Positions 1 through 64,000 of a DNA stretch of 64,000 nucleotides are shown here, piece after piece. Made by a program: the position numbers and the translations under genes. This DNA comes from Pirellulales bacterium (GTDB lineage: Bacteria > Planctomycetota > Planctomycetia > Pirellulales > Thermoguttaceae), in assembly GCA_020846145.1 (NCBI GenBank), contig JADLEL010000219.1, positions 62,001 through 126,000 on the forward strand, given 5' to 3'. Under the pieces are notes generated by a model, which was not told where the DNA came from, did no database searches, and saw only the letters and a list, made by a program, of their open reading frames with translations. Each line of letters begins with the position of its first letter. The first letter of the stretch is position 1.

Positions 1-28
1 GGCTGGGGTGGTTGCCAAAGGCCGTGGC

Positions 29-1111
29 TCATATCCCGGCGCCAATATCAAGGTTGGCACATATCAACCTTCCAAGGTCTTCATCCAGTTCAATTCTGCC
101 GGGGGGTGGATAATTCGTATCCCAGGGCGCGTGGGTGCTGTAAATCGGTTGGGGAACTTTTTCCAAAAACTCCTCGACCACTTTGGGATTGACGTAGCTT
201 TCCCGCGTGGTGTTTTGTCCCTTGTGCCCCAGTACGATCGACGCCAAGAGGCCGTTTTGCGGGGCCAGCCAGGTGCCCAGAAACTTCCGGCAGCCGTGAA
301 AGCCGAATCGCCGCCGCGGGGGAATGTCGCTGGCATTCAGGATTTGCCGACGGCAGCTTTGCAGCCAAAATTGCGATTTCGGCCAGTTAGACCAAGGAAA
401 TAAACTCTTGCCGCGGAGCTTCTTGGGCACGAATTCCCGCAGACGGGTAAGGGCCGCTCGCGCATGGGTATTCACGTAAAAGTATCCGCCCTGGCGTCGG
501 CCTTTGAAACAGTCGGCTGGTATATCGAGCCAGCCGGGATTTGCGGGATCGAACATTTCCCAATCGGCCAGCATCGCCGAACCGATGCGCATGCCGGTAT
601 TCATCAGGAAGAGGTAAAGCGTCTGCCACCAAACGTCCGCGGGGATCCGGTAAAGGCTGGTTGTCTGAGGCGCGAAGTGGCAGGCGTTGAGAATCGAGGA
701 AATTTCCGCGAGGGTGAAATCGTCGCGGACCATTTTGCGCTGCCGGGGAGGGCGCTCGAGGTAGATCAGTTCCCCGGAGAGCAGCCCCGCGGCGATGCGC
801 GTGGTCCGCGTCCGCTGGCCGGCCAGGTCGAGCATTTTTTGCAAGGCCGTGCAGTGCTTGCGGATCGTGTTCGGACCGATTTGCTTCCCGCGGAAGATGC
901 GGTAGGTCAGCCCTTGGACGAATGCCGACGCGGTGCCCTGCCTGATGCTTTCCAAGGGCGGATCGCCGGTCAACTCGGCCCAGAGCTTGAGCGTCTCGCG
1001 GTATTGATCGATGTTCCGCGGCGCGGCCCGCGTGGCCAAGAGGTAGTTAGGAATGATAAAAGCGTCGAAAAATTCCGATAGCCGCATGGAGGGAGAAAGT
1101 TGGGTGAACAT
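29..1111 (-). CDS. Tyrosine recombinase (integrase of left element)
   Basis: This 360-residue protein is a phage-type tyrosine recombinase. The C-terminal catalytic domain shows the expected residues in order: Arg in NTGMR, His and Arg in FHGCRKFLG, His in VLGHKG, and the Tyr nucleophile in TRESYVNP. An N-terminal SAM-like arm-binding region precedes it (about residues 1-110). It is the last gene of a leftward series and lies at the extreme left of the window. That is where an integrase would sit if the element is inserted in a tRNA gene just outside the window; the 3' half of a tRNA-Arg at 9788-9829 would then be the distal attachment site. The family call is safe; the attachment-site pairing is inference. 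Confidence 0.9.
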   Translation of the reverse strand: MFTQLSPSMRLSEFFDAFIIPNYLLATRAAPRNIDQYRETLKLWAELTGDPPLESIRQGTASAFVQGLTYRIFRGKQIGPNTIRKHCTALQKMLDLAGQRTRTTRIAAGLLSGELIYLERPPRQRKMVRDDFTLAEISSILNACHFAPQTTSLYRIPADVWWQTLYLFLMNTGMRIGSAMLADWEMFDPANPGWLDIPADCFKGRRQGGYFYVNTHARAALTRLREFVPKKLRGKSLFPWSNWPKSQFWLQSCRRQILNASDIPPRRRFGFHGCRKFLGTWLAPQNGLLASIVLGHKGQNTTRESYVNPKVVEEFLEKVPQPIYSTHAPWDTNYPPPGRIELDEDLGRLICANLDIGAGI

Positions 1112-1386
1112 TATTTGCCCCCCCTTTTTAAGAGGTCGATGGTGGAGGTCGGGATAGTTGCGACCTCAAGGATCGCACGGGCAAACTTCATATCTTTGGC
1201 CCACCAGTGCAGGGAGAGCAAATCGGGCCTGATATGCAGCGTCAAACGCACGTTGTCTTGCCGCCGGGCGATCTGCTTGCGAACGAATAAGAGGTTGGCC
1301 AGGACTTTGCCACGTTCGCCGGGAATGACGGTTTCAACCACCGTTTCGGTAATATCGTCGATGATTTGGATTCGGGTCGTTTGCAC
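1111..1386 (-). CDS. Hypothetical protein, 91 aa
   Basis: I do not recognise this small protein. The GTG start at 1386 is chosen because a strong AGGGGAGGG ribosome site lies eight bases upstream and the preceding gene stops at 1389; a longer reading from 1461 would overlap that gene. It is rich in Val, Ile and Leu in its first half and contains a DLLSLHWWAKDMKFA segment. It ends where the integrase begins, so the two are probably co-transcribed. Confidence 0.55.
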   Translation of the reverse strand: MQTTRIQIIDDITETVVETVIPGERGKVLANLLFVRKQIARRQDNVRLTLHIRPDLLSLHWWAKDMKFARAILEVATIPTSTIDLLKRGGK

Positions 1387-1388
1387 GG

Positions 1389-1664
1389 TTAGGCCCTCCC
1401 CTGTTGCGGCCGCGCGGGAATTTTCACGCAAGGCACACAGATCGCCCAGCGCCGATCCCATCCGTTCTTTTCACGACATCGCTTTTCGCATTGATCCCGA
1501 TTGAAGACGCGGACAAAATCGCGAGCCTCCATGATGTTACAATTCCGGTGGTGCAATACTCCGCCGGTGAAACTTGGCGGGATATGCCACGGCCACTGCG
1601 GGATCCAATCGTCGGGGACCGTTACCAGATAAACGGCCGTTCGATTCGTCGATGTTCGAAACAT
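1389..1664 (-). CDS. Hypothetical phage-island protein, 91 aa
   Basis: This is a small protein with a Trp-rich centre (DDWIPQWPWHIP) and a Cys-rich tail (CEKRC, CVPC), possibly metal-binding. I start it at Met 1664 (MFRTSTNRTAV). The longer in-frame extension upstream has the Arg/Ala-rich composition of non-coding GC-rich DNA. It is followed within three bases by the next gene, which points to one operon. Function unknown. Confidence 0.5.
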   Translation of the reverse strand: MFRTSTNRTAVYLVTVPDDWIPQWPWHIPPSFTGGVLHHRNCNIMEARDFVRVFNRDQCEKRCREKNGWDRRWAICVPCVKIPARPQQGRA

Positions 1665-2030
1665 AGAATTTCCCTCCGCCGATCGCTCGGCTGGAAAGGC
1701 CAAGAGCCGTAGCACCCGGTAGAAAGCTGCTGGAGGCAGCCGCGCGGCCTTGCTCCCCGCCTTCGCGGATCGTCGCTTGGTTACGCGCACGGATACTACG
1801 GCTCTCGGTCCGATGAAAATACATCTCAGATTCTCCAGTAGGGTTTCTAAGCCCTGGGCGGCCGAGTTGATCGACCGACCAAGGGAAATTATTAACTCAT
1901 GGGCGTCGGATGTAAAGAGGGGTCCGGGGATTTACACATTTTGTAAACGTTTTTCGGCAAAGCCCCGGTTTTGCCCCCAGTCTGTAAAGCCCCGCGGGGC
2001 GGCCGGGGGCGGCCGGGAGGAGACTGTAAA
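1665..2030. promoter_or_regulatory. Gene-free stretch with five TGTAAA/TTTACA motifs
   Basis: No convincing gene is seen in these 366 bases. The hexamer TGTAAA, or its complement, occurs at 1911-1916, 1931-1936, 1942-1947, 1983-1988 and 2025-2030. The second and third copies form an inverted repeat, TTTACA-N5-TGTAAA. A GC-rich tract with the palindrome GCCCCGCGGGGC lies at about 1989-2000. The clustering suggests operators or integrase/excisionase arm sites near the integrase end of the element, but this is inference from pattern only. Confidence 0.35.
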
Positions 2031-2318
2031 TCAGTAGCCGAGGGACTCGTAAAACCGCCGGGCGCTGTCGGGGGCGTTATCAACGAATACCTTCCATTGC
2101 CGATCCAAGAGCCACTTCACAAGGGCTTTGGCGTCGTAAGAACCATTGGAATTTTGGGGGATATTGTGCCTGTCTTTCATGGTCCTGGGATGAATGCCGA
2201 GCAGCCAGGCGGCCGCATCATGCGGCAACTGTTGCAGCAGCCGAATGGCAAAATCGGCCTTTTCGCGTTCGGAAAGCGGTCGCCGCGGCGGTGGCTGCGG
2301 GGGGGAATCAGAAGTCAC
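2031..2318 (-). CDS. Small HTH-like protein, 95 aa
   Basis: The protein starts at a GTG (2318). It has a Pro-rich head and then a segment resembling a helix-turn-helix (DAAAWLLGIHPRTMKDR, about residues 34-50) followed by a KALVKWL helix, a layout seen in small MerR/excisionase-like or phage DNA-binding proteins. It lies between phage-like genes on the same strand. The DNA-binding role is inferred from this weak motif only. Confidence 0.45.
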   Translation of the reverse strand: MTSDSPPQPPPRRPLSEREKADFAIRLLQQLPHDAAAWLLGIHPRTMKDRHNIPQNSNGSYDAKALVKWLLDRQWKVFVDNAPDSARRFYESLGY

Positions 2319-2391
2319 TTACTTGGTCCGATTAAAAAATTTCGTGTATATATATGCAACAATCGTCTGGGCAAAGCCTTGCCGGTCGTGT

Positions 2392-2886
2392 CTAGGGTAG
2401 TACCTTCCGGCTTTTTCTAACTCTTTGGGGGGGAATTGCGGCGGCAATGATCGAATCGCCGATCTCGATCACTTCGGCATCGCTGCGGAATGGTGGGGGC
2501 GTCGGCAGGGCCACGGCGGCCGCCGGCGGCGGCTCGGGCGCGGGAGGCGGCGGATAATAGGTTGGCTTAGGTTCAGGCAGGCCGGCCAGTTTGCGGACGT
2601 ATTGGGGCCAATCGTCGCCCTCCGGTCCTTCGAGCCAGGCCTCAAGCGAACGAATGGCCCACTCTTCCATCCGCCATCGATCAATCAGGAATGCAAGGTT
2701 TGTAACCAACAATTCGCCGCCTTCGAAGGTCACAATGAATTCATCGGGAGCAAATTTCGATTGCTCGATCTTCACGACCTTCGTTGTGGCGTCGATGATC
2801 GTGTCCCCTTGTTCGGTCCGAACGGCCGAGCGAAACCACTGGGTTCGCGCACGCTTATCATATTCTCTGTGGCTGCGAGGCGGCAT
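2392..2886 (-). CDS. Hypothetical protein with Pro-rich linker, 164 aa
   Basis: Met 2886 (MPPRSHREYDKRART) is taken as the start because upstream residues look like translated non-coding GC-rich DNA. The first ~100 residues look like a compact alpha/beta domain (KVVKIEQSKFAPDEFIVTFE) with an acidic helical end. A linker of repeated Pro/Ala follows (about residues 108-135), then a short amphipathic tail. It is the first gene after the capsid gene in the direction of transcription, where head-completion or decoration proteins are often found, but no family is recognised. Confidence 0.5.
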   Translation of the reverse strand: MPPRSHREYDKRARTQWFRSAVRTEQGDTIIDATTKVVKIEQSKFAPDEFIVTFEGGELLVTNLAFLIDRWRMEEWAIRSLEAWLEGPEGDDWPQYVRKLAGLPEPKPTYYPPPPAPEPPPAAAVALPTPPPFRSDAEVIEIGDSIIAAAIPPQRVRKSRKVLP

Positions 2887-3013
2887 GGCAAATTCCGACG
2901 TGCTATTGAAAATTGGCCGGCGGGGCGGACGGCAAAACCCGTGACTAAAACCCGTCCGCCCGCCGGCCGCTCGCGCCGATCGTGAGGCTACAAGCCCCAC
3001 TAACCAAGGATGA

Positions 3014-4747
3014 CTATAAAGCGCTCAGACCGGCGTTTTTGTACATCCAAAAGGGGCCGATGACCTTCGCGCCGATATCCATGCGCACGTCATATTGAAC
3101 GCCCCACTCCCCGGCCGCCAGGGCGCTCGACCGGAGTTTCGGCCGCTGCTCGCCGTGGAGGTATCCGACCTCGATCCCCCTTTGTTTCGAGGAAAACAGG
3201 AATCGGGAATTCGGTTCCGCCGGATAACGCACGTCGTTGACCGGATCATCATCGAGCGGATCGGCTACCCCGCGGTCCAGCCGCGCCTCGCCGTAAACCG
3301 AAATTCCCACGTTGCCCCCGACGGAGATTTTCCGCGCGATTTCGGCCGCCTCGAGCGCCTTGGCCCACGCGACGACGATGATATCGGCCTGGGCGCCGCG
3401 GAGAATACCGGCATCATCTTCCTGCGCGGCCATCGCGGCCCGGTCCGCCTGAAGCGCTTGAAGCGACAACAGATTGTCGGCCAGGTTCCCGCGATCGGCG
3501 TGGAAAATGGGCGTTTCGTCGCTCATGTTCGCGTTGGCCAAGAGCATCGAGAAAACCAGATCCCCGCGGAGCCGGGCGGCCGCTCGGCCGAGCAACTGCG
3601 GGACTTGAATCAGGGCCGACAGATCGTCGTCCAGAAAATCCTGTTCATCGACGATGAAGGACTTTGCGAACCGCGCGATTTTGTACTCTTCCTTTTTCGA
3701 AAAATCCAACTCGGAAAGGTTCGCTCGGCCGCCGCGGGGGAGCGGTTCGAGCTTCTCGCTATCCTGCATGATGAACCGCTCATTCTTTTTGTAATTCGGG
3801 ACCGCCGCGACATAGCAGAATTGCTGGGTAACGTCGGCTTCCGCGGCCCAGCCGAGGAGCAAATTTGCGTTGATACTAGCCGCGAATAGTTGTTGCACCG
3901 CATCATATTCGACCGCATCGCGGAAGCAGTCGATCGGCTCTTTCGAGGCGTTCAAGCCGGCGGCCTCGAGCGCGCCGCGGACCAAGCTCCGCATCGAAAG
4001 ATGATCGGCAATCGCGGCCGCGCGGTTGCCGAGTTCCTCGGTCTGGGCGGGCAGGCCGCTTCGAAGGCGGAGCGCGTTTGAAAGCACTTCGCGGGTAACG
4101 AGGGATGGAGTGTGAATGGCGGGTGCCATAATGGAAGTTTCCTTTCGGGAATCAAGATTGGGGGTTGATGAAAAATCGACCGCGCCGGACTCCCGCGTCT
4201 TCGCGCCGGGGTCCGCGCCGATCGGCACGAGCGAACCTTCCTTGGGCGTCCATTCGGTTGCCACCCGCAAGGTTCGTTTGTTCGCGGAAAAATTGCGGCC
4301 GGAAATGGTTTGCTGACGGCCGGCGGGAATGTCGATCGCGGCGACTACATGGTAGCCTACCGATACGTCGGTTAAGTGCCCCTGCGCGACTTTGTTCCAA
4401 GCGGCGTCGGCCCGCTTGTCGCCGGCGGTGAAGTAAAGGCGGCCGACGATCTGGCCGGCCTCGCGGCGGATGTTGCGGATCGAGCCGAGCACGGAATCGA
4501 GGTCGGCCCGATCGTGGGTTGCCAGGAGCGGCATCTGCTGGGGAAGTTGCGCCCCGCCGGCCAGCAAGACCTCCTCCACCACTTCGCGGCGGTCGGCCGC
4601 CCAAACCTCCGCCGGCGTTTCGGTAGCCAGCACGGCCTCGATCGACCGGGCCGCCATATCGACGGTCGCAGCGCGAATGCCGAAAAGCCGGGTGGGGATG
4701 TAATCGCGGGTCACTAACGCAGTTTCCGGGATCGTTTTTGATTGCAT
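3014..4747 (-). CDS. Prohead protease fused to Mu gpT-like major capsid protein
   Basis: This 577-residue protein joins two head functions. Residues 1-190 resemble the HK97 prohead protease (ClpP-like): the catalytic His is probably His78 in PLLATHDR and the Ser is Ser129 in LTDVSVGY. From about residue 207 the chain resembles Mu-type major capsid proteins (gpT family), with KKNERFIMQDSEKLEPLPRG and a C-terminal region ending GPFWMYKNAG. The start at 4747 has AAGGAGGAGGAAGAG just upstream. An internal Met207 (base 4129) is preceded by AAAGGA, so a capsid-only product may be made from the same message. The 131 residues upstream of 4747 in this frame are rejected because they overlap the previous gene. 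Family calls are confident; dual translation is inference. Confidence 0.85.
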   Translation of the reverse strand: MQSKTIPETALVTRDYIPTRLFGIRAATVDMAARSIEAVLATETPAEVWAADRREVVEEVLLAGGAQLPQQMPLLATHDRADLDSVLGSIRNIRREAGQIVGRLYFTAGDKRADAAWNKVAQGHLTDVSVGYHVVAAIDIPAGRQQTISGRNFSANKRTLRVATEWTPKEGSLVPIGADPGAKTRESGAVDFSSTPNLDSRKETSIMAPAIHTPSLVTREVLSNALRLRSGLPAQTEELGNRAAAIADHLSMRSLVRGALEAAGLNASKEPIDCFRDAVEYDAVQQLFAASINANLLLGWAAEADVTQQFCYVAAVPNYKKNERFIMQDSEKLEPLPRGGRANLSELDFSKKEEYKIARFAKSFIVDEQDFLDDDLSALIQVPQLLGRAAARLRGDLVFSMLLANANMSDETPIFHADRGNLADNLLSLQALQADRAAMAAQEDDAGILRGAQADIIVVAWAKALEAAEIARKISVGGNVGISVYGEARLDRGVADPLDDDPVNDVRYPAEPNSRFLFSSKQRGIEVGYLHGEQRPKLRSSALAAGEWGVQYDVRMDIGAKVIGPFWMYKNAGLSAL

Positions 4748-5295
4748 CGCTCTTCCTCCTCCTTTCGCTCTTTTTCGCGGGTCAGAATATTTCGGATTTC
4801 GGGCGGCAGGCCGCAATGTATGTAATCGTGGCCCGTGGTGGGATCGCCTCCAAACAATTGGGGGAACGCACCTGACACGATGCGCGGGTCGGCATGTTGG
4901 GCGTCGATCCAGCCGCGAAGTAGCGTCCGATGCTCGATTTCTAGCCGCTCCTCCTCGCGGCCATACTTTTCCCCGGCCTCGATATAAGTGGCCCAATTCT
5001 TTTGCCGGGCCGCAAGGTTTTTGTCCAGCGCGCTTTTGCGCTCCGCCACCTTCGCGCCCTCTGCTTCGAGCCGATCGAATTCGGCCAAAGCGAGCAAGTG
5101 AGCTTGAGCCATTTCGGAGGAAATTCCGAGCGACCGGCAAAGCAGAAGCGAGTTTTCCCGGTCGCCGGCCTGTGGATCATCGGCGCGACGCAAAATTTCA
5201 ACGTACTTTTTCCACAACGTGGGATCGTTTTTTTCATCAACAACGACTTTCGTGTTGATTTGCGCAACCAACGTCTTCGCGGTCTTTTTTGCCAT
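4714..5295 (-). CDS. Hypothetical coiled-coil phage protein, 193 aa
   Basis: The protein begins MAKKTAKTLVAQ with GAGGAG nine bases upstream. It is largely helical and charged (about residues 75-130), with a Gly-rich segment near residue 150 and a very basic end. Its last 34 bases overlap the start of the protease-capsid gene, implying translational coupling. The position just upstream of the protease-capsid gene would suit a scaffold or packaging accessory, but no family is recognised. Confidence 0.55.
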   Translation of the reverse strand: MAKKTAKTLVAQINTKVVVDEKNDPTLWKKYVEILRRADDPQAGDRENSLLLCRSLGISSEMAQAHLLALAEFDRLEAEGAKVAERKSALDKNLAARQKNWATYIEAGEKYGREEERLEIEHRTLLRGWIDAQHADPRIVSGAFPQLFGGDPTTGHDYIHCGLPPEIRNILTREKERKEEEERCNQKRSRKLR

Positions 5296-5297
5296 AG

Positions 5298-5516
5298 TCA
5301 GTTACTCCTCGCCGCCTGGGCGGCATTGAGATTTTCGCGGACGATCGTGCCCAAAGCTCGATCGACTTCGATTTCAGGGTAAAACTTTTTGCCGCCAATT
5401 TCCCGCGGCGATACGCCCGCCGCGGCTAATGCCCGCTCGATATTCTCCGCCAGGATCGCAAAGCGTTTCTCCCGGCAAAATTCGGAAATCGAGATAAGCT
5501 TTTCCGCAATCGTCAT
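5298..5516 (-). CDS. Small protein, 72 aa
   Basis: The protein begins MTIAEKLISISEFCREKRF and has the look of a short helix-turn-helix or adaptor. Its ATG overlaps the stop of the 559-residue gene upstream by four bases (ATGA), and the next gene follows after two bases, so it sits tightly inside the structural operon. No function is assigned. Confidence 0.5.
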   Translation of the reverse strand: MTIAEKLISISEFCREKRFAILAENIERALAAAGVSPREIGGKKFYPEIEVDRALGTIVRENLNAAQAARSN

Positions 5517-7192
5517 CTTCCTCCCTCCCCGTGTTGCTTGATGTTATTTTGCACGGCGGTGGGATGCGGCGCGGATAATTTGCGGTTGATGCTCCTAAGC
5601 TCGTCCACTTGCTGCCGGGCCAACTCTTCGGCGCGGCGGGCGTCTTCCCGCGCGGCCGCGATCACCGCCTCTTCCCGTTCGGCGGCCTTGTAGAATTCCC
5701 GCCACTCGGGTAAGAGATTTTTCCGGCTGTCGGGATCGAAACCGCCGATCTTTTTCCGCACGTAGGCGCGCTCGGGCGAATTGGGGTTGTACTCTTTGGA
5801 AAGTTCCCAATCAAACTTATTGAGCGCCGAGTGAAACCAGCCTTCGCTAGCATTGAGGGCGGCGAATCGTTCGTCCGCTCTTTCGAGCCGCGAGCCGAGC
5901 CGGCGGTTCTCCGCGCCGATGTTGAATTTATCGACGGCCAGTTTTTGTGATTCGATGGTTTGCAATCCTTCCGGCGTTTGGCTGACGCGCCGCAAGGCTT
6001 CCCCGATCGCATCGCCCTTTTCCGCCGCGGTCAACTGCTTGCCGAATTCCTGCCCCCGCGAAAAGTCGATGCCGGCGAAGAGCGCCGCTTGGTCGGCCAA
6101 CACGGCCTTGCGGACGCCCTTGTCGCCGATGAGGAACTTCAGCCGGTCCTCGCGGCTTGCCGCGGCGAATTTCCGCTTGGCCAAATCATCGGCCGTTTTG
6201 CGGGGCATATCATTCAACTCATAATCCGTGTCGATCGCCGCCACGGCCGCCTTGAGCGCCCCAGCCTTCGCGTCGCCGGAAAGCATCGATTGAATAAGAA
6301 GACCCGTCGCTTCGTTCCGCTCCATGCCGGCGCCAGCAAGCGTCGCTTGCAACTTCTCAAAACGATCTCCGCCCAAGTCGGCCGCATGATCGGCGGCGAG
6401 TGCCCGGGCCAGGAAGGTTTTGCTGACGTTGGCTTGCGGTGGAAGTGAAGGATCGTACAGATTGCCCAGGGCATGGCCGAAAGTTTCGCGCTCGGACTCC
6501 TGCAGGAGCGGAAGCGCCCGGATGCCTTGCTCCACTATCGCCTTTCTCTGGCTCAGAGGAACCCCGGGCTGTTCCTCGGTCAGGCCCTTGAAAAGTAATC
6601 GCTTTTGCTCGGCCGTTCCGCCGCGGCCGGATTCGAGCCAACCGGAGATTTCCGGCCCTTGGCTGGCGTCGGCGATCTTCGCAAGATCGACGGTGAATTC
6701 CTTCGCAAATTTTGCGTGTTCCTGCCCCAATTTTTGGATCTCTTGCCGCCAATCCATGTAGGCCGTTTTGGCGAGACCGATCGCGCCGACCACTCCGCCG
6801 ACGCCGACGATCGCAATGCCGATTTCCGCGGCCTTTTGGCCAGCCAGGGCAAAACCTTGGGAGAGTTCGGAAGCGCCGCCGACCTGCTTGCGTAGCGCGG
6901 CGTCGGCCAGGGTAATCCCGCGCTTCTGTTGGTCGAGCGTGATAAGCTGCTTGCCGTAGAGCGCGTTGATTTCCGCCACTTTGGCCGCGTGTTTCTCCTG
7001 CGGGGTCAAGACCGCGTTGGCCAGCCGGGCCGCGGTGCGCTCGAGCTTTTGAAACTCGGTATCGACCCCTTTGGTTTGGTCGGTCAATTTTTTAAGCCCC
7101 GCCTCATTCTTTTTGCACATGTCGAGCGCCCGCCCTAGGGCGCGAACGACACTATCCGAGTTGCCGGTGAATTCCTGAACGACGGTAGGCAT
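5513..7192 (-). CDS. Tape-measure-like structural protein, 559 aa
   Basis: The protein starts at Met 7192 (MPTVVQEFTGNSD). Residues 20-110 are coiled-coil (TDQTKGVDTEFQKLERTAA). A Gly/Val/Ala hydrophobic segment, AAEIGIAIVGVGGVVGAIG, lies at about residues 128-146. A long helical, charged body and a second coiled coil (about residues 500-545) follow. This architecture resembles a short phage tape measure or injected internal protein. In known tailed phages the tape measure lies downstream of the capsid gene; here it is upstream and no other tail gene is visible, so it could instead be an internal scaffold or membrane-acting protein. Confidence 0.5.
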   Translation of the reverse strand: MPTVVQEFTGNSDSVVRALGRALDMCKKNEAGLKKLTDQTKGVDTEFQKLERTAARLANAVLTPQEKHAAKVAEINALYGKQLITLDQQKRGITLADAALRKQVGGASELSQGFALAGQKAAEIGIAIVGVGGVVGAIGLAKTAYMDWRQEIQKLGQEHAKFAKEFTVDLAKIADASQGPEISGWLESGRGGTAEQKRLLFKGLTEEQPGVPLSQRKAIVEQGIRALPLLQESERETFGHALGNLYDPSLPPQANVSKTFLARALAADHAADLGGDRFEKLQATLAGAGMERNEATGLLIQSMLSGDAKAGALKAAVAAIDTDYELNDMPRKTADDLAKRKFAAASREDRLKFLIGDKGVRKAVLADQAALFAGIDFSRGQEFGKQLTAAEKGDAIGEALRRVSQTPEGLQTIESQKLAVDKFNIGAENRRLGSRLERADERFAALNASEGWFHSALNKFDWELSKEYNPNSPERAYVRKKIGGFDPDSRKNLLPEWREFYKAAEREEAVIAAAREDARRAEELARQQVDELRSINRKLSAPHPTAVQNNIKQHGEGGR

Positions 7193-7209
7193 TGAATCGG
7201 CCCTTTTCG

Positions 7210-7563
7210 TTATGTAGTGATCCGGGCAATTTTCCAAACCGTCGCTTCCCGGCCGGATCGGGTTTGACGGCACATTCCGCTGTCGCGCACAAGCCCCATA
7301 CGCACAAGCTCGATCCGCCGCGGCCGCGTGGAATCGCCGGGAAGACCCAGCCCCGCGGCAACTTCATGATCCGTAGCCCCAAACTGCCCTTGATCGGCGA
7401 TGAAGCGATAGACCCGCTTGCGGATCTCGCCCGACACTCCATCCCGAGTCCGCTCCGCCGCGGCCTTGCTCGTTTCGCTCCCCTCGACAAACGGCGCGGT
7501 CTGCCGGGGAAGATGAACAACTTCTTCACGATGCGGATGAAACAGAAATGCCTGGGTAGTCAT
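7210..7563 (-). CDS. Winged-helix DNA-binding protein, 117 aa
   Basis: The C-terminal two thirds (residues 45-115) form a typical winged helix: GATDHEVAAGLGLPGD, then RRIELVRMGLVRDSG, then a basic wing TRSGREATVWKI. This type is common in phage genes that control replication or resolve DNA. The start at 7563 overlaps the stop of the upstream replication gene by four bases, showing translational coupling; the extra 15 residues upstream are rejected for that reason. Confidence 0.6.
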   Translation of the reverse strand: MTTQAFLFHPHREEVVHLPRQTAPFVEGSETSKAAAERTRDGVSGEIRKRVYRFIADQGQFGATDHEVAAGLGLPGDSTRPRRIELVRMGLVRDSGMCRQTRSGREATVWKIARITT

Positions 7564-8333
7564 AGCATACCCTCCGGTATCTCGGTTTGGGCAAGAAGCC
7601 GGTTGCACTTCGATTCGCCAACTTTTTCGCGGAGGCAGGTCAAAAACTTTGCCGCGTGATTACGCGCGCCCGTCGTGCGAACCGCCTCGACCGAATCCCA
7701 AACCTCGTTTTCAGACAGTTTTCCGCTGGCCAGGAGTGTACTGATTTTGAGGATTAGCTCGCGATCCTTCAGGCGATTTGATTGCTTCACCTTGATTGTT
7801 TCGCTGATCTTTTTTGCAAAATTTCTTACCTCTTCTTTGAAACAAGAATCTAAATGGTCGTCTCGTAACGTATCGTATGCTGGTTCTTGCGCTGATACTG
7901 GTACTGATACTGGGGGCGCATCACTCTCCGCTTTTTTGCGGAGGTTTTCTCCGCTTTTTTGCGGAGGAATAGCGGAGGATTTCTCCGCATAGTAGTCCGT
8001 TTTTTTCCGTTTTGCCTCGGACATTCGTCGCTTCGCCGAGGCTCCAAACACCTCAGCAAACCTGGGGATGATTGCGTTTCCGTTGTCAAAATGAAGCCAG
8101 CCCACAGACTCTACAGCTTGCCAAAAATCGATCGTACCACCCAACCGCGCGACCAACGATCGCTGCCCCACTCCCCGCAAAATGCCATCCACGCTCTGCC
8201 GATCCGCCAGCCGCCACAGCAGAAAAAGCCGGAAAAAAACGGTTTCGATGGTGTCGCCCGTCAACTCGATAATCCCCATCACTTCCGGCTTATCCGGCAA
8301 GTCGTGGTCGATCTTGATCCAGTCACCAGCCAT
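7560..8333 (-). CDS. Phage replication-organiser-like protein, 257 aa
   Basis: Met 8333 (MAGDWIKIDHDLPDKPEV) is a recognisable start of a phage protein family often annotated as a replication or primosomal protein. The N-terminal 110 residues contain FFRLFLLWRLADRQSVDG and FWQAVESVGWLHFDNGNAIIPRF, typical of the DnaD/Rep_N-like winged helix. A basic region follows (SEAKRKK), then a helical C-terminal domain. It sits with small HTH genes in the early part of the leftward operon, consistent with replication of the excised element. Exact biochemical role unknown. Confidence 0.65.
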   Translation of the reverse strand: MAGDWIKIDHDLPDKPEVMGIIELTGDTIETVFFRLFLLWRLADRQSVDGILRGVGQRSLVARLGGTIDFWQAVESVGWLHFDNGNAIIPRFAEVFGASAKRRMSEAKRKKTDYYAEKSSAIPPQKSGENLRKKAESDAPPVSVPVSAQEPAYDTLRDDHLDSCFKEEVRNFAKKISETIKVKQSNRLKDRELILKISTLLASGKLSENEVWDSVEAVRTTGARNHAAKFLTCLREKVGESKCNRLLAQTEIPEGML

Positions 8334-8341
8334 GTGTATAA

Positions 8342-8626
8342 TCAACTTTGATCGAGTTCGTGCCCCTCGGCCGAGGATCCCAAATGTGCCCTGGGGCATT
8401 TTTGTTTTAATCCGCGAAAAAACGCGATCGCATCATCGCCCATGACGAATTTCTCGCGACCAAAAATAATCAATTCCAGGCCGGCTGCCCGGGCTTGCCG
8501 CAATGCATGTTCCCGCCATCCCAACCGCCGGAGAAATTCCCGGAGGCGATAAACTTCGCCAGCCTTAACGACGCCAGGCGGCGGCGGTGGAGACGCGGCG
8601 GCGGATTGGGGCTGTTTATTCTTCAA
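8342..8626 (-). CDS. Small DNA-binding-like protein, 94 aa
   Basis: After a Pro-rich head the protein has GEVYRLREFLRRLGWREHAL and GLELIIFGREKFVMGDDAIAFF, the two halves of a small winged HTH fold of the excisionase/MerR type. It overlaps the end of the next HTH gene upstream by eleven bases. The tandem placement of two HTH genes before the replication gene suggests regulators or a recombination directionality factor. Confidence 0.55.
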   Translation of the reverse strand: MKNKQPQSAAASPPPPPGVVKAGEVYRLREFLRRLGWREHALRQARAAGLELIIFGREKFVMGDDAIAFFRGLKQKCPRAHLGSSAEGHELDQS

Positions 8627-8822
8627 TAGCGTTACCCCCTTCTCCCGGAAGGCGCGTGCAGGTCTTCAGCCAGGTTTTCACGTCTTGGAAGTCGAATCGA
8701 ATTTCGCCATTCGGCAAAACGATGTGCGGGATTTTTCCTCGCTTGGCCAGGCGCAAAACCTGCCGTGGAGACAAGCAAAGCAGTTCCGCAATTTGAGAAT
8801 CGAGTAGCAGGGTCGTTTCCAT
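8616..8822 (-). CDS. Excisionase/MerR-type HTH protein, 68 aa
   Basis: The whole protein matches the small excisionase HTH fold: DSQIAELLCLSPRQVLRLAK, KRGKIPHIVLPNGEIRFDF, DVKTWLKT. Such proteins bend DNA and direct integrase toward excision, or act as repressors. The short 80-base gap upstream separates it from the 209-residue gene, so a promoter may lie there. Confidence 0.7.
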   Translation of the reverse strand: METTLLLDSQIAELLCLSPRQVLRLAKRGKIPHIVLPNGEIRFDFQDVKTWLKTCTRLPGEGGNAIEE

Positions 8823-8902
8823 GCCCGCATGATAGCGGACCGCCTAGGGGAAACGTCAACAGGGAAGAAAGGGAAAAGAAACGGGGAAAAAGGGGAAAAG
8901 AA

Positions 8903-9532
8903 TCAAGAATTTTTCGATTTCATCACTTTATCGTAACTGTGCAAAGCTTTTTTCACGGTATCTGGACTGCTCACGTTATTGTGCCATTTTGGAAATTTTT
9001 CTTTGCGGTCCTTCATAGGAAGAGAATTCCACGTTTTCATAATTCCCGCCGGTTTGCTTCCTTGCTCGCGCAATTCCGCAAAATACCGATTGCGATAAAA
9101 AGCCCCTTTCATGCCTGGATCGGGCGGCGGAGTTGGCGGCGCGGTTTCCATCGGATCGGCCGGTGACTGTTTTGCATTCGCTTCGTTTGCAAGGATGATC
9201 TGCATTCGGCGTAAGAGCGTTTCGGAATCTTCCGCCCGTTGGCAACGATCCCTATTCGCGGCTAGGAATGGGGTTGAATCCAGTCCCAAGGCTTCGGCCT
9301 TTTTGGCAAGTAGAAATCCTGCTTCATCATGCAAATCATCGATCCATTGAAGCGCGGTAAGAACGAAATCGGGATCTGAATTTGGCCCCGGATTTTTGGC
9401 AGTTTTTTGATTGTCGGCATATCCTCGCCAAAAACGGGCCGCGAGGTCAAAATCTCCTGCCTTGACTTTTTGGACCGACTCTTTGAGAAATTTAATCCAA
9501 TCGTGAATCGTAACGGCCATGAGAACCTCCAT
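8903..9532 (-). CDS. Hypothetical protein, 209 aa
   Basis: This is the first gene of the leftward series. It is helical and polar, with a Pro-rich linker (TAPPTPPPDPG, about residues 131-141) and a basic C-terminal region containing EKFPKWHNN. Met 9532 or the internal Met at 9520 (MAVTIHDWIKFL) could be the start; GGAG lies near both. No family is recognised. Confidence 0.5.
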   Translation of the reverse strand: MEVLMAVTIHDWIKFLKESVQKVKAGDFDLAARFWRGYADNQKTAKNPGPNSDPDFVLTALQWIDDLHDEAGFLLAKKAEALGLDSTPFLAANRDRCQRAEDSETLLRRMQIILANEANAKQSPADPMETAPPTPPPDPGMKGAFYRNRYFAELREQGSKPAGIMKTWNSLPMKDRKEKFPKWHNNVSSPDTVKKALHSYDKVMKSKNS

Positions 9533-9787
9533 CTTATTCGAGTCGCGCCGGGCCGTGGCGGAGATGGAGAACCGCCACGGCCCCGACGCGATTAGGCCGC
9601 CCGTTGCAACCGGGCCTGCCGCTCGGAAGTCAATCTATCATCGCCCCTTCAATTTGCAAGTGTTGCCACTCTTGTTGCCAACCCGCGCCTTTTCCGGTCA
9701 TTTCCGCTCGATGACCGCTTTTTCTAAGTGGTGTCGTCGCAAGGATTTGCGGGGATATTCAAAGGGTATTTCGCACGTTCAGACTGA

Positions 9788-9829
9788 CTTCGGAACCGAC
9801 GGTTGGGGGTTCGAGTCCCTCTGGGTGCG
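9788..9829 (+). other. 3' half of tRNA-Arg(UCG), probable attachment site
   Basis: The sequence folds as the 3' part of a tRNA: anticodon loop CTTCGGA (anticodon TCG), the 3' anticodon strand ACCGA, variable loop CGGTT, T stem GGGGG, T loop TTCGAGT, CCCTC, acceptor strand TGGGTGC and discriminator G. No D arm or 5' acceptor strand (GCACCCA expected) is found upstream, so this is a fragment. Fragments running from the anticodon loop to the 3' end are typical integrase crossover duplications. It lies between the left element and the integrase at 9986, so it may serve one or both. Confidence 0.75.
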
Positions 9830-9985
9830 CTTTACGGCGTAAGGACTTACGTCAACGCCCCGAACCTTTCCGTACTAAATCCGTACCAAATAATAGGCTC
9901 CCCGCCCGCTGCAACGGACGAGGAGCTAAAGCCAAACCTTACGGTCGGCCTTGGGTTTTTTCACTCAACGACTGGAGGTTTGGTT

Positions 9986-11029
9986 ATGGCACGTCCTAAT
10001 CGCATTTGGTTTCGTAAAGACATTGGCTGGTGGATGGTTACCCTGGGGGGTAAGAAGACCCGCTTGGCCGAAGGCAAGGAAAACAAGAAACTTGCCGAAC
10101 AGAAATTTCACGAGCTTGCCGCCGTGCAAGCTCGCATTCCCGAAGCACCCTCCGCACGGGTGGCTGATGTAATCGAAGCGTTCCTGGCTTGGGCAAAACG
10201 CCATCGAAGCGAAGAAACGCTTCGCAATTATCTTTGGTACGGTGAACAATTCTCCGAACATTCGGGGTACATCTCGGTTTCCGACTTGAAGCCGATTCAT
10301 TTGACTCGCTGGTTGGATACCAAGCAGTGGGGACAAACCACCGAACGCAATGCCCGCCGTTCGATCTATCGCGCTTTTGCTTGGGCTTGTGAGGAGGGGA
10401 TTATTCCTGCCAATCCGCTCAAAGGAATTCGCTGTCCAAAAGCGAAGACGCGCGAACGGATCATGTCGCGTCACGAATATGCGATTCTGATGAAAAACGG
10501 CGGCAGGCAATTTCGGAAACTGCTTTTTGCCCTCCGTCACACCGGCTGCCGGCCCAAGGAGGCCCGGTTGCTGAAATGGAGTCAAGTCCAAAGTGACAAG
10601 TGGATTTTGCAGGAACACAAAACCGCTCATGTCGTGGGCAAACCGCGAATCATCTACCTTACGAAGTCCATGCAACGATTGATGAACAACCTTCGTCGCA
10701 AGGCGACTTCGGAATATGTGTTTCCCAACACACGCGGCAAGCCCTGGAGTTCCAACGCCGTCCGGCTCTGCATTCAGCGAATTAAGCAAAAGACCGATTT
10801 GCCAAAAGACGTTTCGGCGTATCTTTTGCGCCACGCCTTTGGAACCAACGCGATCATGAACGGTGTCGATGTGGCCACGGTGGCGGAACTGATGGGCCAT
10901 TCGTCGTTGGAAATGATATCGAAGGTGTATTGCCATTTGGCCGGCGAACATCGGCACCTCCAAAACGCGGTGGATCGGATCAACCGCCCTGCTTCTTCCG
11001 CCAAGCCTCAGCCAATCGGGATGGGTTAA
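9986..11029 (+). CDS. Tyrosine recombinase (integrase of middle element)
   Basis: This 347-residue integrase starts at ATG 9986 with CTGGAGG upstream. The 61 in-frame residues before it are rejected because their first part is translated tRNA fragment. Domains: a short arm-binding head, a core-binding SAM-like domain (about residues 60-145), and a catalytic domain with Arg in RHTGCRPKEARLL, His/Arg in YLLRHAFGTNA, His in ELMGHSSLEMI and Tyr in SKVYCHLAGE. It reads away from the adjacent tRNA-Arg fragment. It converges with and overlaps the excisionase-like gene on the other strand. Confidence 0.92.
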   Translation: MARPNRIWFRKDIGWWMVTLGGKKTRLAEGKENKKLAEQKFHELAAVQARIPEAPSARVADVIEAFLAWAKRHRSEETLRNYLWYGEQFSEHSGYISVSDLKPIHLTRWLDTKQWGQTTERNARRSIYRAFAWACEEGIIPANPLKGIRCPKAKTRERIMSRHEYAILMKNGGRQFRKLLFALRHTGCRPKEARLLKWSQVQSDKWILQEHKTAHVVGKPRIIYLTKSMQRLMNNLRRKATSEYVFPNTRGKPWSSNAVRLCIQRIKQKTDLPKDVSAYLLRHAFGTNAIMNGVDVATVAELMGHSSLEMISKVYCHLAGEHRHLQNAVDRINRPASSAKPQPIGMG

Positions 11030-11300
11030 GGTGCTGAAACGTCGTGCCGGTCGGCCTTATGCCGCGTGAGGTCTGTTTTTCAGGCTCCACGCGGCATTCT
11101 TCCAAATATGCCATCAAGTCGTCGAGTCGAAAGCGGATGGCTCCTTGGCCGATCTTGTAGCAAGCGATTGTGCGATTCGCAGCAAGCTGATAGAGAAAGC
11201 TTTTGCTCATATTCAATATCTTCGCCGCCTGTTGGACCGTTAGAAGATCCAACGACAAGGAATTCGTTTCGACCGAGCGGGAATGCGTTGAATCGTTCAT
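10980..11300 (-). CDS. Excisionase-like HTH protein, 106 aa
   Basis: Residues 20-75 are a helix-turn-helix of the excisionase family: LLTVQQAAKILNMSKSFLYQ, then KIGQGAIRFRLDDLMAYLEE. The start at 11300 (MNDSTHSRSVE) follows the stop of the methylase gene by eight bases. The 3' end overlaps the integrase by 50 bases on the opposite strand, an arrangement that would set integrase and excisionase transcripts against each other. Confidence 0.75.
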   Translation of the reverse strand: MNDSTHSRSVETNSLSLDLLTVQQAAKILNMSKSFLYQLAANRTIACYKIGQGAIRFRLDDLMAYLEECRVEPEKQTSRGIRPTGTTFQHLNPSRLAEAWRKKQGG

Positions 11301-11308
11301 GGTTGCTT

Positions 11309-12349
11309 CTAATTGTCGAGAATGGCGGAATTTCCTACTTGATTTCCATAGACCGTCCATGTCGAATTCGAGGGGACTTGTCGGCCATACATTTCGAGAT
11401 AGGGGCCGGGGCTGACTTTCTCAATGAGGTTGCGCACTTCGGCGGGTTTGCGGCTGTGCTCCGTTCGCTCCATTTCTATCCAGCTTCGCTGGCCTTTATC
11501 GAGGAAGGGCGATTTCCCCCGAATGCCGAACAAGAGAAATTCATGGGAAACCCGCCAATAGTTGCCGATGCCCATTTGTGGTTTGACCCAGATAAAACAA
11601 GATTTGTAATCGAATCCCCATGCGTCCATGACTTCGAAGGCATTCAATAAAAAGGCATTGGTGGTCCACAGATGAAGATGAGCGTTGTCTTCGCAAAGCG
11701 TTTTCACCGGTTCATTGCAGATTTCATCCAAGGTCATCGCGGGATAGTGATTGCACGTCGCCGCTCGCGTGGCTTGGTTGTTGTAGGGCCACGGTGGATC
11801 GGCGTAGATCGTAGAAAATCGCCTGCCGGCTTGAATTAGCGTCTGCAAATCAATTGCGATGCCTGACGATGAATTCATCTCGTCGATGATCGTTTCGGCA
11901 GCACTCTGCTGTTTACGAATTCGCAAGAGGGCGGCTACCGATGGCTCGCGGTTGGCCGTGGCATTCTCGGAAAGGTAGCGTTCAAAGACTTCATCCGGCA
12001 ACGCGGCGATTCGTTGGCTGCGTGAGGAATCGGTTTTCGTAATGCCGAGATCGCGCAAGTGGATGGGGGCATCTTCGGCGATCACCGGCTCCTGCGGGCC
12101 GGAATATTGGTTTCCCGGTGCGGAGTCGGCCAAATTCACCGTTTGAAGCATTTCGCCCAAGCGTCGTTCGGCACGTAACTTAATGACGGCTGCCTCGACG
12201 ACGATTTTCTGGCCAAGCTGGGCCTTTTTGGCGTACGCCTTGACGGCGGCGGCTTTGTCCCGAAGATCCCGGACTTCATCCAGGGTTTTCGCTTCAGCAA
12301 TCGCCTGTTCGGCTTTGGAGAGTAAAACCAATTCGCGGGGTTCGTTCAT
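11309..12349 (-). CDS. MT-A70 family adenine-N6 DNA methyltransferase
   Basis: The C-terminal half carries the MT-A70 signature: STIYADPPWPYNNQ (catalytic DPPW), LHLWTTNAFL and HEFLLFGIRG, and ends EMYGRQVPSNSTWTVYG. The N-terminal half (residues 1-150) is helical with KAEQAIAEAKTLDEVRDLRD and a ParB-like DNA-binding stretch, as in plasmid and phage orphan methylases. The start at Met 12349 is chosen because the upstream 76 residues overlap the next gene in another frame. Expected to methylate adenine in the element's DNA, perhaps against restriction or for replication control; no cognate nuclease is adjacent. Confidence 0.88.
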   Translation of the reverse strand: MNEPRELVLLSKAEQAIAEAKTLDEVRDLRDKAAAVKAYAKKAQLGQKIVVEAAVIKLRAERRLGEMLQTVNLADSAPGNQYSGPQEPVIAEDAPIHLRDLGITKTDSSRSQRIAALPDEVFERYLSENATANREPSVAALLRIRKQQSAAETIIDEMNSSSGIAIDLQTLIQAGRRFSTIYADPPWPYNNQATRAATCNHYPAMTLDEICNEPVKTLCEDNAHLHLWTTNAFLLNAFEVMDAWGFDYKSCFIWVKPQMGIGNYWRVSHEFLLFGIRGKSPFLDKGQRSWIEMERTEHSRKPAEVRNLIEKVSPGPYLEMYGRQVPSNSTWTVYGNQVGNSAILDN

Positions 12350-12369
12350 AGCTATTGATTCCTGGTCTG

Positions 12370-12837
12370 CTAATTCCGGTCGGATTTCTCTTGGGCGGCT
12401 TGAATGATTTTTACGACGAAATCGAGAAACTCCATCAAAGCGATGGTAACTTGCGCCGGGTCGGACGCTCTGGAAAACGGCGTCAATCGCGGCATAAGGA
12501 CGTAAGACGGAATCGCCTGGATGGTGAGCATACTGAGGATACCGCCCGTTCGTTCCCGAAAATACTCTTCCAGGCAAACGAAAAGATACTCCGCCAGAGC
12601 GCTCGCATCGCCTTTCGCGTGGGGCTGATGCTTCAATGCAGCAAGCAATAACTCCTGGCGGAATTCGGCGGGAATGGCATCGATAAATAAGGCCAACTCG
12701 GCGATCTGCGATTTGCAGAGAACGCCGGGAATGCTGAAGAATGCTCCGTTATCGGCTGAAAATGTGTCGTCTTGCATGGCGATCTCGATTGGGAATTGAC
12801 TTTCGGGAGGAAGCATGTAAACGATAACGAGAGGCAT
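12370..12837 (-). CDS. Hypothetical protein, up to 155 aa
   Basis: The protein is helical, with a hydrophobic middle (IAELALFIDAIPAEFRQELLLAAL) and a C-terminal helix ALMEFLDFVVKIIQ. The start is uncertain: Met 12837 or Met 12777 (MQDDTFSADNGAF). Neither has a good ribosome site. It ends 20 bases before the methylase start, so they may be co-transcribed. No family is recognised. Confidence 0.5.
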   Translation of the reverse strand: MPLVIVYMLPPESQFPIEIAMQDDTFSADNGAFFSIPGVLCKSQIAELALFIDAIPAEFRQELLLAALKHQPHAKGDASALAEYLFVCLEEYFRERTGGILSMLTIQAIPSYVLMPRLTPFSRASDPAQVTIALMEFLDFVVKIIQAAQEKSDRN

Positions 12838-12873
12838 TGGGGGAAGGTGGATTCCCCCAATGTTCTCGCGTGG

Positions 12874-13212
12874 TCAGTAGGTATCGGCGATGAGTATCAT
12901 TACTGCTTTGAGCAATACTACCGAAACGATGCCTACGATCACGTACACCCAATCTCTCGCTCCCGGAATGAAATCCTTGAAGGTCGTAGGAACGCTTTCG
13001 CGGGGTAAGCCGAGAAGCGTACCAAGATGCTTGTCCGTATGGGACAATCCGGAATCGAACGTCATAGCGGCTGGCAATTTATCTTTTTCAAAGATATATA
13101 TTTGCCCATCCGCTGTCTGAACGCTGAGCCGGTGCATCCTACGCACCGTCGATTTCCCGTTTTCCGTAAACGTGAAATGAGTGTAGTATTCACCATCTTC
13201 TTTCAGGGCCAT
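12874..13212 (-). CDS. Small membrane-anchored protein, 112 aa
   Basis: Met 13212 (MALKEDGEYYTHFTF) is chosen because GGGAGG lies seven bases upstream; a Met two codons earlier would leave only one base. Residues 1-80 are polar beta-rich. A C-terminal transmembrane helix follows (WVYVIVGIVSVVLLKAVMIL, about residues 87-106). It would be a tail-anchored protein facing the cytoplasm. It follows the coupling-protein operon after a terminator. Function unknown. Confidence 0.55.
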   Translation of the reverse strand: MALKEDGEYYTHFTFTENGKSTVRRMHRLSVQTADGQIYIFEKDKLPAAMTFDSGLSHTDKHLGTLLGLPRESVPTTFKDFIPGARDWVYVIVGIVSVVLLKAVMILIADTY

Positions 13213-13305
13213 ATTCATTCCTCCCTTTTCGCACGTTAATAAAGCCGTCACGACCCCACGGGATCGTCAAGGCTTCGGGAGGCGATGAACCACCGATGGT
13301 CCCGC

Positions 13306-13336
13306 CATAAAACAAGAGACCCACACGGGGTCCCTT
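13306..13336 (-). terminator. Intrinsic terminator after coupling-protein operon
   Basis: On the minus strand AAGGGACCC pairs with GGGTCTCTT (9 bp with one G-U, loop of five) and is followed by GTTTTAT. It lies about 200 bases past the stop of the coupling-protein gene at 13537. The rest of the 324-base gap 13213-13536 holds nothing else I can name. Confidence 0.6.
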
Positions 13337-13536
13337 GCCCTCCCACCGAAACCGATATAGTATCGGCCCAGCTTCCGCGGAAGCGTGGAGCGGTGGAGAG
13401 GTCGAGATAGTGAACACGTCACTACCACACAATCGAAAGCATCCACGGACGCCTTCTTTCTCCGCGCCATAATTTTTTCTCCCGGGCGGGGCATGGGGAG
13501 ATTCGGAAAAATATTCTTTTGCTCCTCCTGGGTTTT

Positions 13537-15144
13537 TTATTTTTCTTCGATTTCCTTCCAGATATTTTTCAGCTTGCCGTCGGTGTCGAGTTCCTCCGGC
13601 GAACTGGTTATCGGTGGATGGGTTGTTGGAACGATCGTGCATTCATTTTGATCCGGCCAAACGCTCTTCATGGTGATGGTTTCTTCGCTCTCCTGCGGCC
13701 AAGGCGCTCGTCTGTAAGCTTCATGTTCCGTTTTCGATATGGGCCAATCGGAATACAGGGGAAACCAACCTTGAAATGCCGTTAGTCCGCTGAATCGATT
13801 GATCCACATCAGGCTCATTTGCGGATGGGAATTCATATTGAGAATGTCTTGGCTGTTGATTCGCGAAGCGGTGTATTCCGAGATGCCCACGCGAACATCA
13901 CCTTCACGGTCGCGGCAGGCGTATTGCGGATTAATTCGACCATTGCGAACGTCGTCGGGGGAAAGATCGTATTTGCGATCGTAATATCTCACTACGCCAG
14001 AGGTGTTGGAGATATAATTCATCATCCAAGGATCGCGTGCTCCGTACACCGATTTGGTGGCCGAGCAATTCATCACGATTTCCCGGAGATCCGGTCCGCC
14101 CGGCGGATTAAGTTGGCTCATGGTCTGATGAGCAAGGATGCAGCCCAATCCATAGGATCGCGCTTGGGCTAAGACGTTTTCGATGTTCTGACCTACCATT
14201 GCCTGAACTTCATCCATACAAGCAATAACTTTGGGAGCTTCACCATGTTCATCGTGATAGGCGATTGCCGCCATGAGTAAACTGTATAAGCCGAGTTTTG
14301 CGATCATCGAAACAGCGGCGACATCCATTGCACCAACGAGATAGAAATAGATGATTTGCTTTTTGCGGATAACTTCCGGCATGAAAATCGCGTTGTCTAA
14401 AGCCTTGTTATTCTCCAGGTCCCTGTTGGGAGATAGATTAAGTTGTTTGAAGTCCGCCAAAGATTCCGCGATAAATGCCAAATGCTTGGCGCTGCGCAGT
14501 TCCTCGTTATCGTCGGTCATTTCAGTGAGTATGGCAGTAAGGTCGCGGAAAGATTGAATCGGTTCCGGCAAAAACAGCGTCTTCCGTTTGGAACGCTTCG
14601 TTGGATGCTCTGATGAATTGGGAATCGTCTCCAGAATCGAACGCCGGAATACCGTGCGGGTCAAAATCGAAAACCAATCTCTTCCATACCCACTCCCATG
14701 ATGGAGATTCAACCCTTGCATATAGAGTCCCAGAATGTCGGGGAGCGACAATTGTTTTAGCAGTCGATTGTCCCAGGGATTGAAGACATAGGTAGAGCGA
14801 TGCGGCTTGTTCGTAAACCATTTGAAGGTGCGATTATGGCTTCGAGCGGTCGATTCCACGAAATGAAATAGTCCGGGGTCGCCCTTGCAATCGAAGATGA
14901 CAACGGGGCCTTCGTTGCGGTGAATCAATTGCAGAAGGTCGGTTTGCAGCCCCAAGGAAGTCTTGCCCGATCCCGTCGGGCCGATAATATGCTTGTGTTC
15001 GTATAAAAGGTCCGTATCCAAGAGTACCGGATAGCCTTGATGGTAGTGCCGTCCTTGGTAGATCGAGCGACTTTCCGCCGGATTCCGGCTCTTCATAAGC
15101 CGGTCGCAGATAGCCAACAAGGATCGTTTTTCAAATGATTTCAT
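13537..15144 (-). CDS. Type IV coupling protein (VirD4/TraG/TraD-like ATPase)
   Basis: This 535-residue ATPase has a Walker A at residues 55-63 (GPTGSGKTS), VVIFDCKGDPGLFHF, a Walker B with KVIACMDEVQAMVG (about residue 310), and the motif ILAHQTMSQL. This order is typical of TraD/TraG coupling proteins and their TraM-recognition domain, which bring DNA to a secretion channel. It lacks its own N-terminal membrane helices. The preceding gene encodes a polytopic membrane protein overlapping it by four bases, so the membrane part may be supplied in trans. No mating-channel genes are visible, so the element is probably mobilizable rather than self-transmissible. Confidence 0.85.
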   Translation of the reverse strand: MKSFEKRSLLAICDRLMKSRNPAESRSIYQGRHYHQGYPVLLDTDLLYEHKHIIGPTGSGKTSLGLQTDLLQLIHRNEGPVVIFDCKGDPGLFHFVESTARSHNRTFKWFTNKPHRSTYVFNPWDNRLLKQLSLPDILGLYMQGLNLHHGSGYGRDWFSILTRTVFRRSILETIPNSSEHPTKRSKRKTLFLPEPIQSFRDLTAILTEMTDDNEELRSAKHLAFIAESLADFKQLNLSPNRDLENNKALDNAIFMPEVIRKKQIIYFYLVGAMDVAAVSMIAKLGLYSLLMAAIAYHDEHGEAPKVIACMDEVQAMVGQNIENVLAQARSYGLGCILAHQTMSQLNPPGGPDLREIVMNCSATKSVYGARDPWMMNYISNTSGVVRYYDRKYDLSPDDVRNGRINPQYACRDREGDVRVGISEYTASRINSQDILNMNSHPQMSLMWINRFSGLTAFQGWFPLYSDWPISKTEHEAYRRAPWPQESEETITMKSVWPDQNECTIVPTTHPPITSSPEELDTDGKLKNIWKEIEEK

Positions 15145-16364
15145 TCCTGAGTCTCCTCTTCTTTTTCCAGAGTATGGGAGTAGCTATAAAGGATTGGTCC
15201 AACTAGTAAGGTCGTTCCGAGATACAAGGCGGCAGTTGACAACAGGAATGTCAGGCAAATCAGGCCCGCCAACTGACACCACTCTATAAACGAGAACGTC
15301 ATCACTAGCGAAGTCATTGTTAAGGAATGGTCAGTTTCCCCCGCAATCCAAAAAACCACCGGATAGCACGCAAGAGAGCATATCGAGATATGCAATAATC
15401 CTAGCGTAGCGGCGGTCAAAGCGAGTCGGTTAAATCGGGTGCCGCAAGGGCTATGGAACATCCACGGTGGGGTTTCCTGATTGCCGTAATGCAGCCAGTG
15501 ATTGAAAATCGATCCGATGTCCAAGCAAACGCGAAGATTACCGCCCAGTCGAACCCAAACGGCAAGCGTTAATCCCAAAAGGATCGAGGCAAGACACAAG
15601 AATCCGATGGCCTCCCTTCTCAGATCAGGAACGAATACGACCAAAAACAGGCAAGGAATCAAGATTGCGCCGTAGAACCAGAATCCGCCCAGATAATAGT
15701 TTTGTCGGGCATGAATTGCCTGCATCAAGCAGGATGTCGGAGATATTGGATTTTGAGAATCGTCAGGAATAAGCGATGGCGCATCGAGAAATCGCCCCCG
15801 CCAATCATTCCGCCAAATCGTTTGAGTGTCGTGGCTGATCGTCAAGCTGGCGGTGAACCAATACACGGCATGAGTGGCGATCGAATCGACAAGCACAAAG
15901 AGCATTGGCGTAGCGACCGCGAGAAAACAGAGAAATGCATGGGCGGGCTCATGCAATTTGCTCGTTAAGACAAACACAAGCCATAAGTAGGCCGGGCCAA
16001 GCAAGCATTTGAACAACCTCGAAAAGTTCCAAGGCAAATCCTCTTCGTTGGAATTTTTCAATTGCTTGACACCTTGATAGATAGCAAGAAATCCGCCGAC
16101 AATACCCGCCGCCATGCCCCATAACCAATGGGCAAGGAATTCACCAATCCAAGGCATGATGATCCACGCCAAGAGCGGAGCTATCGCCATCGTCGTGCCG
16201 AAAACGCGAACTACAGCAAGATAATCCTTGAAAGTGACGGCAAACTCTGCGGGATAGTTTAATTCGCAGGAACCGGCGGTAATCATATCCCATGCAAGAT
16301 TATCCGTCTTATGCATGGTGGTTTCGCGTACGGGAAGTGGATTGCCGTCACCTTTCGTGAACAT
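15141..16364 (-). CDS. Polytopic membrane protein, 407 aa, partner of coupling protein
   Basis: At least seven hydrophobic segments are visible, at about residues 48-97 (two or three helices), 125-138, 147-168, 230-248, 253-273, 320-348 and 370-398. A soluble loop of about 60 residues separates the halves. It overlaps the coupling-protein gene by four bases, indicating coupled translation. I infer that it anchors the soluble coupling ATPase in the membrane. No database family is recognised. Confidence 0.6.
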   Translation of the reverse strand: MFTKGDGNPLPVRETTMHKTDNLAWDMITAGSCELNYPAEFAVTFKDYLAVVRVFGTTMAIAPLLAWIIMPWIGEFLAHWLWGMAAGIVGGFLAIYQGVKQLKNSNEEDLPWNFSRLFKCLLGPAYLWLVFVLTSKLHEPAHAFLCFLAVATPMLFVLVDSIATHAVYWFTASLTISHDTQTIWRNDWRGRFLDAPSLIPDDSQNPISPTSCLMQAIHARQNYYLGGFWFYGAILIPCLFLVVFVPDLRREAIGFLCLASILLGLTLAVWVRLGGNLRVCLDIGSIFNHWLHYGNQETPPWMFHSPCGTRFNRLALTAATLGLLHISICSLACYPVVFWIAGETDHSLTMTSLVMTFSFIEWCQLAGLICLTFLLSTAALYLGTTLLVGPILYSYSHTLEKEEETQE

Positions 16365-16409
16365 CGTGGTTGCTCCTTGAAATTCGTTTCGGATGCTGGA
16401 ACAGTTTGG

Positions 16410-17210
16410 TTACGTGATTTTGGCATCAACCGAAGAAGGTGCCGCCAAGACAGCATCCATGCCGGGAATAACGGTTGCTAGAACCTCAATGCCGGCATTT
16501 TGTGTGGCGGGCGAAGCAGCACGCATGGGATTCAATACATAACGAAAATGCTTTTCGATGGCGTTTTCCAATTGCATCTGTATGGCGCGTCTCCGCAAAT
16601 GGGAAAACGTCAAAATGGCGACCAGAAAGGAGCCGGTCATGACAAACTCGTTAAACCATCCGTGGCGAAGAAATCGCCCTAATGGCCGAATGGTTTTATG
16701 CACGATCTGCCGTACATGGGCGTTGTGGTCGATGAGGATCATGCCGATTCTTTCTCTCCCGGAAGTCTTGTCGAGGAAAAACGGATGGCGGGGAAGTCGA
16801 TGGCCTTGAAGATGGAAGTGTTCGGCGAATTCAGGAAGATTCATCAAGACACGTTGACCGGGATGCAGGCCGTTAATAAACCAAGTAAGCGCATATCGCC
16901 GAACTCGCCCCAGCTTTTTCGGCGGAATGGCGCATTTTGGATGAAATCCAAGCGTTTTGACGGCCAAGGGGGTAAGTTGATAGAAAACTCGATGGGCGTC
17001 CAAGGAGTGAGAGGCAAGGTACTGGTTCTCCGGCTCCGGGCCGCAAAGCCGGCGAATCGCCGATCGTGCGGCTTCCAGTGTGCCGTCCGGGAAGCAACAC
17101 CGGTGCGTGACTTCGGGGAGAATCAACCCCGCTTCGCCTTGGCGAAGGATTTTGCAGTCGCGTTCCGAAAGAACGGTTGTGTCCAGGGAATTCGGCATAA
17201 TATTCACCAT
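16410..17210 (-). CDS. Winged-helix protein, possible Replic_Relax relative, 266 aa
   Basis: The N-terminal part (about residues 15-90) reads as a winged helix: SERDCKILRQGEAGL, GTLEAARSAIRRLCG, then VFYQLTPLAVKTLG. The rest is alpha/beta with RIGMILIDHNAHVRQIVHKT and a hydrophobic helix. Its start overlaps the end of the upstream gene by seven bases. The pairing of two similar wHTH/alpha-beta proteins next to a coupling protein recalls plasmid replication-relaxation (PF13814-type) proteins, but that is an inference by layout. Confidence 0.5.
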   Translation of the reverse strand: MVNIMPNSLDTTVLSERDCKILRQGEAGLILPEVTHRCCFPDGTLEAARSAIRRLCGPEPENQYLASHSLDAHRVFYQLTPLAVKTLGFHPKCAIPPKKLGRVRRYALTWFINGLHPGQRVLMNLPEFAEHFHLQGHRLPRHPFFLDKTSGRERIGMILIDHNAHVRQIVHKTIRPLGRFLRHGWFNEFVMTGSFLVAILTFSHLRRRAIQMQLENAIEKHFRYVLNPMRAASPATQNAGIEVLATVIPGMDAVLAAPSSVDAKIT

Positions 17211-17944
17211 ATTTCATAGGCTAGATGATAGGTTTCACAATGACGATCGAAACGGCGCAGTCTATCGGCGGAGTATTGCCCACCGAATTCCAGAACTTTT
17301 TCCACTTGACCGTTTCGATAAATAGCGGCATCGGGAATTTTCGTAAGCCAGCGTTCGCGGGCGGCATAGTCCCGCCGCAAGATGTCCTCGCCAACCCAAC
17401 GTGAAATGTCGCTTGGATTCGTTTCGCAAAACCGCGTGAACATCGCGGCGGTCCCTAAATCATGTTCGACTTGGGTTGCCCGCTGGGCGAAACAAGCCAC
17501 CCCGGCGGTCCGATGCGCGCCTTTTTGAGTTGCCCAACAAACGGTCATTCGATGCGGAGAAACGGATTTCCACCGTTTTTCCAATATCCACGCAAGGGAG
17601 TGACAATTCGGAGCCGGCTGCTTTGGTGAACGAACGAAAATCGGTTGGGCGATCGGGGGAAGTGAAATCGACGCCGTTAGGGATTCGATTTCGCCTGATT
17701 CCGCTAGACGGTGGATCGCTCGGACATACGCCGCTGGCGGCAATTGATGAGCCGAGAGTATCGCTTGGAGTTGCGCTACCGTGACACAGCGCAAGTTCCA
17801 CGTCAGGATTTCCAGAATCAGGTTTTCGATTTGTCGTACAGTTGAGAGCATGATGGATTGATTGGCATGGCGTTTCATCGGAGGATCGTCTGGATGAATT
17901 GGACTGCTTGGCTTTTTAGCTCGAACCACCGTCGTGTAATCCAC
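17204..17944 (-). CDS. Replication-relaxation (Replic_Relax-like) protein, 246 aa
   Basis: The N-terminal winged helix (VRQIENLILEILTW, VTVAQLQAIL, YVRAIHRLAESGEIE) is followed by an alpha/beta domain with VEHDLGTAAMFTRF, KIPDAAIYRN, EKVLEFGGQYSADRL and RRFDRHCETYHLA. That order (HDL, PDA, LEFGG, helix with basic residues) fits PF13814-type proteins of plasmids and integrative elements. Met 17878 (MKRHANQ) is an alternative start. It may be the DNA-processing partner of the coupling protein, since no classical relaxase is visible. Confidence 0.6.
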   Translation of the reverse strand: MDYTTVVRAKKPSSPIHPDDPPMKRHANQSIMLSTVRQIENLILEILTWNLRCVTVAQLQAILSAHQLPPAAYVRAIHRLAESGEIESLTASISLPPIAQPIFVRSPKQPAPNCHSLAWILEKRWKSVSPHRMTVCWATQKGAHRTAGVACFAQRATQVEHDLGTAAMFTRFCETNPSDISRWVGEDILRRDYAARERWLTKIPDAAIYRNGQVEKVLEFGGQYSADRLRRFDRHCETYHLAYEIW

Positions 17945-17989
17945 CTCATCAAGCGTCGGAAAGAAAATCCCATTTTTGCTTGATGCTTA

Positions 17990-18604
17990 TTACTGCCGAC
18001 TGGCTGACGCCGTGGCCGGCACTTGCGCGGCATCCGGTGGAGTATCTTTCCTGCCGCTTCGGCGATTTCGGCGATCCAAGGTCTTTTGCAATGAGGAAAT
18101 TGGTTCTTCAGTGGAAGGCGTTTCGTCTTCAGCGGTTTGGTGGCCGAGCAATGCAAGCCTCCAGTCGGGAAAATCGTCGGCTTGAAGCTGTTCGATGATC
18201 CGAAAGCCTTGGGCGGCGGGCTGGTCGGCATGAAGTTTCCCCACCCGGTTGCGTAACACAGCGGCAAGTTGCGGCTTGCCTTCCTCTTCCAACTGACATG
18301 CGCGGTTTTCCAGTTCGTTCCGCTGTTCCGTTTCCTCCAAAATCACGAAGGTTTCGACTCTTGCGGAAATCATTCCACCCACAAGGGCGACGATTCGTTC
18401 CGCGATGACGTTCACGACGCGGCGAAGGATGTTCATGTTTTTTTCCTGAAGGTTGAAGTTTCGGATGCCAATTCCAAGAAGAATTCCGTTTGTCGCTAAT
18501 ATGTCTTTCTTGGAAATGGATTCCATTTCAATTTGTGTCGCGGCTTGTGATTTGCGAACCGCCTCACTTGATCTCTTGCCATTTTTAGCAGAAAATAACC
18601 CCAT
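17990..18604 (-). CDS. Hypothetical coiled-coil protein, 204 aa
   Basis: After a polar head there is a weakly hydrophobic stretch (NVIAERIVALVGGMISARVE), then a charged coiled coil (EETEQRNELENRACQLEEEGK, about residues 90-111) and a low-complexity basic tail. It is the first gene of the leftward group and is divergent from the pseudokinase gene, separated by 53 bases that must hold both promoters. No family is recognised. Confidence 0.45.
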   Translation of the reverse strand: MGLFSAKNGKRSSEAVRKSQAATQIEMESISKKDILATNGILLGIGIRNFNLQEKNMNILRRVVNVIAERIVALVGGMISARVETFVILEETEQRNELENRACQLEEEGKPQLAAVLRNRVGKLHADQPAAQGFRIIEQLQADDFPDWRLALLGHQTAEDETPSTEEPISSLQKTLDRRNRRSGRKDTPPDAAQVPATASASRQ

Positions 18605-18657
18605 AAAATTCGTTGATAAAAGGTGTTGTGTTCCTAGACCTTTCCCCCCATTAGGAT

Positions 18658-19731
18658 ATGGCTAAACCAGCGGCAAATCGTTCGTATCTCATACGCCTTG
18701 ACCACAAGAAGGTGGAGTATTTTCTTGTCCAGGAGCAAATGACCCCTGGCGACCTACGAAGAAAACACACGATCGCAAAAGCTACTTGGGATAAGATTAT
18801 GAACGACCAAGAAGTTTCGCTGGAAACGGCGGTCACCATACAGAAGGCAATCAATTCCCCGGATTTGTTCTCCATCCTGCACGACAGCAAACTTGCGGAG
18901 TTTTCTGGGATGCTCCCTTTCGGTCCAAGAGGCAAAGTTCTGGTCGATTGGGAATTAGGCGATCCGTTGAGCGGCGAACTGAAAGCCTCGAACGGCATCA
19001 AATACACTCTTTGGAAACTTCAACACTGCACGGAAAAGAACCGGTTTGCACGGGGCAAAAGGTATGACATTTCCGCGTTGCCTACAAGAGAATTCCGAGT
19101 AATTCGAGAGATTCTTACCCGTCACGGAGAAATCTGCAATCGCTTGGAAAAGCATCCTCGTTTTCCAAGACACATCACCACCGTACCGACGACAAACAGC
19201 AAAATATGGTGGATCGTCGATGAATGGATACCGGGCAGAACGTTGAAGGAAATGCTGGATGACAAAGTACTGCCAAGATATCTCATACCTCGTATCATGA
19301 GGGAGATTGCCGAAGGTTTAAAAGCATTGCATGACTCGGAAATAATCCGCCGAGAACTTTCTCCCAAGTTCATTCTGCTGCGTCAACCCAATTATTCAGT
19401 CATTTTGAATGATTTTGAATTGGGCAAACTTTTGGACGGCTCACCTACCGTGAGGACAAAGATGCCGCCCGATAAATACCGCGCGCCGGAAGCCGGCGGG
19501 GCATTGGATGGCGATGACAAGAACATCGACCTTTACAGTTGGGGGCGGATCTTCGTGCATGTCGTTACCGGGCGGGAACCACCGCCGCCCGATGATGAGG
19601 AGCAGGAATTGGCGAAAATCAAGCTGCCCAAGAAGGTCCACGATATGGTGTTGCGCTGCGTTTCATTGCAGGCGGAAAAACGTCCCCATTCGGTCGATGA
19701 AGTCCTGAAAGCCTTACGGGCTTGGAAATGA
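18658..19731 (+). CDS. HTH-pseudokinase fusion, 357 aa
   Basis: Residues 25-70 look like a Cro/CI-type helix-turn-helix (MTPGDLRRKHTIAKATWDKI, then SLETAVTIQKAI). Residues 100-357 are a protein-kinase fold: KYTLWKLQ with the beta3 Lys, an alpha-C Glu, IPGRTLKEML, ALHDSEIIRRELSPKFILL, NDFELGKLL, KYRAPEA and DLYSWGRIFVHVVTG. The catalytic loop normally reads HRDLKPEN; here it is RRELSPKF, so Asp, Lys and Asn are all replaced. DFG reads DFE. I infer a pseudokinase that senses or scaffolds and may control transcription through its HTH. It is followed by the Cas4-like gene on the same strand. Confidence 0.8.
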   Translation: MAKPAANRSYLIRLDHKKVEYFLVQEQMTPGDLRRKHTIAKATWDKIMNDQEVSLETAVTIQKAINSPDLFSILHDSKLAEFSGMLPFGPRGKVLVDWELGDPLSGELKASNGIKYTLWKLQHCTEKNRFARGKRYDISALPTREFRVIREILTRHGEICNRLEKHPRFPRHITTVPTTNSKIWWIVDEWIPGRTLKEMLDDKVLPRYLIPRIMREIAEGLKALHDSEIIRRELSPKFILLRQPNYSVILNDFELGKLLDGSPTVRTKMPPDKYRAPEAGGALDGDDKNIDLYSWGRIFVHVVTGREPPPPDDEEQELAKIKLPKKVHDMVLRCVSLQAEKRPHSVDEVLKALRAWK

Positions 19732-19786
19732 CGGCTTTCGGTCATTCCCGTAATGCCGTCATTTTCTCCCCTCAATCGAAAATACC

Positions 19787-20833
19787 ATGAAACAAAACGA
19801 TCTCTTGCAGGCACGATCCGACGATGCGGAATTGAGCGTTTACGAACTGACGGAATTCGTCTTCTGTCCGCGCGCCGGGCTATGCACTCATGAACAGAAG
19901 GAAGTTCTTCCCGAACCCGAAACGCCGCCCAACGCCTCGTTTTTGCCGATCCACGATGAAAACGAATTGCGATTTACGCTCAAGGCGACGATCGGGCAAC
20001 TCTGCAATATCGTTCTCGGCGGCGGCGCGGCGACGATCGTTTTCGCCGTCATGGCTTGGCTGAGCGGCTGGATTTCCCTCTGGTGCCTGACGCTGTGTTG
20101 TTTTCTACTGACGACTTATGCCGTATGCGACCGGCTCTACTGGATCGCCCTCATCCTGCAAAACCTCAAAATCTGGAAGATGGCGGCTTCGCAAACGATC
20201 GATATCCATTCTCCGAAGATTCAATACGTGCATTGGTGCGAATTAATTCGATCGGAATTCGAACTGACGGAACCCCAAGGGGCATTCCATCATATTCCGT
20301 GGCGTCTGGGCGGCAAGCCGTATCGTTTGCTGGAAAAAGGCGCTTTGCGCATCCCGGTGTTCAGGCCGACGCAACCTTGGAAAGACCTGTATCCCCAACA
20401 TTTCGTAAGAATTGCCGCGTATTGCCGGTTGATCGAAGCCAAAGAGGGATTTCAAAGCCCCTGCGGTGTTATCGTCATGCCCGACAGTTTTCAGGCGATT
20501 ATCGTTCCTTGCTCGGCCAAGTCGCGGGAGGATTTCAAACAAGCCGTGCTTCGTTCGCGGATGGCCATCCGCGATAGCGAAGAGCGCAATGTCTTTCCCC
20601 CGGAACCGGAAAACAAAAGTCTCTGCCGCGATTGTCCCCACGGCAGGCCGCAAGTTTTTCGCAACGGGAAACCGTTCATACGGGGCGATATCACCCTCGC
20701 TCCCCGAGTTTTTGCCGGTCGGGATGGAAAGCGATACCACTGCCTTTGCGGCGATCGGTTTCATTGGGACCCGCCGCACGATCTAGCGGAATCACTCAGG
20801 CCCTTGGAAAGTGAAATGCCGCGTCGGCGCTAG
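19787..20833 (+). CDS. Cas4-like PD-(D/E)XK fold protein with membrane segment, 348 aa
   Basis: The head LSVYELTEFVFCPRAG matches the Cas4 N-terminus with its first iron-sulfur Cys. The tail has the C-terminal cluster LCRDCPHGRPQVF. Between are YRLLEKGALRIPVFRP, where the catalytic E-x-K is expected but not seen, and FVRIAAYCRLIEAKEG, which fits the Cas4 helix. Two hydrophobic helices (about residues 72-112) are inserted near the front, so it should be membrane-bound. No CRISPR array or cas1/cas2 is present. I infer a non-CRISPR Cas4 relative, probably catalytically weak or dead. Confidence 0.65.
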   Translation: MKQNDLLQARSDDAELSVYELTEFVFCPRAGLCTHEQKEVLPEPETPPNASFLPIHDENELRFTLKATIGQLCNIVLGGGAATIVFAVMAWLSGWISLWCLTLCCFLLTTYAVCDRLYWIALILQNLKIWKMAASQTIDIHSPKIQYVHWCELIRSEFELTEPQGAFHHIPWRLGGKPYRLLEKGALRIPVFRPTQPWKDLYPQHFVRIAAYCRLIEAKEGFQSPCGVIVMPDSFQAIIVPCSAKSREDFKQAVLRSRMAIRDSEERNVFPPEPENKSLCRDCPHGRPQVFRNGKPFIRGDITLAPRVFAGRDGKRYHCLCGDRFHWDPPHDLAESLRPLESEMPRRR

Positions 20834-20843
20834 CCCGGACATG

Positions 20844-21833
20844 TCATTTCAGTAGAAAGCGTTCGCAGAATCGAATAACCATCTTCTCCCAAGTCGTGAA
20901 ATGGGCCTTGCGTCGCATTTCGCAATGGATATCGTCCAATGCATCGATCCATGCGGACCTTTTTTGAAAGCGTTCGGCGGGGTCGAGCGAGAGACTCTTC
21001 GCCAACGCCTCGTCGATAAGCGTCCAAATCCGCTTGGGAACGGTAAGTCGGAGTGGACAAGTTTTGCTCGGTGATTCATACAACGGTTCGTATTTCGTTC
21101 GGAATTCGCTTCGCCCTGCCTTTCCGCCCAGTCCGCCGTACGGAAGTTTGCCCGTAAACATCTGATAAGCTACGACGGCTGCGGAAAACTGATCCGATCG
21201 GTAATCGGCCATCGGATGTTCCCTCTGTTGTTCGGGGGCCGCGTAAAACTCCGAAAAGCCGTCGCCAACCGCCTTATGGACGGCATTTTCCATCATCCAA
21301 GCACTACCGTAATCGATCATGACCAAGCGATTCGACGCGCGGGTGAAAATCAGATTCGCCGGGCGAATGTCGCCGTGAACCACTCGGCAATGACGATGAA
21401 GCTGGCTGAGGCCGTGCGCCAAGCCGCGATAGAGTTTGAACATTTCATAGGGACTCGGCCATTGCTTCGGCTGGCGGTTGCTTTGCGTTCTGCGGAGATA
21501 CGATTCCAAATCCTCCCCACGAATCCATGTGGTAACCAGAAATATCTCCTCTCCCCTGGCGTATTGCTCCAAGATCATGGGGAAGTTCGGATTGCTTTGC
21601 GAAAGCCGGCGCAGGACGGCAAGGTGTTGCCTCGTGGTCTGGTCGCGGGGTAGAAGGAGTATTTGCCGAAAGTCGCGAAAACCGCCGCCGCGATATTCGC
21701 GAACCCAATAGCGCTGCCGGTCGGTGCGGGTGATTTTTTCCAAGACGGCGTATTTCCGGCTGCCGATTTGGAGGTAATCCAAAATCGGAATCTCGCGCTT
21801 TCCATAGCGAATCGTTTCGGGATCGGGCATCAT
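20844..21833 (-). CDS. Serine/threonine protein kinase, 329 aa
   Basis: A full kinase fold is visible: IGSRKYAVLEKITR, EEIFLVTTWIRGEDLESYL, GLSQLHRHCRVVHGDIRPAN, LVMIDYGSAWM, FYAAPEQ and DQFSAAVVAYQMFTGKLPYG. The catalytic Asp and Asn (HGDIRPAN) and the metal-binding DYG are kept. The beta3 Lys position appears as Arg in WVREYRGG, which is unusual. Met 21833 is chosen over an upstream Met 14 residues earlier. It converges on the Cas4-like gene (11 bases apart) and diverges from the membrane gene at 22312. It could phosphorylate proteins of this cluster. Confidence 0.85.
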   Translation of the reverse strand: MMPDPETIRYGKREIPILDYLQIGSRKYAVLEKITRTDRQRYWVREYRGGGFRDFRQILLLPRDQTTRQHLAVLRRLSQSNPNFPMILEQYARGEEIFLVTTWIRGEDLESYLRRTQSNRQPKQWPSPYEMFKLYRGLAHGLSQLHRHCRVVHGDIRPANLIFTRASNRLVMIDYGSAWMMENAVHKAVGDGFSEFYAAPEQQREHPMADYRSDQFSAAVVAYQMFTGKLPYGGLGGKAGRSEFRTKYEPLYESPSKTCPLRLTVPKRIWTLIDEALAKSLSLDPAERFQKRSAWIDALDDIHCEMRRKAHFTTWEKMVIRFCERFLLK

Positions 21834-22311
21834 GGATTCCTCGGAACAAACGGCGGAATGTGACCAGTGTATCATAACTGGCCGGCAGCATAACTCCCTA
21901 CGGATGGAGGGTGTGATGCGTGTTTTAGGTCGCCGAACTTTTCCCGATCCTCCGACTTTAGTCAGGCCGCAAAATTTGCCGTCAAATCAACAATCTTGGC
22001 AGTCGGTCGTTGAGACTGGAACGATTCTGAAAAAACCGTGGCGGGGCGTTACGGGAATTTCAAGCCGGATAATAAGTCGTCTCAGTCCTCTTGATACTCG
22101 TGCGTGATTTGTTTGTCCGAATTTCACCGATAAAAATGGACCGGTAAAAGAATACTACCGGTCCATTTTCGGCTTCTGCTCCCTCACCATTCCTGCCATT
22201 GGGGTGGAAATGCCGCCGAATTTTGGTAAAGTGAAAGGAATCCTTAAAAATGGGCTGCCTCCCTCGACCAATTACCCCTCTGACAGACTGGTTTTATATT
22301 CTGGAGATAAG
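21834..22311. promoter_or_regulatory. Divergent intergenic region with GGACCGG hairpin (22133-22169)
   Basis: No gene is seen between the kinase and the membrane-protein gene. A perfect 14-bp hairpin, AAAATGGACCGGTA / TACCGGTCCATTTT with a nine-base loop, lies at 22133-22169 and ends in TTTTC. It could terminate or attenuate transcripts running rightward. Its core GGACCGGT recurs in the hairpin at 27869-27901. Confidence 0.6.
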
Positions 22312-23805
22312 ATGTCTTCACCCAGCCAAACGATGTTCGGAATGGAAACGCAGATGCCTTGGCCTCTGGAAATCGGCGGTCGGGAGTATCCGGCGGATTT
22401 TAGGCGGATCGCAGCCGAGACGCCCAAACCTGCGGATCGTATTTCCGAGAGCTTCGGGAGGGGAATATTTCCGGCGGAAGACTCCACCGTTTCCAGACCT
22501 TCCCAATTCGAGCAATCCGTGGATGCGGTTGTCGAGGAAGTCGAGGCGGTCCTGCTCCGGCATCTTGCCTTCGCGGAGACCACGGGTACTTATCGGGATT
22601 TCCAATCACTGCTCAAAGATTTTTCGACGAGCATCAATTTCCTGCGGGATTGCCGAACGCAATTCCGGGAGGCCATCGAATCGCTTTGGCGGCTGAACAC
22701 CGAATTCCATTGCAAGGACCGATTGAACAAAGCGGCTCGCGATGCCTTTCTCAAACGGCATTACGAAACGCTAGCCCAACTCGTTGAGCCGACCTTCAAG
22801 CCGTTGGACATTTCACTCAGCGCGCAGGTTGAAGATATGCTCTTGGAAATTGCCGAAGTTGCGTTGCGAACTCGGCTCCACGACGCCGCCCATCGAATCG
22901 CCGTGGAAATTTGCGACATTCTGGATGAATTCACGAAACATGCGGTTGTGGGAGTCTGGAAACAAGTCACGCCGACGGCCTGCGACGCCTATTTCTTCCG
23001 CTATGTGATCGTCCAGGAGAATCATGGCCAGCAAGTCGTGCTCAGCGAACCTCAAGTGCTGGCCGTGCATGACCGTGGCATGACCATCGTCAAGGAAATT
23101 GGCCAAATCGAAACGAAGATCTCCTTTGGCACTCATACGAAACAGCTTGCGGTACATCAACTCTATCTCTCGCAAACGGAAACTTTCGCGGTGGGAAAGT
23201 ACACGAAAACCATTCCGCTGAATATCAAACGCTACTTAGACCAATTGCCCGATTGGCTGCGGGACTGTGTGCGGATCATCGGCGGAAGCCGCATGAGCAT
23301 GAGAGTCTCCGTGCGAGACGTGATGAAAGAGGATTTTTCGGATATCCGAGTCAAACCTAAACCTCTCTATGAAGAGACTGTCCACAAAGGTTGTCCGTTG
23401 GTGACGATCGGCCATTACGTTCTTGCCGGCTGGGGCGAAGAAGAGGATCGGCAGGAAGATGCGCGGCAATGGGCGTCCACTTTGGGAATCACGTTGTATC
23501 TCCTCCTCGCGCTGGCCTGCGGATTGATGTCGTTGGGCGGCTGGTTCGTTTACGGTTCGGCGATTGCCGCCGGCTTCGGCATGATCGCCTTCGTCGAAAG
23601 TAAGCGGCTTCGATTCGTTAGTCAAAAACAGCCGGTCCGCTGGGGCCGAATTGCGGTCCAAAGCGGTGGCTGGTTTCTGCTCGCCGCCGGCTTGCTGACG
23701 CTTACGCAAGGTTGCGTCAACGGAAGTTTATTTACGCAACTCACCGGTCTCGGTTGCATTGCCCTGACGGCGCTAGTTCATTTTCTGCGGCACACGTTTT
23801 CTTGA
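22312..23805 (+). CDS. Membrane protein with large cytoplasmic domain, 497 aa
   Basis: The start at ATG 22312 has TGGAGA upstream; 36 in-frame residues before it cover leader DNA. Residues 60-370 are soluble and mostly helical (VVEEVEAVLLRHL, FREAIESLWRLNTEF, DILDEFTKH). Four hydrophobic segments close the protein (about residues 395-497). No family is recognised. It is followed after 33 bases by a single-pass membrane protein on the same strand, so the two are likely partners. The setting beside a kinase and a pseudokinase suggests a signalling or defence effector, which is inference only. Confidence 0.6.
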   Translation: MSSPSQTMFGMETQMPWPLEIGGREYPADFRRIAAETPKPADRISESFGRGIFPAEDSTVSRPSQFEQSVDAVVEEVEAVLLRHLAFAETTGTYRDFQSLLKDFSTSINFLRDCRTQFREAIESLWRLNTEFHCKDRLNKAARDAFLKRHYETLAQLVEPTFKPLDISLSAQVEDMLLEIAEVALRTRLHDAAHRIAVEICDILDEFTKHAVVGVWKQVTPTACDAYFFRYVIVQENHGQQVVLSEPQVLAVHDRGMTIVKEIGQIETKISFGTHTKQLAVHQLYLSQTETFAVGKYTKTIPLNIKRYLDQLPDWLRDCVRIIGGSRMSMRVSVRDVMKEDFSDIRVKPKPLYEETVHKGCPLVTIGHYVLAGWGEEEDRQEDARQWASTLGITLYLLLALACGLMSLGGWFVYGSAIAAGFGMIAFVESKRLRFVSQKQPVRWGRIAVQSGGWFLLAAGLLTLTQGCVNGSLFTQLTGLGCIALTALVHFLRHTFS

Positions 23806-23838
23806 AAACTTGGAAACACACCCTCTATTTCGATCATT

Positions 23839-24723
23839 ATGAATATTCCGGTCAAAACGCCACCGTTTTTTTCCAAACTCCGCGAGAAGCCCAAACGGCT
23901 TTTGATACTCTCCGTCGGCTCGCTGCTGTTTATCGTCCTTTTCGCGGTTGTGATCAATTCGCTAGGAAAAATCGGGAAAAATTCTACGAGCGAGACTGCC
24001 GCCAAAGCTGCCGAGTCGGAAGTCAATTGGGACAAGTCCAGGGGCCGGAAAGATATGACCGAATTGAAGTACACTGCAATGATGGTGTTGGATGATATCG
24101 ATACCTTCAAAGCCGAAGCGGACAAGTATCACACGGATTTTGACAGTCTCCTCAATTCGGCGAAGGGAGATTCGCTGAAACCCGTGGAAGGCGTACTTGT
24201 GTATTTTCAAAACCAATGGAAAGAGGAGCTACCTCGTAAGCTGATGGCTGAAATGTATCGCGAAATGGTGAAGAACTACCTCAACATCGCCAACGAGGTT
24301 CTCCGCAAAGAAGATGGCGGCGTATATGTGCCGCAGGATATTTACGATGAAATCCGGCTGATTTGGGTCAAGACGCTTTACTGTAAGATGCTCTATCGGC
24401 GTCACAACCAACTTTTAGTTGCGCTCCAGCAGAAAATCGGCGAAGGGCCGAAAGTTGAGCCGAAATCGATTAAGGCGGCAATCATCAAAGCCGAGAGTGA
24501 ACATTCTTTGAAGGAGGTGAAAGTCTTGCCCATTCAAGATTTGGAGAGTATTGCTCCATCCTCTTCCTATTTCACCGGCGTTTCGTCGAAACCAGACCCG
24601 GCCTTGGATTATCTCGACAGCTTGTTTCGCAAACAAAACAAGAATCTATTGGATAAGGAACGTGCTAGAGAGGCCAAGGAAACGCTGATGCGCGATGCCT
24701 TGCCGGATCGATCGGCGGAGTGA
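23839..24723 (+). CDS. Single-pass membrane protein, 294 aa
   Basis: One N-terminal transmembrane helix (LLILSVGSLLFIVLFAVVIN, residues 21-40) follows a short basic head, so the remaining ~250 helical residues should lie outside the membrane's cytoplasmic face. Segments such as LMAEMYREMVKNYLNIANEV suggest a helical bundle. It ends nine bases before the convergent ribbon-helix-helix gene. No family is recognised. Confidence 0.55.
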   Translation: MNIPVKTPPFFSKLREKPKRLLILSVGSLLFIVLFAVVINSLGKIGKNSTSETAAKAAESEVNWDKSRGRKDMTELKYTAMMVLDDIDTFKAEADKYHTDFDSLLNSAKGDSLKPVEGVLVYFQNQWKEELPRKLMAEMYREMVKNYLNIANEVLRKEDGGVYVPQDIYDEIRLIWVKTLYCKMLYRRHNQLLVALQQKIGEGPKVEPKSIKAAIIKAESEHSLKEVKVLPIQDLESIAPSSSYFTGVSSKPDPALDYLDSLFRKQNKNLLDKERAREAKETLMRDALPDRSAE

Positions 24724-24731
24724 TTCCGCCG

Positions 24732-25076
24732 TCAGTTGCCTCGGCGTGGAAGAAAATGCCGCAACGCCTTTTCGACAAGCTCGCCGACCTGGCAGCGTGC
24801 CTCCCACGACCAATCGCGATAGGCGGCAATCAAGCCCGCGTCGATCCGCACGGTGAATTTTTCTTTCGTTGTAGTCTCGCCGCCGGTTTTGCCTGCCGGT
24901 CGCCCCAGCCGGCTTCGTCGGGAAAACGCAGGCGGTGCGGGTTTTCGCTTCTGGGGAATCGGCGAACGATCCGCTGGCGGATGGGGCGTTGGAACGGAAA
25001 CGGCGGGTGTCGAGGGGGGAGCGGAAATCAACTCCCCCAAGACGCCGGTTACGCCGCTAAGTGGTTTTGCAGCCAC
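24732..25076 (-). CDS. Ribbon-helix-helix partition partner (ParG/CopG-like)
   Basis: The C-terminal ~55 residues form a ribbon-helix-helix domain: TKEKFTVRIDAGLIAAYRDW, then CQVGELVEKALRHFL. The N-terminal ~55 residues are disordered and Pro/Arg-rich, as in ParG-type proteins where the flexible arm stimulates the ParA ATPase. The start is not certain: GTG 25076, inside the end of parA, is proposed. Sitting just downstream of parA, it is the likely centromere-binding partner. Confidence 0.75.
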   Translation of the reverse strand: MAAKPLSGVTGVLGELISAPPSTPAVSVPTPHPPADRSPIPQKRKPAPPAFSRRSRLGRPAGKTGGETTTKEKFTVRIDAGLIAAYRDWSWEARCQVGELVEKALRHFLPRRGN

Positions 25077-25807
25077 GGCAGTTTCCCCATCAGTTTTTCC
25101 ACGACATAAACGTAATCCGCCAAAGCCTTCGACCGAGTGAGATGATAGACTTTGCCCGAAGTCGTTGCGTAGAGCAAGCGGGCGTCGGCCCGCACTTGCC
25201 CCAACACTGGGTAGAGCCGGGAGACCTCCGCGTGAACCGCCTCGGTGATTGAACGGCGCGGGTGGCAATTGGTGATGACCGCCCCCACGATCGACAAGAG
25301 CGGATTGGTTCGCTGCTTCAAGACGCTCACGGTTTCGTTCAGATGCACCAACGTCCGAAGCTCGAATCCGCCCGGCTGGATGACGACGCAAAGATAATTC
25401 GCCGCCGTCAGGCAATTGATCGAGAGGACGCCCAAGGACGGCGGGCAATCCAGAATCACCGTCGTTGACTCAGGGAGTTTGGTTTGATTCAAGGTGCTTT
25501 GCAGGATGTATTCCCGGCCCGTTTCGGCAATGAATTGCGTTTCCCCCCGCGATAGGTCGATGCTGCTCGGCGAAAGCGTGAGATTCTTGGCGACTTCGAC
25601 CACCGGCAACGGCTCCCGTCGGCTCAAGGCCCGATACAACAGCCCCTCGGGATCGGACTGGCCGAAAGCCATTGTCAGGCTGGCCTGCGGGTCCATATCG
25701 ACCAAATGCGTCGGCACACCCGCTCGCGCCAATAATACGCCGAAAGCCGCCGCCGTCGTGGTTTTCGCCGTGCCTCCCTTCTGATTTCCAATGGCGATGA
25801 TGTTCAT
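25049..25807 (-). CDS. parA: ParA-type partition ATPase
   Basis: The 252-residue protein starts MNIIAIGNQKGGTAKTTT, the deviant Walker A of ParA (residues 6-17). It then has THLVDMDPQASLT and STTVILDCPPSLGVL. It would drive segregation of the element when it exists as a plasmid or excised circle. Met 25807 is used; the 12 upstream residues add nothing conserved. It is divergent from repA, with iterons in between, and overlaps the ribbon-helix-helix gene. Confidence 0.93.
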   Translation of the reverse strand: MNIIAIGNQKGGTAKTTTAAAFGVLLARAGVPTHLVDMDPQASLTMAFGQSDPEGLLYRALSRREPLPVVEVAKNLTLSPSSIDLSRGETQFIAETGREYILQSTLNQTKLPESTTVILDCPPSLGVLSINCLTAANYLCVVIQPGGFELRTLVHLNETVSVLKQRTNPLLSIVGAVITNCHPRRSITEAVHAEVSRLYPVLGQVRADARLLYATTSGKVYHLTRSKALADYVYVVEKLMGKLPWLQNHLAA

Positions 25808-25960
25808 GGCAACTACTCTGCCATATTGCCCGAAAGCTGTCACGTCGAAAATGACTCTCTAACCGCCTTCGGGCATTTTCGTAATGCCGGCTTTCGGGCT
25901 TTATGGTATGCCGTCCAACGTCGATAGCGTTTGCTCGGCGTTCAGGCGATTATGGGGAAG

Positions 25961-26037
25961 CGGGACAGGAAACTAGCGGGAAACGAGACAGGCGATTGGA
26001 GGGAAACGGGGCAGGCCCCCTTGGGATTCGGGACAGA
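25961..26037 (+). repeat. Four iterons of a plasmid-type replication origin
   Basis: Four direct repeats of CGGGACAGG start at 25961, 25984 (CGAGACAGG), 26007 (CGGGGCAGG) and 26029 (CGGGACAGA), so the spacing is 23, 23 and 22 bp, about two helical turns. The first two units also share GGGAAA at their 3' ends. They lie between divergent parA and repA and are followed by AT-richer DNA (26060-26140). This is what a RepA-bound origin looks like; the role is inferred. Confidence 0.75.
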
Positions 26038-26146
26038 TTTTCGGCGCTAAGGCCGTGAAAGAATTGGCTGTTTGGAAAACCAACTTTCTGTTATTAACCA
26101 AGAATCATCCAATAAAACCAGCAGCGGATTTTTGGGATAGAGGGAA

Positions 26147-27559
26147 ATGAGGCAGAAAAAGAAACCGCAAGATCCGGCGACGATTCCCTGGGAAGGCCGT
26201 GATGAAATGAATCTGGCCGAATTCCCGATCGCGGTCCTGGCCTCCCGCCCCGACAAGAATCTCAAAACGATTCGTTTCGAGGACCGTACCTGGGACAAGA
26301 GCCGCGACTGTTGGGTGCCTCGGCAACTGACGATTTCCGCCTCCGACCGCTATGGTCTGCCCACGGCACTGGACGATGAGGTGATTTTGGGACTCATTCA
26401 ACTGACCCGCGAGGCCGACTTCACGGATCGCAAAGTCTTCTTCAGCCGATATAGGCTCTTGAAAATCCTGGGCTGGCGATTGGAGGGCAAAAGTTACGCA
26501 CGCTTAGAAACTTCGCTCAAACGGTGGCTGGGCGTGACGTTCTATTATCATAATGCTTGGTGGGACAAGAAATCCCAATCCTGGGTGGACGAGAATTTTC
26601 ACTTATTGGAACAAGTGTTGTTTTACCATTCGCGGCAAAAGTCGCTTGCCAATCGGGAAGAACCGATGCTCTCGCTGTTCGTCTGGAACGAAGTCGTGTT
26701 TCGGAGTTTTCAGGCGGGTTATCTGAAACAGATCGATCTTTCGCTGTTCCGTCGGCTGAAAAGTCCGATTTCCAAAAGACTGTATCGGCATCTCGATAAG
26801 CGTTTTTATCACAAGCCGACTTGGGAATTCAATCTGCGGGAATTGGCCTGCGAACATATCGGATTGAGCCGTAGTTACGATACGGGACAACTCAAACGCA
26901 AACTCAAGCCGGCTATTGAAGAATTGGTGGAGGTCGGATATCTCCAACCGCTCGATGACCAAGAGCGGTTTCGTCGGCTAGGAAAAGGCGTTTGGCTTGT
27001 CGTATTCGCGCAAGCCGCGAAGAAGAATTTCGTCGATGCTCCCAAGGAAAAGAACGAAGAGGCAAAACGTCTGCTCCTCGCGCGCGGCGTCCATCCGGCG
27101 ACCGCCGATTCGCTGGCCGGAGAATATCCGATTAAAGAGATTCGACGGCGGATTTCCATCCTCGATTGGCTGGAGAAGAACGCCCTGAAAAATGCACCAA
27201 AAAACCCGGCAGGCTATCTGGTCCAATCCTTGCGGGAATCCTACGATCCCCCGGCAGGCTTTGGGGAGAATCAAATCGTCGGCGCAAGGAAAGGCAACCT
27301 CTCCCCAGCAAAACCCTCTCATCGCAAGCGGATAAGTCGGGAAACGAGAGATTCTGCCGTACGGCAATTCATCAATGCCTTAAAGCCTGAGGAACGGAAG
27401 CAATACGAAAAAGACGCCCTTCAAGCCGCCGATCCGTTTCTGGCCTCGACCTATCGCAATGCGGTCAAGGAACAATCGCCGCTTTTGGAGGAAGTATATT
27501 TGCAAGTCATTTTGGAACGATTCGTAACCGAAAAACTCATCGTCAAGAAAGGTTCGTGA
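26147..27559 (+). CDS. repA: Plasmid replication initiator protein A (RPA family)
   Basis: This 470-residue protein matches the RPA-type initiator family: GRDEMNLAEFPIAVLASRP, TIRFEDRTWDKSRDCWVPRQ, LTISASDRYGLPTALDDEVI, LGLIQLTREADF, then winged-helix segments LGWRLEGKSYARLETSLKRW and SPISKRLYRHLDKRFYHKP. The C-terminal third is variable. It should bind the iterons just upstream and open the origin. Together with ParA and the RHH protein it gives the element a plasmid-like maintenance module. Confidence 0.88.
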   Translation: MRQKKKPQDPATIPWEGRDEMNLAEFPIAVLASRPDKNLKTIRFEDRTWDKSRDCWVPRQLTISASDRYGLPTALDDEVILGLIQLTREADFTDRKVFFSRYRLLKILGWRLEGKSYARLETSLKRWLGVTFYYHNAWWDKKSQSWVDENFHLLEQVLFYHSRQKSLANREEPMLSLFVWNEVVFRSFQAGYLKQIDLSLFRRLKSPISKRLYRHLDKRFYHKPTWEFNLRELACEHIGLSRSYDTGQLKRKLKPAIEELVEVGYLQPLDDQERFRRLGKGVWLVVFAQAAKKNFVDAPKEKNEEAKRLLLARGVHPATADSLAGEYPIKEIRRRISILDWLEKNALKNAPKNPAGYLVQSLRESYDPPAGFGENQIVGARKGNLSPAKPSHRKRISRETRDSAVRQFINALKPEERKQYEKDALQAADPFLASTYRNAVKEQSPLLEEVYLQVILERFVTEKLIVKKGS

Positions 27560-27976
27560 CCGGGAAAATCACCTCATCCGAACGGATCGCGGGATCGTCT
27601 CGCCGACGATTGCGAATCGAGGTGTTTTTACCCCATGTATCGCTGCGTTCGTAGGGTTTCCACATTCCTCAATAAAAGGATCGGAAATCTCTTATCGCAT
27701 AAGGAGTTACGGGTTTGAAAATGACCAACGCCGCGACCAATGGGCTGTCAGGGTGGATGGTCAGGAAAAGCCGAGAAAAACTGGGTTTTTTACTCGGATA
27801 TTTCAGTCAAATATTCCCGCTGATCGATGCTGGCGGAATGTCGAATGCTCTCCTTTGCCGGGTCGAACATTGGACCGGTGGCATTCGGTTACCGGTCCAA
27901 TTTCTGTGTCTAATGATCATCTCCTGCCGTCTGGAATTTCCTCGAATGGTACGTTAGTTTCCTGAATTCGGTTCGC
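27560..27976. promoter_or_regulatory. Intergenic region after repA with 11-bp hairpin (27869-27901)
   Basis: No real gene is seen. A perfect hairpin, ATTGGACCGGT / ACCGGTCCAAT with an 11-base loop, lies at 27869-27901 and is followed by TTCTGTG. It may end the repA transcript or control the following RNA. An 80-codon frame across it is rejected because the hairpin lies inside it and its composition is poor. Confidence 0.55.
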
Positions 27977-27984
27977 TATAAAAT
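27977..27984 (+). promoter_or_regulatory. Possible -10 element before the large RNA
   Basis: TATAAAAT stands out in this otherwise mixed sequence, and the first RNA helix begins about 35 bases downstream. A matching -35 box is weak (TTAGTT at 27955-27960), so this is only a candidate promoter. Confidence 0.35.
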
Positions 27985-27989
27985 GTGAA

Positions 27990-29640
27990 ACGAAAGTGTG
28001 TTGCCTATGCTGTTTACCGCCGATAGGCCGGGCCAAGATGGCCACGGGCTGACGGCGGCAAAGATCATACAACACCATCCAAACGGTCGGCACACCCGGT
28101 AAACCTGAAACACCATTCAGGCTAAGGGAGCGGTATTAACCATCCGCTAGGTGCTGACCCGTAGAGCTGGATTCGCCGTGAGAGCGGCTCCTCCAGTTCG
28201 ATGGAGGCTCGTCGGAGTAATCCTGAAACTACATGACAGCGGGCTTTGTTTCCCCGATGCCTTTTTCAGAGTAATCCCGGCGTTCTATCCAATAGGCATA
28301 ATCTCGAAAAGGTTTTGAATGCGGGCGACATGGAAAAACTTCGATAAAGTTTTTTATTGAAGCCGTCTTGACTCAAAGCGGGTGCTTGACCGTCAGAGGA
28401 GGGGAAGGCATCGGAATTCGTCGAAAGTCGAATTCCGATGAATTTCCCTTTCTCCAGTCGAAAATCCCGTCCAGGGGGTTCGGGCTGTGGGTTTTGCAAA
28501 GAACCCTGCTCGTTCAACCTCGGCTTGTGCGGGGAGTTTCCAGCTTGGCGACAAGCGGAATCGGGCAAATCGATCATGCCCGGCGTTGAAGGTAAATACT
28601 TCACGGCGAAAAGCTCAACCGCGAAAGGGGCGAAAGCCCTTACAAGTGAATTCGATCGGAGACGGTGCCGAACCGTGAAAACCTGTTGCTGAAGGATAAG
28701 AGAGACGCTTCTGTATTCTGTCCTCTGAAATTGCCGAGAATTCTCCCTGCGGGAATTTTTCGGCAGAAACTATGCCGGGCCGGGAGGCGCGGACATACGG
28801 CAACAGGCCCGTGGATTAACCTCCACTAGCGACGTGAACGATCGAATGAAGGTCAAGGATAACATGGGAACCGCTGCGGTGGCCGGTGTGGTTACCGGTG
28901 CTTGGCTTTGATCGGCCAAGTGACAGCATCGGCAAGGAAGTTGTTGCGGATTTCTCCGTAAGGGAAATACGTACCGAACATGCTTGCCGTGAAATACCGT
29001 AGCGGGGGAGCGTGGCGCAAGTAGAAGCGGCGGAAACGCCGGCGATGGGACTGCAAGGCAGTGGTCCGGTCGTCTGAATGCTCGGGTGGTGCCGGGCATC
29101 TTCGCCGAATAGGCCGGCGCGAAAGCGTTGGCATGGGCGGCGGAAAATCAGCGACGAAAGCGCCGACGGGTTTTCTTTATCGCGGTCATGGTACGGAATT
29201 GCAGCAATGCAAGGGCGTCGATGACCGCAAAAATCCGTTTGGGTGGTGGTCCGGGGACGGGCTTTTGCTTTGTACGGTCCTGGGCACGGCGGAGTATTTT
29301 TTCAAGATACTTCGTTATACCTGGGACCGTGCATGGAAAATGCCTGACACCGGCTTCGGGAGAGGATTTTCTTTTGTGCCTTGCACGGATGCCCTGGCGG
29401 GCGTTCTTGCAAGGAAAACGCATGGGTGACTGAAGGGAAGTTGTTCTGTAATTGCATCTTTCTACGTTGTGGTTTTGCAAGGAACGCCTATGGATTGGCG
29501 GCGGGCAACTGTGGAATACAGCTTGCACCGCCGCCAATCTTCCACTGCGGTGGAATGGGTGCGTTTCTGGAAAATTATTCCTGAAGGTTCGGGCTTTTCG
29601 GGGGATTTGTGCCACAAAACAAATCCTCCCACCCATAACT
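27990..29640 (+). ncRNA. Giant structured RNA, about 1.65 kb
   Basis: No frame here looks coding, but the + strand is crowded with helices. Examples: 28017-28022/28053-28058; 28085-28093/28151-28159 enclosing hairpins 28104-28121 and 28129-28148; a perfect 12-bp hairpin 28409-28440; 28562-28582; 28776-28781/28806-28811; 28901-28920; 28930-28936/28983-28989; 29078-29099; 29182-29189/29221-29228 enclosing 29199-29212; 29379-29385/29408-29414; 29493-29539 (12 perfect pairs plus inner pairs); 29540-29555; 29600-29629. GNRA tetraloops close 28543-28556 (GCGA), 28626-28641, 29028-29041 and 29113-29132 (all GAAA), 29199-29212 (GCAA) and an inner hairpin near 28953-28957 (GTAA); these loops fix the + strand. 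The ends are approximate. I found no reverse transcriptase and no group II domain V. It runs into the start of a basic protein gene. Confidence 0.75.
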
Positions 29641-29647
29641 TGGATTG

Positions 29648-30367
29648 ATGGAGTATTTATGCGAAACGATAAGCCTTGAAGGATTCGTGCAATTGCTGGC
29701 CTGCAACTTTCTGCCGCATGGTTACTGGTTCTATGTGACCGGGTGGATACCCGACGGCAAAGACTGCCGGCGGATCGATGCAAAGCTGATCGAAAAATAT
29801 GGTGTGTCCCTGAGCCGGGCCGCTCGCTGCCGTCGCAAGCAACTAGGCTGTGCGAACCTCCGTTATCTGCGCTGGGGGCGTTTCTTCGTGCTGATCGCCA
29901 CGCATGGGAAGCATCGGTTTTTCGAGGAAGAGGGGGAGTCCATCCGGGACATTCGGCGTGTGCCACTCAAGATTGCTGGCTATTCAATCAGCTTTCGACC
30001 GGGCAACAAGCAACGCTCCGGCAAGGCCGATGAGAAGGGACATTCCCACATTGCCATCGGTCTGGAGCGATTCAAGGAATTGCAGGCTTGGTTTGCGGAA
30101 CTTGCCGCACGGCAGTCAACTGCCCGGCTTGGACTTGAATTCTATCGTTTCCCCTATGAGCCGTACGCCCCGATCCGCCGTCAAATGCTCCGTCTGCTGC
30201 GGATCGTCAATGAGGTTCGCAAACGCAAAGGCTTCGACACGCTTCCTTACGAGGTTTTGCCCCTGCGGCGGCGCGTCGTCAAACCGTTCGGATTGCCCCA
30301 AAAACTCCCGGTAAAACAAAAGGATAACAAGATCACCCCGAACGAAGGCGGAGATAACCCGCCGTAG
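29648..30367 (+). CDS. Basic protein of unknown family downstream of giant RNA, 239 aa
   Basis: ATG 29648 is chosen over the adjacent TTG. The protein is strongly basic and begins MEYLCETISLEGFVQLLACN, then HGYWFYVTGWIPDGKDCRRI, RAARCRRKQLGCANLRYL, RWGRFFVLIATHGKHRFFEE and PLKIAGYSISFRPGNKQRSG, with a helical C-terminus ending in a Lys/Pro-rich tail. I recognise no domain with certainty. The ribosome site is weak (TTGGA), and the last big hairpin of the RNA (29600-29629) ends 18 bases before the start, so translation may depend on RNA folding. The charge and position suggest it binds the upstream RNA; this is inference. Confidence 0.7.
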   Translation: MEYLCETISLEGFVQLLACNFLPHGYWFYVTGWIPDGKDCRRIDAKLIEKYGVSLSRAARCRRKQLGCANLRYLRWGRFFVLIATHGKHRFFEEEGESIRDIRRVPLKIAGYSISFRPGNKQRSGKADEKGHSHIAIGLERFKELQAWFAELAARQSTARLGLEFYRFPYEPYAPIRRQMLRLLRIVNEVRKRKGFDTLPYEVLPLRRRVVKPFGLPQKLPVKQKDNKITPNEGGDNPP

Positions 30368-30456
30368 TGGAGGGAATTGGCGGACCGGCCTGGGCCGGGG
30401 CCATATTCGAGAACGCCGGCAGGATCGGCTTCGGCTATCCCGCCGGCGGCGTGTTT

Positions 30457-30672
30457 TCAGAAGGCTTTGCAGATCGCCCGGATGGCGTCGCGTATGAAAA
30501 GGGCTTTGTTTTTTTTGCCGCAATCCTCGCAAACAACGCGCTTGCCATGCCCGGCGGAAGGATGATAAAAGATTCGATGCCCTGGCGCGATCGTTCGACC
30601 GCAACCGCAACGCGATTGATATTTTGCCTTAATCCAACGGGGGCCGTTTCCGTATTTGTTCCTTTTTTCCAT
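30457..30672 (-). CDS. Small zinc-ribbon-like protein, 71 aa
   Basis: The protein has two Cys pairs, RCGCG and CEDCG, about 25 residues apart, with KYGNGPRWIKAKYQ in front. This is a small treble-clef or zinc-ribbon layout. GGAG lies seven bases before the ATG. It is a paralogue of the 67-residue protein at 31532-31735 (shared PRWI-A-Y and CxC..CxxC pattern), and each follows a DUF6573 gene. Role unknown. Confidence 0.6.
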   Translation of the reverse strand: MEKRNKYGNGPRWIKAKYQSRCGCGRTIAPGHRIFYHPSAGHGKRVVCEDCGKKNKALFIRDAIRAICKAF

Positions 30673-30687
30673 TTGTCTTCTCCAGAA

Positions 30688-30713
30688 AGGCCGGCTGATT
30701 GGACAGCCGGCCT
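30688..30713 (-). terminator. Hairpin after first DUF6573-type gene
   Basis: A perfect 10-bp stem AGGCCGGCTG / CAGCCGGCCT with a six-base loop lies just past the stop of the gene at 30724 and is followed on the minus strand by TTTCTGG. The same GGCCGGCTG stem ends the two related genes at 31788 and 32697. Confidence 0.55.
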
Positions 30714-30723
30714 GATTTCCAAC

Positions 30724-31413
30724 CTAATCTTCTTGAGGCAGTAGGATAGTAAATGCAGGATTGCCCGAATCATCGGGGCCTAAAATCGCTTTGAGGGATA
30801 GCGGGCGGGGCGGATTATGATCGTTGGTTACCAGGACATCAAACCGGAAATAATCATCTTGGGGATTCCGGCGGATATTGGCATACAGCATATTCAACAA
30901 ATTCCAAAGCCGATCCCTTTCGCAGTGTTTTGGCATGTCGTCGGGAACTTTTACGAATTTTTGCCATGCACCCGCCGTAAGGACTGTCGGCACGGTTATT
31001 CCAACCTCGCTGGCGATCTCCGAAACATCTATCAAAATCCCCCTTTCGATGGCCTGGGTACGAGTGTCCAAATCCAGGAATGAACCATCAATGCCGTCGG
31101 AATCAATTTCCCACAAAAGGCTTGCCGCAATCTGCGCCCAATTGACTTGACTCAAAGCATGGTGCAAAAGTCGGGAATGCAAAGAAACTTCGTTCTCCGA
31201 TGTGCAAACCGCGAATGCTTTTTGCAACCGCTTTGCCAAATCGAAAACGGCTCCCTCTTCGATGGTCCAGATTCCGTCGATCACTTCCGGGCTGCTTGGG
31301 GCCTTGGTGAGAATATCGCGTGCTTGTTCTTTCCAATATTCCTCACAACAGATCCAACAAGTTGCGAGGAAGGTTTCCACCGTTTGGTATTTGTTCGGTT
31401 CGTTTTTGTTCAT
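30724..31413 (-). CDS. DUF7249-DUF6573-like protein, 229 aa
   Basis: The N-terminal part (YQTVETFLATCWICCEEYWKEQ) is a divergent form of the domain seen intact in the gene at 32697. The C-terminal part has the DUF6573 pattern: TQAIERGILIDVSEIASEVG, then CERDRLWNLLNML, PLSLKAILGPDD and a final LLPQED. These domains occur in plasmids and integrative elements; their function is unknown. It is the most diverged of three tandem paralogues here, and the 430-bp leader found before the other two is absent before it. Confidence 0.7.
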   Translation of the reverse strand: MNKNEPNKYQTVETFLATCWICCEEYWKEQARDILTKAPSSPEVIDGIWTIEEGAVFDLAKRLQKAFAVCTSENEVSLHSRLLHHALSQVNWAQIAASLLWEIDSDGIDGSFLDLDTRTQAIERGILIDVSEIASEVGITVPTVLTAGAWQKFVKVPDDMPKHCERDRLWNLLNMLYANIRRNPQDDYFRFDVLVTNDHNPPRPLSLKAILGPDDSGNPAFTILLPQED

Positions 31414-31493
31414 TGTATTTGTCGTCCATGTTTGCCGTTCGGCATTTCCTCGAACGGCTTTGATATAATCCGCTCAAGCGGGACAGCGTTCCT

Positions 31494-31526
31494 GAATCCA
31501 CGGGCGGATAATCCGCCCGTGGATTC
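31494..31526. terminator. Strong 15-bp hairpin
   Basis: GAATCCACGGGCGGA pairs perfectly with TCCGCCCGTGGATTC around a three-base loop, immediately past the stop of the zinc-ribbon gene at 31532. There is no clear T-run on either side, so it may stabilise a 3' end rather than terminate by itself. Confidence 0.5.
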
Positions 31527-31531
31527 GATAA

Positions 31532-31735
31532 TTACCTGTTGATAAAGGAATTATTGTCGTCGTCGATCAACTCTATTTCGGTCACTCTGCCGCAATCCGC
31601 ACAAGCAATATCTTTCGTGAGCGGATAGTACATGGCATCGTCGCCGGGCTTGATTTCCGTGCCACAGTAACAGCGTCCGGGATACCGGGCCGTGATCCAT
31701 CGAGGGTCGTTCTTATAATAATTTCTTCGTTGCAT
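31532..31735 (-). CDS. Small zinc-ribbon-like protein, 67 aa
   Basis: The start at Met 31735 (MQRRNYYKNDPRWITARY) is set by alignment with its paralogue at 30457. Cys pairs RCYCG and CADCG suggest a bound metal; a tail of acidic residues follows. It lies downstream of the DUF6573 gene at 31788, with a hairpin between, repeating the gene order seen at 30457/30724. Confidence 0.6.
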   Translation of the reverse strand: MQRRNYYKNDPRWITARYPGRCYCGTEIKPGDDAMYYPLTKDIACADCGRVTEIELIDDDNNSFINR

Positions 31736-31754
31736 GGTTTTCTGCCTTTGATGA

Positions 31755-31778
31755 GGCCGGCTGACAAACCAGCCGGCC
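31755..31778 (-). terminator. Hairpin after second DUF6573 gene
   Basis: GGCCGGCTG pairs with CAGCCGGCC (9 bp, six-base loop) just past the stop of the DUF6573 gene at 31788. It is nearly the same stem as at 30688 and 32658. T-run weak. Confidence 0.5.
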
Positions 31779-31787
31779 ATGTTGTCA

Positions 31788-32228
31788 TTAGTCTTCGTGG
31801 GGAAGCATGATGGTGATAACCGGATCAAGCGTGTCTCCAGGGCCGCAGATCGCTTTCAATGTGACCAACATCGGGCTGAAATTGTCATTTCGCACCAACA
31901 AGACAAACAAAAGCTCACCACTCTGTTCCGATTGCATTGCCGCAAAGCGGAACATATTGAGAATGTCCCAAAGCCGGCCTGCCTCGTCCTGGGCTTGGAC
32001 TCCTTCGGGCACTTGGACATATTCCGCCCACACGGCGGCAGTCAGGGCCGTGGGGTATTTGATTCCCGCTTCCTGGGCCATTTTCGATACGTCGATCAAG
32101 ACGCCATCAGCAATTGCCTCGGCACGGGTATAGGAAAATATCACCGGGCCGAATAGGTCTTCCAAAGTCACGGGTTTGTCATGTTTTTCATCTTGCGAAC
32201 GATTTTCGTGTTTCGTTTCTTCTTTCAT
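31788..32228 (-). CDS. DUF6573 family protein, 146 aa
   Basis: This is a stand-alone DUF6573-type domain: DLFGPVIFSYTRAEAIADGV, LIDVSKMAQEAGIKYPTALT, AGRLWDILNMFRFAAMQSE, LVTLKAICGPGD and VITIMLPHED. The start at 32228 (MKEETKHENRS) lies just inside the conserved 430-bp leader. It is nearly the same as the second half of the gene at 32697, so a duplication followed by loss of the first domain is likely. Function unknown. Confidence 0.75.
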   Translation of the reverse strand: MKEETKHENRSQDEKHDKPVTLEDLFGPVIFSYTRAEAIADGVLIDVSKMAQEAGIKYPTALTAAVWAEYVQVPEGVQAQDEAGRLWDILNMFRFAAMQSEQSGELLFVLLVRNDNFSPMLVTLKAICGPGDTLDPVITIMLPHED

Positions 32229-32653
32229 TGTCCTATCATCCAGAAAGGGCACCCGGCACATTGCCACCGAGCGCCGTTAATCACGAACCCTACCAGAACT
32301 GTTTTCCCCTCTGGCGGGTCTCTCGAAAATGGTTCGAGACCCGCCGAGGGGAAAACCGATAGCCAGCCGCGACAGAGGCTTCGGCGGGGAGAGGGTAGCA
32401 AGCCTGTGACAGGCTTCATTTCCTCAGAAAGAATAAAATGTGACGGCAATGGAGCCTGGCACTGTGCTTGGCTGGGAGGGGAGGGAAGCCGGCGTTGCGG
32501 CTGTCCTTAGCGGGGAGATAGGTGAGCGAAGCGAACTGACGGCGGCGGGGCGGGCCGCGCAGCCGAACTCGGCGGAGGCGGCGAAAATAATCTCGCGCCA
32601 CGGCGGAAGGCCGTGTCATCATCGATTGGCAGCAATAATTCTCGAATCGTTTA
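32226..32653 (-). repeat. 430-bp structured leader repeat, copy 1
   Basis: This non-coding stretch precedes the DUF6573 gene at 31788 and is matched along its length by 33429-33863. Its main hairpin (32301-32356) has arms beginning GTTTTCCCCTC and ending GAGGGGAAAAC, about 21 pairs with one bulge. A second hairpin is AAGCCTG-TGA-CAGGCTT (32400-32416). A third is CACGGC / GCCGTG near 32598-32614, whose loop differs between copies while the stem does not. It lies where a 5' untranslated leader would be. Confidence 0.7.
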
Positions 32654-32657
32654 CTCG

Positions 32658-32692
32658 AAAATGGGCCGGCTGACGAAACAGCCGGCCATTTT
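32658..32692 (-). terminator. Intrinsic terminator after DUF7249-DUF6573 gene
   Basis: AAAATGG(G)CCGGCTG pairs with CAGCCGGCCATTTT, 14 pairs with one bulged G, four bases past the stop at 32697; the minus-strand 3' side ends in CCATTTTCG. It belongs with the two similar GGCCGGCTG hairpins. Confidence 0.6.
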
Positions 32693-32696
32693 CCTG

Positions 32697-33431
32697 TTAG
32701 TCTTCATTCGGTAACATGATCGTGATCACCGGCTCGGGCGTATCTCCAGGGCCGCAAATCGCCTTGAGGGTGACAGGCTTGGGAGAAGTGTTGTCATTTT
32801 TTACCAATACGGTGAATTGCAGTTCGCTTTCAACTTTTGATTGCATCGTCGCAAAGCGAAACATATTCAAAATGTCCCACAATCGGCCTTGTTCATCCTG
32901 GTCTTCGACTCCTTCGGGTACTTCGACATAATCCGCCCATGCGGCAATTGTAAGCGCCGTAGGGTACTTGATGCCCGCTTCCTTGGCTGTGTCGGAAACG
33001 TCAACTAGCACACCATCATCAATGGCATGAGTGCGAGTATAAACGGATATTACCGGGCCGAAAAAATCCTCATCGGATGATATTTCCTCTTCTGCATTGT
33101 CCTCAATATCGGACAGCCAATTCCCCGCAATTTCCGACCAATTGACTTCACTTAATGCCGCTCCCAGCAAATCGCTATAGAGTGAAGATGCCGTTAAAGG
33201 CGATCCGTCGGATATTTCATCTTTTAGCTGATCGGCTAAGTTGAATCGTGCTGCCTCCTCAACAGTCCATAACTCGTCAAGTACCTGCGGGCTTGTCGGG
33301 GCCTTCCGCCGATGTTCGGCGGCTTGCTCTCGCCAATATTCATTCGATCCGCGTTCGTTCTCGATCCAAAGGCTTACCGCCCATGTTTCGTAGTTGGTCC
33401 AGCCGTTGTATTTCTTTGTATTTTCCGTCAT
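32697..33431 (-). CDS. DUF7249-DUF6573 fusion protein, 244 aa
   Basis: Two domains are clear. Residues 5-40 (YNGWTNYETWAVSLWIENER, then EYWREQA) are the DUF7249-type head common in phage and plasmid proteins. Residues 120-244 are DUF6573: FFGPVISVYTRTHAIDDGV, LVDVSDTAKEAGIKYPTALT, VTLKAICGPGDTPEPVITIM. The start at 33431 is set by the conserved leader. No enzymatic residues are evident. Paralogues lie at 31788 and 30724. Confidence 0.8.
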   Translation of the reverse strand: MTENTKKYNGWTNYETWAVSLWIENERGSNEYWREQAAEHRRKAPTSPQVLDELWTVEEAARFNLADQLKDEISDGSPLTASSLYSDLLGAALSEVNWSEIAGNWLSDIEDNAEEEISSDEDFFGPVISVYTRTHAIDDGVLVDVSDTAKEAGIKYPTALTIAAWADYVEVPEGVEDQDEQGRLWDILNMFRFATMQSKVESELQFTVLVKNDNTSPKPVTLKAICGPGDTPEPVITIMLPNED

Positions 33432-33863
33432 TGTCTTATCATCCAGAAAGGGCACCCGGCACATTACCACCGAACGCCGTTAATCACGAACCATACCAGA
33501 ACTGTTTTCCCCTCTGGCGGGTCTCTCGTAATGTTTTTGAGACCCGCCAAGGGGAAAACCGATAACCAGCCGCGATAGAGGCTTCGGTGGGGAGAGGGTA
33601 GCAAGCCTGTGACAGGCTTCATTTCCAAAAGAAAAGAATTCAAAATGTGACGGGATGGAGCCTGGCGCTGTGCTTGGCTGGGAGGGGAGGGAAGCCGGCA
33701 TTGCGGCTGTCCTCAGCCGGCGGTGATGGGGAAGTGTAGCGAACTGACAGTGGCGGGGCGGGCCGCGCAGCCGGATTTGGCGGAGGCGGCGTTAAAATGC
33801 AGCGCCACGGCGGGTGGCCGTGTCCTCCTCGATTGGCAACCATCAATCTTGAAGCGTTTATTC
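33429..33863 (-). repeat. 430-bp structured leader repeat, copy 2
   Basis: This is the second copy of the leader, before the gene at 32697. The main hairpin is at 33504-33559 with the same long arms; the unpaired position near the middle of its 3' arm differs (A instead of G) and the loop sequence differs, while the stem is kept. The AAGCCTG/CAGGCTT and CACGGC/GCCGTG hairpins are also kept. Conservation of stems with free loops suggests a regulatory RNA rather than a recent exact duplication. Confidence 0.7.
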
Positions 33864-33934
33864 AAATAAGACCGACGAAAGAACCCGCCGGCCTGTCGTT
33901 CATACTTCACAACGAGAAAGGCGGTTATGAACGA

Positions 33935-34690
33935 CTAAGACACGGGCCGAATGAACTGCCGGATCACGTCGAGAATTGGATCGGCGGTTCGTGGGGTGTA
34001 ATTGGGCGAGTGTGCTACAAAAACGAATGAGAAGGATTCGTTTGCCTGAAAATCCTCGCGATCGATGAATTGGATTGGTATCTCCGATTCCAGCGAAACG
34101 GGCGTAAAGTCCGTGAGACGAGTAAGCGGATCGAGACACTCCGGCGGAAGCGTCTTAAGCTGCAAAACGCCACATCGCGGATCATATCCTCGAAACATGC
34201 AATCTGGAATGTCATGCAAATTGCCATTCTTTGCAAATAACTGCGGGTGATGAACGTAAGTAACGGAAGAAATCCAACCGCACGCCAGCGCGAACGAAAC
34301 GTAGTTGCCTTCGAGAAGCCCCGTGATTCCGTCGCGTCGTGGATTCTGGCGGTCGATCGCCTCACGATTTAGCAGATCGCCCATAATGTAACCGCAACTA
34401 CCATCACCCATGCCCATATCCGCATGGGAGTCGAGATGCGTAAGTTGGAAGGGCGTATCGAGTTGGCCGGAGGCGGTCAGTTTCTTCCAGCAATCAAAAA
34501 GTTCATGATGGTAGGCAACAATAGCTCCTGGCAACGGGCAGTCCCGCTTTAGTCCGCAACGTTGCGTCAAATACGTTTCGACGGCCTGAATCGACCAAGG
34601 CTGATACTCCGTTGGGGACAATCGGTCTGCCGCCTTTCGCCAAGGGCGGGGATCAACGAAGAGGTCAAGGTCTATATCGAGAATGTTCAC
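33935..34690 (-). CDS. UPF0489 family protein (arginase-like fold), 251 aa
   Basis: The protein starts at GTG 34690 with GAGG eight bases upstream. VNILDIDLDLFVDPRPW and FQLTHLDSHADMGMGD carry the Asp/His residues expected of this arginase/deacetylase-like family, and later FVFVAHSPNYTPRTADP fits too. Members probably bind metals and hydrolyse a C-N bond, but no substrate is established that I know. It follows the 192-residue gene by 31 bases. Confidence 0.75.
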   Translation of the reverse strand: MNILDIDLDLFVDPRPWRKAADRLSPTEYQPWSIQAVETYLTQRCGLKRDCPLPGAIVAYHHELFDCWKKLTASGQLDTPFQLTHLDSHADMGMGDGSCGYIMGDLLNREAIDRQNPRRDGITGLLEGNYVSFALACGWISSVTYVHHPQLFAKNGNLHDIPDCMFRGYDPRCGVLQLKTLPPECLDPLTRLTDFTPVSLESEIPIQFIDREDFQANESFSFVFVAHSPNYTPRTADPILDVIRQFIRPVS

Positions 34691-34721
34691 AGCGAAAACC
34701 TCTATGGAGTAAACGAGTAGG

Positions 34722-35300
34722 TTATTCGATTTTGATGCCGTAAGGATTAATGCAACAGTTGTCGCGGAAGGCAAAAGGGGTGCCGGCGATCCGCTGGAAG
34801 CCGAGTTGCCGCCATTCATCGACGGTCAGCGCCAAGCCGATGAAATCGCTTTCCTCTTTATCGAAGCTGGCAATCACCAAATCGGTCGATCCCCAGACCT
34901 TGATCGCCGTCTCGAATGCCCGAACGATGGCCCCGACCTTGCGGAATTCCTCCGGGATGTCGAATTTCCACAAAACCAAGATATCGTTCCAAGAGGGTTC
35001 GATTTCTAATTCCCGCTTCGTTTCGCCCTCTTCATCGAAGATCGCGTGGTACATCGCCACCAAATAATCCGAATGGGCATCGCAAACATCCAGCAAGTCG
35101 AGATGGTTGTTTTCCACTTCGACCGCTTGAATTTTCAGCAATTCGATGGTTCCAGCCTTGACCCCCTCGCGGTCGTTTACCATTGCGGAGAGTTTGCCCG
35201 TGATTTCCTGAACGTAAAACTCATCCGCTTCCCAAGGAACAATCGGGGCCGATACGTGAAAATCGATGGCACTGAGAAAAGGTTCTTCGTCAAAATACAT
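34722..35300 (-). CDS. Hypothetical protein, 192 aa, weakly acetyltransferase-like
   Basis: The protein alternates helices and strands; GAIVRAFETAIKVWGSTDLVI followed by TVDEWRQLGFQRIAGTPFAF resembles the end of a GNAT fold (helix, strand, 'GF.r' loop), but no acetyl-CoA loop is clear. It is probably co-transcribed with the UPF0489 gene. Unknown function. Confidence 0.5.
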   Translation of the reverse strand: MYFDEEPFLSAIDFHVSAPIVPWEADEFYVQEITGKLSAMVNDREGVKAGTIELLKIQAVEVENNHLDLLDVCDAHSDYLVAMYHAIFDEEGETKRELEIEPSWNDILVLWKFDIPEEFRKVGAIVRAFETAIKVWGSTDLVIASFDKEESDFIGLALTVDEWRQLGFQRIAGTPFAFRDNCCINPYGIKIE

Positions 35301-35820
35301 AGTTTATCAGTGTAAGATGAAAATGAAGTTGTGCATTAATCTTTTGGAAGCCACGGAAAACACGGCGTTTTATCGTCAAGGGGATGGGATTGCTTCCTGG
35401 ATCAGCCCCTTCCGACAAACCCGTCCGTAGAATCAAAGATAGCTTGAAAAAACGGCTAAATCAATGCGAAAAACACGGAAACCAACCTCGGGTTTTCCGG
35501 GATGACGGAAAGGATCATCTTTGGTTCCTCGGTGTATCACGTGCTTGAATTCCTTGGGGCAGATTGCGAATTGAACGGATTGGTTGAATTTTTCCCAAGC
35601 GGAGAATCCACTTTCAGGAAAGTGCATCAAAAAAATGGTGGCCGGCGTGACATAGCCCTGGGTTTGTGGCATATATTTCGTCGGTCAAGCGGTTCGTGGG
35701 CTGTTGAGCGGATTGCGGCAACCGAATGTTCCTCCGGTGGCGTTCTGCTACGATCCCCGCCGGCTGTTCATGAAGTTCTCCGTGGTGCGCTGAGCAGCCG
35801 CTTGCTGCTTTTCCGCTTTC
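35301..35820. other. 520 bp without a convincing gene
   Basis: Frames on both strands here (for example 35433-35672 minus and 35502-35906 plus) lack ribosome sites, overlap each other and show no recognisable residues. I see no strong hairpin or repeat. It may hold the promoter of the leftward pair at 34722/33935 and a decayed gene. Confidence 0.4.
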
Positions 35821-35937
35821 TCATCTGTCCGCATACCGCATATCTTCCTCCGTGTAAACAAGAGGTTGAGGCCCGGTGGTGCGTAAACTGGCCTCAAAAT
35901 CCTTAGAAATTATCCTTCTGGCCGGATTTGGCGGCAT
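35821..35937 (-). CDS. Possible 38-aa small protein
   Basis: An ATG at 35937 has AAGGAAAG five bases upstream and encodes 38 residues (MPPNPARRIISKDFEASLRT and more). It overlaps the end of the 102-residue gene upstream in another frame. Only the ribosome site and spacing support it. Confidence 0.25.
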   Translation of the reverse strand: MPPNPARRIISKDFEASLRTTGPQPLVYTEEDMRYADR

Positions 35938-36211
35938 CGCGCTTTCCTTTCGGGGAACGTTCTGGCTCCTCGGAAGATCCATTCTTGTCTGTCGCCTTCT
36001 GGAAAATCCAGGTATGAACCATGTCGGCGACCTTAGCCAAAAGCGGCAGGTCGTCGCGGCCAAAACTTGCGGAATCGGCCCACTGGTCCTCCTCGTCTTT
36101 GTAAAGACGCGAGAACGTCACGTTGTGCAAAGTGCCGTTTTGCGTCTCGTTTTCCCAGATTGCTGCGCGAATCCGGCCAAGCCGGATTTCATGCACGGGT
36201 TTTTTCGCCAT
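35903..36211 (-). CDS. Conserved hypothetical protein (MAKKPVHEIRLG type), 102 aa
   Basis: The start MAKKPVHEIRLGRIRAAIWE at 36211 is one I recognise from many planctomycete mobile regions. It is followed by NGTLHNVTFSRLYKD and FGRDDLPLLAKVADMVHTWI, then a charged tail. It is probably a small DNA- or protein-binding domain, but nothing is established. It helps place the element in Planctomycetota. Confidence 0.65.
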   Translation of the reverse strand: MAKKPVHEIRLGRIRAAIWENETQNGTLHNVTFSRLYKDEEDQWADSASFGRDDLPLLAKVADMVHTWIFQKATDKNGSSEEPERSPKGKRDAAKSGQKDNF

Positions 36212-36320
36212 GTCAGTCTCCTCCATTTCTGAATTGTTGTAAAAGGAACTCATCATACCTCTCTTTGCTACAAACGACCGTCGGCGACAAGCTCGACAGT
36301 CCAAACGTGAAAGGATGTCT

Positions 36321-36539
36321 TTAGGACACCCCTTGATTTACCGAGAAATCCGACTTGAATTGCTCGACAACATCAAACCATGCGCCTTCGGCGGCGGCAT
36401 CGTTCAAATCGACGAGTACCGTTTCCGGTTCCTCGCAGTCGATCCGAACATCGCAATCCACGCCGCTCGATGCAAGCCGGAAGCCCAGCATGAATGCCGC
36501 TGCGGCTTCGGGCGAATGAAATGTTTTGCATGTGTCCAT
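36321..36539 (-). CDS. Small acidic protein, 72 aa
   Basis: The protein begins MDTCKTFHSPEAAAAFMLGF and is acidic in its second half. It follows the DUF932 gene by 18 bases and is probably in its operon. Unknown function. Confidence 0.5.
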   Translation of the reverse strand: MDTCKTFHSPEAAAAFMLGFRLASSGVDCDVRIDCEEPETVLVDLNDAAAEGAWFDVVEQFKSDFSVNQGVS

Positions 36540-36557
36540 AAACCGAATCCTTGTCGA

Positions 36558-37586
36558 TTAGGCGGCCATGCTCAGCAACTTGCCGGTTTGCTGATCAACT
36601 TCGGTTCGGTCGCCGGCGTTTGCCAATTCCCGCGACAATCGCGTCAAGGCGTCCACCAGATCGAACACGGTGAAACGGCCCACGCGGACGGTCATGTCGA
36701 TGGCCTTTCTCGCCAAATTCCGGTTGATGCCGGCTTTCGACAATACGGCCTTCACGTCCTCCGCATCCTGGCCGACCTCCATCTTCATCGCATTCTGGAT
36801 CACGCGGGCGAACACGTCCCGCCTTGCGTCCCTTTTGAGGACCAAGGCTTCGATGATCCGGCGAATATCGCCGAGTGCATCGCGGACGTTCGCCGTGTGC
36901 TTTCGCGTGAACTCCAACACCTCGACGGCATCCCACACGATATGATTTCCGCAAATCTGCTGAAACCAAAACGTCTCGATGCCCAAGGAACGCCGGCCCA
37001 CCTCCGAATTCCAAAGGAAGAATCCCGGCGCGAAGTTCTCGCCGCCGATCTCCGTCCAGCCGGTCGGATCGATGAGGAAACAGAACATATCCTGTTCCCC
37101 GCAATAGAGACCCGTTCCGCCGTTGAAGCCCGCCGGCGGGGCCGTGAAGCCGTCGGCGCACTCCAGCACGAGATCCAGCAACTCGGCGTTATGTAGCCGG
37201 GTGTAGCTGGCTCCGTGAATCGAACGGGCTTGTTCGCCCGTTGCGAAAATCTGAAGCGGCTTGTTGCCGCGCGGCATCGTTTCGGCGAAAACCCGCGACG
37301 CCGTGTCCGGCGAAAGCCGGTTCACGGTCTCCTTGGTGACGCCGGAGAGTCGGCAAAGTTGGCCGAAGCTCCAATCGTTCATCGTGAAGACTTTGTCCTC
37401 GCCATTAGCGAGCAATAGGCCGTCCGATCCCATCGGCCTGGCCCAAAGCCCCGAAGGGGAGATCCAATTGTCGAGAGATTCTTCCCGCTGCCATCGGCAA
37501 TGGTCAACGAGGGCCTCCAACGACGGATACGTTTCATCGGGGGTGCGCCGAAACAGTTCCCGGCTTGCCCGGTTGAGATTTTGCAT
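36558..37586 (-). CDS. DUF932 family plasmid protein, 342 aa
   Basis: Residues 150-260 carry the DUF932 signature: GLYCGEQDMFCFLIDPTG, FAPGFFLWNSEVGRRSLGIE, FWFQQICGNHIVWDA. The head (MNDWSFGQLCRLSGVTKETV) and a helical tail also fit. The family is widespread on plasmids, phages and integrative elements; its role is unproved, with proposals around DNA metabolism. The start at 37586 excludes 30 residues translated from the leader, which contains a strong hairpin. Confidence 0.85.
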   Translation of the reverse strand: MQNLNRASRELFRRTPDETYPSLEALVDHCRWQREESLDNWISPSGLWARPMGSDGLLLANGEDKVFTMNDWSFGQLCRLSGVTKETVNRLSPDTASRVFAETMPRGNKPLQIFATGEQARSIHGASYTRLHNAELLDLVLECADGFTAPPAGFNGGTGLYCGEQDMFCFLIDPTGWTEIGGENFAPGFFLWNSEVGRRSLGIETFWFQQICGNHIVWDAVEVLEFTRKHTANVRDALGDIRRIIEALVLKRDARRDVFARVIQNAMKMEVGQDAEDVKAVLSKAGINRNLARKAIDMTVRVGRFTVFDLVDALTRLSRELANAGDRTEVDQQTGKLLSMAA

Positions 37587-37845
37587 GTCTCGCTCCTTTC
37601 TATAAACCTTGTGTAAAGAAAAACCTAAAAGAACCTTGTGTTGCACCACCGGTCCTCGATTGGAGTCAGTCTCCAATCAAGGACCGAATACATTTGCTTC
37701 TTCCCCGACCAAGTTTTCAAGGAACTGTCTTTGCCTAGAGTTATGGGACCGGCAAGCGAGAATGTTGCACCGGGCAACTCGGAAATTCTTTTTGCGGCGT
37801 TAAAGCCGTGAATTGCCGTCGGATTTCCCGCTCACGGGTAATGAC
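37587..37845 (-). promoter_or_regulatory. Leader of DUF932 gene with 15-bp hairpin (37650-37686)
   Basis: CGGTCCTCGATTGGAG (37650-37665) pairs with CTCCAATCAAGGACCG (37671-37686), 15 pairs with one C/A mismatch and a five-base loop. It lies about 65 bases before the DUF932 start on the minus strand. Its GGACCG core resembles the hairpins at 22133 and 27869. Nothing else is seen in this 259-bp gap. Confidence 0.5.
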
Positions 37846-39069
37846 TTAAATGCAGAAGCTCAATGCCGAGCGGAAAAGAGCCGTCTCGGCAGACCCGAGC
37901 GGTTGCACGGGAAAAGAAGTCCGCACAAGCCCGTTTTCGTAAGCCGTCAGGGCGATCCCCTGAGAAAGGAATCTTTGCCGCAAGGCATCCACCGGAACGG
38001 CTTGCGGGACGTCCGCTACGGATTCGAGAAGAAGAATGCCGGTTTGCAGGGATTCGACCGGTGTGGCCGGTTTCCAGCCCGTGCCGGCGGATCGATCAAC
38101 GGCTCGTTGAACGTTTTCGCGTTGGCCTAGAAGTTCTTCGCTTTTCGGGCGCTGTGCCGTCGCCATGCGGCGAACGGCGGCGGCAGCGGTGAAAAGCGGT
38201 GCCAAATTGACCGTTTCCGAAAACGACTTGGGGCGTTCTTGTTCCAACTGGTTGGTAAAATCGAAGAGTGGGTCGTCCAAATCCCCTTCGGAGAACATTT
38301 CTTGCGATAGCGACTCGATGAACGGTTCGGAGGACGGTCGGCAGCAACAGGCCAGCCCCATCGGATGATAGGCGCGAAGCCATTTATGGCAACCGGCAAG
38401 GAAGAGATCGCAATACCCGCTCGCCAAGCCGAGCGGAATATGATTGAGGGCCTGAGCGCCGTCAACCACCGTGAATCGCGGTTTTTCTTCATCGCCCAAT
38501 TCGGCAACCAATTCCGCAACCGGCAGGCGGATGCCTTGAAACGTAACGGCACTGAGAAATAACCCGTCGCAATTATGATTACGATAACAGGAAGCCAATC
38601 GGTCGGTTAAAGCCGCTTTCGAGATTTTTTCACGGAAAACGGCGTGACGGATCGGTACGGCCGTTATCGTCCGCTGATGCCGCTGGCATTCGGCGGATAG
38701 AATCTGGAGGTAAGCCGGCCACTCCAAGTCGGAAACCAGGATGTTATCGCAACGTCGGCATAAGGCCCGTGCGGCCAAGCGAACCAATTGAGCGGAGCGA
38801 TTGGCGACAAACACATTTCTGGCTGCCGGCAAGGCCAAAACAGAACGTAAGTCGTTTTTGAAGGCGGAGATGCCTGCCCAAAAGGAGAGGCTCAAATATT
38901 GCCGGGCAAGCGAAGGGGGCAAGGCCATGTAGCCCGATTGCAAAAACTGCTCGAAGTACAGCGAACACCCCTCTTCGCCGGCAAACCGGGCGAAGTCGAT
39001 GTCAGCCGCTTGAGCCTCGGGGCACATGCGGCCAAGTCGTGCGGTGTCCAGATAAAGGCGTGTGGCCAT
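37846..39069 (-). CDS. Class V aminotransferase (cysteine-desulfurase-like PLP enzyme)
   Basis: This 407-residue protein has the fold type I PLP pattern: RFTVVDGAQALNHIPLG (Asp and Gln near the cofactor) and CDLFLAGCHKWLRAYHPMG, where the Lys in CHKW should bind PLP. The catalytic Cys loop of true desulfurases is not obvious. It ends in RTSFPVQPLGSAETALFRS. It is followed upstream by a gene of unknown function on the same strand, a pair that may form an accessory (possibly defence) module; that is inference. Confidence 0.75.
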   Translation of the reverse strand: MATRLYLDTARLGRMCPEAQAADIDFARFAGEEGCSLYFEQFLQSGYMALPPSLARQYLSLSFWAGISAFKNDLRSVLALPAARNVFVANRSAQLVRLAARALCRRCDNILVSDLEWPAYLQILSAECQRHQRTITAVPIRHAVFREKISKAALTDRLASCYRNHNCDGLFLSAVTFQGIRLPVAELVAELGDEEKPRFTVVDGAQALNHIPLGLASGYCDLFLAGCHKWLRAYHPMGLACCCRPSSEPFIESLSQEMFSEGDLDDPLFDFTNQLEQERPKSFSETVNLAPLFTAAAAVRRMATAQRPKSEELLGQRENVQRAVDRSAGTGWKPATPVESLQTGILLLESVADVPQAVPVDALRQRFLSQGIALTAYENGLVRTSFPVQPLGSAETALFRSALSFCI

Positions 39070-39163
39070 GTGTACAGATCATTGTATCGGCAATATTTCC
39101 CATGTCAAGCATCGGGAATATGGAAAATCAGAAATGAGCGGCGTAGCGGAAAGCGATATCCCG

Positions 39164-39871
39164 CTACGAATGCCGGCGGGAAGGATTGGGTGAAAGAAGA
39201 TCGGCGTAGGGAATCGAATAGAATAACAACCGCTTCCAGCGTTCCAACGCTTGCCGATACGATTGTGGGGCGAAATCGAGCGTATAACGCACGGTCCGGC
39301 ACTGGTCGTCCAGTTCCCACAAACCCCATGCCCGATCGCCGTAGATGCCAAAATCGGCGATCAGGTCCGGCTCCCCGTCAAGGTCCGTTTCCCGAAGGAG
39401 CATGAGGGTGATCCCCTGGCGGTGTTGTTCTTCGATCCAACCGCATAGGTTATTGGACGGCAAGGGGCTGCCGGCGGGCCAGTAGAAATCCGGCAGGATT
39501 AGGATGCGTTCGATGGACAAGCCTTTTTGACGCAAGTCGAAATTCCGCTGCATACTGCGGCGTCCGGGGATGTCCTGCCAGTAGTCCTCGGTCCGCACCC
39601 AAGCTACCGAACGATAATGCTTGACGGAATCGCAAGCCAGAATCCATTCGTAAGCCTCCCTCCAGGACTCGGTGGAGGTAAAAACGAGTTTGCCGGCGGC
39701 AAGTTGCTTGAATTCCTCGGCAAGGGCAAACAACTTCTTCAAGGCGAAGTGCCGAAAGAGCGGATCGCTGCGGCGGGAAACGACTCCCAAGGCATGGCTG
39801 ATAATCTGCGAAGCGATAAACAACTCCGCAAAACTCTCCTGGTCTTCGTCTTTTCCCGCCACGGCGCACAC
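39164..39871 (-). CDS. Hypothetical protein, possible PLD/DUF6879-like fold, 235 aa
   Basis: The protein starts at a GTG (39871). Its middle reads EAYEWILACDSVKHYRSVAW, then LSIERILILPDF and EEQHRQGITLMLLRE, a pattern of strands and an ERI-LP motif seen in some stand-alone sensor or PLD-like domains of defence loci. No catalytic HKD is seen. It is 95 bases upstream of the PLP enzyme gene on the same strand. Confidence 0.45.
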   Translation of the reverse strand: MCAVAGKDEDQESFAELFIASQIISHALGVVSRRSDPLFRHFALKKLFALAEEFKQLAAGKLVFTSTESWREAYEWILACDSVKHYRSVAWVRTEDYWQDIPGRRSMQRNFDLRQKGLSIERILILPDFYWPAGSPLPSNNLCGWIEEQHRQGITLMLLRETDLDGEPDLIADFGIYGDRAWGLWELDDQCRTVRYTLDFAPQSYRQALERWKRLLFYSIPYADLLSPNPSRRHS

Positions 39872-39975
39872 TACCCCACCAAAACGCCAACCACTTCCGC
39901 GATCTCTCCTTGCAGAATCGCGGCGCTTACGATCTACACGATATTATGGTGAAATGATTCGGAAGTGTTGCATAA

Positions 39976-42900
39976 TTATTCGGTGGCGGGTTTCGGCCTT
40001 TGAAGCATGACGCTGGCTACGCCGGCCAGAGCGGCGGCTTGTTCGGCCAGCCCCCCGCGTTCCCCGAACGATTCGACAAGGTTCGTGAAATCGAAATCAG
40101 CTTGGGCTGCCTCGGCCCTCGTCACGGCATAGGATGCGCGAAGTTTTGCGACATCATCTTCGATGCCCGCCAGCATTTGCCGGGCATTGCCGGCCTTTTT
40201 GTGCCGGACCATTTCCAAAACGATTTCCATGACCGTCTGGTCTTTTTCCAGGCCGAAGACTTGGGACTTTTTCACGAATTCGCGGGCAAGGTCGAAATCG
40301 CCGATGCAGGCGGCCCCTCGGGCCAGATCCGCATAAACGGCAGGCGGGGCGCGATTGCTGGATTGCGTGACAAGCCCGCCGGCTTTCATCGCGTAGGTTT
40401 GGAACTGGTCGGCGTTTCCTTGCCGACCGGCAAGGATTGCCAATTGGGCGTAACCGCCGGCTGCCCAAGTAAAATCGAGACTCCCGCGTCCTTCGCGTTG
40501 GGTGGTCTCCGATTGTTGAAGGATAAGCCGGGTATCCTCGGATTTTATGCAAGCGAGAAAATACGACTGCGCCCGTGAAGGAGCAGGGCGATTGAGATTC
40601 CAATAGTTGGGTATAAGAATCCGTTCGGCGATGTCGGCGCGTCCACGCAAGCGCAGCCGTCCGGCGATCTGAGCCGTCCAAAGCTGGGGCGACCACGCTT
40701 CGAAGTAGCGGTAGTTTTTGGCCGTGCGCGGCAGCAATGCCGCAAGGCTCAAGGCATCCAGCAATGTATCGACGGATTCCTGCTTCTCGCCGCGAAGATG
40801 ATGAAATGTTTCGAGATCCAAAAGGATGTCGATGGCGGTTGTCATCTGATTGAAATCTCTTTGGTCCGGCACGAAACCTTGCCGCGATTGGTAGTTGGGT
40901 GCCGACGCATTCTTGCCCTGGCCTTTGCCAAGGAGAAAATCATAGACGCCCTGGTGGGCGCGCTGCATGGCCTTGTGAGCATCGGCTTTCTTGCCGTTCT
41001 CTTCCTGCACTTCCGCAATTCGCATCCAGAGATACGCCTGAGTTCGCGGATTGCCGACGGCCTCCGTCAAGGCGATCGCCTGTTCCAACCACCATTCGGG
41101 GGTTGAATTGATGTGTTTCTTGAAACTCTCGCGGGTGTGGGGATTATCACGATTACCACGCAATATCTCGCAAACCACAGAGAGTTTGGGAAGAGGCTGA
41201 TTTGCCGAGAATGTGGTGATTTTGGAAGTGGTGGCGGAAGGGCTTTCCTTTGCCCTATCGTTGGAAGAATCGTTTTGTGGTAGAGCGGGAAGTTCTGTCG
41301 ATGGTTTTGGCGTGTGGAGTTTCAATCCCCATACGATCCCCATAAGGGCAGCGGCTTGTCGGGTGGGATCGGGTAAATCGGTAGTCCACATTTTTAGTTG
41401 AGCCAGCGATTTATCCGAAGAGGCCGTATCGGCATACGCGGTCCAGCAAAACATCGGGGGACCAATCTCGTTTTCATTCAAGGAATCAAGTAAGGTTCGC
41501 AGTTGATCATACTGCTTGGTTTTGCAGAATTCTCTCGCAATTCGAGCATACAAGCCCATGCGGTCGCTTTCGCCAATAACAAAGCGGGTGCCCAAACATG
41601 CTCTATAGTAGCAGCCCGCATCGATATCGGCTCGCACTAATAAATATCGTGAGACAGCCGGTAAATAGTCCGGACCGGTATGAATGTAGCTCGCGTTTGC
41701 GCATGTGGCGGCATATGCTTGCTCGAAGATTTCCCGGCCAGCTTTGGTATCACTTCCGTATTTAGCGGCGGTAAGCGTCGCGCGTGCATATTCCATAACA
41801 TATCGTTCACACTTTTTTGAACGTTCTTCCGGCGCATAATCGGCTTCCAAGTCCAAAACGTCCTTCCAAGCCGCTTGCCAATCGCCCGATTCGGAATGGG
41901 CAAAACAGCGGACGGTATAGGGGAGCGTTTTCCGCAAGATCTCGGGAGCCGAATACTGCCTATCGATTCGAGAAATGCAGTCCATTGCCTTTTTCAGCAT
42001 GGTAGTGGAAGCCGCTTGGTCTCCCATACGAGAATAATGTCCTGCGCATCGGGCGTAGCGAATCGCCCGATTTGCATGGTTTGTGATCCCTTCGCAAAAG
42101 CGCGCCGCCAACTCGACCGCTGGTTTAGCTTCTTCTTTGTCGCCACATTGGACCTGAAGTTCGGCCAGGGGTAACAGGGCACCGATTCCGTTTTCAGGAT
42201 TGGCCATGCCGATGGATTTTGCAGCCGAATTTGCGTTCTTGATAGCTTCTCGATAGCCGGTTGCATCGTTCAATTCATGGTTCAATTCCGCCAACAGCAT
42301 ATACAGATCGAGTTTCTGGCTCGAATCGGTGACAGAATTCAACCGCGTTTTGGCGGCATCCAACCAGAGCGATGGTTTCTCGGCGGCAATCTTCTCGAAT
42401 TCGGTCAACACTTTTTCGTACTGGGATTTCGCGCTGCGGTAGCTCAAGGTTGCAAATTCGTAACTTCCGCTATCGAAAGTCGATTGGGCGTCATGGATGG
42501 ATTTCTGAGCGGACTCGGAAAGCTGGGGCACAATGGTCTTCGCATCGATCTTTTCGGCGATCTGTTGCAGTGCAACGGCGGGCAAGCGTTCATGTTCCGC
42601 CCTGCCTCGGGCTTCGTCGGCCATAAGCTGAGCGGCGGCAACCTGTTTCTCGGGAACCAGCGTGGCCGAGTTCAAGCGTTTGTCCGCGCCGCCGGGGAGC
42701 CGATTCCGGTTTCGGATCGCCAACAAACGGGATTCTTCGGCGGCTTCCTCCTTGGCTTGTGCCTCCGCCGCCAATTCGGCAATCTTCTTCCGATCGGCTG
42801 CCGCTAGGGTTTGCGAATCCTTGCGCCGCTTCTCTTCCGTTTTCTCATCGCCGGCGATTTTCTCGTAAGATTTCGCTCGCTCCCGATAGGCCGCGACATA

Positions 42901-43803
42901 TTTGTCGTCCAGATTGATAGCTTCCGAAAAATCATCGATGGCTTTTTTGTATTCCTGCTGGTCGTAATAGACTTGTCCCCGCCAAAGAAATGCCCCTGGG
43001 TCCATCTGAGCCAGTTGAACGGCCTCATCCAAATCGGCAAGCGCCTCTTTGCGCTCATCTTGTTTGTGATGGGCAACGCCGCGAAGCCCCCAAGCGGCGG
43101 CAAATTTGGAATCGTGCTTTAACGCCGTGGTTGTTTCATCGATTACACCCTTGAAATCCCTTCGGTCGTAGAGAATCAAGGCTTTCCAATAATAATGCGG
43201 GGCGTGTGTCGGCTCCAATTCAATGCAACCGTTCACCCCGGCCAAGGCTTGGTCGATATTGCCTTGCTCGAAAGCCGCACGCGAAAGGCCAATCCAAGCA
43301 TGGACATTTTTTCCGTCCATCGAGATGGATTGCGAATAATCCGCAATCGCCCGGTCATATTCTTTGAGGGCTTGATATACCTTCGCCCGCCCCAAAAACG
43401 TAAGTGGTTCTTTTCGGTTTCGATTCAAAGCCTCAAGGTAATCCTTGATCGCCTCGGCGTATTGTTTGAGTTCAAAATAGGCCGCTGCTCTTTCGGCATA
43501 GGGCGGGGCTTTTTGCGGGTCGAGCTTGATGGCCTTCGTACAATCCTCAATCACGCCGGCGAAGTTCTTTTGCCCGCGACGGGCAAAAGCCCTGCCGATG
43601 TACGACAAGCTGTCGTCGGGAGTCGATGCGATGGCTTGGGAATATGTGGCTTCCGCCTCGGGATACTTCCCGGCATCCAACTGCTTTCTGCCTTGCAGGC
43701 AGAGTTCTTCGAACGACGGTTCGGCAAAGCCCGCCGACAAAAGCGACAAAGTGGCCAGTAGGATTGACACGACGGAGGAATTCGGCAATTTGCGGGTGGA
43801 CAT
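39976..43803 (-). CDS. Secreted tetratricopeptide-repeat protein, 1275 aa
   Basis: Met 43803 is followed by a signal peptide (SVVSILLATLSLLSAGFA, cut after about residue 27). Residues 30-330 contain eight or more TPR units (for example KYPEAEATYSQAIASTPDDS and QYAEAIKDYLEALNRN). A coiled coil (about 335-375) and long helical repeats of a more diverged type follow. Such proteins scaffold other proteins outside the cytoplasm. It stands alone between the PLP pair and a structured repeat, so its partner is unknown. Confidence 0.8.
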   Translation of the reverse strand: MSTRKLPNSSVVSILLATLSLLSAGFAEPSFEELCLQGRKQLDAGKYPEAEATYSQAIASTPDDSLSYIGRAFARRGQKNFAGVIEDCTKAIKLDPQKAPPYAERAAAYFELKQYAEAIKDYLEALNRNRKEPLTFLGRAKVYQALKEYDRAIADYSQSISMDGKNVHAWIGLSRAAFEQGNIDQALAGVNGCIELEPTHAPHYYWKALILYDRRDFKGVIDETTTALKHDSKFAAAWGLRGVAHHKQDERKEALADLDEAVQLAQMDPGAFLWRGQVYYDQQEYKKAIDDFSEAINLDDKYVAAYRERAKSYEKIAGDEKTEEKRRKDSQTLAAADRKKIAELAAEAQAKEEAAEESRLLAIRNRNRLPGGADKRLNSATLVPEKQVAAAQLMADEARGRAEHERLPAVALQQIAEKIDAKTIVPQLSESAQKSIHDAQSTFDSGSYEFATLSYRSAKSQYEKVLTEFEKIAAEKPSLWLDAAKTRLNSVTDSSQKLDLYMLLAELNHELNDATGYREAIKNANSAAKSIGMANPENGIGALLPLAELQVQCGDKEEAKPAVELAARFCEGITNHANRAIRYARCAGHYSRMGDQAASTTMLKKAMDCISRIDRQYSAPEILRKTLPYTVRCFAHSESGDWQAAWKDVLDLEADYAPEERSKKCERYVMEYARATLTAAKYGSDTKAGREIFEQAYAATCANASYIHTGPDYLPAVSRYLLVRADIDAGCYYRACLGTRFVIGESDRMGLYARIAREFCKTKQYDQLRTLLDSLNENEIGPPMFCWTAYADTASSDKSLAQLKMWTTDLPDPTRQAAALMGIVWGLKLHTPKPSTELPALPQNDSSNDRAKESPSATTSKITTFSANQPLPKLSVVCEILRGNRDNPHTRESFKKHINSTPEWWLEQAIALTEAVGNPRTQAYLWMRIAEVQEENGKKADAHKAMQRAHQGVYDFLLGKGQGKNASAPNYQSRQGFVPDQRDFNQMTTAIDILLDLETFHHLRGEKQESVDTLLDALSLAALLPRTAKNYRYFEAWSPQLWTAQIAGRLRLRGRADIAERILIPNYWNLNRPAPSRAQSYFLACIKSEDTRLILQQSETTQREGRGSLDFTWAAGGYAQLAILAGRQGNADQFQTYAMKAGGLVTQSSNRAPPAVYADLARGAACIGDFDLAREFVKKSQVFGLEKDQTVMEIVLEMVRHKKAGNARQMLAGIEDDVAKLRASYAVTRAEAAQADFDFTNLVESFGERGGLAEQAAALAGVASVMLQRPKPATE

Positions 43804-43967
43804 TTCTCTAACTGCGAAAGGTGGATTCTGAAAGATAATGCATGAGAAAACCGCCATTATGGGTTATTGCCATGATGCTGAAAAGTACCCAAGCGGCATT
43901 TTTCTACAGCCTTTCCACCCGAAAGAAGAATAGCGAAAGTTTCTCGCCATATTATGGATCGATTTGA

Positions 43968-44248
43968 TGCGCCGGCTCCAGGCTGCATTCGTCCTGCCGT
44001 CGTCGGCGTTGTCATCTTCGGGGCTCGCCCCGTCAGGCCGTCAGGCCCTTGGCCCCGAAGATGATGGCGACGAGGACGGCCATGCAGCCGGCGAGACTAG
44101 AGGCTTACAGTCATCCTCTCATGCAATGCCCGCAGAAATTAACTCGCGGCGAACTTGCATCCGAAAGAAAGATCCTGCTGTTGTTGGTGCCGATTCCGAG
44201 GGGCTTATCGACGGATGCCGGCGCAAGAATACTACGGAAGAGGAACGC
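43968..44248. repeat. Structured island-flanking repeat, copy 1
   Basis: This non-coding stretch matches 61484-61745 along ~250 bp. Its central stem is CATCTTCGGGGC (44013-44024) with GCCCCGAAGATG (44052-44063), 12 perfect pairs. An inner GGCC-GTCA-GGCC hairpin, a GCCG-TCGT-CGGC hairpin and an outer pairing of CCGGCT with AGCCGG are also seen. The conserved tail contains GTTGTTGGTGCCGA. It lies between the TPR gene and the HEPN gene at the left edge of the defence island. Confidence 0.7.
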
Positions 44249-44728
44249 TTATGATGACTTCTTTCTCTTGGAAGCACTCGAAAGAACTTCCGGGTGTGTT
44301 TTTGCGATCCAGGTCTCAACGGTTTGCTGAAAACCCTTTGCCTTGGCAAGAATCTCTTTCACTTCCGTGTCGGTCACGACATTGGCGGTATCGTAGCTGA
44401 TGGCGTTGCGTTTTCGTCGGCAGCGGTCGAAATAGGATGAGGTCTTCTTGCTGGAATCCCCTAAAACAAGTGGTAGAGCGAGAAAAGAGGTTTGATGCGA
44501 GCCTTGCCCTTTTACGCGATAGCCGGCGCAAGCCAACACCATTTTGGAAAGCAGCAACGCCGCTTCGTAGGCCAATCCGAAGCGATTGTCCGCCGATAGC
44601 GCGTCAATGGCGGAGTCCCGCAGATTGCGGGCTACCGCACTGCGCAAGTCGTCGATTTCCTGCTTGCTGGTAACGTGTGTCTCAACGCGGTGCGTTTCCA
44701 GCAATTTTTTCCAAGTCGTGGTTGCCAC
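44249..44728 (-). CDS. HEPN-domain protein (toxin partner), 159 aa
   Basis: The helical protein has ADNRFGLAYEAALLLSKMVL, then SYFDRCRRKRNAISYDTAN. The last motif is the HEPN RNase loop in a variant form, with Tyr where His is usual (RNAISY). A GTG start at 44728 is proposed, overlapping the end of the nucleotidyltransferase gene by 47 bases. In MNT-HEPN pairs the HEPN protein cuts RNA and the nucleotidyltransferase silences it by AMPylating the active site. Confidence 0.7.
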   Translation of the reverse strand: MATTTWKKLLETHRVETHVTSKQEIDDLRSAVARNLRDSAIDALSADNRFGLAYEAALLLSKMVLACAGYRVKGQGSHQTSFLALPLVLGDSSKKTSSYFDRCRRKRNAISYDTANVVTDTEVKEILAKAKGFQQTVETWIAKTHPEVLSSASKRKKSS

Positions 44729-45293
44729 CGAAAATAAAAACCTTTTCTTTCGAGAGAATGGAGGTGAGAAAATGGTTCTTGGCCGCAAGTTTCTTTATAA
44801 ATTCTGCTGGCGAATAGACACTGACATTCACGGGCCGGTTCAGTTGGGCTTCGGCTTTCATCAGCGCGGGGGAGATATCCTCAAGCCCCAGATCGCCAAC
44901 GACGATCAAATCCACGTCGCTTGCCGACCGTTCCGCCGCACGGGCAATCGATCCAAAAACGAACGCCACGGCAATCCGTTTATGGAATTTTTCTAGCGGT
45001 TTCCGTAATACATCAACCAAGCCGACGGTTTTCGCAATGAGTCCCTGCAATTCGGGAAAGAAGGGGCAAACGGGATCGGCTTGGTAATAGACTCGATTGC
45101 CCTCTTTCCGGCGGGTAAGGATGTCGGCTTTGACCAGCGCAGCCAAGGAGTTTTGCAGGCTGGAAGGGCGAACGCCCAAATGCTTCGCCAAATCACTTAA
45201 ATACCATGCTCGCTCCGGTTGCATGACCATCGCGGCCAGCAAGCCTTGCATGGTTTTCGAGATCAGCGGATCAATGGGGCTTGATTTACGCAT
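44682..45293 (-). CDS. Winged HTH-nucleotidyltransferase (MNT antitoxin), 203 aa
   Basis: The N-terminal winged helix (AWYLSDLAKHLGVRPSSLQN, then EGNRVYYQAD) is joined to a minimal nucleotidyltransferase: FVFGSIARAAERSASDVDLI carries the GS and DxD residues. This fused architecture suggests the protein both represses its operon and AMPylates the HEPN partner. Met 45293 (MRKSSPIDPLISK) is chosen; the 22 residues before it look like leader. Confidence 0.8.
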   Translation of the reverse strand: MRKSSPIDPLISKTMQGLLAAMVMQPERAWYLSDLAKHLGVRPSSLQNSLAALVKADILTRRKEGNRVYYQADPVCPFFPELQGLIAKTVGLVDVLRKPLEKFHKRIAVAFVFGSIARAAERSASDVDLIVVGDLGLEDISPALMKAEAQLNRPVNVSVYSPAEFIKKLAAKNHFLTSILSKEKVFIFGGNHDLEKIAGNAPR

Positions 45294-45440
45294 AATCTGT
45301 AATAATATACGTAATTTTCGTAAACACAAGAGCAATAATGAAGGATATTTCAGCGGCATTCCGCTTTAGCTAAACCGCAACCGTGCTGAAAATTCAACCA
45401 ATTTGCCTGGAATGTCGAAAAAACAGATATTTTTCAGGTT

Positions 45441-46334
45441 TCAAGGCATCGTGCCAGTAATTGATACTTCATCTTCAAAAGCAAAAGCGGCGGTTTGCTT
45501 CTGGTAATTATCCCAACGACTTTTATGAAGTGCCTCCGAGAGTAAACTAACATCCGTCGTCTGCTTTGGCTCGCCGCAATCAAGACCTCTTTCAAACCGA
45601 ACGCCTCCAAGTTCTGAAAGGACATAACGTGGGTGTAATTCCTCGCTACAGGCCAATTCTTTCCATCGAATGAAGGTTATTTCAACACCTTGCGGCAGGC
45701 GGTGGGACAATTTCGTATTGCATTCTTGCGAGAAAAAATCGAATGTGCTTGTTTTTTTCAAATGATACTCGATACGACGGAAAGATTTTCCATTAGAATG
45801 AGCAACCCTCAGAAACATACTGAGAGTAGCCCGATATCTTTCATGTTCCGGGGCAAAATGAGGATCGACAAATAGAATTTCATTGCTATGGGCGAACAAT
45901 CCTTTTACGCAATTAGCCATATCATTCGAGGTTCGCGGAACGCACAACTCCCGTGGAACGTACCAACAATTCGTATTCTCCTCCAGTTCGGCGATTTCTA
46001 AAACAAAATCCTTGCGATTCAAATTCTTGGCTGCGATTATCGCCCTGAATGGCTTTCGGCTATATTCGTCTTCAGCATTTTTCAACCATGTGTGACCATG
46101 ATCGTAGGGTCGTGCCAAACGAGTAAGCCTGGCTTTCATATGAGCAAGCCGTTCCGTGATCCTCAGCTTTTCGACTGGACCACAGTCCGTACAAGCCGAT
46201 AGGACGGCATCCTCCCATCGTTTCGGCAGGCGGGAAATCAGTCGTCCGTGCTCTGCACCAAACTTTTCAGTCAAATAACGAAATGGTTCCCAGCGAGATA
46301 CTGCATCTGGAGCCACGGCGAATTCGTATAACAT
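45441..46334 (-). CDS. Putative PLD-like effector partner of ATPase, 297 aa
   Basis: The middle and C-terminal segments, NEILFVDPHFAPEHERYRAT and HPRYVLSELGGVRFERGLD, resemble the strands and the HxRY loop of MIT_C/phospholipase D-like domains found beside defence ATPases. A second HKD is not seen. The ATG overlaps the stop of the ATPase gene by one base (TGATG), so they are one operon. I infer that the ATPase senses and this protein acts. Confidence 0.5.
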   Translation of the reverse strand: MLYEFAVAPDAVSRWEPFRYLTEKFGAEHGRLISRLPKRWEDAVLSACTDCGPVEKLRITERLAHMKARLTRLARPYDHGHTWLKNAEDEYSRKPFRAIIAAKNLNRKDFVLEIAELEENTNCWYVPRELCVPRTSNDMANCVKGLFAHSNEILFVDPHFAPEHERYRATLSMFLRVAHSNGKSFRRIEYHLKKTSTFDFFSQECNTKLSHRLPQGVEITFIRWKELACSEELHPRYVLSELGGVRFERGLDCGEPKQTTDVSLLSEALHKSRWDNYQKQTAAFAFEDEVSITGTMP

Positions 46335-48028
46335 CAGAAAAGCTCCTCCGCCCGCTCCTCAAAGAAGCCTTTAGGCCAACGATCAACGAATTCACCAGTA
46401 TCATCGATTCTCAATGGATAGGCACGTACACTGCCACCTTCCTTTTCCAAACAAACAACCGACACTTGCTCCTTGCTCAAGCCGGGATGACCGGGAGGAA
46501 GCTCATTATCATGAGTTTCGCGGATTCGACGCAATAGCCGCAAAAGCATGTGCTCACTATGAGTCTCGACCAAGATCGGCCAAACCGTTTTTTGTGAAGC
46601 GCGGAAAATAAATAACTCGCCGATGCTGACTTGAATTCCGGGGTGAAGGTGAAGCTCTGGCTGCTCGACAGCACACAAGCCGGGCGACTCATCTAATGCC
46701 AACACTACGACAGGTATAAGCTGTGATATTCCAATGCCAACATCCTGTGGAAGGACTTCAAGAGGAGTATTTTGGTCAACCAATACAATTCGAGTTCCTG
46801 AGTCACATTGCTTCAATGCCTCATGCATCTCTTCAATATCATCAAAAGCCCGATCCGTAGTCAGTGCAAAAGCAAGCGGGCTTTCCATGTCGAGTTCACG
46901 GATATTTTTGACGTTAAGGCCGTAACCCGTATTGAGTCGATTATCGGATGAAAGCCAATCGCTTACGTGGTTGACAAAGCTACGGGGAGCAATATGAAGC
47001 ATGTCCCATGCAGCTAAACCGTTTGCCCATCGCGATGGTGACGGAAAACGGGGAAGGCTATACGCACGGGCTGGAGCATCCCGAAGCGGCCCTAGATATC
47101 TGAAGTGTTTCAATTCATTCAACAGCACTTCACCAGGGCCAACTATCAGTTGGCTCAACACAGAGATCAATTGTTCGGCTTCAGGCGATAATTCCGATCT
47201 GCGGATAGCATAGTGGTCAGGATTTTTCCAAGCATCCTTGCGAGTGCCAGGCCGAATCAAAGATATTGCCAAGGGGCGCGACCATCTTGGCAAGGCATCC
47301 CGCTGTCCAGTGAGAGCAATCCGCCGGTGGTCAGGGCTTTGTCCCGATGTTAAGAACCCCTGTTCCAATACTGTGTAGTAGCAATCTAGGAGAAACGAGG
47401 AGATTTCCTTGTCGGATGCATCTCCGATTTCGCCTGTCCCGGTCATCTCTTGGGTTGCATTAACCAAAACTGGATGCAGAAAATTAACGTCCGTCAGATA
47501 AATCCACTTTCGCCCCGGATCGCAAGTAATTGAACAGAATTTTTCATCGTTAAGTATGATCGTGTAATCAGAAACATATGCAACTTCGTCCTGCTGACTC
47601 CACGCGATTGAAATGGAGACGGTTGCCGAAGATATCCATCGGCTCATGCCTTCAGGCGGATTATCGGTCCAGCCATCTGCGCCACCATCCCATTCGATAA
47701 TGTCAAATCGGTCTGGAGTGTAATCAGGCAAGTCGAATGACGCGGAAGAGGTAAAATCGAGATCGAATTCCAAAACAACAGGTTTCTTGGTAATCCGATC
47801 ATGGATAAAATTTCTGTATCCACCAAGATCCACATAATCGCCGCCAGTGAGAGTCTGGTCGGCGTCAAGATTATGCCGTTCCAAAACTTCACGGGCGTAA
47901 TGGATAGCGTGCATCACGCTGCTTTTGCCGGCGCTATTGGGGCCGAAAAGCAGCGTGATGGGGCGGATGGGCACGGTGATCCGGTCGCCGATGCCTTTGA
48001 AGTTTTCAATGGAAATGCTCGTGATCAT
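46334..48028 (-). CDS. SMC/ABC-type AAA ATPase with DUF3696-like C-terminus, 564 aa
   Basis: Walker A is at about residues 30-38 (FGPNSAGKSS) after ISIENFKGIGDRI. The signature region DVGIGISQLIPVVV and Walker B AVEQPELHLHPGIQ lie near residue 430-460. The His-loop ILVETHSEHMLLRLLRRIRE and a C-terminal strand-rich end (AYPLRIDDTGEF) fit the DUF3696 type of OLD-like ATPases. It is the first gene of a two-gene operon with the PLD-like protein. Confidence 0.85.
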   Translation of the reverse strand: MITSISIENFKGIGDRITVPIRPITLLFGPNSAGKSSVMHAIHYAREVLERHNLDADQTLTGGDYVDLGGYRNFIHDRITKKPVVLEFDLDFTSSASFDLPDYTPDRFDIIEWDGGADGWTDNPPEGMSRWISSATVSISIAWSQQDEVAYVSDYTIILNDEKFCSITCDPGRKWIYLTDVNFLHPVLVNATQEMTGTGEIGDASDKEISSFLLDCYYTVLEQGFLTSGQSPDHRRIALTGQRDALPRWSRPLAISLIRPGTRKDAWKNPDHYAIRRSELSPEAEQLISVLSQLIVGPGEVLLNELKHFRYLGPLRDAPARAYSLPRFPSPSRWANGLAAWDMLHIAPRSFVNHVSDWLSSDNRLNTGYGLNVKNIRELDMESPLAFALTTDRAFDDIEEMHEALKQCDSGTRIVLVDQNTPLEVLPQDVGIGISQLIPVVVLALDESPGLCAVEQPELHLHPGIQVSIGELFIFRASQKTVWPILVETHSEHMLLRLLRRIRETHDNELPPGHPGLSKEQVSVVCLEKEGGSVRAYPLRIDDTGEFVDRWPKGFFEERAEELF

Positions 48029-48056
48029 GGCTTTGCCACAACCTTTCCGGCTGGGG

Positions 48057-49073
48057 TCAGGGTCGTAATTCCCCTATTGTAGTAAGACTTTTGGACCTGA
48101 AAAGATCACCGGGCGTGACAAAATCGGCGGCAACTTCTTGAAGAGTGGTTGCGGGATTGGGGGAAGGCGTAGCAAGGCAGAGTTTTTTGCCGGCGTCGGT
48201 GGCTGCATGCAAATCCTCGGCAAAAGAAGCAACCGATGCCAATAGGCTGTCGTCGGAAATGTCTACGCCGAATGCCTGGGGAGGAGCGGCGGCTTTAAGG
48301 CGCGTACCGGATTGTTCATCCAGATAGGTTTCGATCAGCCGGTCGAGTTCATCGTCGCTGGGAAGCGATTCGGGAGCGGCGGCAAAGACTTTTTTCGATT
48401 GAAGCGTTTTATTCAATCCGTCCGGTTGGGAAGCGAGTCGGCCTAAAAGGCTGTCGGGGTGGACGTGAGAGGCAGTTTCGCCTTTTTGGTCGCGGCGTCT
48501 CCAGCCCAAAAGTCGAGGCCGGATGGCTTCCGACCACGGGAGAGTGATTTCAATGGTGTAGGGATCGGTATCGCCCGACACTGCTTCATCGTAAGATCGG
48601 TAAACGAATTCCGAACAGATCATCGGCTGCTTGCCGTTGTCTTGCGCCCAACGGACGAAAGCCGCCGACTTATCGGTCACCCATTTTACAAGTCGGCGGG
48701 CAAGCGGATTTTCGAGGTCCAGCTTCCTGGTCATGCAAATCATGGCCAAAAGCAAAATCTGCCCGAAGGCATAGCGTTCCTTATTGGCAAGATAAAAATT
48801 CGCCCGATCCAAAACCGGCTGCATACTCGCCGGTTCGTTTTTCATGCGGAAAGCTCTTACCCATTCGCAGCCTTGGATGCTCGTTTCCACATTTTGTTGC
48901 GTAAGCCCCTCTTTCATAAGGGCCTCGCCGATAATTCCATTGCCCAAGTGCAAGCCGGCATGGCTGACTTCGGCACTGTCCAATTTACGGATCGCTTTGC
49001 CGATCCAAGTGTTGGAACGGTAGAAAAGAATATCAGCGGGTTGCACATTGCAAGGATCAAATGATAGGGCCAT
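48057..49073 (-). CDS. YiiX/YebB-like permuted NlpC/P60 hydrolase, 338 aa
   Basis: Residues 10-185 match the circularly permuted papain-like group: PADILFYRSNTWIGKAIRKL, then DSAEVSHAGLHLG with the catalytic His, then PMICSEFVYRSYDE with the Cys. Such enzymes hydrolyse peptides or lipids. There is no signal peptide, so it acts inside the cell. The C-terminal ~140 residues are unordered and helical with no known domain. It lies between the ATPase module and the HD genes. Confidence 0.7.
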   Translation of the reverse strand: MALSFDPCNVQPADILFYRSNTWIGKAIRKLDSAEVSHAGLHLGNGIIGEALMKEGLTQQNVETSIQGCEWVRAFRMKNEPASMQPVLDRANFYLANKERYAFGQILLLAMICMTRKLDLENPLARRLVKWVTDKSAAFVRWAQDNGKQPMICSEFVYRSYDEAVSGDTDPYTIEITLPWSEAIRPRLLGWRRRDQKGETASHVHPDSLLGRLASQPDGLNKTLQSKKVFAAAPESLPSDDELDRLIETYLDEQSGTRLKAAAPPQAFGVDISDDSLLASVASFAEDLHAATDAGKKLCLATPSPNPATTLQEVAADFVTPGDLFRSKSLTTIGELRP

Positions 49074-49096
49074 TAGCTTTACTCCTTGAGATATAG

Positions 49097-50665
49097 TTAT
49101 TTTCCATGAACAATAAAATCTTCTCCGAAAAGACGAAGATGTTTGCGCAGGTCTGCTGCGACTTTGTCGGAATCTCCTGGATATTGAAAGACTAGTTTTT
49201 GGCCATCGAGGATTAGGCTATACTTGGCCGCATCTTTGAACAACTTCATTCGATCTTCGGTTGGATCACCTGAGGGGCGCAACCACTCTTGAAGTTGATC
49301 ACATAAGAAAAGCATCCATGCTATCGGATGATCTCGATAATCAACACCATCCTTGCTAAAGAAATCGATATATTTAAGCGAATTATGTAAATAGACCGCG
49401 GCAGCGGCGTCCACACACTCAATGTAGAAATATTCAACTGCCGAAGCAGCGTGATGTTCTGTGACCCGGCGATTTGGATTGTCATATACAAGCTCTCGGT
49501 GGAGCCGACGATCCTCAAGTCGATTAACAATTTCGTGGTTAATGCGTCGCAACATCAATAAAGCGGAAAAGACGCCATGATCCACCTTGCCCGCATGTAA
49601 TCCAGATTCAAGCCATGCAGTCATGATCCGCGATAATGTATCCGGTGAGTATTGAACATGAAGTTTGTGGCAAATATTTGTGGCCAACAACTTTATGGAA
49701 TTGTCTACGAACATTTCGTTATTGAAACGTTCGGAACAGACATTCTGAATGAGTGGAAGAGTCACAAAATCACACAGACAGTTCAATGAGATTCCAAAAG
49801 ATGCCTTGCATGGAGAAATTGAACAACCAAGCTGGCCAATTGCTTCTCCGACATAATCCTCGATTTGTTTTGAAGCAAGTTCCAAGGGATAAGCAGAATC
49901 ATGCAGGATTGATGCCAGTCCCCATCGTCGCAAGAAGATAGCATCTACGTCGTCTATTGTATGGGGATAATGGTCGCATACGCAAAGGCTGCCCGTATCG
50001 AGATCATTAACTGCATTGGCCATTTCGGTAACGGCTTTGACAATATGTGGACCTGGCCTACAGCATGGGAAGCATCGTGCCATAATGCTATTTAATCCAT
50101 ATGCAGCATTGGTGGCACGATCTGACGGCGAGCATGCAGGACAATTCGTCAATAATCTATTTATTTCATCTGTTGGCACAGGAAACACTTTTGGAAGTCG
50201 TGCCTGTGCTTGAGCGAGTGGTTCACCTTGAAACAGAAGACTAGGAAAGCAAGAATATGACAGTTGTGTCGAGCTAAAAAGAGACTGTACGTCACGCCAA
50301 TGGGTGTCTGCGATCACCGTGAGCAGGGCACCATCAGGTCGCAACATTCTAAAGTACAAAGATAAACCCAAGAGATATAGATGTGCCGAGTGAAGAATGT
50401 GGTCTCGATGGGCAGGCAACAAATATCGCATTGCCTTTTCGGCTGAGACAAGTCGTTTTTTTACCAAAGTGTCCCAGGTGTCTTGGCATTCGCAAAAATT
50501 CGCGACAGATTCCAGAAGTCTAAGAGCTTGTGTCTCTTTTAGTTGAAATATTTCCGGGTTTGCATTTGCAGGAATTTCAAGAAATTTCAGAGCAAGTTCT
50601 TTGTCAACAAAGCTTTCTGGCATATCCTTTACGGCTTCTCGCAAGAAATCGTTTACGTTCGGCAT
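49097..50665 (-). CDS. HD-domain protein, 522 aa
   Basis: HRDHILHSAHLYLLGLSLYF and GLASILHDSAYPLELASKQI are the two halves of an HD phosphohydrolase site. Cys-rich stretches (PACSP, RCFPCC) lie between. The C-terminal half has further helices with DHGVFSALLMLRRINHEIV and EHHAASAVEYFYIE, again HD-like. It is 35 bases downstream of the dGTPase gene, so a shared operon acting on nucleotides is likely. Substrate unknown. Confidence 0.65.
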   Translation of the reverse strand: MPNVNDFLREAVKDMPESFVDKELALKFLEIPANANPEIFQLKETQALRLLESVANFCECQDTWDTLVKKRLVSAEKAMRYLLPAHRDHILHSAHLYLLGLSLYFRMLRPDGALLTVIADTHWRDVQSLFSSTQLSYSCFPSLLFQGEPLAQAQARLPKVFPVPTDEINRLLTNCPACSPSDRATNAAYGLNSIMARCFPCCRPGPHIVKAVTEMANAVNDLDTGSLCVCDHYPHTIDDVDAIFLRRWGLASILHDSAYPLELASKQIEDYVGEAIGQLGCSISPCKASFGISLNCLCDFVTLPLIQNVCSERFNNEMFVDNSIKLLATNICHKLHVQYSPDTLSRIMTAWLESGLHAGKVDHGVFSALLMLRRINHEIVNRLEDRRLHRELVYDNPNRRVTEHHAASAVEYFYIECVDAAAAVYLHNSLKYIDFFSKDGVDYRDHPIAWMLFLCDQLQEWLRPSGDPTEDRMKLFKDAAKYSLILDGQKLVFQYPGDSDKVAADLRKHLRLFGEDFIVHGK

Positions 50666-50700
50666 TATATTTATTCCTTCCGGCTCCTGCGGTTAATTTA

Positions 50701-51942
50701 TTAAATCTTAATAATTCCCAAGCTTGTTTTTGGTCTAGATCCTGTTAGCCTGTAGCCAAGACTTTGTGGAACAAAACGCTCTCGGTACTGATTGACCAAG
50801 TAATCGTCGGTCATGCCGGCGATGAAATCGGCAACAATACGAGCGTGGCAGTATCCTTGCTCATACGAATTGACATGATTTTTGATATGAGTGGCGATCG
50901 GTGATTCGTCGCGGCCTTGCGCTAAATCTTCCAGGAAGGCATCAAACAATTCCCGGAAAACATTCCGAAGCCGGCGTTTTTCTTCCTGAATTTGTGGCGC
51001 GTGGTAGATGCGTTCATAGTTAAAAGCCATTAGCTTTTTCATCGCTACGAAAATTTCCTCGCTAAAACAAACGGCACCACGATCAACGCTGTTATGTATG
51101 ATGTCCATAACTAGATTATCGATGACTTCTCGATTGGTAGCGCCAAGCACAACTGTCGCGTCTTGCGGAAGGTCTTCCCGTTTGATCAGTTCAACTTCGA
51201 TTGCATCCTCAATGTCGCGACCGATGTACGAAATAACGTCCGCTACACGAACTATGCAACCTTCCAAAGTGGAGGGATATACTCCCCTGTCCGCCTTCGG
51301 TACCATGAAACAACGATGCCGATTTGCATCATATAGTTCCCAAGTCAAAGCATCGACGGGACGCAACTCCTGTTGAAGCAGTTCACCGTTGTGGCCAAGG
51401 ACGCCGTCAAGCACCTGAAGCGTCAGATTCAATCCATTGCCGCCGTTCTCCAACGTTTCAAGAACTCGTGCCGATTGGGCATTATGAACGAATGTGCCTG
51501 CGCCTTTATCTCGCATTAATTCTGCGAGAAACTCCTCGCCGGCATGCCCAAAGGGGGTGTGGCCAAGATCATGGGCCAGCGCAATGGCTTCTGTCAGATC
51601 TTCGTTCAATCGTAACACTCTGGATAAGGTTCGCGAGATTTTGGAAACGATTTGAACGTGCAGCACCCGATGGGTAATATGGTCATTTTCGATGAGAAAG
51701 AATACCTGTGTTTTGTCGATATAGCGGGCGTATGCCCGACAATGGATAACGCGGTCAGCATCATGTGCGAATGCGGGGCGAATGTTGTCTTTGTCGGGTA
51801 TCGGTTCAGTATTTCGGCGTTTCGCATTTTTACTTAGGCAAGCGAAATCGCTCAATTCTCGCTTTTCTCGGCGGCGGTTGGTGACAATTAAATTTCCATA
51901 CAGTTTACGATATTCAGCTTGCGGAAATATTTGTGGGGTCAT
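50701..51942 (-). CDS. dgt: dGTP triphosphohydrolase-like HD protein, 413 aa
   Basis: The HD site is clear: YIDKTQVFFLIENDHITHRV, LHVQIVSKISRTLSRVL, AIALAHDLGHTPFGHAGEEF and IVRVADVISYIGRDIEDAI. These match deoxyguanosine triphosphate triphosphohydrolases, which hydrolyse dGTP to deoxyguanosine and triphosphate. In phage defence such enzymes deplete dNTP pools. Met 51942 (MTPQIFPQAEYRKLY) is the likely start. It is the first gene of a run with the HD protein. Confidence 0.88.
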   Translation of the reverse strand: MTPQIFPQAEYRKLYGNLIVTNRRREKRELSDFACLSKNAKRRNTEPIPDKDNIRPAFAHDADRVIHCRAYARYIDKTQVFFLIENDHITHRVLHVQIVSKISRTLSRVLRLNEDLTEAIALAHDLGHTPFGHAGEEFLAELMRDKGAGTFVHNAQSARVLETLENGGNGLNLTLQVLDGVLGHNGELLQQELRPVDALTWELYDANRHRCFMVPKADRGVYPSTLEGCIVRVADVISYIGRDIEDAIEVELIKREDLPQDATVVLGATNREVIDNLVMDIIHNSVDRGAVCFSEEIFVAMKKLMAFNYERIYHAPQIQEEKRRLRNVFRELFDAFLEDLAQGRDESPIATHIKNHVNSYEQGYCHARIVADFIAGMTDDYLVNQYRERFVPQSLGYRLTGSRPKTSLGIIKI

Positions 51943-52003
51943 TGAGTACTCCGGTAACTTGCGTGCGGGACGAAGGCCAGAAGACAATCCTCGACCTTAA
52001 AGG

Positions 52004-52036
52004 CCAACACCCGGTCGAAAGTCGTCCGGGTGTTGG
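52004..52036 (-). terminator. Hairpin after the 48-aa gene
   Basis: CCAACACCCGG pairs perfectly with CCGGGTGTTGG (11 bp, 11-base loop) twelve bases past the stop of the small gene. On the minus strand it is followed by CCTTTAAGG, a weak T-run. Confidence 0.5.
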
Positions 52037-52047
52037 GAGAGTTTCAC

Positions 52048-52194
52048 TTATCGCGGGAGATTCGTGAAACAGTGGTCGCACTTCTCGTAGCCGGCGGGCG
52101 GAGAATCGTGGAGCTTCTCGCCGGTGTGCTTCACATTACATGAAGACGGGACCGGGTACTTGTGGACCTTGTCGTTTTTGACGAAATACTTCAT
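52048..52194 (-). CDS. Small Cys-containing protein, 48 aa
   Basis: ATG 52194 has a near-ideal GGAGG seven bases upstream. The product begins MKYFVKNDKVHKYPVPSSCN and has KCDHCF near its end, so three Cys and several His could hold a metal. It ends 12 bases before a strong hairpin. The good ribosome site and the hairpin make it a real gene despite its size. Unknown function. Confidence 0.65.
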   Translation of the reverse strand: MKYFVKNDKVHKYPVPSSCNVKHTGEKLHDSPPAGYEKCDHCFTNLPR

Positions 52195-52577
52195 GAGTAT
52201 TCCTCCAAATGAGGCCAAAGAAACCTCTTGACATCAGCCGATCCCATGAATAGCATTGAGAGACTAAGGTCAGTCCCACGGGAACCAGTCCGACCCTCCG
52301 GTGGACGGTTTCTGTTGTCCGTGGAGGCTGTTTTTGCATTCCAGGCAGTTGGCGCTGCCTGGAATGTTCGCTTTCTTGTGCAAGTGCTGTGCCAATCGTG
52401 TTTTCTACCCGATCGTTCTATGAAGCAGTGTGTAGCTTTGCCTATCTAGCCATACCCACTCAATTTGCGGGCTTCTGCGGAATGGTGTTCTGCCATAATG
52501 ACAGTCATATCGAACTGCGATTACAAAAAAATTTCTGATCGAATAGCGCAGTTTGTGATTTTCTCGTCCTACCTTAC
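52195..52577. other. 383-bp gap with a 12-bp perfect hairpin (52337-52366)
   Basis: No gene is supported here; a 67-codon frame at 52136-52339 overlaps the real small gene. CATTCCAGGCAG pairs with CTGCCTGGAATG around a six-base loop at 52337-52366, downstream of the restriction operon on the minus strand. It may mark the end of that operon, though no T-run follows. Confidence 0.5.
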
Positions 52578-53315
52578 TTAGTGCTTGTACCAATCTGGAA
52601 TCAGGTCAAGGTGACGAAGCAGCATTTTGCCGAGTCGCGTGATTTCCGTGCCGCCAGCCTTCAACATGCCTGTGTCGCCGTCGAATTCTGGAAGTTCTCC
52701 ACGGCGTGGCGTTTTGAAACGGGCACGGACAAGACCCAAGTCCTGCAAATGAGCCCGATAGCTCCTTTTCAGGGCAGCTTCTTCAAACTCATGCTCAGAC
52801 GATCCCATGTGCGTAGCGTCGGGAGCCAGCAGTTCTTGATGCTTGTTCCTGAAATCGGCGTCCAAGTCGATGTCTTCGCGGGTCAGTGCCAATCTACTGC
52901 GAAGGATGACAATTTCCGCGTCGTTGAGTTGCCCAAGCAGCCAGAGCATCCGCTTGGTTTGGGCTTGGTTCAATTCTTCGGCCGAAATGCCGTTGGCGAC
53001 AACACTGGCGATGTGCTCCAGTCGGTCCTGAGAGGTCGCTCGGGCAGCCTGCGTGAAAGCGTCTTCCAACAGGTCGATAACCTCCGGCTGGAGCAATCGT
53101 GCGTTAAGCACTGTTCGCTCTACCCTGCCGAGACGCTCATCCAATAGTTCCACGAACCGAACAATGCGATCGACACGTTGGTTCGGAATGATATTGCCAA
53201 CGATTTCAGAAATGAGTGAACCGACTAGCGGTACCGCTCCAGTTATGCCCTTGGTCAGGCTTGTCACGATGTCCGTGCTCGTATTGCCCAGTTTTTGTTG
53301 GCCCTGTATCGGCAT
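52578..53315 (-). CDS. Accessory protein in the type I R-M operon, 245 aa
   Basis: Met 53315 overlaps the hsdS stop by one base, so it is translated as part of the restriction operon. The head has KGITGAVPLVGSLISEIVG, a mildly hydrophobic helix, and the rest is helical (VDRIVRFVELLDERLGRV). A winged-helix-like end (RSYRAHLQDLGLVRARF, then TEITRLGKMLLRHL) may bind DNA or protein. It is not a standard Hsd subunit; I recognise no family. It could be an added effector or regulator. Confidence 0.6.
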   Translation of the reverse strand: MPIQGQQKLGNTSTDIVTSLTKGITGAVPLVGSLISEIVGNIIPNQRVDRIVRFVELLDERLGRVERTVLNARLLQPEVIDLLEDAFTQAARATSQDRLEHIASVVANGISAEELNQAQTKRMLWLLGQLNDAEIVILRSRLALTREDIDLDADFRNKHQELLAPDATHMGSSEHEFEEAALKRSYRAHLQDLGLVRARFKTPRRGELPEFDGDTGMLKAGGTEITRLGKMLLRHLDLIPDWYKH

Positions 53316-54520
53316 CAGAGTTCTCCACAAAAGGCTCGTTGGATGAGCGAATCGAAAAGCCTATTGGACTCGTCCGATATGGCACGCAACCGCTCTTGAA
53401 GCTGGCTATGTTGTGTCACGGCCTTGGCGAACCGGTGCTGCAATGGCAAAGGGGGCACTGGAATGCGCAGGGATTTGAGCTTGATTCCCGTTAGATGGGG
53501 AATTGTAGCTTGTGAGATATGCTGAAGGATCGAACCGCCTTTCATCAATGCCCAAATGAGGTTCGAAATGTATTCGGGAACGGCTATATCTGGGCGTGGA
53601 CGTACTCGATGAAGTGACTTCTGAAAATAGCACTCCGATAGCTCGCCTCGCCAAATGGCCGTTTGTCCGACACCAGCCCCACCTTCACAGATCAACACGT
53701 CGCCCGGCTCAAGCCGAAATTCTTCTCGATGCTGGTCATCAAAATCCATCTGCCAAACGCTTGAAAGATCAATCTTGCCCCATTGAACGTTGATATTTCG
53801 CATGTAGGGGCGCGAGTGCATTCCGGTCTGTTGTTTGGCATCCAGCATCTTCCCAAGGCGCGAATCGCACACTTGGCTGAACTCCATCACGGGCCAACCG
53901 CGAGAATTGCAGTTCAAATCACCGAATAGATCGTAGAATAGACTGGGAACCAGATCGGCCGATATTTTCACCGTCTGCCGGCGCTTGCGGCGGATGGCGT
54001 CGACATGGTCCAAAATCGCTGCTATCCGCTTCTGCTCATGTAGCGGCGGAAGAGGAATTTTTTGTGATAGATAGAGATTTAGATTCAAATTACGTAGGCC
54101 ACTTGTTGTGCTGTTGCATCGCTGTAGTTCAGACTTGCCCTCATCGGATGTAAGCCAATAATAGAGCCACCGCCAATCGGCCTTGCGACTATCGGTACGA
54201 AGACGAAGCATGAAATTTGAAAAGTAATAACTGTGTCCGTTACCTGGATCAACAAAAGGTGCACATTTGCCAATATGGGCGGCACTACCACTCGACTTTG
54301 TAACAAGTATATCGCCAGTTTTTAAAAGACGACGTTCAACATCATTCCTTGGAATGAGCCGCCACGCTGGCTCATCAAGGATCATAGTGCTATCTTGTAT
54401 ATTGGTACTACGGAGAACTGGCGAGCCGGTAGTTTCGTTAGCATCTTCGCCCCAGGTTCCGCTATCTGCAAGGGAGAGAACATCTCGAAGTTGCTCCTTA
54501 GGTATTTGTGTCACCATCAT
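53315..54520 (-). CDS. hsdS: Type I restriction system specificity subunit
   Basis: The 401-residue protein has two target-recognition halves separated and followed by conserved helical spacers: [20 protein letters not shown] at the end of the first and [20 protein letters not shown] at the end of the second. It sets the DNA sequence recognised by the complex. The ATG overlaps the hsdM stop by four bases (ATGA), which fixes the start at 54520. Confidence 0.9.
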
Positions 54521-56082
54521 TTCAGGATTCCCTCCAACTTGCAAATATCGGAGGCAATTTCTTTTTCGAGATCTTTGAGTCGGCTAAGAATTACTTTGGG
54601 CGGATCGTGTTTAGCTTCTTCGTAAACGTGTTCTTTGTATCGCCCGATGGAAAGGTCATATTCTTGGGCGGCGATTTCATCACGGGTAACGAAAAATGCT
54701 CGGGTCGTTCGATCATCAAATTGCTTTTTATTGCGTCCGGCGGCGAAAACTTGCCATTTTTCCACTGCATCGGGCAGATCGCTGTTGGGACGGCCGTCTT
54801 TATCCTTTTCAGGGAGGGGAGTTCGCTTGTCGTCGAGGCTGAAGCCGTCGCGTTCCACGTCATAATAGAAAACCTTGTCGGTCTTGCCGCCCTTGGCGAA
54901 AACAAGCACGGCGGTCGAAACGCCCGCATAGGGTTTGAAGACGCCGGCGGGAAGTGAAATGACCGCTTCAAGCTGGTTGTCGTCCACAAGCAACTGCCGA
55001 AGACTTCGGTGGGCATTCGAGGAGCCGAATAAAACACCGTCGGGCACGATCACGGCGCAACGCCCGCCGGTTTTGAGCATCCGCAGCATGAGGATGAGAA
55101 ACAAGAGTTCCGTTTTCTTGGTTTTCACCTTACCGGTGAGCGAAGAATGCACATCGCCGAAATCGAGACTGCCCTTGAAAGGTGGATTGGCGAGAATCAC
55201 GTCGAAATAATTCTGGGCCAGTTTGGGGAACTTTTCGGGCATGGCGTTCGCTAGCGTATCGCAATAATGGATGTTGGGATTTTCCAGCCCGTGGAGGATC
55301 AGATTCATCGACGCGATGCGGAGCATGGTGGCGTCGAAATCGAATCCATAGAACATATTGGATTGAACATGCCGGAGTTCGTCGGGATTGAGCTTGTCGG
55401 CTGAGTAGGTAGTGTTCTTGTTGCCATCCTCGTCTTCATGAACGATGAGGCCGGCTTTGGACGTGTTTGTCCGATAGATGTATTCCAAAGCGCCCGCCAA
55501 GAATCCGCCCGTGCCGCAAGCGGGATCGCCGATGATGTCGGTGGGCTTGGGGGCAATAAGTTCGACCATCATCTTGATGATGTGCCGGGGAGTGCGGAAC
55601 TGTCCGTTGATGCCGGCGGTAGTGAGCTTGCCGAGCAAGTATTCGTAAAGATCGCCCTTGCTGTCGCTGTCTTCGATAGGGAGCTTGTCAACCATGCCCA
55701 CGGCGGAAACCAAGAGGCTTGGCTTTTGGATGAGGCATTGGGCGTCGGCCATGTATTCGCTAAAGGTCGAGCCGGAATTGCCCACGGTGCGGAAGTGGGG
55801 GAAAACTTTGTTGCGGACAATATCCAGCATCTCGGCGGCTGGCTTCAGTTTGAACTGGTTCCAACGGAGTTCCTGCTCCTTGGGGCCGAAAATCATTTTG
55901 ACTTGCGACTTGCCTTTGAGGCGTTTCGCCTTTCGCTCGTTGATGTTTTCGCGGATGTCGAGCATCCGGGAGAACATCAGGAAGGAAATCTGTTCGATGA
56001 CGGTGAGCGGATTCGTGATTCCGCCGGTCCAAAATTCTTCCCAAAGTCTGTCCACGTCCTGCCTCAATTTGCCGGTAATCAT
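54517..56082 (-). CDS. hsdM: Type I restriction system adenine methyltransferase subunit
   Basis: This 521-residue N6-adenine methylase has [19 protein letters not shown] (AdoMet binding) and [20 protein letters not shown] (catalytic NPPF). The N-terminal helical domain ([20 protein letters not shown]) contacts HsdS. It is the first gene of hsdM-hsdS-accessory; hsdR lies 95 bases upstream on the same strand. Confidence 0.95.
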
Positions 56083-56177
56083 GCTGTTGGTCCAATCCCT
56101 GGAGTGAAGTACGGATATGTGAAGGGTAGTTGATTAGGGAATACGGTCTGATTGCAGCCCGCTTTTAGGAATATGGT

Positions 56178-59100
56178 TTAGTTCGCCGTCTCGCCGGCGG
56201 TATTGGAAAACGATTCGACAAGGGCGATAAGCTCCTCGGCCTGAGTTTCGTCGGGGAAAACACCATCGAGTCCGTCTTTATCGAGCGCCGTGAACGGCTG
56301 CTCGTAAAGCCGATCCAACTCAATGATACCAAAATTACGGATGTGGTTTTTCAGCAAGTCGAGGAATCGGAGTTGGGTGGAATTCAGTTTATACTGTTGA
56401 GCGAAAGCGGTGAATTTCGCGTTGACGGCATCAGCATCAAGGCCGATGATACTGCGGATGGCCGTCGCCAAGTTGCCGGCTGTTTCGGGATAATATTCCA
56501 AAAGGTCGGTCAAATCGAGGTCCGGCTCTTGAGCAAGGACCAAAGCCGTAATCTTATCGAGTTCCTCGGTGCTGACCGGCTGGCCGGCCTTGATTTTTTG
56601 CAAGGGGGGTGTGGAATCGATCAGGTCATTAAGCACTTTTTGGACCCGATTCCGGTATTCAATCAACTCCAACCCGGCAAGCTTCGGATGATACTGCTTT
56701 CGCTCGATAAGGCTCTCCTCTTCGGCAATGTCTAAGACCTTGGGCGGGATCGGCGTTCCACCGCCGGCTCCACCATGATAGTGAATAATGCCGCGAAGAT
56801 CCTGGCGGATTTCCTCGATGGCTTCCGCGGTGGGGGCCGTCCAAAAGGCTCCGCTTTTCACGCGATCGATGGCGGCGATTTTCTCCTTGACCGGATTGAG
56901 GTTGATTTGCAGTTTCGACACTCGCTCCACCATCTCGTCGCGGAGATCCTCCAGGCGGGAAGCCCCCTTGAGGATGGCGGTTTGCAGTCGGCAACAAAGC
57001 ATGTCAAATTCATAAGCCGGCACTCGGCCTGAAATATTCCGCCACTGCATGAGCGGAGCGATGACCGTTTGCAAAAGGCTTTTGGTCGCCGCGTCGAATT
57101 GCTTGATCATGCCGTCCTGCTGAACGGTTTTGACTTCCCGCCATTTATCGCGTATGGAAATCGCCGAGTCGGGCAAATCTCGAACGTCCTTCAGTAGCAG
57201 ATTACATGCCAAATCGAAGGATGGGACATTTTGACTTGCTTGGGCCGCTTCCGCCAAACGAATGCGGTCCTCGAAAAGAACCTGTTGGATAGACTTGCTA
57301 GTGGAATTGGTCTCGGCTTCTTTGTAATGCTCGTCGAAATATTCAAAATTGCCCCAGTGGTCGAAAATCAGGAACTTCTTCTTGTTTTTGCCGGGGCCGA
57401 AAAGGTTTTCGCAAAGGCGGGTGCCTCGTCCGATCATCTGCCAGAACTTAATGTAGGAATAGACAGGTTTGGCAAACACAAGGTTGACGATTTCCGGGAT
57501 ATCGATGCCGGTATCGAGCATATCGACGGAGATGCCGATGGTGAGTTCGGGATTCTTGCCCTCTCCCTTCAAGTCGTCGATCAGTTCCTCGGCTCGCGGA
57601 TCGTAATTGTCGATCACTCGACAGAAGTTGCCGCCATACTGCGGGTACATTTCATCGAAAAGCGACTGCAACAAAATGGCATGGTTGTGATTGCGGGCGA
57701 AAATGATCGATTTCCCCAGCCGGCTCCCGTCCTCTATTTTGATGCCGTTTTCCATCAAGTTCTTCAGGATCAAGCGGTTGGTGGGTTTGTTGAAAACGAA
57801 TTTATCGACTTGTTGCTGTTCATACTGGATTGCCTCGGGTTCGATTTCGTCTTCTTCAAGCCTTCGCTGCTGTTCCGGGGTCATTTGCTTGTATTTAATG
57901 CCTTCGCGAAGGAATGGCGTGGTAAAAGTCTGGACTTCAAAGGGCGCAAGGAATCCATCGGAAACGGCCTGTTCATAGCTATAATACGAAGTGGGATCAC
58001 TATCGCCGCAATCAAACATTTTGTAAGTATTGTGATGAATCATGTCCTTTCGGGGCGTTGCGGTCAGGCCAACCTGCAAAGCATCGAAATACAGAAATAA
58101 GTCACGATAGCGGTTATAAATGCTGCGGTGGGACTCGTCGGCGATAATGAGATCGAAGAATCCGGCATCGAATGTTTCGAAACACTTCATCATCGCCGGA
58201 TAGGTGGCGAGATAGATACGGTTTTCGCGTTCTTTGTACGTTTGCGAATTCACATAGACGCGAGGCTCATCCTTCATATATTTCTTGAAGGCGTTATTTG
58301 CTTGTTTTCTGAGTTCCCTGCGGTCGCAAAGAAATAGAATCCGTTTTGCCCAGCCGGCTCGGCTAAGGGCTTCGCAGATTGAAATGGCGACACGGGTTTT
58401 TCCCGTTCCCGTCGCTTGGACCAAGAGGGCTTTGCGGCGGCGGTTTCGGAACTGCTCTAAAACTCGGGTGATTGCTTCGTTTTGATATAATCGCCCGGCA
58501 ATCTCCTTGTCGGGAATGATTGTGGAAAGTGTCTCTTGCTTGGATCGCTTGTGAATTAAGTAGCGAAGGCTGTCTTTGGAGAAATAACCGTAAATCTTCC
58601 GGGGTGGGTAGCCAAAAGCATCATCCCAAATCCAGATATCAAAGCCATTGGTGTAAAAGATGACGGGGCGCTGACCATGTTCCGTCTCAAGGCCATCGGC
58701 ATAGCATTTGGCCTGGGTGCGGCCTGCTTCGGGATCTATGGAAGTTTTCTTTGCTTCGATAACTGCCAATGGCTTAAGATTAGAGTCGTATAGCACATAG
58801 TCGGCAAAGCCCTGGCCGCTATCCGTCGGCTGGTTTTGGACGGGAACCTCTTTACCGACTTCCTCGGTGGATTGTTTCGCGGGCGCAATTTGCCAACCGG
58901 CATCGGCCAATTGCGTGTCGATGAGAAGGAGCCGCGTTTCTTCTTCGTTGAATGCGAGAACATTCGCGGGATATTTTGCGGCATTGAGCATTGCCCGCAA
59001 TTCTTCCTCGGAAGCCTTGGCCTGAACTGCCGCCTCGCGGGCTTTCGCCAAGTCTTCAAGAAGCTTCTGCATTTGTGCTTCTTGAGAGGCTAGACGCTTG

Positions 59101-59573
59101 AGAATAGCAACTTTCTCCTGCTTCAATTCCGATTTGGATTTGCCGCAGACTTTTTCAGGTGTCGGTTCTTGATACTCAGGAATAGAGCCAGCATCTTTTC
59201 CCGAGAAAGTCAGATATAACCACTGCCCCAGCCGGTGTGATTCCTTGAGAAGCCAGAGAACGCTGTTGGTTTGGCCTTGAGCACCGTGAACCGCCTTGTT
59301 GCCTTGGATACGGATGGCATGAAGGACGTTCACGACCACACGCGGAACTGAATCGGTGAAACACGCCTGATCCAGAAGCTCCATCTGCGTGGGCTGAACG
59401 GGCTTCGGGAGACTTAGCTTCGCATAGACAAAAATGGTAAGTTCTTCGGCGAAAGTGCGAAGTTTGACCAAGGCGCTGACCGGATCGGTATGAGCATATT
59501 GCTCGGCAAAACCTGCCAAGGATGCAAGTTCCGTCCAATCGGGGCGCAGAAATTCAAAATTCAGGGATTGCAC
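56178..59573 (-). CDS. hsdR: Type I restriction endonuclease subunit
   Basis: I start this protein at GTG 59573, giving 1131 residues, because GGGAGG lies seven bases upstream; an ATG at 59660 has no ribosome site and lies only about six bases past the start site of the sigma54 promoter. Domains: a DUF4145-like head (VQSLNFEFLRPDWTELASLA), a nuclease domain (DYVLYDSNLKPLAVIEAKK with Asp and E-x-K), then a helicase with ATGTGKTRVAISICEAL and DLIIADESHRSIYNRYRD, motif VI in FWQMIGRGTRLCE, and a C-terminal helical domain that joins the methylase. It cuts unmodified DNA after translocation. Confidence 0.92.
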   Translation of the reverse strand: MQSLNFEFLRPDWTELASLAGFAEQYAHTDPVSALVKLRTFAEELTIFVYAKLSLPKPVQPTQMELLDQACFTDSVPRVVVNVLHAIRIQGNKAVHGAQGQTNSVLWLLKESHRLGQWLYLTFSGKDAGSIPEYQEPTPEKVCGKSKSELKQEKVAILKRLASQEAQMQKLLEDLAKAREAAVQAKASEEELRAMLNAAKYPANVLAFNEEETRLLLIDTQLADAGWQIAPAKQSTEEVGKEVPVQNQPTDSGQGFADYVLYDSNLKPLAVIEAKKTSIDPEAGRTQAKCYADGLETEHGQRPVIFYTNGFDIWIWDDAFGYPPRKIYGYFSKDSLRYLIHKRSKQETLSTIIPDKEIAGRLYQNEAITRVLEQFRNRRRKALLVQATGTGKTRVAISICEALSRAGWAKRILFLCDRRELRKQANNAFKKYMKDEPRVYVNSQTYKERENRIYLATYPAMMKCFETFDAGFFDLIIADESHRSIYNRYRDLFLYFDALQVGLTATPRKDMIHHNTYKMFDCGDSDPTSYYSYEQAVSDGFLAPFEVQTFTTPFLREGIKYKQMTPEQQRRLEEDEIEPEAIQYEQQQVDKFVFNKPTNRLILKNLMENGIKIEDGSRLGKSIIFARNHNHAILLQSLFDEMYPQYGGNFCRVIDNYDPRAEELIDDLKGEGKNPELTIGISVDMLDTGIDIPEIVNLVFAKPVYSYIKFWQMIGRGTRLCENLFGPGKNKKKFLIFDHWGNFEYFDEHYKEAETNSTSKSIQQVLFEDRIRLAEAAQASQNVPSFDLACNLLLKDVRDLPDSAISIRDKWREVKTVQQDGMIKQFDAATKSLLQTVIAPLMQWRNISGRVPAYEFDMLCCRLQTAILKGASRLEDLRDEMVERVSKLQINLNPVKEKIAAIDRVKSGAFWTAPTAEAIEEIRQDLRGIIHYHGGAGGGTPIPPKVLDIAEEESLIERKQYHPKLAGLELIEYRNRVQKVLNDLIDSTPPLQKIKAGQPVSTEELDKITALVLAQEPDLDLTDLLEYYPETAGNLATAIRSIIGLDADAVNAKFTAFAQQYKLNSTQLRFLDLLKNHIRNFGIIELDRLYEQPFTALDKDGLDGVFPDETQAEELIALVESFSNTAGETAN

Positions 59574-59677
59574 CACAAAACCTCCCACCGAATCGTTTTG
59601 GCGATTCGGCAAAAACCATCCCTGAACTATTTGGCGGAGTAAAAAATCGCGTTCGCTCATACGGAACGCTTATCTAC

Positions 59678-59692
59678 GCAACTGCTATGCCA
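59678..59692 (-). promoter_or_regulatory. Sigma54 (-24/-12) promoter upstream of hsdR
   Basis: On the minus strand TGGCATAGCAGTTGC gives TGG, four bases, four bases, TTGC, which is exactly the sigma54 spacing (consensus TGGCACG-N4-TTGC). Transcription would begin about 59666, leaving a leader of about 93 bases to the GTG start of hsdR. The gene just upstream encodes a sigma54 activator. Seen in sequence; activity is inferred. Confidence 0.7.
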
Positions 59693-59726
59693 AAAGTTGG
59701 AAATGGGGAAAACGGACAGGAATCCG

Positions 59727-61328
59727 TTATTTGTCACTGTCGTTAAGTTTCACATCAAGCCGTTTCAACTGAGCATCCAGAGTTTGATAATTGGCAATTC
59801 CCAGTAATTGAGCGGCTTTCGATTTTGTTCCTTCGGCCTCTTCCATTGCTCGTCGCAAATAATGCCTTTGAATGTTTTCTAGGTGTTTTTCGAGCTTGAA
59901 GCCGTTTCCCAATGGCTGATCCAGGGGATCAAGTATGGAATTGGAAACTGTTCCACCTAGTGCCGATTCCAAATCAACGGGTTCGATCACGTCGTTGCCG
60001 CTCATCACCGCAGCCTGAACCAGGACATTGAAAAGTTGCCGTACATTCCCCGGCCAAGGATAACGCCGCACAAATACATTTGTGGCGTCAGAAATGCATT
60101 TGTCCTTGTACCCCGGTTCCTGAACCTTGAAATCAGCGTTGATTTGGCGAATAAAAGCCTCCAAAAGGAGAGGGATGTCGGATTTTCGTTCGCGTAAGGG
60201 GGGGAGGTTCAACGTGATTACTGCCAAGCGATAGTAGAGGTCTTCCCGAAAACGGTGATCCTCGACCGCTTGAATCAAATCCTTGTTGGTGGCGGCAATC
60301 AAACGAACGTCACTGGATCGATCGGCGGAATCTCCAATCGGACGAAAAAGTCGATAGCACGGGCCTTCTCCTGGCGGCGGCTGCAAAACTCTCAACAATT
60401 TAGACTGCATCGCGGGGACGCATTCACCAATCTCATCCAGAAAGAGCGTACCCCCATTGGCTTGTTCAAAGGCACCGATGTGATCCGAAGTTGCTCCGGT
60501 AAACGCTCCTTTCTTATGGCCGAACAATTCGGATTCCAGCAGGTCGTGAGGAATTGCGGCACAATTGATGGGGATAAACGGCCCGTTTTTTCGAGGGCTT
60601 GCATCGTGAATCGCTCGGGCGAAGAGTTCCTTCCCGGTTCCCGTTTCTCCCATAATCAACACCGGCACGTCGCGGATAGCGGCTTTTTGAGCCCGGCCTA
60701 CCGCTAATCGAATGGCCTTGCTATTTCCGATGATCCGACTGAAACCAACGATTTCTTGGGGACTCCGCGCGGCAAGATGCTGAAAACTCAAGTCAGCGGA
60801 TTGTAAAAGTTCGGGAACGAAATCAAACGCGAGATCAAAGGGTATTTCAGTTTTCCAGGATTGACCATCGTGTGTCTGAAAGAAAGTGGCAGGATAGCGG
60901 CTTTTTCCGAGCAATACCCAAATTGCAACCATTGCTGGCGAACCGGGACTGAGGTGAATACATAACTCCGCATCTTCACGACCCGGCCCTTTTACGATTG
61001 AGGCCAGAACAGTGTCAGTCGCTCGAAAGATGCTGGCGTAATCCGTGGGATTAGTAATCTTGACCTGATGAATCTCCGATTTCCCTCCAATCCATTTCAC
61101 AAACCACTCAGCAAGAAAAGGCTGGTAGTTGCTCAAAAGATGGATTTCATCAAACGTTTCCTTCGTGAGAAGCGTCCGTATGGGACCGCCATGCCGGCTG
61201 GAGTCGATCTTGGTTTTCAAGGCATCGAGAACCCGCGAACGTTCCTTTTCAGGCAGTTCGCCGGCCATTGCCGTTAGATCGGCATGACCAATCCAGGTCA
61301 CCAATAGTCTTCTCAAGGCCATCAGCAC
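59727..61328 (-). CDS. CARF-sigma54 transcription activator (RtcR-like)
   Basis: The 533-residue protein has three parts. Residues 1-185 look like a CARF sensor: RRLLVTWIGHADLTAM, TFDEIHLLSNYQPFLAEWFV, ELCIHLSPGSPAMVAIWVLL. Residues 195-430 are a sigma54 AAA+ domain with Walker A GETGTGKE, the sigma54-contact loop GAFTGA and Walker B GGTLFLDEIGE. The C-terminus is a Fis-type HTH (TKSKAAQLLGIANYQTLDAQ). CARF domains bind cyclic oligoadenylate or RNA ends; RtcR uses this to switch on RNA repair. Here the likely target is hsdR, whose sigma54 promoter lies 35 bases from its stop. Confidence 0.85.
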   Translation of the reverse strand: MLMALRRLLVTWIGHADLTAMAGELPEKERSRVLDALKTKIDSSRHGGPIRTLLTKETFDEIHLLSNYQPFLAEWFVKWIGGKSEIHQVKITNPTDYASIFRATDTVLASIVKGPGREDAELCIHLSPGSPAMVAIWVLLGKSRYPATFFQTHDGQSWKTEIPFDLAFDFVPELLQSADLSFQHLAARSPQEIVGFSRIIGNSKAIRLAVGRAQKAAIRDVPVLIMGETGTGKELFARAIHDASPRKNGPFIPINCAAIPHDLLESELFGHKKGAFTGATSDHIGAFEQANGGTLFLDEIGECVPAMQSKLLRVLQPPPGEGPCYRLFRPIGDSADRSSDVRLIAATNKDLIQAVEDHRFREDLYYRLAVITLNLPPLRERKSDIPLLLEAFIRQINADFKVQEPGYKDKCISDATNVFVRRYPWPGNVRQLFNVLVQAAVMSGNDVIEPVDLESALGGTVSNSILDPLDQPLGNGFKLEKHLENIQRHYLRRAMEEAEGTKSKAAQLLGIANYQTLDAQLKRLDVKLNDSDK

Positions 61329-61483
61329 AACTCCTTGTATGGTTTACACAAATGAAATTGTACTTAATGCTCCTCATCTTGAGAACCAGTGCAGGGGTAA
61401 ATACAACAAGATAGAGGGGAAATCCTCAATTTGTTGAAATGTCGAGACGGATTCCCCTTATATAAGGGGATTTATAGCGTACA

Positions 61484-61745
61484 ATCCGGCTTCACCATCC
61501 ACTTCATTCGACCTGCCGTCGTCGGCGCTGTCATCCTTGGGGCTCGCCCCAGCGGGCCGAAGGCCTCCAGGCCCCAAGGATGATGGCGTGGACGGCGGCC
61601 ATGAAGCCGGCAAGCATCAAGAATTTCCTTCATCCCATCATGGATCGGACATAACGATGGGAACATCCTTCGCATTGATAACAAAACACCCTGCCGTTGT
61701 TGGTGCCGAGTCCGGGGCTTATCGAATGTGGTAGCGGCCAATCCT
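61484..61745. repeat. Structured island-flanking repeat, copy 2
   Basis: This is the second copy of the repeat at 43968-44248. The central stem is CATCCTTGGGGC (61532-61543) with GCCCCAAGGATG (61571-61582). Compared with copy 1 two base pairs have changed on both sides (T-A to C-G and C-G to T-A), so pairing is kept. The outer stem CCGGCTTCA / TGAAGCCGG is perfect here. It lies between the CARF activator and the right-hand integrase. Confidence 0.75.
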
Positions 61746-61809
61746 AGAGCGGATTCAATACGGAATCCGCTGGGTGTAATGAGAGAGAAAATGCTGACTG
61801 CTATACAAG

Positions 61810-62787
61810 CTACTCAAACAGTTCTTCCAAGGCAGCTTCTTTTTCCTCTTGCGAAGGTTGCACGTATCTCCATATATAGCGGCTGGAGGAATGCCCGGCC
61901 AATTCCATCGCGTATTGAACGCCGTATTTCTCGGCGGTTTTGCGAAGCATCGTATGGCGCAGCAAATGGGCGGAAAGATGAATCCGCTGGTCTTTGGGCA
62001 ATCGGGCATTGGCCTGATCCGCAAGCAACTTCAACGACTGATCCACGTTTTGCCGGGCAAGGCGAACACCCGAACGCGAACAAAACAGCGGACCGGGCAG
62101 CCGGCCACGATACTTCGACACATAGCATTCAAGGGCTTCTCGGGCCTCCTGAGCCAGAAAAACCTTGCGGGTGACGCCTTTTCCTTTGCGGCGGACGTTC
62201 GTAAAATGCTTGCCGTGATACTGATCCATTTCAAGGGCAAGCAACTCGGAAATCCGCAATCCCGTATGTAGCAATACGAGAAAAATGACGTAATCCCGGA
62301 TCGGGTTTTGGTTTTTGCGTTTTTTCAGGTGCAAGAATTGTTCGGCGGCAGTTTTCAAACGGGTGATGTCGATGTCCCGAAGTCCCTTCCACTCCGGTGC
62401 CTCGGTGCGCAAGTCGCTGACCCGTTCACAGGGATTGCCGGCCAGAAACGGGCGGTGAGAATGAATCCAATTGGCGCAGTGCCGGAGTGTGGCAAGTGCC
62501 CGGTTGATGGTCGTTGGTGATTTTCGCTGCTGTTTTTCCAAGTGCCGGAGAAAACCGACCGTCATGGATCGCGTCCAATGGTCGGCATGATCAGAACCGA
62601 TAGCATTTGTGAAGAAATCGAGAAATGCGTTGATGTCCCGCCGTTTCGCCTGGGCGGTATTTGCCGAGCCGGCGGCGGCTTCAAATTGCATGTACAGATT
62701 GAACCATGCAACAAGGCTCTCGGCTTGTTCGGGAGTAATCAATGACGGAAGAGAATATTTTCGGGGAACAAGATCGGTGTTTGCCAT
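61810..62787 (-). CDS. Tyrosine recombinase at right end of the island
   Basis: This XerC/D-like enzyme of 325 residues has a SAM-like core-binding domain (about residues 25-120) and a catalytic domain with Arg in LLHTGLRISELLAL, Lys in VRRKGKGVTRKV, His/Arg in SAHLLRHTMLRKTA, His in ELAGHSSSRYIWR and Tyr in WRYVQ. Met 62787 (MANTDLVPRKYSL) is the start. It reads leftward, toward the structured repeat 60 bases beyond its stop. It may move the island or be the right-end recombinase of the whole element. Confidence 0.9.
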   Translation of the reverse strand: MANTDLVPRKYSLPSLITPEQAESLVAWFNLYMQFEAAAGSANTAQAKRRDINAFLDFFTNAIGSDHADHWTRSMTVGFLRHLEKQQRKSPTTINRALATLRHCANWIHSHRPFLAGNPCERVSDLRTEAPEWKGLRDIDITRLKTAAEQFLHLKKRKNQNPIRDYVIFLVLLHTGLRISELLALEMDQYHGKHFTNVRRKGKGVTRKVFLAQEAREALECYVSKYRGRLPGPLFCSRSGVRLARQNVDQSLKLLADQANARLPKDQRIHLSAHLLRHTMLRKTAEKYGVQYAMELAGHSSSRYIWRYVQPSQEEKEAALEELFE

Positions 62788-63276
62788 GCCGATCTTGTAT
62801 CGCAAAATCTTCTGTCATGCAAAGAAAAGGATTTTGAAAGGGGAAAAGAGCCGATTTGCCGGGCTATGGTGGGAGTTGTCGTGTCAGAAGGTACTTTATG
62901 GCATGATCTTGTCATTTATGAGGTTGATAGTAATACGACAGCGCTAACTTGATGCTGGATGTTAAAATGAGTAAATGCGGCATTTGTCTGGCCTGCCTAT
63001 TATGCCAGTCATACTTCCTGTTCTAACACAAAGACTGAGTTAGCGCTGCCGTAGTAACTACATGCCACGACATCGACTTTTATTGGCAGTATGGATTACA
63101 AGTGAATAGTACACCAACGCTAAATTGCCAAGCTGCGTTAATATGGTGAGTACGGACTGCACCCAATTGCCCCTACAGCTATCGACACAACCTTATTTGG
63201 CGGAAATGATCAATTTTGCGTTGACGTATTAGCATAGACGCGTAATCTTGATTAAAGATCGGGCCTTATGCTTTCG
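62788..63276. mobile_element. Gene-free region with a MITE-like inverted repeat (62928-63060)
   Basis: No gene is seen in these 489 bases. CAGCGCTAACT (62939-62949) and AGTTAGCGCTG (63038-63048) form a perfect 11-bp inverted repeat, and the match extends outward (TAGT..TACG) to about 22 bp. The ~133-bp unit has no coding capacity, so it looks like a MITE or an insertion-sequence remnant that may mark the junction between the island and the chromosome. Confidence 0.5.
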
Positions 63277-63690
63277 CTACAGGTGATAGTCTCCGGCGCT
63301 CTCAGGCTGGTAGCGGATGGCCTCCACCCGGATGTGCCGCCAGCCAGCGGGCACTTTCACTTCGATGATTTCGCCGACGCGGGAGCCGAGTAGCGCCCGG
63401 CCGATCGGAGCGAGCACGGAGATCCGCTCCAGGGCGACATCGGCACGCTCCGGATAGACGATGGTGCAGGTCTCGATCTCCCCGGTATCCAGGCCGCGGA
63501 GTTCCACGGTGGAGTTCATCGTCACCAGTTCAGGCGGCACCTCGTTCGGTTCCGCTCCTCTGGCGCGTTCCAAATCAGCCTCCAGAGCATGCAGGTACTC
63601 TTGTCGTTCGATGCCCAATGTTTGGGCCGATTGCAGCATGGTTCCCAGTCGCCGACGATCCTCATGGGTAATGGTGATGGTGGAAGTCAT
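63277..63690 (-). CDS. rnk: GreA/Rnk-type transcription factor, 137 aa
   Basis: The C-terminal FKBP-like domain of the GreA/GreB/Rnk group is clear: MNSTVELRGLDTGE, CTIVYPERADVALERISVL, APIGRALLGSRVGEIIEVKV. The N-terminal helix pair is short, as in Rnk. It binds RNA polymerase and affects elongation. Its start overlaps the stop of the upstream BON gene by four bases. It looks like ordinary chromosomal DNA. Confidence 0.8.
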   Translation of the reverse strand: MTSTITITHEDRRRLGTMLQSAQTLGIERQEYLHALEADLERARGAEPNEVPPELVTMNSTVELRGLDTGEIETCTIVYPERADVALERISVLAPIGRALLGSRVGEIIEVKVPAGWRHIRVEAIRYQPESAGDYHL

Positions 63691-64000
63691 TTTACAGTCT
63701 CCTTGATTGGTTGATTTATATGATTTTCTATAGGTCTGAGCCAGAAGGAAATATTCAGGGAAGGTTCACTCGTCACTTCGATCTGATTGACGATCCGCGT
63801 CACGCCATTAATTCGGCGCACCGCCTCTTGCGCAAGTTGTTTATGGAAGTAGGTGGGCAATTGCCCCCGGAGCAAGAGCACGCCATGTTCGTAGGAGAAC
63901 GATACCGTTCTGAGAACATGGTAAGCGCTCTGTTCTAGGGAACTCCGCACGGACTTGGCGACATTCTGCGAGTCGTCTGCGTGGCTCCGTATCCGTTGCA
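63687..64000 (-). CDS. BON-domain protein, partial
   Basis: The frame stays open to the right edge of the window, so the start is not seen; a GTG at 63950 is possible, but in-frame residues (SQNVAKSVRSSLEQS) continue upstream. The BON fold is visible: HVLRTVSFSYEHGVLLLRGQ, then QAVRRINGVT-like and IVNQIEV segments. BON domains bind membranes or glycans and often occur singly with stress genes. It overlaps the Rnk gene by four bases. Confidence 0.75.
   Translation of the reverse strand, partial: QRIRSHADDSQNVAKSVRSSLEQSAYHVLRTVSFSYEHGVLLLRGQLPTYFHKQLAQEAVRRINGVTRIVNQIEVTSEPSLNISFWLRPIENHINQPIKETVK

Follow-up and report, generated by a model that had tools for sequence, protein, structure and literature searches.

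A probable circularly permuted group II ribozyme between repA and an acpG-like gene on a planctomycete plasmid-like element

We analysed a stretch of 64,000 nucleotides (hereafter the window) from contig JADLEL010000219.1 of a Pirellulales bacterium. On its plus strand, a gene encoding a replication initiator (repA) is followed by a large structured RNA and by a gene encoding a small basic protein (Table 1). The initial annotation had proposed such an RNA between repA and a basic protein gene on a plasmid-like element. The RNA is borne out, with a folding signal above chance, and its position next to repA on a plasmid-like element is also right. Three minus-strand regions of the window (3017-5140, 13540-15144 and 54520-59660) encode a phage capsid-type protein (PF25209), a type IV coupling protein and type I restriction genes. 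The contig is possibly a phage-plasmid or a conjugative element; the ends of this 155-kb contig do not overlap.

Table 1. Features of the repA-RNA-acpG locus, in window positions. CP, circularly permuted.
Feature	Positions	Strand	Evidence and remarks
repA (PF10134 replication initiator)	26147-27559	+	Pfam E 1e-16; conserved neighbour
CP group II-like RNA, conserved core and 3' hairpin	28076-29250	+	Homologue searches; 79 covarying pairs
Closing stems of the conserved element	28078-28086/29138-29145 and 28157-28162/29131-29136	+	
P1 hairpin	28104-28121	+	Loop 28111-28115 pairs with 29087-29091 (pseudoknot to 3' segment)
P2 hairpin	28129-28148	+	Loop 28138-28142 pairs with D2 loop 28889-28893 (pseudoknot)
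Domain V (D5)	28164-28199	+	GAGC triad, GAGA tetraloop, 2-nt bulge; alignment and 5 covarying pairs; RF00029 on homologues
Domain VI (D6), extended	28202-28291	+	Bulged branch-point A at 28287, 7th nt from 3' splice site; 7 covarying pairs
Linker, 3' splice site (AAU/) to 5' splice site	28294-28322	+	Predicted 29-nt RNA circle; site consensus as in PMC8637638
IBS1 (GAAUGC)	28317-28322	+	6/6 pairing with EBS1; covariation at variable positions
5' splice site GGGCGA and domain I (D1)	28323-28866	+	Base stem 28329-28332/28863-28866, 4/4 pairs covary
EBS1 (GUAUUC), D1 hairpin loop	28713-28718	+	U28712 just before can pair with A28294 (delta-delta')
Domain II (D2)	28871-29005	+	Base stem 28871-28880/28996-29005, 6/10 pairs covary
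J2/3 purine-rich joiner, GGGAG consensus	29006-29013	+	Alignment; between D2 and D3
Domain III (D3)	29014-29129	+	3/5 base-stem pairs covary; AGUA/GAA loop-E-like motif near base
Conserved 3' hairpin, positional equivalent of D4	29201-29247	+	20 bp, 4 covarying pairs
acpG-like gene	29648-30367	+	239 aa, ATG start within TTG-started ORF 29645; hhalign to Thermus AcpG

The plus strand of 28150-29145 has a minimum free energy of -433 kcal/mol (z -7.2 against dinucleotide shuffles), and the fold of the minus strand has a z of -4.4. Hairpins of at least 4 bp closed by GNRA loops number 12 on the plus strand and 2 on the minus strand, where mononucleotide shuffles lead one to expect 1.55. The six plus-strand GNRA loops initially reported thus understated a genuine excess. 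The extent needs revision, as the ~1.65 kb first delimited (27977-29640) are indeed occupied by a large structured RNA, but the conserved element spans ~28076-29250 and the sequence beyond ~29250 is variable between homologues. Among the helices then highlighted, those at 28409-28440 and 28930-28989 are present but are lineage-specific insertions, found in 10-20% of homologues (the latter lies inside D2, where few relatives carry one), and those at 29379-29414 and 29493-29539 are situated in the variable 3' part, outside the conserved element. The conserved core of the homologous RNAs measures ~1.0-1.5 kb (1.02-1.49 kb, median 1.17 kb). Scanned with Rfam at gathering and at permissive (E<=10) thresholds, the window gave no useful match, and none to GOLLD, ROOL or OLE. 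There was also no blastn match in plasmid and phage collections.

Homologues were searched with the RNA and with the downstream protein. In 60 related genomes, blastn matches to the RNA were scattered yet colinear and fell in other families of the order. Relatives of the protein were found in 14 of 60 related genomes, in 7 of 294 further genomes from the whole phylum (one match is marginal), in 117 GTDB contigs (80 of which were fetched), and on planctomycete and cyanobacterial plasmids; a search of IMG/VR with the protein gave no match. In a single-sequence nhmmer search with the window RNA, 81 of the 90 extracted loci had a match upstream of the protein. A profile was then applied to 88 non-redundant acpG-like genes preceded by 600 bp or more of sequence; 87 of them have the RNA upstream, on the same strand and within 6 kb, and none has it on the opposite strand. 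The sole exception (L058) encodes the most divergent protein. The median distance from the end of the profile to acpG is 337 bp. Plasmids on which RNA and gene adjoin include pK2D_1 of Planctomycetes bacterium K2D (L142), pLBX of Leptolyngbya boryana (L143) and one from Calothrix. Culturable carriers are K2D, L. boryana, Aeoliella straminimaris (L117) and Tautonia sociabilis (L101). As an independent check, a DNA pattern covering D6 with the 3' splice site was detected in 12 of the 60 relatives (0 in the control), and all 12 genomes also encode acpG. Matches in metagenome-assembled genomes (MAGs) of Acidobacteria, Hydrogenedentes, Thermoleophilia, Calditrichota and Bdellovibrionales may be binning errors and were left out of the count of new phyla. 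Extra or truncated RNA copies with no acpG found alongside occur on a Calothrix plasmid (L144:2568-2981) and at L059:5846-6375 and G050:C287:4856-4880.

We aligned 78 near-complete RNAs by sequence alone and folded them afterwards. Covariation was tested with our own R-scape-style script, not R-scape, using a G-test with average-product correction and nulls simulated on the inferred tree. The significance test makes no use of the fold. This revealed 79 covarying pairs at E<0.05. All but one of them (78) belong to the predicted fold, and the exception is Watson-Crick as well; the agreement with the fold is partly circular because the folding program rewards covariation too. The check suggested with the initial annotation, i.e. 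whether substitutions in homologues break the helices, has a clear answer in these pairs: substitutions preserve them. From the alignment, the domains follow the order P1-P2-D5-D6-linker-D1-D2-D3-3' hairpin, and this permuted order is constant across Planctomycetota and cyanobacterial plasmids. The pseudoknot between the P1 loop and the 3' segment is 98% canonical over 69 RNAs (z 12 against partner shuffles), and the one between the P2 and D2 loops is 92-95% canonical (z 13-14 against partner shuffles). The purine-rich J2/3 and the loop E at the D3 base were read from the consensus and the window sequence. The branch A of D6 was found in 78/78 RNAs. Both D6 strands carry a near-invariant GAGUAAUCC (28215-28223 and 28269-28278), giving a symmetric internal loop, GAGUAAUCC/GAGUAAUCC.

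The initial annotation had found neither a reverse transcriptase nor a domain V. The window indeed has no reverse transcriptase beside the RNA. Yet D5 is there, at the 5' end, which is not where the expectation of a normal intron would have one look. Its consensus is GAGC-nGGAU-GCnnn-GAGA-gnnGC-Un-GUCCnG-nUC, i.e. an AGC triad, five pairs, a UN two-nucleotide bulge, an upper stem and a tetraloop. The Rfam model of group II D5-D6 (RF00029) scored above its gathering threshold in 10 of the 27 homologous loci scanned (L064, L107, L138, L142, L061, L069, L070, L073, L091 and L097). In L064, a scan restricted to the RNA region gives E 9e-8, and the alignment extends over the 3' strand of D6 and its CUAUCC-AU 3' splice site. 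The Rfam models of D1-D4 do not match the element. In the window itself RF00029 stays below threshold, probably because its D5 is a 36-nt variant with two extra nucleotides on the 5' strand. The same variant is found in four other elements (L065, L047, L098 and L100), and the window copy retains nearly all other conserved positions; for these reasons we rejected the idea that the two nucleotides make it inactive. This copy looks intact and functional because it departs from the consensus at only 2 of 205 highly conserved columns (203 kept), where the median is 3.

D5 is also a site of insertion. At an identical position within it, L063 (2553-4960) and L133 (219-2640) carry a canonical group II intron with reverse transcriptase, maturase and HNH genes, and joining the flanks of the intron restores a perfect D5. 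The 3' ends of such an intron occupy the same D5 site in L094 (544-640) and L122 (7-133). An intron is thus nested at the catalytic domain of the ribozyme in at least four loci, the last two being counted by the intron 3' end.

The splice sites are equally conserved. The 3' site is NAU in 78/78 RNAs and nearly all have the GGGCG 5' site. At the three variable nucleotides each of EBS1 and IBS1, 144 of 234 positions are paired, whereas 5000 shuffles gave 96.7 on average and never more than 122, and this register ranks first among the 175 tested. IBS1 differs from element to element, with 42 different triplets. In 63/78 RNAs, the first nucleotide of the circle can pair with the one just before EBS1.

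The downstream protein is indeed basic, as initially described (pI 10.0). Pfam assigns it to no family. A known protein linked to circularly permuted (CP) group II RNAs is AcpG, TTHC007 (PMC8637638), and comparing the planctomycete family with eleven Thermus AcpGs in hhalign gave a probability of 91.7, an E of 7.7e-7 and a score of 50.9 over 179 columns, while controls (shuffled, reversed and RepA) scored at most 21.4. By profile comparison, the protein is a distant AcpG. Its structure is predicted with confidence (pLDDT 93.4). The model has no significant match in a PDB fold search, and neither this search nor Pfam found a nuclease or reverse transcriptase domain. One acpG-like gene has a single in-frame TGA stop (G061:C1:367414-368046). 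Insertions between the RNA and acpG were observed in L138 (4210-5811, with a reverse-transcriptase-like ORF on the minus strand), in L099 (960-4660) and in L108 (960-4660); the one in L099 is about 5 kb and contains a phage replication O-like gene.

The association with repA is frequent. Of 60 non-redundant loci, 27 have a RepA-like ORF upstream, on the same strand and at most 2.5 kb away (43 of 72 in a looser count that includes duplicates), and ParA-like genes are nearby in 21 loci. Many planctomycete plasmid-like contigs share the order repA-RNA-acpG, and ParA is often found on its other side. Where the sequence is long enough, more than half of the loci lack a RepA-like ORF within this distance, and some copies (L106, L057) appear to be chromosomal. 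In Thermus, too, the copies are on small plasmids.

Altogether, the element is very probably a CP group II ribozyme, followed directly by a partner gene of the AcpG family. This rare class of ribozymes, once called T-large RNA, was described by Roth et al. 2021 (PMC8637638). These authors gave NU and GGGCG as the splice sites and a linker circle and a branched RNA as the products of the reaction, and they proposed the pseudoknots P1 loop/3' segment and P2 loop/D2 loop as unique to these RNAs, in addition to a third one between the D3 loop and D1 (PMC8637638). We assign the element to this class because its D5-D6-D1-D2-D3 order, its NU and GGGCG sites and its two covarying pseudoknots match that architecture. 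The early view of a large RNA folding in three dimensions, akin to group I/II introns, was therefore sound, but that of a new class of giant RNA was not, since this architecture is already described (PMC8637638). The canonical D1-D6 order with outer 5' GUGYG and 3' AY was also considered as a candidate, but D5-D6 precede D1.

An unrelated new class of giant ornate RNA, similar to GOLLD, ROOL or OLE and resembling group II domains by convergence, would explain why the window has no Rfam match, why the RNA exceeds the average CP group II size and why it has little similarity to Thermus CP RNA. Still, we regard it as very improbable: RF00029 recognizes D5-D6 above threshold in 10 of 27 loci, the splice sites, branch A, EBS1-IBS1 and both CP-specific pseudoknots are present and covary where variable, and the linked protein is AcpG-like. 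The GOLLD, ROOL and OLE models themselves had no match at the gathering threshold in the window or in the scanned homologous loci. The element could otherwise be a canonical group II intron, decayed or misassembled, with domains shuffled by recombination and no function. Group II introns recombine and the window lacks an intron-encoded protein, but such wreckage is extremely improbable given the constancy of the permuted order across Planctomycetota and cyanobacterial plasmids, the strong covariation, the conserved positions kept in the window copy and the constant acpG partner.

If the CP group II ribozyme acts like others of its class (PMC8637638), the first step would be an attack by the branch A (28287) on the 5' splice site, just ahead of G28323. 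The 3' end released at 28322 would then attack the 3' splice site after U28293, and this second step would close a 29-nt RNA circle (28294-28322). The product left would be a T-shaped branched RNA, with the 5' part (D5-D6) joined 2'-5' to D1. AcpG, small, basic and encoded just downstream on the same strand, might bind and stabilise this RNA, a more speculative step. By gene neighbourhood, the pair could serve the carrier plasmid in replication control or maintenance. Such a role is proposed because the RNA-acpG pair so often follows repA. A plasmid-linked function is plausible, but other copies are chromosomal or lack repA. That repA, CP RNA and acpG form a replication module, with plasmid copy number or maintenance set by self-branching of the transcript or by the circle, is a tentative and rather doubtful idea; if true, it would give CP group II RNAs their first biological role.

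Two other readings accept the group II architecture. The RNA could mainly be a cis-acting leader regulating acpG, or repA-acpG, with splicing chemistry secondary or lost. It is always upstream of acpG on the same strand, at a median distance of 337 bp, and a sigma-70 consensus scan between repA and acpG gave no promoter match. Yet the residues of catalysis are conserved beyond what a leader fold needs, and the linker and the EBS1-IBS1 pairing would be superfluous in a mere leader, which makes this option unlikely. We give slightly less credence still to a trans-acting ribonucleoprotein in which the branched RNA and AcpG reverse-splice into, or cleave, other nucleic acids, in defence or plasmid competition. 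Group II chemistry is reversible, IBS1 is variable and the RNA is linked to plasmids, but EBS1 tracks the IBS1 of its own element, as a cis reaction would predict, and the protein has no detected nuclease or reverse transcriptase domain. A trans-acting CP RNA was already speculated upon in PMC8637638.

CP group II ribozymes are catalytically unusual, making branched RNA and small circles, and their biological role was stated as not known in 2021 (PMC8637638). The clade described here adds two phyla that the main text of that paper does not name, a fixed RNA-acpG order and a frequent position after plasmid repA. The near-invariant RNA-acpG pair argues for joint action, on which the 2021 authors could not tell (PMC8637638), and this pairing offers a first handle on the purpose of the class. 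The diversity of the clade suffices for strong covariation, and a covariance model could be built from these RNAs. No such model of CP group II ribozymes seems to exist in Rfam 15, which gave no match on the reference plasmid pTT8.

GOLLD, ROOL and OLE are likewise large, rich in GNRA loops and in some cases on mobile elements, but their architecture differs. Canonical group II introns share D5-D6, which fit the family model in the homologues mentioned above, whereas here the order is permuted, with no intron-encoded protein and no exons to join. AcpG of Thermus thermophilus pTT8 (TTHC007) matches the planctomycete protein colinearly over nearly the full length of the profile, is of similar size and is also linked to a CP group II RNA. 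Identity is ~20%, the orientation is fixed here, and the CopG-type partner gene present beside most Thermus copies is absent.

With published CP group II RNAs (PMC8637638) the clade has in common the D5-D6-D1-D2-D3 order, the NU and GGGCG sites around a short linker, the UN bulge in most D5s, the bulged A and internal loop in D6, the EBS1 loop pairing with the linker, the P1-3' and P2-D2 pseudoknots, the purine-rich J2/3, the loop E at the D3 base and an AcpG-type gene nearby, on plasmids and chromosomes. Sequence similarity to Thermus CP RNA is very weak, though colinear (best profile E 0.0078, others in the noise). Among the papers searched, no other one dealt with this RNA class; Data S1 of PMC8637638 may already list members from Planctomycetota or Cyanobacteria. 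Several traits set the clade apart from the published class (PMC8637638): the core is longer (1.02-1.49 kb against an average of ~0.9 kb), predicted circles range more widely (12-189 nt against 15-86), and acpG invariably follows the RNA on the same strand, while published members differ in its position. Planctomycetota and Cyanobacteria, the host phyla here, do not appear in the main text of PMC8637638, where the hosts named are Deinococcus-Thermus, Firmicutes and Proteobacteria. We thus file these RNAs as a new, divergent clade of a known kind, in two phyla absent from that main text.
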